Under the pieces are notes generated by a model. It was not told the DNA's origin. It saw only the letters and a list, made by a program, of their open reading frames with translations, and did no database searches. The position numbers were made by a program, and so were the translations under genes. Below, in pieces: positions 1-11,775 of a stretch of DNA of 11,775 nt. This DNA comes from Candidatus Desantisbacteria bacterium CG1_02_38_46 (GTDB taxonomy: Bacteria > Desantisbacteria > UBA1551 > UBA1559), in NCBI GenBank assembly GCA_001871015.1, contig MNUO01000006.1:1-11775 (forward strand), read 5' to 3'. Every line of letters begins with the position of its first letter. Position 1 is the first letter of the stretch.

Positions 1-646
1 CCCATGCCATAATAGTAATTTCTTCAGTAAGATTGAGACTATCTGAATGAAGAACTTCTACATAATTATTTGTTCCATTAAATTGCAAGGCACTGCCATA
101 TTTACCACTGACATATACAGGACCATTTTTTAGGGTTCCTGTATTATTATATCCAGAGGCATCAAGAGTAATTGAATTACCATCATCAAAGTTCCAAATG
201 CCTACTGCTCCCTGTTTATTGACTCCTCTCGTAATTGTATCATCCGCCGCGGCGGAGACAACTGCAACAATTGTATCCTGACCAGTATAATTTGAAACAA
301 TAGTGAAAGTGCATTTCCCGTTGGCATCAGTAGTCTGAGTTGAACCTGTATTAGGAGCGCCCCTGCTGTCATAAATTGTGTCAGAATTACCCCTCGTGTA
401 AAGAGTAACTATTTTCCCTGAGATGGGATAGCCGGATAAATCATTCACACATACTACTGCTGTCCCTGTAGAAGTCCCATTAGCATTTATCTGGTAAGGA
501 GAAAAGATAATATAGGATGAGTTCTTAGAAAAAGTTAAGTTATCTGATAAAAGGAGGTCAGGAGTTGAGGTTGGTCCATCTATAATTGTATTGGCAGAAG
601 TTTTGGTTGTAACTATCACTGTATAGGTATTAGCTGGCAGATGCAC
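1..646 (-). pseudogene. Downstream part of IS-split secreted LamG/Big_1-like protein (runs off window)
   Basis: This is the C-terminal part of a gene whose N-terminal part lies at 2036-2440. The frame is open from 646 to the window edge and continues beyond it. Visible modules, numbered on the rejoined protein, are a Thr/Ser-rich stretch (about 136-180), a bacterial Ig-like Big_1-type domain (about 180-268, with the GKIVTLYT and DANGKCTFTIVS style strands), and the start of a LamG/concanavalin-like domain (from about 284, with IWNFDDG, ALQFNG and NNYVEV motifs, cut at ITIMAW). LamG and Big_1 modules are typical of secreted or surface proteins that bind glycans or other macromolecules. An IS481-like element at 647-2035 separates this part from its signal peptide and ribosome binding site, so it is probably not expressed as an exported protein. 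An in-frame ATG at 662-664 inside the IS could allow low-level translation of a cytoplasmic fragment. The function of the intact protein is not known. Confidence 0.8.
641..646. repeat. Left copy of 6-bp target-site duplication (ATGCAC)
   Basis: ATGCAC directly abuts the left end of the IS at 647 and is repeated at 2036-2041 next to its right end. Joining the host sequences through a single copy gives a continuous reading frame (N W Q V H L P A N T), which is strong support for these boundaries. Confidence 0.85.
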
Positions 647-660
647 ATAGATCGTGCAGT
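647..660. repeat. Left terminal inverted repeat of IS481-like element
   Basis: ATAGATCGTGCAGT matches the opposite end at 2022-2035 (read on the minus strand) at 13 of 14 positions, with one G/C mismatch at position 4. It lies about 47 bp beyond the transposase stop codon. Confidence 0.8.
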
Positions 661-706
661 TCATTTGTTGCAATTTTTGCTCATTGAAAACTGGAAATAG
701 TCTATG

Positions 707-1948
707 TTAAAGGAACCTGTTATTGGGATCAAAAGGCACTGCTTTTTCTCTTAGTTTATAAGGAAAACTCTTTATCAATATCCTTGGAGAATCTTCACTT
801 TCCTGATAATAGATATTACAAACTTCCCTACCAGTATCAACAGTAACCCAGAGATAATCAGTAAATAGAGATTGATCAATAAAGAAATTTTCATTTAAGA
901 TGGAAATTTCTCCTTTTTCATCAACCTGACGGATAAAATGAATCTTTCCTTCTGTTAAGGGAAGTTCTTTAAGATGTTTGTCATATCCAAAAGGTAAAAC
1001 CTGTGATTCAATTTCTTCTAACTTTTTCTTGCTATTGGAATAAGCCTGGTATTCATTATGGCGGATTTCAAGTATCTTTGCTTCCCTGTGTAAAGAAGTG
1101 TGTGTCTCAAATTGATATTTTTGCCAGAGTTTCTTATCGAATAGAGAATTAAAGCTTTCAATGCTACCATTCATCCAGGGTTTCTCATCGGCAATAAAGA
1201 CGGGCTGTACACCAAGAAACAGGCAGAGGCGAACTACTTTACTGATGGAGCGTTTGTGTGTAAGACTGCCAGAAGCAGTGCAATGATTATCCATCTGCAG
1301 ATACACAGGAATTTTTAATCTCTGCCAGGCTTTAATAAAGAAGTCTACTACATACACGGCTAATTGTTCAGGATATTGCTCAAGGAAAACCTGGTGGTTC
1401 ACTATATCCTTCAAATGGTAAGAAAAGAAAGGTCCTCGACCCTTAATATAGCGAGGGCCAACTATATCCATTTGATGAGATTCGTTGACCTTTGTAGGCT
1501 TAAGCAACGGGTAGAACTTGTTAGATTTTCGGCGCCTCCTTTTATCAGGTTTAATGATTAAACCTTCTCGTTTGATAATATGGTTAATCCATCGCTCTTT
1601 GGGAATTTGCTCGTCTGAGTATTCCCGGTTATCAATCAACTCCTGACGCACGGCCCTTGCACCAAAAAACTTATATTTTGTTTCTTCTGTCTCGGCTCTG
1701 GACAAATCTTTACGGACTTCGATAACATCATTAATGACTTTATGGATATATCTTGTGTTAAGTTTCTTAGGTCTTTTGCTTTTATCTTTAAGGCCGGCAG
1801 TGCCATATAAACGATAGTTCTTCAGATGCTTAAAAAACCATCTCTCTGAACGTCTGAGCTTCTTGTAGATCTGAATTGGTTTTAATCCCTGGCTATATAG
1901 ATCCATTGCCCTAAGCCGTCTTAAATATTCCTTTTGGTTTTTACCCAT
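707..1948 (-). CDS. DDE (rve-type) transposase of the IS481-like element
   Basis: The 413-aa protein catalyses cut-and-paste or copy-out transposition of the surrounding element. Residues 1-65 form a helix-turn-helix region, with a second DNA-binding segment around 66-135. A basic patch (RRRRK near 137-141) precedes the RNase H-like catalytic core. The catalytic acids that can be seen are D161 (in HQMDIVGP), D220 (in LQMDNH) and E264 (in MNGSIESFN). The C-terminal part, about 330-413, is a small beta-rich domain as in many IS481-like enzymes. A longer frame could begin at 2005, but that start lies upstream of the -35 box. The ATG at 1948 follows a clear Shine-Dalgarno run (AGGAAGGGGGG, 4 nt spacing) and starts the HTH, so 1948 is preferred. 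No frameshift or missing catalytic residue is seen, so it is likely active. Confidence 0.9.
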   Translation of the reverse strand: MGKNQKEYLRRLRAMDLYSQGLKPIQIYKKLRRSERWFFKHLKNYRLYGTAGLKDKSKRPKKLNTRYIHKVINDVIEVRKDLSRAETEETKYKFFGARAVRQELIDNREYSDEQIPKERWINHIIKREGLIIKPDKRRRRKSNKFYPLLKPTKVNESHQMDIVGPRYIKGRGPFFSYHLKDIVNHQVFLEQYPEQLAVYVVDFFIKAWQRLKIPVYLQMDNHCTASGSLTHKRSISKVVRLCLFLGVQPVFIADEKPWMNGSIESFNSLFDKKLWQKYQFETHTSLHREAKILEIRHNEYQAYSNSKKKLEEIESQVLPFGYDKHLKELPLTEGKIHFIRQVDEKGEISILNENFFIDQSLFTDYLWVTVDTGREVCNIYYQESEDSPRILIKSFPYKLREKAVPFDPNNRFL

Positions 1949-1970
1949 AATACCCCCCTTCCTAAAGGAT

Positions 1971-1998
1971 ATTATGGACATATTTTCCAATTTGTCAA
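1971..1998 (-). promoter_or_regulatory. Promoter of the IS481-like transposase
   Basis: Read on the minus strand there is a perfect -35 box TTGACA (1993-1998), a 16-bp spacer and a -10 box CATAAT (1971-1976), followed 22 bp later by the ATG at 1948. It lies inside the element, so the transposase does not depend on the host gene's transcription. Confidence 0.7.
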
Positions 1999-2021
1999 GG
2001 AGCAAAGAATCTATAATTCAG

Positions 2022-2035
2022 ACTGCACGATGTAT
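2022..2035. repeat. Right terminal inverted repeat of IS481-like element
   Basis: Read on the minus strand this end is ATACATCGTGCAGT, 13 of 14 identical to the left end. The stop codon of the truncated host N-terminal fragment (TGA at 2018-2020) is supplied from just inside this end. Confidence 0.8.
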
Positions 2036-2041
2036 ATGCAC
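2036..2041. repeat. Right copy of 6-bp target-site duplication (ATGCAC)
   Basis: This is identical to 641-646 and lies immediately outside the right inverted repeat of the IS481-like element. Confidence 0.85.
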
Positions 2042-2445
2042 TTGCCAATTAGCAATTTGAGAAGCATTTTTGATATTTTCTAAGGTTATTATTTTAAAAA
2101 CAGTTGTATTATCTAATGTTAGAGAATCTGATTTTACTGTATAAATAATTGTGTCTTCATCAATAGAAATAGTTCCTGTGCCTATGCCTGATACAGTTCC
2201 AAGTGAAGGAGCATTTGTGCTGAAATTAAATCCCGGAGAGAACTTCATTGTAACTGTATTAATTGTATCTGCGGTTGCAGTTCTAAATATAATCTGATGA
2301 ACTACAGGTGTATCGTTGATTAACCTTGAAGTCATTGTATCAGCAACGTAAGGCAGAGTTGTCCCATAACCAATTCCACTAAAAAACAGGACTCCTAACC
2401 CCAAAATACAAATTAAACTCAACAAAATTTTTTTATACATTTTAA

Positions 2446-2456
2446 TCCCCCTTCCT
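2446..2456 (-). promoter_or_regulatory. Strong ribosome binding site of the split LamG gene
   Basis: Read on the minus strand this is AGGAAGGGGGA, five bases before the ATG at 2440. It fixes the start of the disrupted gene. Confidence 0.7.
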
Positions 2457-2464
2457 GTTGTAGT

Positions 2465-2580
2465 GGTCCGATGTCCCGATGTAATGTTGGGGATACGGAC
2501 TCTCAGATGGAGTCCGAAGACTCATACGGAGTCCTTCGGACCGAAGATACATCGGAGCAGAGTTTGCTCTGCTAAAATGT
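2465..2580. repeat. Hairpin-rich intergenic palindromic element
   Basis: This segment between two genes is packed with nested inverted repeats and is more GC-rich than its surroundings. Outer arms are TCCGATGT (2467-2474) and ACATCGGA (2549-2556). Inside are CGGACTC (2496-2502) with GAGTCCG (2510-2516), and a 12-bp arm at 2512-2523 with its partner at 2529-2541, one bulged C. A neighbouring hairpin is AGCAGAG/CTCTGCT at about 2556-2573. The word GGAGTCC occurs twice and CCGATG twice, with CATCGG in the opposite arm. On RNA this could fold into a multi-armed structure between the two operon genes. It may be a repeat of REP/MITE type or an mRNA-processing or stability element. No U-tract follows any hairpin, so a classical terminator is not supported. 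Confidence 0.65.
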
Positions 2581-2694
2581 AGCGCAGACCTTTACCTGAA
2601 AAATGCGTAAAAACGCCCTATTTTTAATTTTTAAAGAATTAGCAGCAAAAATAGAACTAGCAACAAACATCCCTTTTTTATTTAATCTTTTCAT
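2572..2694 (-). CDS. Possible 40-aa small ORF following the large LamG gene
   Basis: An ATG lies three bases after the stop of the 1397-aa gene and opens a 40-codon frame ending in TAG at 2572. The peptide starts MKRLNKKGMFVASSIFAA, a basic start followed by a short hydrophobic stretch, and ends in a basic and hydrophobic tail (KVCATF). The closeness to the upstream stop would allow translational coupling, and a weak SD-like GGAAGAG lies within the end of the upstream gene. The last codons enter the hairpin-rich element. I recognise no family, and the frame may be open by chance. It is recorded only because of its position. Confidence 0.25.
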   Translation of the reverse strand: MKRLNKKGMFVASSIFAANSLKIKNRAFLRIFQVKVCATF

Positions 2695-2697
2695 TTT

Positions 2698-5600
2698 TTA
2701 CTCTTCCCAAACCTCAAGATTATCAAAATAAAGGGTAGAGGTGGGACTACCGGTACATCTTGCTCCACCTAAGACTACCTGCACAGGATTTTGATAATCA
2801 AAATTAGGGTAAGTGTTTACTACCTCCCAATCCAAACCATTCCAGCAGGAAAAGATAATATTATTTTCTTTGTCCCAATCAATCCTTATCTTTTTACCTT
2901 TATCAACCTCTGTAGAATCATCATGAAGTCTTCCTTTTTTATCTATATCTATAGCAAGCCGATATGCTCCTCCACCAAAAACTTGATTTCTTGTTCCCAG
3001 ACAGACCTGTGTTTTTCCCTGATCTGCCCAGAGATAAATTCCTCCTGAAGGTTCATTATAAGAAGTGGGTGACCAATCAAGATCACAAATTAAAGTTAAT
3101 GGCTTTTTAAAACTGAGTTTTGAATATAACTTGGGATAAACTCCAAATGCCTCTTTAGTATCAGGAAGATAAATTTCTAAACGATTATTTTTAATAGAAA
3201 TACAACCCTCAGAGTCTTCAACAATCCATTTATTTTTATCAAGAGAGGAAAGATTAAAATTATCTTCCATTACTTTTTTTCCTTTTATTTCTCGGGGGAG
3301 AAGAATTTTTTTAGATTCTGCTTCTATGGAAACGATTGGTTTTTCTTTTTGTTTGGGTTTTTTAGCAATTTCTTCTTTGCTTAAAAAAATCAAAGTATGG
3401 AGGTCGTAAATGTCTAAAGAAATCTCTAATTTTATTTCCTTAAGTTCTCCCGTGTCTTTTGTTCCTTTAAGTAAAACCTGATTATGAGCTAAATCTCTTA
3501 TTTCTCCTCCTTCTTTTAAGGAACGAGGAATTGTTAAGATAACTTTTTTTGGTTTTGCACTATCATTTAAAACTGCAAGCCTATCATCCCCAAACCATTT
3601 TACCCACAATCTTTCATCTTTATCACCTTCAATTATTCCATCAAAATCTTTTGGGGGAACAGCTGGTAAAGCCAGATAGCAACGAGAGAATGAACGCAAA
3701 ATAGCCTCATGTCCAAAACTTCCTCTTTCCCAGCTCTGTAATAAAATATAATAAGCATTGGCAGTACGAAGAGCATAAGTGATTGGTTCAAAAAAGTATC
3801 GTCCAGGAGGAGAAGTAGTTGCCGCACCCAAACAGTGAAGGGGAGCAAATTCACTTCCTGGAGCTTTGAGAGAGGCGGAGTGTTCTTCCCAGCAGGCAAA
3901 ATTTAAAGTAAGACCACTGCCCTCACCAGTTTTAAAAAGTTCAGCTACACCAGGAACATAATTAAATTTTTTATAAGCCCATGGATTGGTAACACGGCAA
4001 AGAGAATAGCGTCCCCAGGTAGGAGTGAAGAAAATGTCTAACCCAGTAAACATTCCCCGATTAATCACAATGCCTTTGTCCTTGGCAAAAAGACGGGGGT
4101 CATAACCATGAGAACGGAAAATTTCTAAAGGAGATTTACCTTCTGGCCATTCAATATTGATACTTGGAAGTTCAGGAAGGGAAGTTTCCACAAACAATTT
4201 TTTACCTTTCTCTGCCATTAAATCTCTTGCCTTTAACCAGAGTTTATGTATCTCCTGACAGCGCCAATCAAGCCATTTATCCCAGACGTTTTCTTTTAAC
4301 CAACCATAAGGATTTTCTTCAGGAACATCAATTCCGGTAGCTTCTTCAAATTGGGCAATATCCCATTTACTATAACCCAATTTTTCTGCCGGTGTTTTAC
4401 CAGAAGGGTCACCCCAATCCATTCCAGCATAACAAAATCCTTCTCTTCCACAAACATAAAAACCAATTTCTTCTACACAATCATAGGAAGAGTAATAATC
4501 TCTCATTTCCTTTAAAGTATCTAAAAATAATTTTTGCACCTCTGGTCTTAAAGGGTCAGGAAGAGACCACATACCAAAAACTTTTACTCTTTTTCCATCC
4601 TGGGTTACCTGAAAGGATTCTTCATCCCATCCGGGCAATAATTCCCCCGGGTCACCTTTTCCACTACATCCAGGATGAACCAAAGAAGCCATAAAAGGAA
4701 TTAGTTTAATTCCATATTTGCTGGCCAAAGAGAGAAACTGACTGCTTAAAGTTGGAGAACTGCGAAATATTTTTGAAGGATACCAGGCGCTTTGAGTACA
4801 AACCGGTCCCCCATCAATAGCAAAAAATCCTACAGTATTTAATCCACTTAATTTTAAATTTTCAAAATAAGTCTTTATTGCTGCTTCTCCATCCCGAAAA
4901 GCATCAATCATATAACGCTGAAATATATAAGGAGTATACATATAATATATCCCAATTTTTCTTTCTGGAAAGTTTTCTTTTACGGGAATATCTAAGGGTT
5001 TTGCTGAAGGTAAATCAATGATATCAAAAAGCCACATTTGGGAAATTGCTCCTCCAGATTTTTCAAATATTTCCTCTTCTAATAGTAAGTGAGAAACAGT
5101 AAATCTAATTGAGGAAAGACTGGGATAAAAAATAAAGGAAAAAATAAGGGGTTTGCCATCACAGGGATATTCTCTTCCAGTATAAATTCCCCCCCCCTCA
5201 AGAAAACTAAAGCTAGGAGAAATGCCCAGAGGGGGATGGCCCCTGACCACCGTATTTCGTTCAATATCATTGGGAATTTCTGCCATCAGGAGATGAGGTG
5301 TAGCAATTCGCTCTGTTCGCATTGTATAGGAAAAATAGGAAAGTTCCTTTCGGTTATCAGTAACCCGGTATTTTCTCCCGTTAATTTCTATTATTCTTGA
5401 CTTACCCCCTAAACCATTATTTTCACTAAAAGAATGATCTTCTTTTGCAGCATCTACATAATCTACTAATTTGCATCTGATAATATCCTCATTAAGGCCA
5501 TAAGATTTAATTCGATTAATTACTTTTTCATCTTTAAGATATTTACATTGTTCAGAAATAAGACTGGAAACATCACAGAAGAATATTCCATCTGTTCCTT

Positions 5601-6891
5601 TAATAGGAATATATGACTTCCCTTCATAAATTAAAAAATCATTTTTATCAATAGCCCAGGAATGAGTTTCTCCAAATTGGTCAGTAAATACCCCCTGGGT
5701 TAAATCTTTTGTTTTAGTAACTATCTCTGTTTTGGGAATAACTGGTTCCTTATTAAGAAATTTTAAACCTTCTTTTAATTCCAGTGCTTCTTGAGAATCA
5801 TAAAGATGACCTGCAATTTTTACACTTACATAATATTTTCCTGGTCTAAAAGAATTGACTGCAAGATGTGGAAGAAGAATGGAAAAAGGGCCAAGATTAA
5901 TAGTTTCTCCCACTTTCCATTTACTGGTAGGAGGTTGAGGATAAACAGTGGCAATTGGCTTTGGCTGGCGTACTCCTTCTCTTAATTTTATGGTAATTGG
6001 TAAATCTAAAGGAATTTCTTTGAGAGTTTTAAAAGAAAGGTTAAGGCTAAAAGTTTCCTCAGGAGAAATTTCTGGAGATACTTTGACCTTTTCAAGAATA
6101 ATTTCTTCTTTAAGTGGAAGAGGAATTTCTTTTTTACTCTCAGGCTTCTTTTTAACTTCAGTTTCCTTCTTCTCCTCCGCTATCTTCTTTATTTCACTAA
6201 CAGATACTCCTTGATATTCTCCCATTATCTCTTCCAGAGTTAATGCACGATTGTATATTTTCACTTCATCAATTATTCCTAAAAAATAATAAGAAAGTGG
6301 AGTCCCTTGGGCACCAATATGAAGAGAAGAATTTCCCAGAGTAATTTCACCGCTTACTTCTTTACTTTCTTTATCAAGTTTTCCATTTACATATAATTTT
6401 ACCAATTTTCCATCATAGGTAATTGCTAAATGGACCCATTCGTTATTTATTAGTTTGGTTTTTCCTTCTACGGGAATTAAATTACCATCTATACTTACAT
6501 AACCGTAAGCAATATTATTTAATGTGGTCTGTAAAATATAACCAAGTTTTTTATCTCTTGTAGAAACAATATGCTGAAGTCGACTATAATCAGAAGATTT
6601 AACCCAGGCCATTACACTAATATTTTCAGCAATATGTGGGCTTTCTATTTCCACATAAGCATTTTCTCCATTAAACTCAAGGGCATATCCCTTCTTGCCT
6701 TTCACCCACTCTGCTCCTATTATTTCTCCATCTAAATTGTTTCCACTTTTATCCTTAGCAATTTCTCCTTTTCCCTCATCAAAGTTCCAGTAGCCAATTA
6801 ATCCCTTTTCTTTTGCATTTGTATCCACAGAAAGGAATAACCCCGCTATCACCAAAAAAATTAACCAATTACCAATTCCCGGCATCCTCAT
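2698..6891 (-). CDS. Large secreted modular protein: LamG + TIM-barrel glycosidase-like core + C-terminal beta-sandwich
   Basis: The 1397-aa protein is probably exported and binds, and may cleave, a polysaccharide. Modules in order: signal peptide about 1-26 (hydrophobic 9-20, likely cleavage after TNA); LamG/concanavalin-like domain about 30-220 (YWNFDEG, ALEFNG, AYVEIES, GIIDEVKIYNRAL); charged Lys/Glu linker 230-268; Ig/FN3-like beta region about 270-370; beta-rich region about 395-640; TIM-barrel-like region about 645-1080; beta-sandwich about 1085-1170, as often follows a barrel in glycosidases; Lys/Pro linker 1175-1190; C-terminal LamG/GH16-like sandwich about 1205-1395. Barrel-like features include GLNTVGFFAIDGG (684-696), GREG (815-818) and LFVETSLPE (899-907); E817 and E902 are candidate catalytic acids, which is inference only. 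I cannot assign a GH family. An SD (AAGGAGGAG, 6894-6902) overlaps the stop of the upstream gene. ATG 6891 and an ATG two codons later are both plausible starts. A G9 tract sits near residue 567. Confidence 0.8.
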   Translation of the reverse strand: MRMPGIGNWLIFLVIAGLFLSVDTNAKEKGLIGYWNFDEGKGEIAKDKSGNNLDGEIIGAEWVKGKKGYALEFNGENAYVEIESPHIAENISVMAWVKSSDYSRLQHIVSTRDKKLGYILQTTLNNIAYGYVSIDGNLIPVEGKTKLINNEWVHLAITYDGKLVKLYVNGKLDKESKEVSGEITLGNSSLHIGAQGTPLSYYFLGIIDEVKIYNRALTLEEIMGEYQGVSVSEIKKIAEEKKETEVKKKPESKKEIPLPLKEEIILEKVKVSPEISPEETFSLNLSFKTLKEIPLDLPITIKLREGVRQPKPIATVYPQPPTSKWKVGETINLGPFSILLPHLAVNSFRPGKYYVSVKIAGHLYDSQEALELKEGLKFLNKEPVIPKTEIVTKTKDLTQGVFTDQFGETHSWAIDKNDFLIYEGKSYIPIKGTDGIFFCDVSSLISEQCKYLKDEKVINRIKSYGLNEDIIRCKLVDYVDAAKEDHSFSENNGLGGKSRIIEINGRKYRVTDNRKELSYFSYTMRTERIATPHLLMAEIPNDIERNTVVRGHPPLGISPSFSFLEGGGIYTGREYPCDGKPLIFSFIFYPSLSSIRFTVSHLLLEEEIFEKSGGAISQMWLFDIIDLPSAKPLDIPVKENFPERKIGIYYMYTPYIFQRYMIDAFRDGEAAIKTYFENLKLSGLNTVGFFAIDGGPVCTQSAWYPSKIFRSSPTLSSQFLSLASKYGIKLIPFMASLVHPGCSGKGDPGELLPGWDEESFQVTQDGKRVKVFGMWSLPDPLRPEVQKLFLDTLKEMRDYYSSYDCVEEIGFYVCGREGFCYAGMDWGDPSGKTPAEKLGYSKWDIAQFEEATGIDVPEENPYGWLKENVWDKWLDWRCQEIHKLWLKARDLMAEKGKKLFVETSLPELPSINIEWPEGKSPLEIFRSHGYDPRLFAKDKGIVINRGMFTGLDIFFTPTWGRYSLCRVTNPWAYKKFNYVPGVAELFKTGEGSGLTLNFACWEEHSASLKAPGSEFAPLHCLGAATTSPPGRYFFEPITYALRTANAYYILLQSWERGSFGHEAILRSFSRCYLALPAVPPKDFDGIIEGDKDERLWVKWFGDDRLAVLNDSAKPKKVILTIPRSLKEGGEIRDLAHNQVLLKGTKDTGELKEIKLEISLDIYDLHTLIFLSKEEIAKKPKQKEKPIVSIEAESKKILLPREIKGKKVMEDNFNLSSLDKNKWIVEDSEGCISIKNNRLEIYLPDTKEAFGVYPKLYSKLSFKKPLTLICDLDWSPTSYNEPSGGIYLWADQGKTQVCLGTRNQVFGGGAYRLAIDIDKKGRLHDDSTEVDKGKKIRIDWDKENNIIFSCWNGLDWEVVNTYPNFDYQNPVQVVLGGARCTGSPTSTLYFDNLEVWEE
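5189..5197 (-). repeat. Nine-base G homopolymer inside the large LamG gene
   Basis: Nine consecutive C on the plus strand (G9 on the coding strand) encode part of LEGGGIY near residue 567 of the 1397-aa protein. A change of one base would shift the frame and remove the barrel and C-terminal modules. It is the longest G/C run in an otherwise AT-rich window. Confidence 0.8.
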
Positions 6892-6893
6892 TT

Positions 6894-6902
6894 CTCCTCC
6901 TT
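6894..6902 (-). promoter_or_regulatory. Shine-Dalgarno site of the large LamG gene, overlapping the upstream stop
   Basis: Read on the minus strand, AAGGAGGAG overlaps the TAA stop (6901-6903) of the URO-D-like gene. GGAGG lies four bases before the ATG at 6891 and ten before the next in-frame ATG. The overlap indicates coupled translation in one mRNA and leaves the exact start ambiguous by two codons. Confidence 0.7.
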
Positions 6903-7920
6903 AATAGCAAAGAGTATCAATAGTTTTTCCCATTGCTATTACATTTAAAAGATTCGCTCCTCTATCAATAGAATTGGAACTACTTAAAATCCATCCTCCA
7001 TTCTTACCTACATTTTCAAATAATTCTTTTATTCCCTCTTCCACATCAGCAGTAGTTCCCCGAGCAATGATATTCATATTTAGATTGCCAATCAAACAAA
7101 CTTTTTCCCCGTAAATTTCTTTTATTTCTTTTATATTCATTGCTGCCGGTTCAATAGGATGGATTCCATCCATCCCTAAATTCAGTACACTTTCCATAAT
7201 TGGTAATGTATTCCCATCGGTATGAAAAACCCAGGGACATTTTATTTCAGCAGCAATTTTTTTAAAGTGAGGATAAAATAATTTTTCCCATTGTTCAGGA
7301 GTAATAAAAGGACCCTGTCCAAAAGCCAAATCATCACCAATAGTCAAAAAGTCTGGCTTAAATTCCATAAAACAATGAATGATTTTTGTATAAACATCCA
7401 CATAGAAATCAAGCATCGCTTCAATTAATTCTTGATTTTCAAAAAGAGCATAGCAAAAATCTTCAAAGCCAATTCCCTCCACTGTATTCTCAAATCCAAA
7501 ATGGGTTTGAAAAGAACTTGCTATTCCTTCTTTTTTTGTCTCCTCAATAAAAATCTTGGCACATTTATAGAAGGTATCATCAATTAAAGGAGGTAGATTT
7601 GAAATAGCATGGCGAAAATCCTCTATTGATTTTATTGTTCCTCCAGAATAAGCAGGACCTTTTTCTCCAGCAAAGCCCGGTCCCCAGCGTTTTAAAGCAA
7701 GAGCGTCAAGATTAATTTTCTTTGCCAGTCTAATCCATTTTTTTAACTGTTCTCTATATTCCTGGGGATTTTCTAAAGGAAAAAAGCCTGAACCTTCTTC
7801 TTTGAATTCCTCTTTTAAAATTGCACTTGCTACAAGAGGAGAAAAACTTATCTCTATCCAGGGAGGTCGGTCAGGTTTTTTAAGATTTAAAGCCATTAAA
7901 ACTCTTTCTCTCGAATCCAT
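6901..7920 (-). CDS. URO-D-like protein (uroporphyrinogen decarboxylase / MtaA superfamily), non-canonical
   Basis: The 339-aa cytoplasmic protein matches the URO-D superfamily along its length: N-terminal SRERVLMALNLKKPDRPP, GDDLAFGQGPFITPEQW (195-211), VFHTDGN (231-237), GIHPIEPAAMNI (252-263), LIGNLNMN (276-283) and SSSNSIDRG (313-321). The superfamily contains haem-pathway decarboxylases and zinc-dependent corrinoid methyltransferases (MtaA, CmuA). Here the zinc-ligand pattern of the methyltransferases (His-x-Cys plus a late Cys) is not visible: position 235 is Asp and the late site reads SSSNS. It also lacks an obvious haem-gene context. It is therefore a member of the uncharacterised branch common in polysaccharide-degrading PVC-type bacteria, and its reaction is unknown. 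The ATG starts one base after the LacI stop and no strong SD is seen, which suggests translational coupling. Confidence 0.82.
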   Translation of the reverse strand: MDSRERVLMALNLKKPDRPPWIEISFSPLVASAILKEEFKEEGSGFFPLENPQEYREQLKKWIRLAKKINLDALALKRWGPGFAGEKGPAYSGGTIKSIEDFRHAISNLPPLIDDTFYKCAKIFIEETKKEGIASSFQTHFGFENTVEGIGFEDFCYALFENQELIEAMLDFYVDVYTKIIHCFMEFKPDFLTIGDDLAFGQGPFITPEQWEKLFYPHFKKIAAEIKCPWVFHTDGNTLPIMESVLNLGMDGIHPIEPAAMNIKEIKEIYGEKVCLIGNLNMNIIARGTTADVEEGIKELFENVGKNGGWILSSSNSIDRGANLLNVIAMGKTIDTLCY

Positions 7921-7921
7921 T

Positions 7922-8935
7922 TTAATTTTTTGGAGAGAGGCAACTTCCTCTTTCTATAATTGTTGGTTCTAAAATTATACTTTTTACTTTCTCACCGTCA
8001 ATCATTTTTAACAGCAATTCTCCTGCTTTTTCACCTATTTCAAATTTGGGTTGGTTTATAGAAGTTAAAGATGGATTAGTGAAATTGCATATATCCAGAT
8101 TGTCAAAACCTATAATAGAAACATCTTCGGGGACTTTAATTCCTTTTTCTTGTAGAGCATTCATGATATAAATTGCCGATCGATCATGCTGGGCAAAAAG
8201 AGCGGTAATTTTTTGAGAAGAATTAAGATAATATTTAGCAAAATTTAGTCTCTGTTCTTCTATATTGTTTCCAAATTCATTTAAAGGAAAAGAATAGTCT
8301 TTTAAACTCTCTTTATTTATTGCTGTACAATATCCTCTATGTCTTTGAAAAAAATCAAGACTAGTAGGTTCTAAAGAACCTATATAACCTATTCTTTTAT
8401 GCCCTAATGAAAATAAATATTTAGTAGCGATATATCCACCCTTGAAATTATCCACTACTACACTGGGAATTTTCCTGTGAGAAGAAAGAGAAAAACATAT
8501 ACTAACCAAAGGCCTTTTTTTACTTACTATTTCTATATTTCTAGACGCATAATGAGTAGGATTAAGAATTATTCCATCCACCTGTTTATAATCCAGAACT
8601 TCCAAATATTTTCTTTCTAATTGAAAATTTCCTTTTGTATTATAGAGAATTGTACTATAATCTTGCTTATCCATTTTAGATTGAATTCCTTCAATAATTT
8701 CTGGATAAAATGAAGAGTGGATATTAAGCATAACCAGACCAATTAGACTGGTTCGGCCCTTAGCCATCATTCGTGCAGGAATATTAGGGTGGTAATTCAG
8801 TTCCTTAATAACAGAAAGTATTCTTTCCTTAGTTTTCTTACTAATACGAATTTGTGTTTCCTTATTATTAAAAACTAAAGAGGCAGTGGTTAACGAAACC
8901 CCAGCTTTTTGGGCGACATCTCTAAGAGTGTACAT
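7922..8935 (-). CDS. LacI-family transcriptional regulator
   Basis: The 337-aa protein has the standard length and layout of LacI/GalR regulators. An N-terminal helix-turn-helix (residues about 1-48: TLRDVAQKAGVSLTTASLVFNN) is followed by a hinge (ARMMAKGRT, 54-62) and a periplasmic-binding-protein-like sugar-sensing domain (about 62-335), which includes HKRIGYIG and VSIIGFDNLDICNFTNPSLTSI. The family binds palindromic operators as a dimer and responds to a sugar or sugar derivative; the ligand cannot be read from the sequence. It is the first gene of the operon and is followed directly by the URO-D-like and LamG genes, so it probably controls them and itself. AGAGGGG lies three bases before the ATG at 8935. 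Confidence 0.92.
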   Translation of the reverse strand: MYTLRDVAQKAGVSLTTASLVFNNKETQIRISKKTKERILSVIKELNYHPNIPARMMAKGRTSLIGLVMLNIHSSFYPEIIEGIQSKMDKQDYSTILYNTKGNFQLERKYLEVLDYKQVDGIILNPTHYASRNIEIVSKKRPLVSICFSLSSHRKIPSVVVDNFKGGYIATKYLFSLGHKRIGYIGSLEPTSLDFFQRHRGYCTAINKESLKDYSFPLNEFGNNIEEQRLNFAKYYLNSSQKITALFAQHDRSAIYIMNALQEKGIKVPEDVSIIGFDNLDICNFTNPSLTSINQPKFEIGEKAGELLLKMIDGEKVKSIILEPTIIERGSCLSPKN

Positions 8936-8960
8936 TTTCCCCTCTTATATCTTGCTAAAT

Positions 8961-8976
8961 CTGTTTACCTTAACAG
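8961..8976. promoter_or_regulatory. Candidate LacI-family operator
   Basis: CTGTTTACCTTAACAG is an imperfect palindrome with perfect five-base outer arms (CTGTT/AACAG) and one further matched pair inside. It begins six bases after the -10 box and so covers the expected transcription start. An even-length palindrome at the start site next to a LacI-family gene suggests autorepression. This is inferred; no second copy was found in the window. Confidence 0.4.
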
Positions 8977-8981
8977 CCTAT

Positions 8982-9010
8982 AGTATAGCATATTTTTCCT
9001 GATTTGTCAA
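8982..9010 (-). promoter_or_regulatory. Sigma70-type promoter of the LacI / URO-D-like / LamG operon
   Basis: Read on the minus strand there is a perfect -35 box TTGACA (9005-9010), a 17-bp spacer and a -10 box TATACT (8982-8987), preceded by TGC to give an extended -10. The expected start is near 8975, giving a leader of about 40 nt to the ATG at 8935. The large IS ends only 23 bp upstream of the -35 box at 9034, so the core promoter is intact but any distal activator site has been displaced. Confidence 0.8.
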
Positions 9011-9027
9011 GTCTACGCATTAAATTG

Positions 9028-9033
9028 TCAATT
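9028..9033. repeat. Left copy of target-site duplication (TCAATT) of the large IS
   Basis: TCAATT abuts the left inverted repeat at 9034 and is repeated at 11445-11450 immediately outside the right inverted repeat. Confidence 0.8.
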
Positions 9034-9051
9034 CAGGAAGTCCGTCCCTTT
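9034..9051. repeat. Left terminal inverted repeat of the large IS (18 bp, perfect)
   Basis: CAGGAAGTCCGTCCCTTT is identical to the reverse complement of 11427-11444. It lies 17 bp beyond the transposase stop codon. Confidence 0.92.
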
Positions 9052-9068
9052 GAGCATTAATGTAAACT

Positions 9069-11312
9069 CTAAAACTTGACATTATTAGTTTCCATTCCTT
9101 CCACCCACATCCAGATCCGCTGACCATCTAACGTATGAAGATTGCTGGCATTAAATTTCGTACACCCATATTCTACAGTCTTCTGTAAATCAGGTTCGTC
9201 ATATGAATGCAATGTCACATCTATCCGCCTCTTTCTTACCTTAACATATCCGTCCTGGTGATAAAACGCCCTCATCATTGATTCCATAGTATAGGAATGA
9301 TATTCCTGGGGAAAATACTGCCTTTTTACATAATGGGAAAGATTGGTTAATAATATTTTGAAGTTGCTCATAATATAATCTTTCTCTGTTCTTATTTCGT
9401 AGAGCACTTCCTCAAGATTTAAGGTAGCAAGTTCTCTTTGCCTGCTTTCTCTTGTTGAAATCAATCCCTTAAGATACTGCTCCTTATTTCTTAATTTCTG
9501 CTCTAAGATAGATAAATGTTTTGGATACTCTTCACTTAATTTAACTAATTTTTCTTCTGTAAGTTTAAGATTTCTTAAAAGTTCTTGCCTCTTTTCTACG
9601 TTGTTAATTCGGGAAAGAGAGAGATAAAGTTCGCGACTTTCTTTCTTCAACAATTCCTTGTGGCTCTGGTATATTTCTTCTAAAGTCTGGAGTTCTTTTT
9701 TCACCTTTTCTACTTCTCTTGTGGCCACATTAATATTTCTTGTTAGTCCGCGCAAGTTCTCCTCTATCTCTTCTTTCTTGCGCAGGATAACGCGGTTTTC
9801 TACCTCTCTCTTTTTATAGCCATGATTGCTATCAAATTTTATTGCAGACATCATATCCTTAAAAATATTCTCCTGGTTGGGCCAGCGGTCAAAATATCTC
9901 TTTGCTATTCTTGCAATATCCTGTTCTTCTTTTTTTCTTAGGTTGGTAATAATAGGAATAAGTTTTTCTCTACCTTCTATTTGTTTCTTTACCAGTGCCA
10001 CCCTTACCGCATACTTCCTTTTTTCTTTGCGGTCTTTTAATTCATAGCTGGCCTCGGCCACCCATGCTAATACCTTTTTTATGTGGCCTTCCTTATCCTT
10101 TTCCACCTTTAAAGGCTTAAAATCTTCTTTGAGGTCAAAACTTTCTATTCCCTTATACTGATTATCCCGCAAGAGGGTAATAAAATATTTCTTGCGACTG
10201 TCAAATTCTTCAAATATTTTCAAGGAGAGACCTTCCCGGTCAAAGATGACCGCCTTCATTATTCTTTTTCCTATGGCATTCTCAAAAGCATCAATGAGAT
10301 TGAACATTATCCCGGGCAGTCTTGAATCCCCGGGGCAAGTCAGAAGTATGAGAGGATTTCCTTTAGAAGAGTGGATAAAAAATTGGTGCAGTCCCCTTTC
10401 TGCTCGCTTAAGGGTAGTGAAAAATACCCTGGGAATATTTTTGCTACTCCAGACATGCTTGGCATGACCATCGATGTAAAAATAACTTCCATCTTCAAGT
10501 TCTATTTCAATACACAGGGTTTCTATGTAACATTGGGCTAAGGCTTCACTCATTATTTTCGGTATAGGCAATTTATCAATTTCACAGAGAAACTTATCAA
10601 GGGTATTATAGCTGTACCTCGTACCTGAACCTGTCAATATTCCCAGCCCCCGCTTGTGATACTTCAATAGGTGATATGGCCTTTCCATCCCAAACATAGG
10701 AAGGTAAAGCAGGCTTTGCACCTTCTTCCTGATTGTCTGGGGCGAAGAATGCAACACCTTCCACGAAGGGACTGTCTCTGCTTTACTCAAATATTCATCC
10801 AGACCTTTTAAAATTATTTCTGTTATTGTCTTTACTCCTTCCATGTCACTATCTGCACCCTTTAGAAAATATACTCCTGCATGATCTACAGCTATACCTT
10901 TCTGGTAATCTATCTTCTCTTTTCGGGGCCTGCCACGAAAAAACTTCTGCCCCAACTGTCTTATTATCTGTGTCAGCCACACCCGACTTAAAACTTGTCC
11001 AAATCGGTGTTTGAGAAGTTCGTTCAATTCCCGAGAATTTATTTCTGGGCGGGATTCTTTTTGGACCTTGATGAATTCTATTACTTCATGCGTTGCCTTG
11101 CGTCTCTTCCCTCCACGGCGATGGTCCAGTAAGGCAGCAAATCCTTCTCTTTGGTAGCGTTTTTTTAAACTCCACCACTGGGTCCGGCTCAGCTTGAAAA
11201 GGGATTTTCTCATTATCTGGGATAGTTTTTTTCCTTTTATCCATCGCTGGATTATTTTCTCTTTCTCCCTGGCCTTTTTGAATTGCGATAATCGGTATTG
11301 TGGCTCTTTCAT
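9069..11312 (-). CDS. Large DDE transposase with coiled-coil insertion (747 aa)
   Basis: This is the transposase of the surrounding 2411-bp IS. Residues about 1-125 form paired helix-turn-helix DNA-binding regions (with SRTQWWSLKKRYQREG near 42-57, then a second HTH with LTQIIRQLG). A basic patch (FFRGRPRKEK, 124-133) leads into the RNase H-like core. Candidate catalytic acids are D281 (YFYIDGHAKHVW), D358 (AVIFDREGLS) and E481 (WPNQENIFKDMM). A Lys/Glu-rich coiled coil spans about 505-625, and a small C-terminal domain (660-747) contains IDVTLHSYDEP and LDGQRIWMWVEG. A longer frame could start with TTG at 11351, but that TTG is the first half of the -35 box TTGACA and cannot be in the transcript; ATG 11312 is chosen. 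No SD precedes it, and only about four nucleotides of leader are expected. Intact and probably active. Confidence 0.88.
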   Translation of the reverse strand: MKEPQYRLSQFKKAREKEKIIQRWIKGKKLSQIMRKSLFKLSRTQWWSLKKRYQREGFAALLDHRRGGKRRKATHEVIEFIKVQKESRPEINSRELNELLKHRFGQVLSRVWLTQIIRQLGQKFFRGRPRKEKIDYQKGIAVDHAGVYFLKGADSDMEGVKTITEIILKGLDEYLSKAETVPSWKVLHSSPQTIRKKVQSLLYLPMFGMERPYHLLKYHKRGLGILTGSGTRYSYNTLDKFLCEIDKLPIPKIMSEALAQCYIETLCIEIELEDGSYFYIDGHAKHVWSSKNIPRVFFTTLKRAERGLHQFFIHSSKGNPLILLTCPGDSRLPGIMFNLIDAFENAIGKRIMKAVIFDREGLSLKIFEEFDSRKKYFITLLRDNQYKGIESFDLKEDFKPLKVEKDKEGHIKKVLAWVAEASYELKDRKEKRKYAVRVALVKKQIEGREKLIPIITNLRKKEEQDIARIAKRYFDRWPNQENIFKDMMSAIKFDSNHGYKKREVENRVILRKKEEIEENLRGLTRNINVATREVEKVKKELQTLEEIYQSHKELLKKESRELYLSLSRINNVEKRQELLRNLKLTEEKLVKLSEEYPKHLSILEQKLRNKEQYLKGLISTRESRQRELATLNLEEVLYEIRTEKDYIMSNFKILLTNLSHYVKRQYFPQEYHSYTMESMMRAFYHQDGYVKVRKRRIDVTLHSYDEPDLQKTVEYGCTKFNASNLHTLDGQRIWMWVEGMETNNVKF

Positions 11313-11322
11313 TCTGCCATAT

Positions 11323-11351
11323 AGTATAGCACAAAAAACCAAAAATGTCAA
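11323..11351 (-). promoter_or_regulatory. Promoter of the large-IS transposase
   Basis: Read on the minus strand there is TTGACA (11346-11351), a 17-bp spacer and TATACT (11323-11328) with an extended -10 TGC. The -10 box is only ten bases from the ATG at 11312, so the mRNA should be nearly leaderless. The twelve bases TGCTATACTATA are identical to those at the operon promoter near 8979-8990. Confidence 0.78.
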
Positions 11352-11426
11352 GTTTTATTGTTTGCATTTTTTTAGCTATTACTTTTTTCAAGATTTTATC
11401 TCGGTAATTAGCCATTTTTTGCTTTA

Positions 11427-11444
11427 AAAGGGACGGACTTCCTG
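11427..11444. repeat. Right terminal inverted repeat of the large IS (18 bp, perfect)
   Basis: This is the exact reverse complement of 9034-9051. It is followed directly by the TCAATT duplication. Confidence 0.92.
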
Positions 11445-11450
11445 TCAATT
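11445..11450. repeat. Right copy of target-site duplication (TCAATT) of the large IS
   Basis: It is identical to 9028-9033 and lies directly outside the right inverted repeat. It also touches the outer edge of the small IS remnant that starts near 11458. Confidence 0.8.
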
Positions 11451-11455
11451 AAAAA

Positions 11456-11503
11456 TTAAAAGTGGACTGTTTTTGAACGATTTAAAGATTAAAAGTGGAC
11501 TGT
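11456..11503 (+). repeat. Tandem copies of the IS end motif TTAAAAGTGGACTGT
   Basis: The 15-base motif TTAAAAGTGGACTGT occurs at 11456-11470 and again at 11489-11503, 33 bp apart. An inverted partial copy lies at 11681-11693. This spacing, about three helical turns, fits two transposase-binding sites at one end of the remnant element. Confidence 0.7.
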
Positions 11504-11691
11504 GATAAGTTTAAACCTTTGTCATAGGAAAATTTGAAAAATTAGTCGTAAAGCACCTTTGCATGAAGAAGTTGAACTTCGCCTTTTCCTTGATGAAGAA
11601 ACAGACCTGGTAGAAGTCAGATTCTGGCATGAAAAAGAATTATTAGGAACCCAAAGAGTTAAAAAAACTGATTTGAATTTAGTCCACTTTT
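11458..11691 (+). mobile_element. Internally deleted IS481-like remnant (MITE-like, about 234 bp)
   Basis: AAAAGTGGACT at 11458-11468 and AGTCCACTTTT at 11681-11691 form 11-bp perfect inverted ends (13 bp if the adjoining TT/AA are counted). AAAATT occurs immediately outside both ends (11452-11457 and 11692-11697), a possible 6-bp duplication, though it is low in complexity. The left end has a second copy of the end motif at 11491-11502, as expected for a double transposase-binding site. Between the ends only the last part of a transposase gene remains. It may be mobilised in trans by a full-length relative, but none is visible here. Confidence 0.65.
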
Positions 11692-11693
11692 AA
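11538..11693 (+). pseudogene. C-terminal fragment of an IS481-like transposase
   Basis: An open stretch of 51 codons follows an in-frame TGA at 11535 and ends with TAA at 11691. It encodes a charged segment with LHEEVELRLFLDEETDLVEV, then RFWHEKELLGTQ and VKKTDLNLVHF. This resembles the C-terminal beta domain of IS481-type transposases, where a residue pattern like EVRFW and LGT is followed by a short tail ending at the inverted repeat. The catalytic domain and HTH are absent, so it is non-functional. It is the only plus-strand coding trace in the window. The stop codon overlaps the end of the right inverted repeat. Confidence 0.65.
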
Positions 11694-11697
11694 AATT

Positions 11698-11775
11698 TAG
11701 CTAACAGAAAATAATAAAAATAACGAATTCCAATAACGAAATCCCTGCTGATCAACTTTTACCCGACTTTGATTA
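11698..11775. other. Window end, no feature supported
   Basis: Neither strand holds a supported gene here. A nine-base direct repeat AATAACGAA occurs at 11719-11727 and 11732-11740. One minus-strand frame is open from the window edge to a TAA near 11700, but it is only about 25 codons long and has no recognisable character. Confidence 0.4.

Follow-up and report, generated by a model that had tools for sequence, protein, structure and literature searches.

The question raised by this locus is where an insertion sequence lying within a secreted-protein gene begins and ends, and what that gene looked like before it was interrupted. The window analysed here is the entire contig C88 (MNUO01000006.1, 11,775 nt) of Candidatus Desantisbacteria bacterium CG1_02_38_46 (GCA_001871015.1), whose genome of 1.73 Mb is a fragmented assembly of 133 contigs. 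It had originally been predicted that an IS481-like insertion occupies positions 647 to 2035, is flanked by a target duplication ATGCAC, and splits a secreted LamG gene. The splitting of the gene was confirmed, but the boundaries were not: the element is almost certainly a 1413-bp insertion sequence at 635-2047 (minus strand, by the orientation of its transposase), with TGGCA...TGCCA ends and the target-site duplication ATTAGC, which transposed into the secreted-protein gene. These coordinates were obtained by comparing the ends of several copies and by a blind end search.

The hexamer ATGCAC is indeed present at 641-646 and 2036-2041, and just inside it the motif ATA(G/C)ATCGTGCAGT occurs in the window only at 647-660 and, inverted, at 2022-2035, where 0 occurrences were expected by chance. 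From 647 and 2035, the inverted repeat extends outward through ATGCAC as far as 635 and 2047. The terminal inverted repeats are thus 26 bp long, with 22 of 26 positions matching (85%): TGGCAGATGCACATAGATCGTGCAGT on the left (635-660, + strand), which contains the ATGCAC at 641-646, and TGGCAAGTGCATATACATCGTGCAGT on the right (2022-2047, - strand), which contains the one at 2036-2041 as read on the + strand. ATGCAC is nearly its own reverse complement (GTGCAT), and part of an inverted repeat can therefore mimic a direct repeat. The repeat structure and the sister copies described below put each true end 12 bases further outward, with the two copies of ATTAGC directly outside the terminal repeats at 629-634 and 2048-2053. 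A further, inner (subterminal) inverted repeat with 77% identity lies at 676-697 (+) and 1985-2006 (-) and is found in the sister copies too; its right arm overlaps a promoter-like sequence, TTGACA-N18-TAATAT, read by eye at 1998-1969, and the pair may be a second contact site for the transposase.

Two sister insertions were found in unrelated genes of the same genome, each spread across two contigs (C72 with C81, and C6 with C42) that we joined through their matching flanks. They share 77-80% nucleotide identity with the window element and do not differ from one another in the assembled ends (236/236 and 235/235 positions identical). The window element and both sister copies terminate in precisely the 20-bp sequences TGGCAGATGCACATAGATCG and TGGCAAGTGCATATACATCG, one on each side, and because these same ends, ATGCAC included, stand unchanged at sister insertions in other genes, ATGCAC belongs to the element and is not its target duplication. 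The 6-bp duplications of the sister copies, AATATG at C72/C81 and GATACT at C6/C42, lie directly outside TGGCA/TGCCA, and a fourth, distant copy (C91:1332-2721), whose transposase is 33% identical to that of the window, has the ends TGACAAGTATACATACATCG and TAACAAATATATAGACATCG (TGACA/TAACA) and the duplication CCTGAC. Deleting the element together with one 6-bp duplication gives an uninterrupted frame at 4/4 sites: ...IKNASQIAN/TYTVIVTT... in the window, ...QKELIEYALKIKEKDPKFYLVHGE... at C72/C81, where the product is beta-CASP metallo-hydrolase-like, ...LSQYHLIDYHNG... at C6/C42, where the restored frame is long, and ...LGYALAVRNWPVSM... at C91. At the three sites outside the window, annotation would give split ORFs (the beta-CASP-like gene and two others). 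Between the window element and the sisters (L020/L021) the outer 20 bp are the same and a parallel change is seen just inside both ends, at window positions 655-662 and 2020-2027, with TGCAGT in the window and GTTACC/GTAACC in the sisters; this suggests that the inner repeat may change together with transposase specificity. The lack of differences between the two sister copies speaks for the sister element having been active recently; the window copy is a single one.

The blind search looked for pairs of TG/TA ends that are similar in inverted orientation and lie between exact repeats, and the window gave 635-2047 with a 6-bp duplication at a score of 29.2, compared with a best score of 23.2 in 300 shuffles. 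Applied to relatives, the search returned elements of 1410 bp with the duplication ACCAAC (L045, where this solution ranked second, behind a repeat in an AT-rich flank), 1404 bp with ACTGCT and a perfect 24-bp inverted repeat (L050), and 1392 bp with GATAAG (L061). An ACATCG/ACATAG core is positioned 14-15 bases from the end in all three, and the window core matches this spacing only with the corrected ends. The search admits TG/TA termini only and hence could never yield 647/2035; the multi-copy evidence is independent of it.

The transposase is encoded at 707-1948 on the minus strand (413 aa from an ATG, or 432 aa from a TTG at 2005) and consists of a helix-turn-helix region (HTH_23/HTH_29) followed by a weak rve_3 match. 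Its DDE core was assigned by alignment to D161, D220 and E264, which are conserved in all relatives aligned, and the 43 residues between D220 and E264 are matched by equal spacing in the C91 copy. The best curated model is IS481 (NF033577), at 69.1 bits (E 4.2e-19) against a cut-off of 224 bits; IS481 is likewise the best model for all of the relatives, which score 118-124 bits, and a bona fide IS481 transposase (L067), which is 20% identical to the window protein, scores 283 bits. Judged on these matches the window protein is divergent and is best called an IS481-like DDE enzyme. It resembles IS481 in carrying HTH and then DDE in one ORF, with QMD/DN/NG..E motifs, and the window element and its sisters resemble IS481 in their TG...CA ends (TGGCA...TGCCA); the four copies have 6-bp duplications (ATTAGC, AATATG, GATACT and CCTGAC), and 6 bp is the commonest target duplication length in IS481 (PMC10045372). 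The window element differs from IS481 in its combination of 1413 bp with a 413 aa transposase, and in having D instead of K at position E+7, counted from the catalytic E. No relative of known structure was found by sequence search.

An alternative placement, which we regard as improbable, is that the element belongs to the IS1202 family, as an ISAjo2-like member, and not to the IS481 group. Members of that family measure 1.3-1.7 kb, have imperfect inverted repeats of 23-28 bp and, in ISAjo2 types, make short duplications (PMC10132070), so that the window element does resemble them in size, in the length of its transposase, in having imperfect inverted repeats (about 25 bp) and in its short duplications; relatives of the window element also carry repeated inner binding-site-like motifs, like ISAjo2, and their 3+2 arrays may correspond to the extra inner motif copies of ISAjo2, ISAba32 and IS1202. 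The window element itself has no second copy of the inner part of its terminal repeat of the IS1202 type, its inner repeat being a different one. The ISNCY_2 model NF033594, on which ISAjo2 scores 492 bits, does not match the window transposase at E thresholds of 1 and 0.001, and the two proteins are only about 15% identical. The family signature is a Q seven residues beyond the catalytic E (PMC10132070), and in one and the same alignment this residue is Q in ISAjo2 (L065) but D271 in the window protein. The outer ends also differ (TGG...CCA in the window against TGT...ACA), and the insertions lie inside genes, with no dif-like target noticed at the insertion sites. IS1202 membership was rejected after this comparison with ISAjo2. 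The window also encodes an unrelated, single-copy transposase-like protein of 760 aa (9069-11351, minus strand), in which an IS630-like HTH is accompanied by a long charged insertion and which scores 35 bits on the IS630 model against a cut-off of 100.

With the element placed as IS481-like at 635-2047, the sequences on either side can be read as one gene. Its 5' part (2054-2440, minus strand) encodes a signal-peptide-like N-terminus and a first domain (MYKKILLSL...NIKNAS), and its frame reads through the duplication into the element and soon stops. Its 3' part (1-628, minus strand) encodes a Big_1-like domain, with a match of 4e-8 that falls just below the cut-off of the model, and the start of LamG; it has no native start and runs off the contig end. 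That a single gene never existed, the two ORFs being unrelated or the contig a chimera, is very improbable: the fragmented assembly lends the idea some plausibility, but an exact 6-bp duplication flanks complete element ends, and a single uninterrupted homologue spans both halves. This homologue (G001:C112, L034) shows about 31% identity over the stretch that begins with the signal peptide and ends with the Big_1 linker, and is homologous to the 5' part over its entire length, in agreement with the original proposal that both ORFs derive from one secreted-protein gene, a Big_1/LamG gene on the minus strand. It comes from the other of the two genomes that represent the host phylum in the collection, source genome included; no empty allele of the interrupted gene was seen among these 2 genomes, since there are so few host relatives. 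Paralogues on C114 and C90 cover the Big_1/LamG part only and therefore cannot test the junction. Directly upstream of the interrupted gene is a 1397 aa LamG-containing secreted protein (2698-6891, minus strand), and the intergenic region at 2465-2580, also upstream of the interrupted gene, is strongly structured, with nested hairpins (DNA fold z -5.1), no match in Rfam and a single 42-bp relative on contig C89 of the genome.

The junction itself distinguishes the two sets of ends. Deleting 647-2035 and one ATGCAC does give one open frame, as had been claimed, and the wrong excision stays in frame only because it removes 1395 nt, 24 nt less than the correct 1419 nt. The protein restored in this way, ...NWQ/VHLPANT..., nevertheless contains 8 residues that are absent from the homologue, the segment WQVHLPAN being translated inverted repeat; the correct junction is ...NASQIAN/TYTVIVTT.... 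Aligned to G001:C112, the corrected rejoin is free of gaps across the junction (LENIKNASQIANTYTVIVTTKTSANTIIDGPT / LGNITNAAVCAATYTIRVATRTPEDTVINDPT) at 77.0 bits, compared with 70.1 bits and an 8-residue gap at the junction for the original rejoin, the placement of this gap having some slack since the homologue is only about 31% identical. A second homologue (L036) gives 53.1 bits and a junction gap of one residue with the corrected rejoin, against 50.8 bits and nine residues with the original one. Extra sequence at the junction, which had been named beforehand as grounds for rejecting the proposal, is thus found in the originally proposed rejoin itself, as 8 residues relative to G001:C112. 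That the element runs from 647 to 2035 with ATGCAC as its duplication and ...NWQVHLPANT... as the restored protein has a negligible probability. ATGCAC is an exact repeat on either side of a 13/14 inverted repeat, and the frame stays open once it is removed, but the sister copies have the same ATGCAC and the same six bases beyond it at both ends, and true 6-bp duplications lie outside TGGCA/TGCCA-type ends at all four sites; the comparison with the sister copies refutes those ends. The description of the insertion as exactly reversible holds as arithmetic on the sequence, not as evidence of precise excision in the cell.

A genome-wide scan with the single window transposase found no relatives, a scan of viral contigs likewise found none, and plasmid records held no close relatives, only distant ones at 20-26% identity. 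A scan with a two-protein alignment found 25 relatives at about 27-40% identity, in Desulfobacterota, Omnitrophota, Atribacteria, Phycisphaerae and others, and relatives in several phyla have an element size like that of the window element (1390-1410 bp) and 6-bp duplications (L045, L050 and L061). Many of them carry direct copies of a 19-bp TGCCAGGACATCGATAACC-like motif, typically two or three of them next to the transposase start and two at the opposite end; such arrays, which recall the end arrays of Tn7/Mu-type elements, were found at L019:1332-2721, L040, L043-L046, L050, L051, L054, L056 and L060-L062. The window element has one 19-bp motif per end and no array.

At ten relative loci two ORFs make up the transposase, ORF1 bearing the HTH and ORF2, in the +1 frame, the DDE core; they overlap at the same place, a conserved run of eight A (GTTAAAAAAAAC-like). 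The same A8 stands at the start of ORF2 in L053, and the element L080 carries it as well, the A8 loci being L044, L046, L048, L051, L052, L053, L054, L056, L060, L061, L062 and L080. In the GTTAAAAAAAAC examples a TAA closes the ORF2 frame just before the A run. Judging from this arrangement, the A8 run is a probable site of programmed transcriptional slippage or frameshifting in the relatives; the window transposase has no A8 run and lies in one frame. A transposase in two frames joined at 8-9 A recalls the IS3 family, where +1 transcriptional slippage has been described for IS1447 (PMC6211511). This likeness concerns the relatives only, and they differ from the IS3 family in their weak match to the IS3 model (25-49 bits vs 160). 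A limited literature search found no report of slippage in IS481-like elements, which carries little weight. A tentative reading, which we consider possible but would not bet on as a whole, is that these elements form an undescribed clade beside IS481 in Desulfobacterota, Omnitrophota, Atribacteria, Planctomycetota and the host candidate phylum, with Tn7/Mu-like arrays of the 19-bp end motif (typically three where the transposase starts and two at the opposite end) and, in many members, a transposase made by slippage at the conserved A8 run that joins an HTH-only ORF1 to a DDE ORF2; in such a clade the window element, with its single frame and single site, would be a derived member.

For the insertion in the window we infer an ordinary course of transposition, in which the transposase would bind the 26-bp terminal repeats and pair the element ends, the ends would be joined to both target strands with a 6-base stagger, and gap repair would duplicate ATTAGC on each side. 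The insertion falls in the codons of a minus-strand gene for a secreted protein with a signal peptide, an N-terminal domain, Big_1 and LamG, and the interrupted gene would presumably have lost its function. The corrected excision predicts the empty site ...AGGTATTAGCAATTTG... (+ strand), not one that retains TGGCAGATGCAC.

The insertion is therefore real, the boundaries first given for it are wrong, and the event is an ordinary transposition in a little-described corner of a known family. The true ends of the element are now fixed. They expose a trap, in that a near-palindrome (ATGCAC/GTGCAT) within a terminal inverted repeat passes for a target duplication, and boundaries are proved not by a 'restored' gene that stays in frame but by the comparison of several copies. 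The relatives are suggestive of a broader IS481-like clade that has arrayed ends and, probably, slippage.
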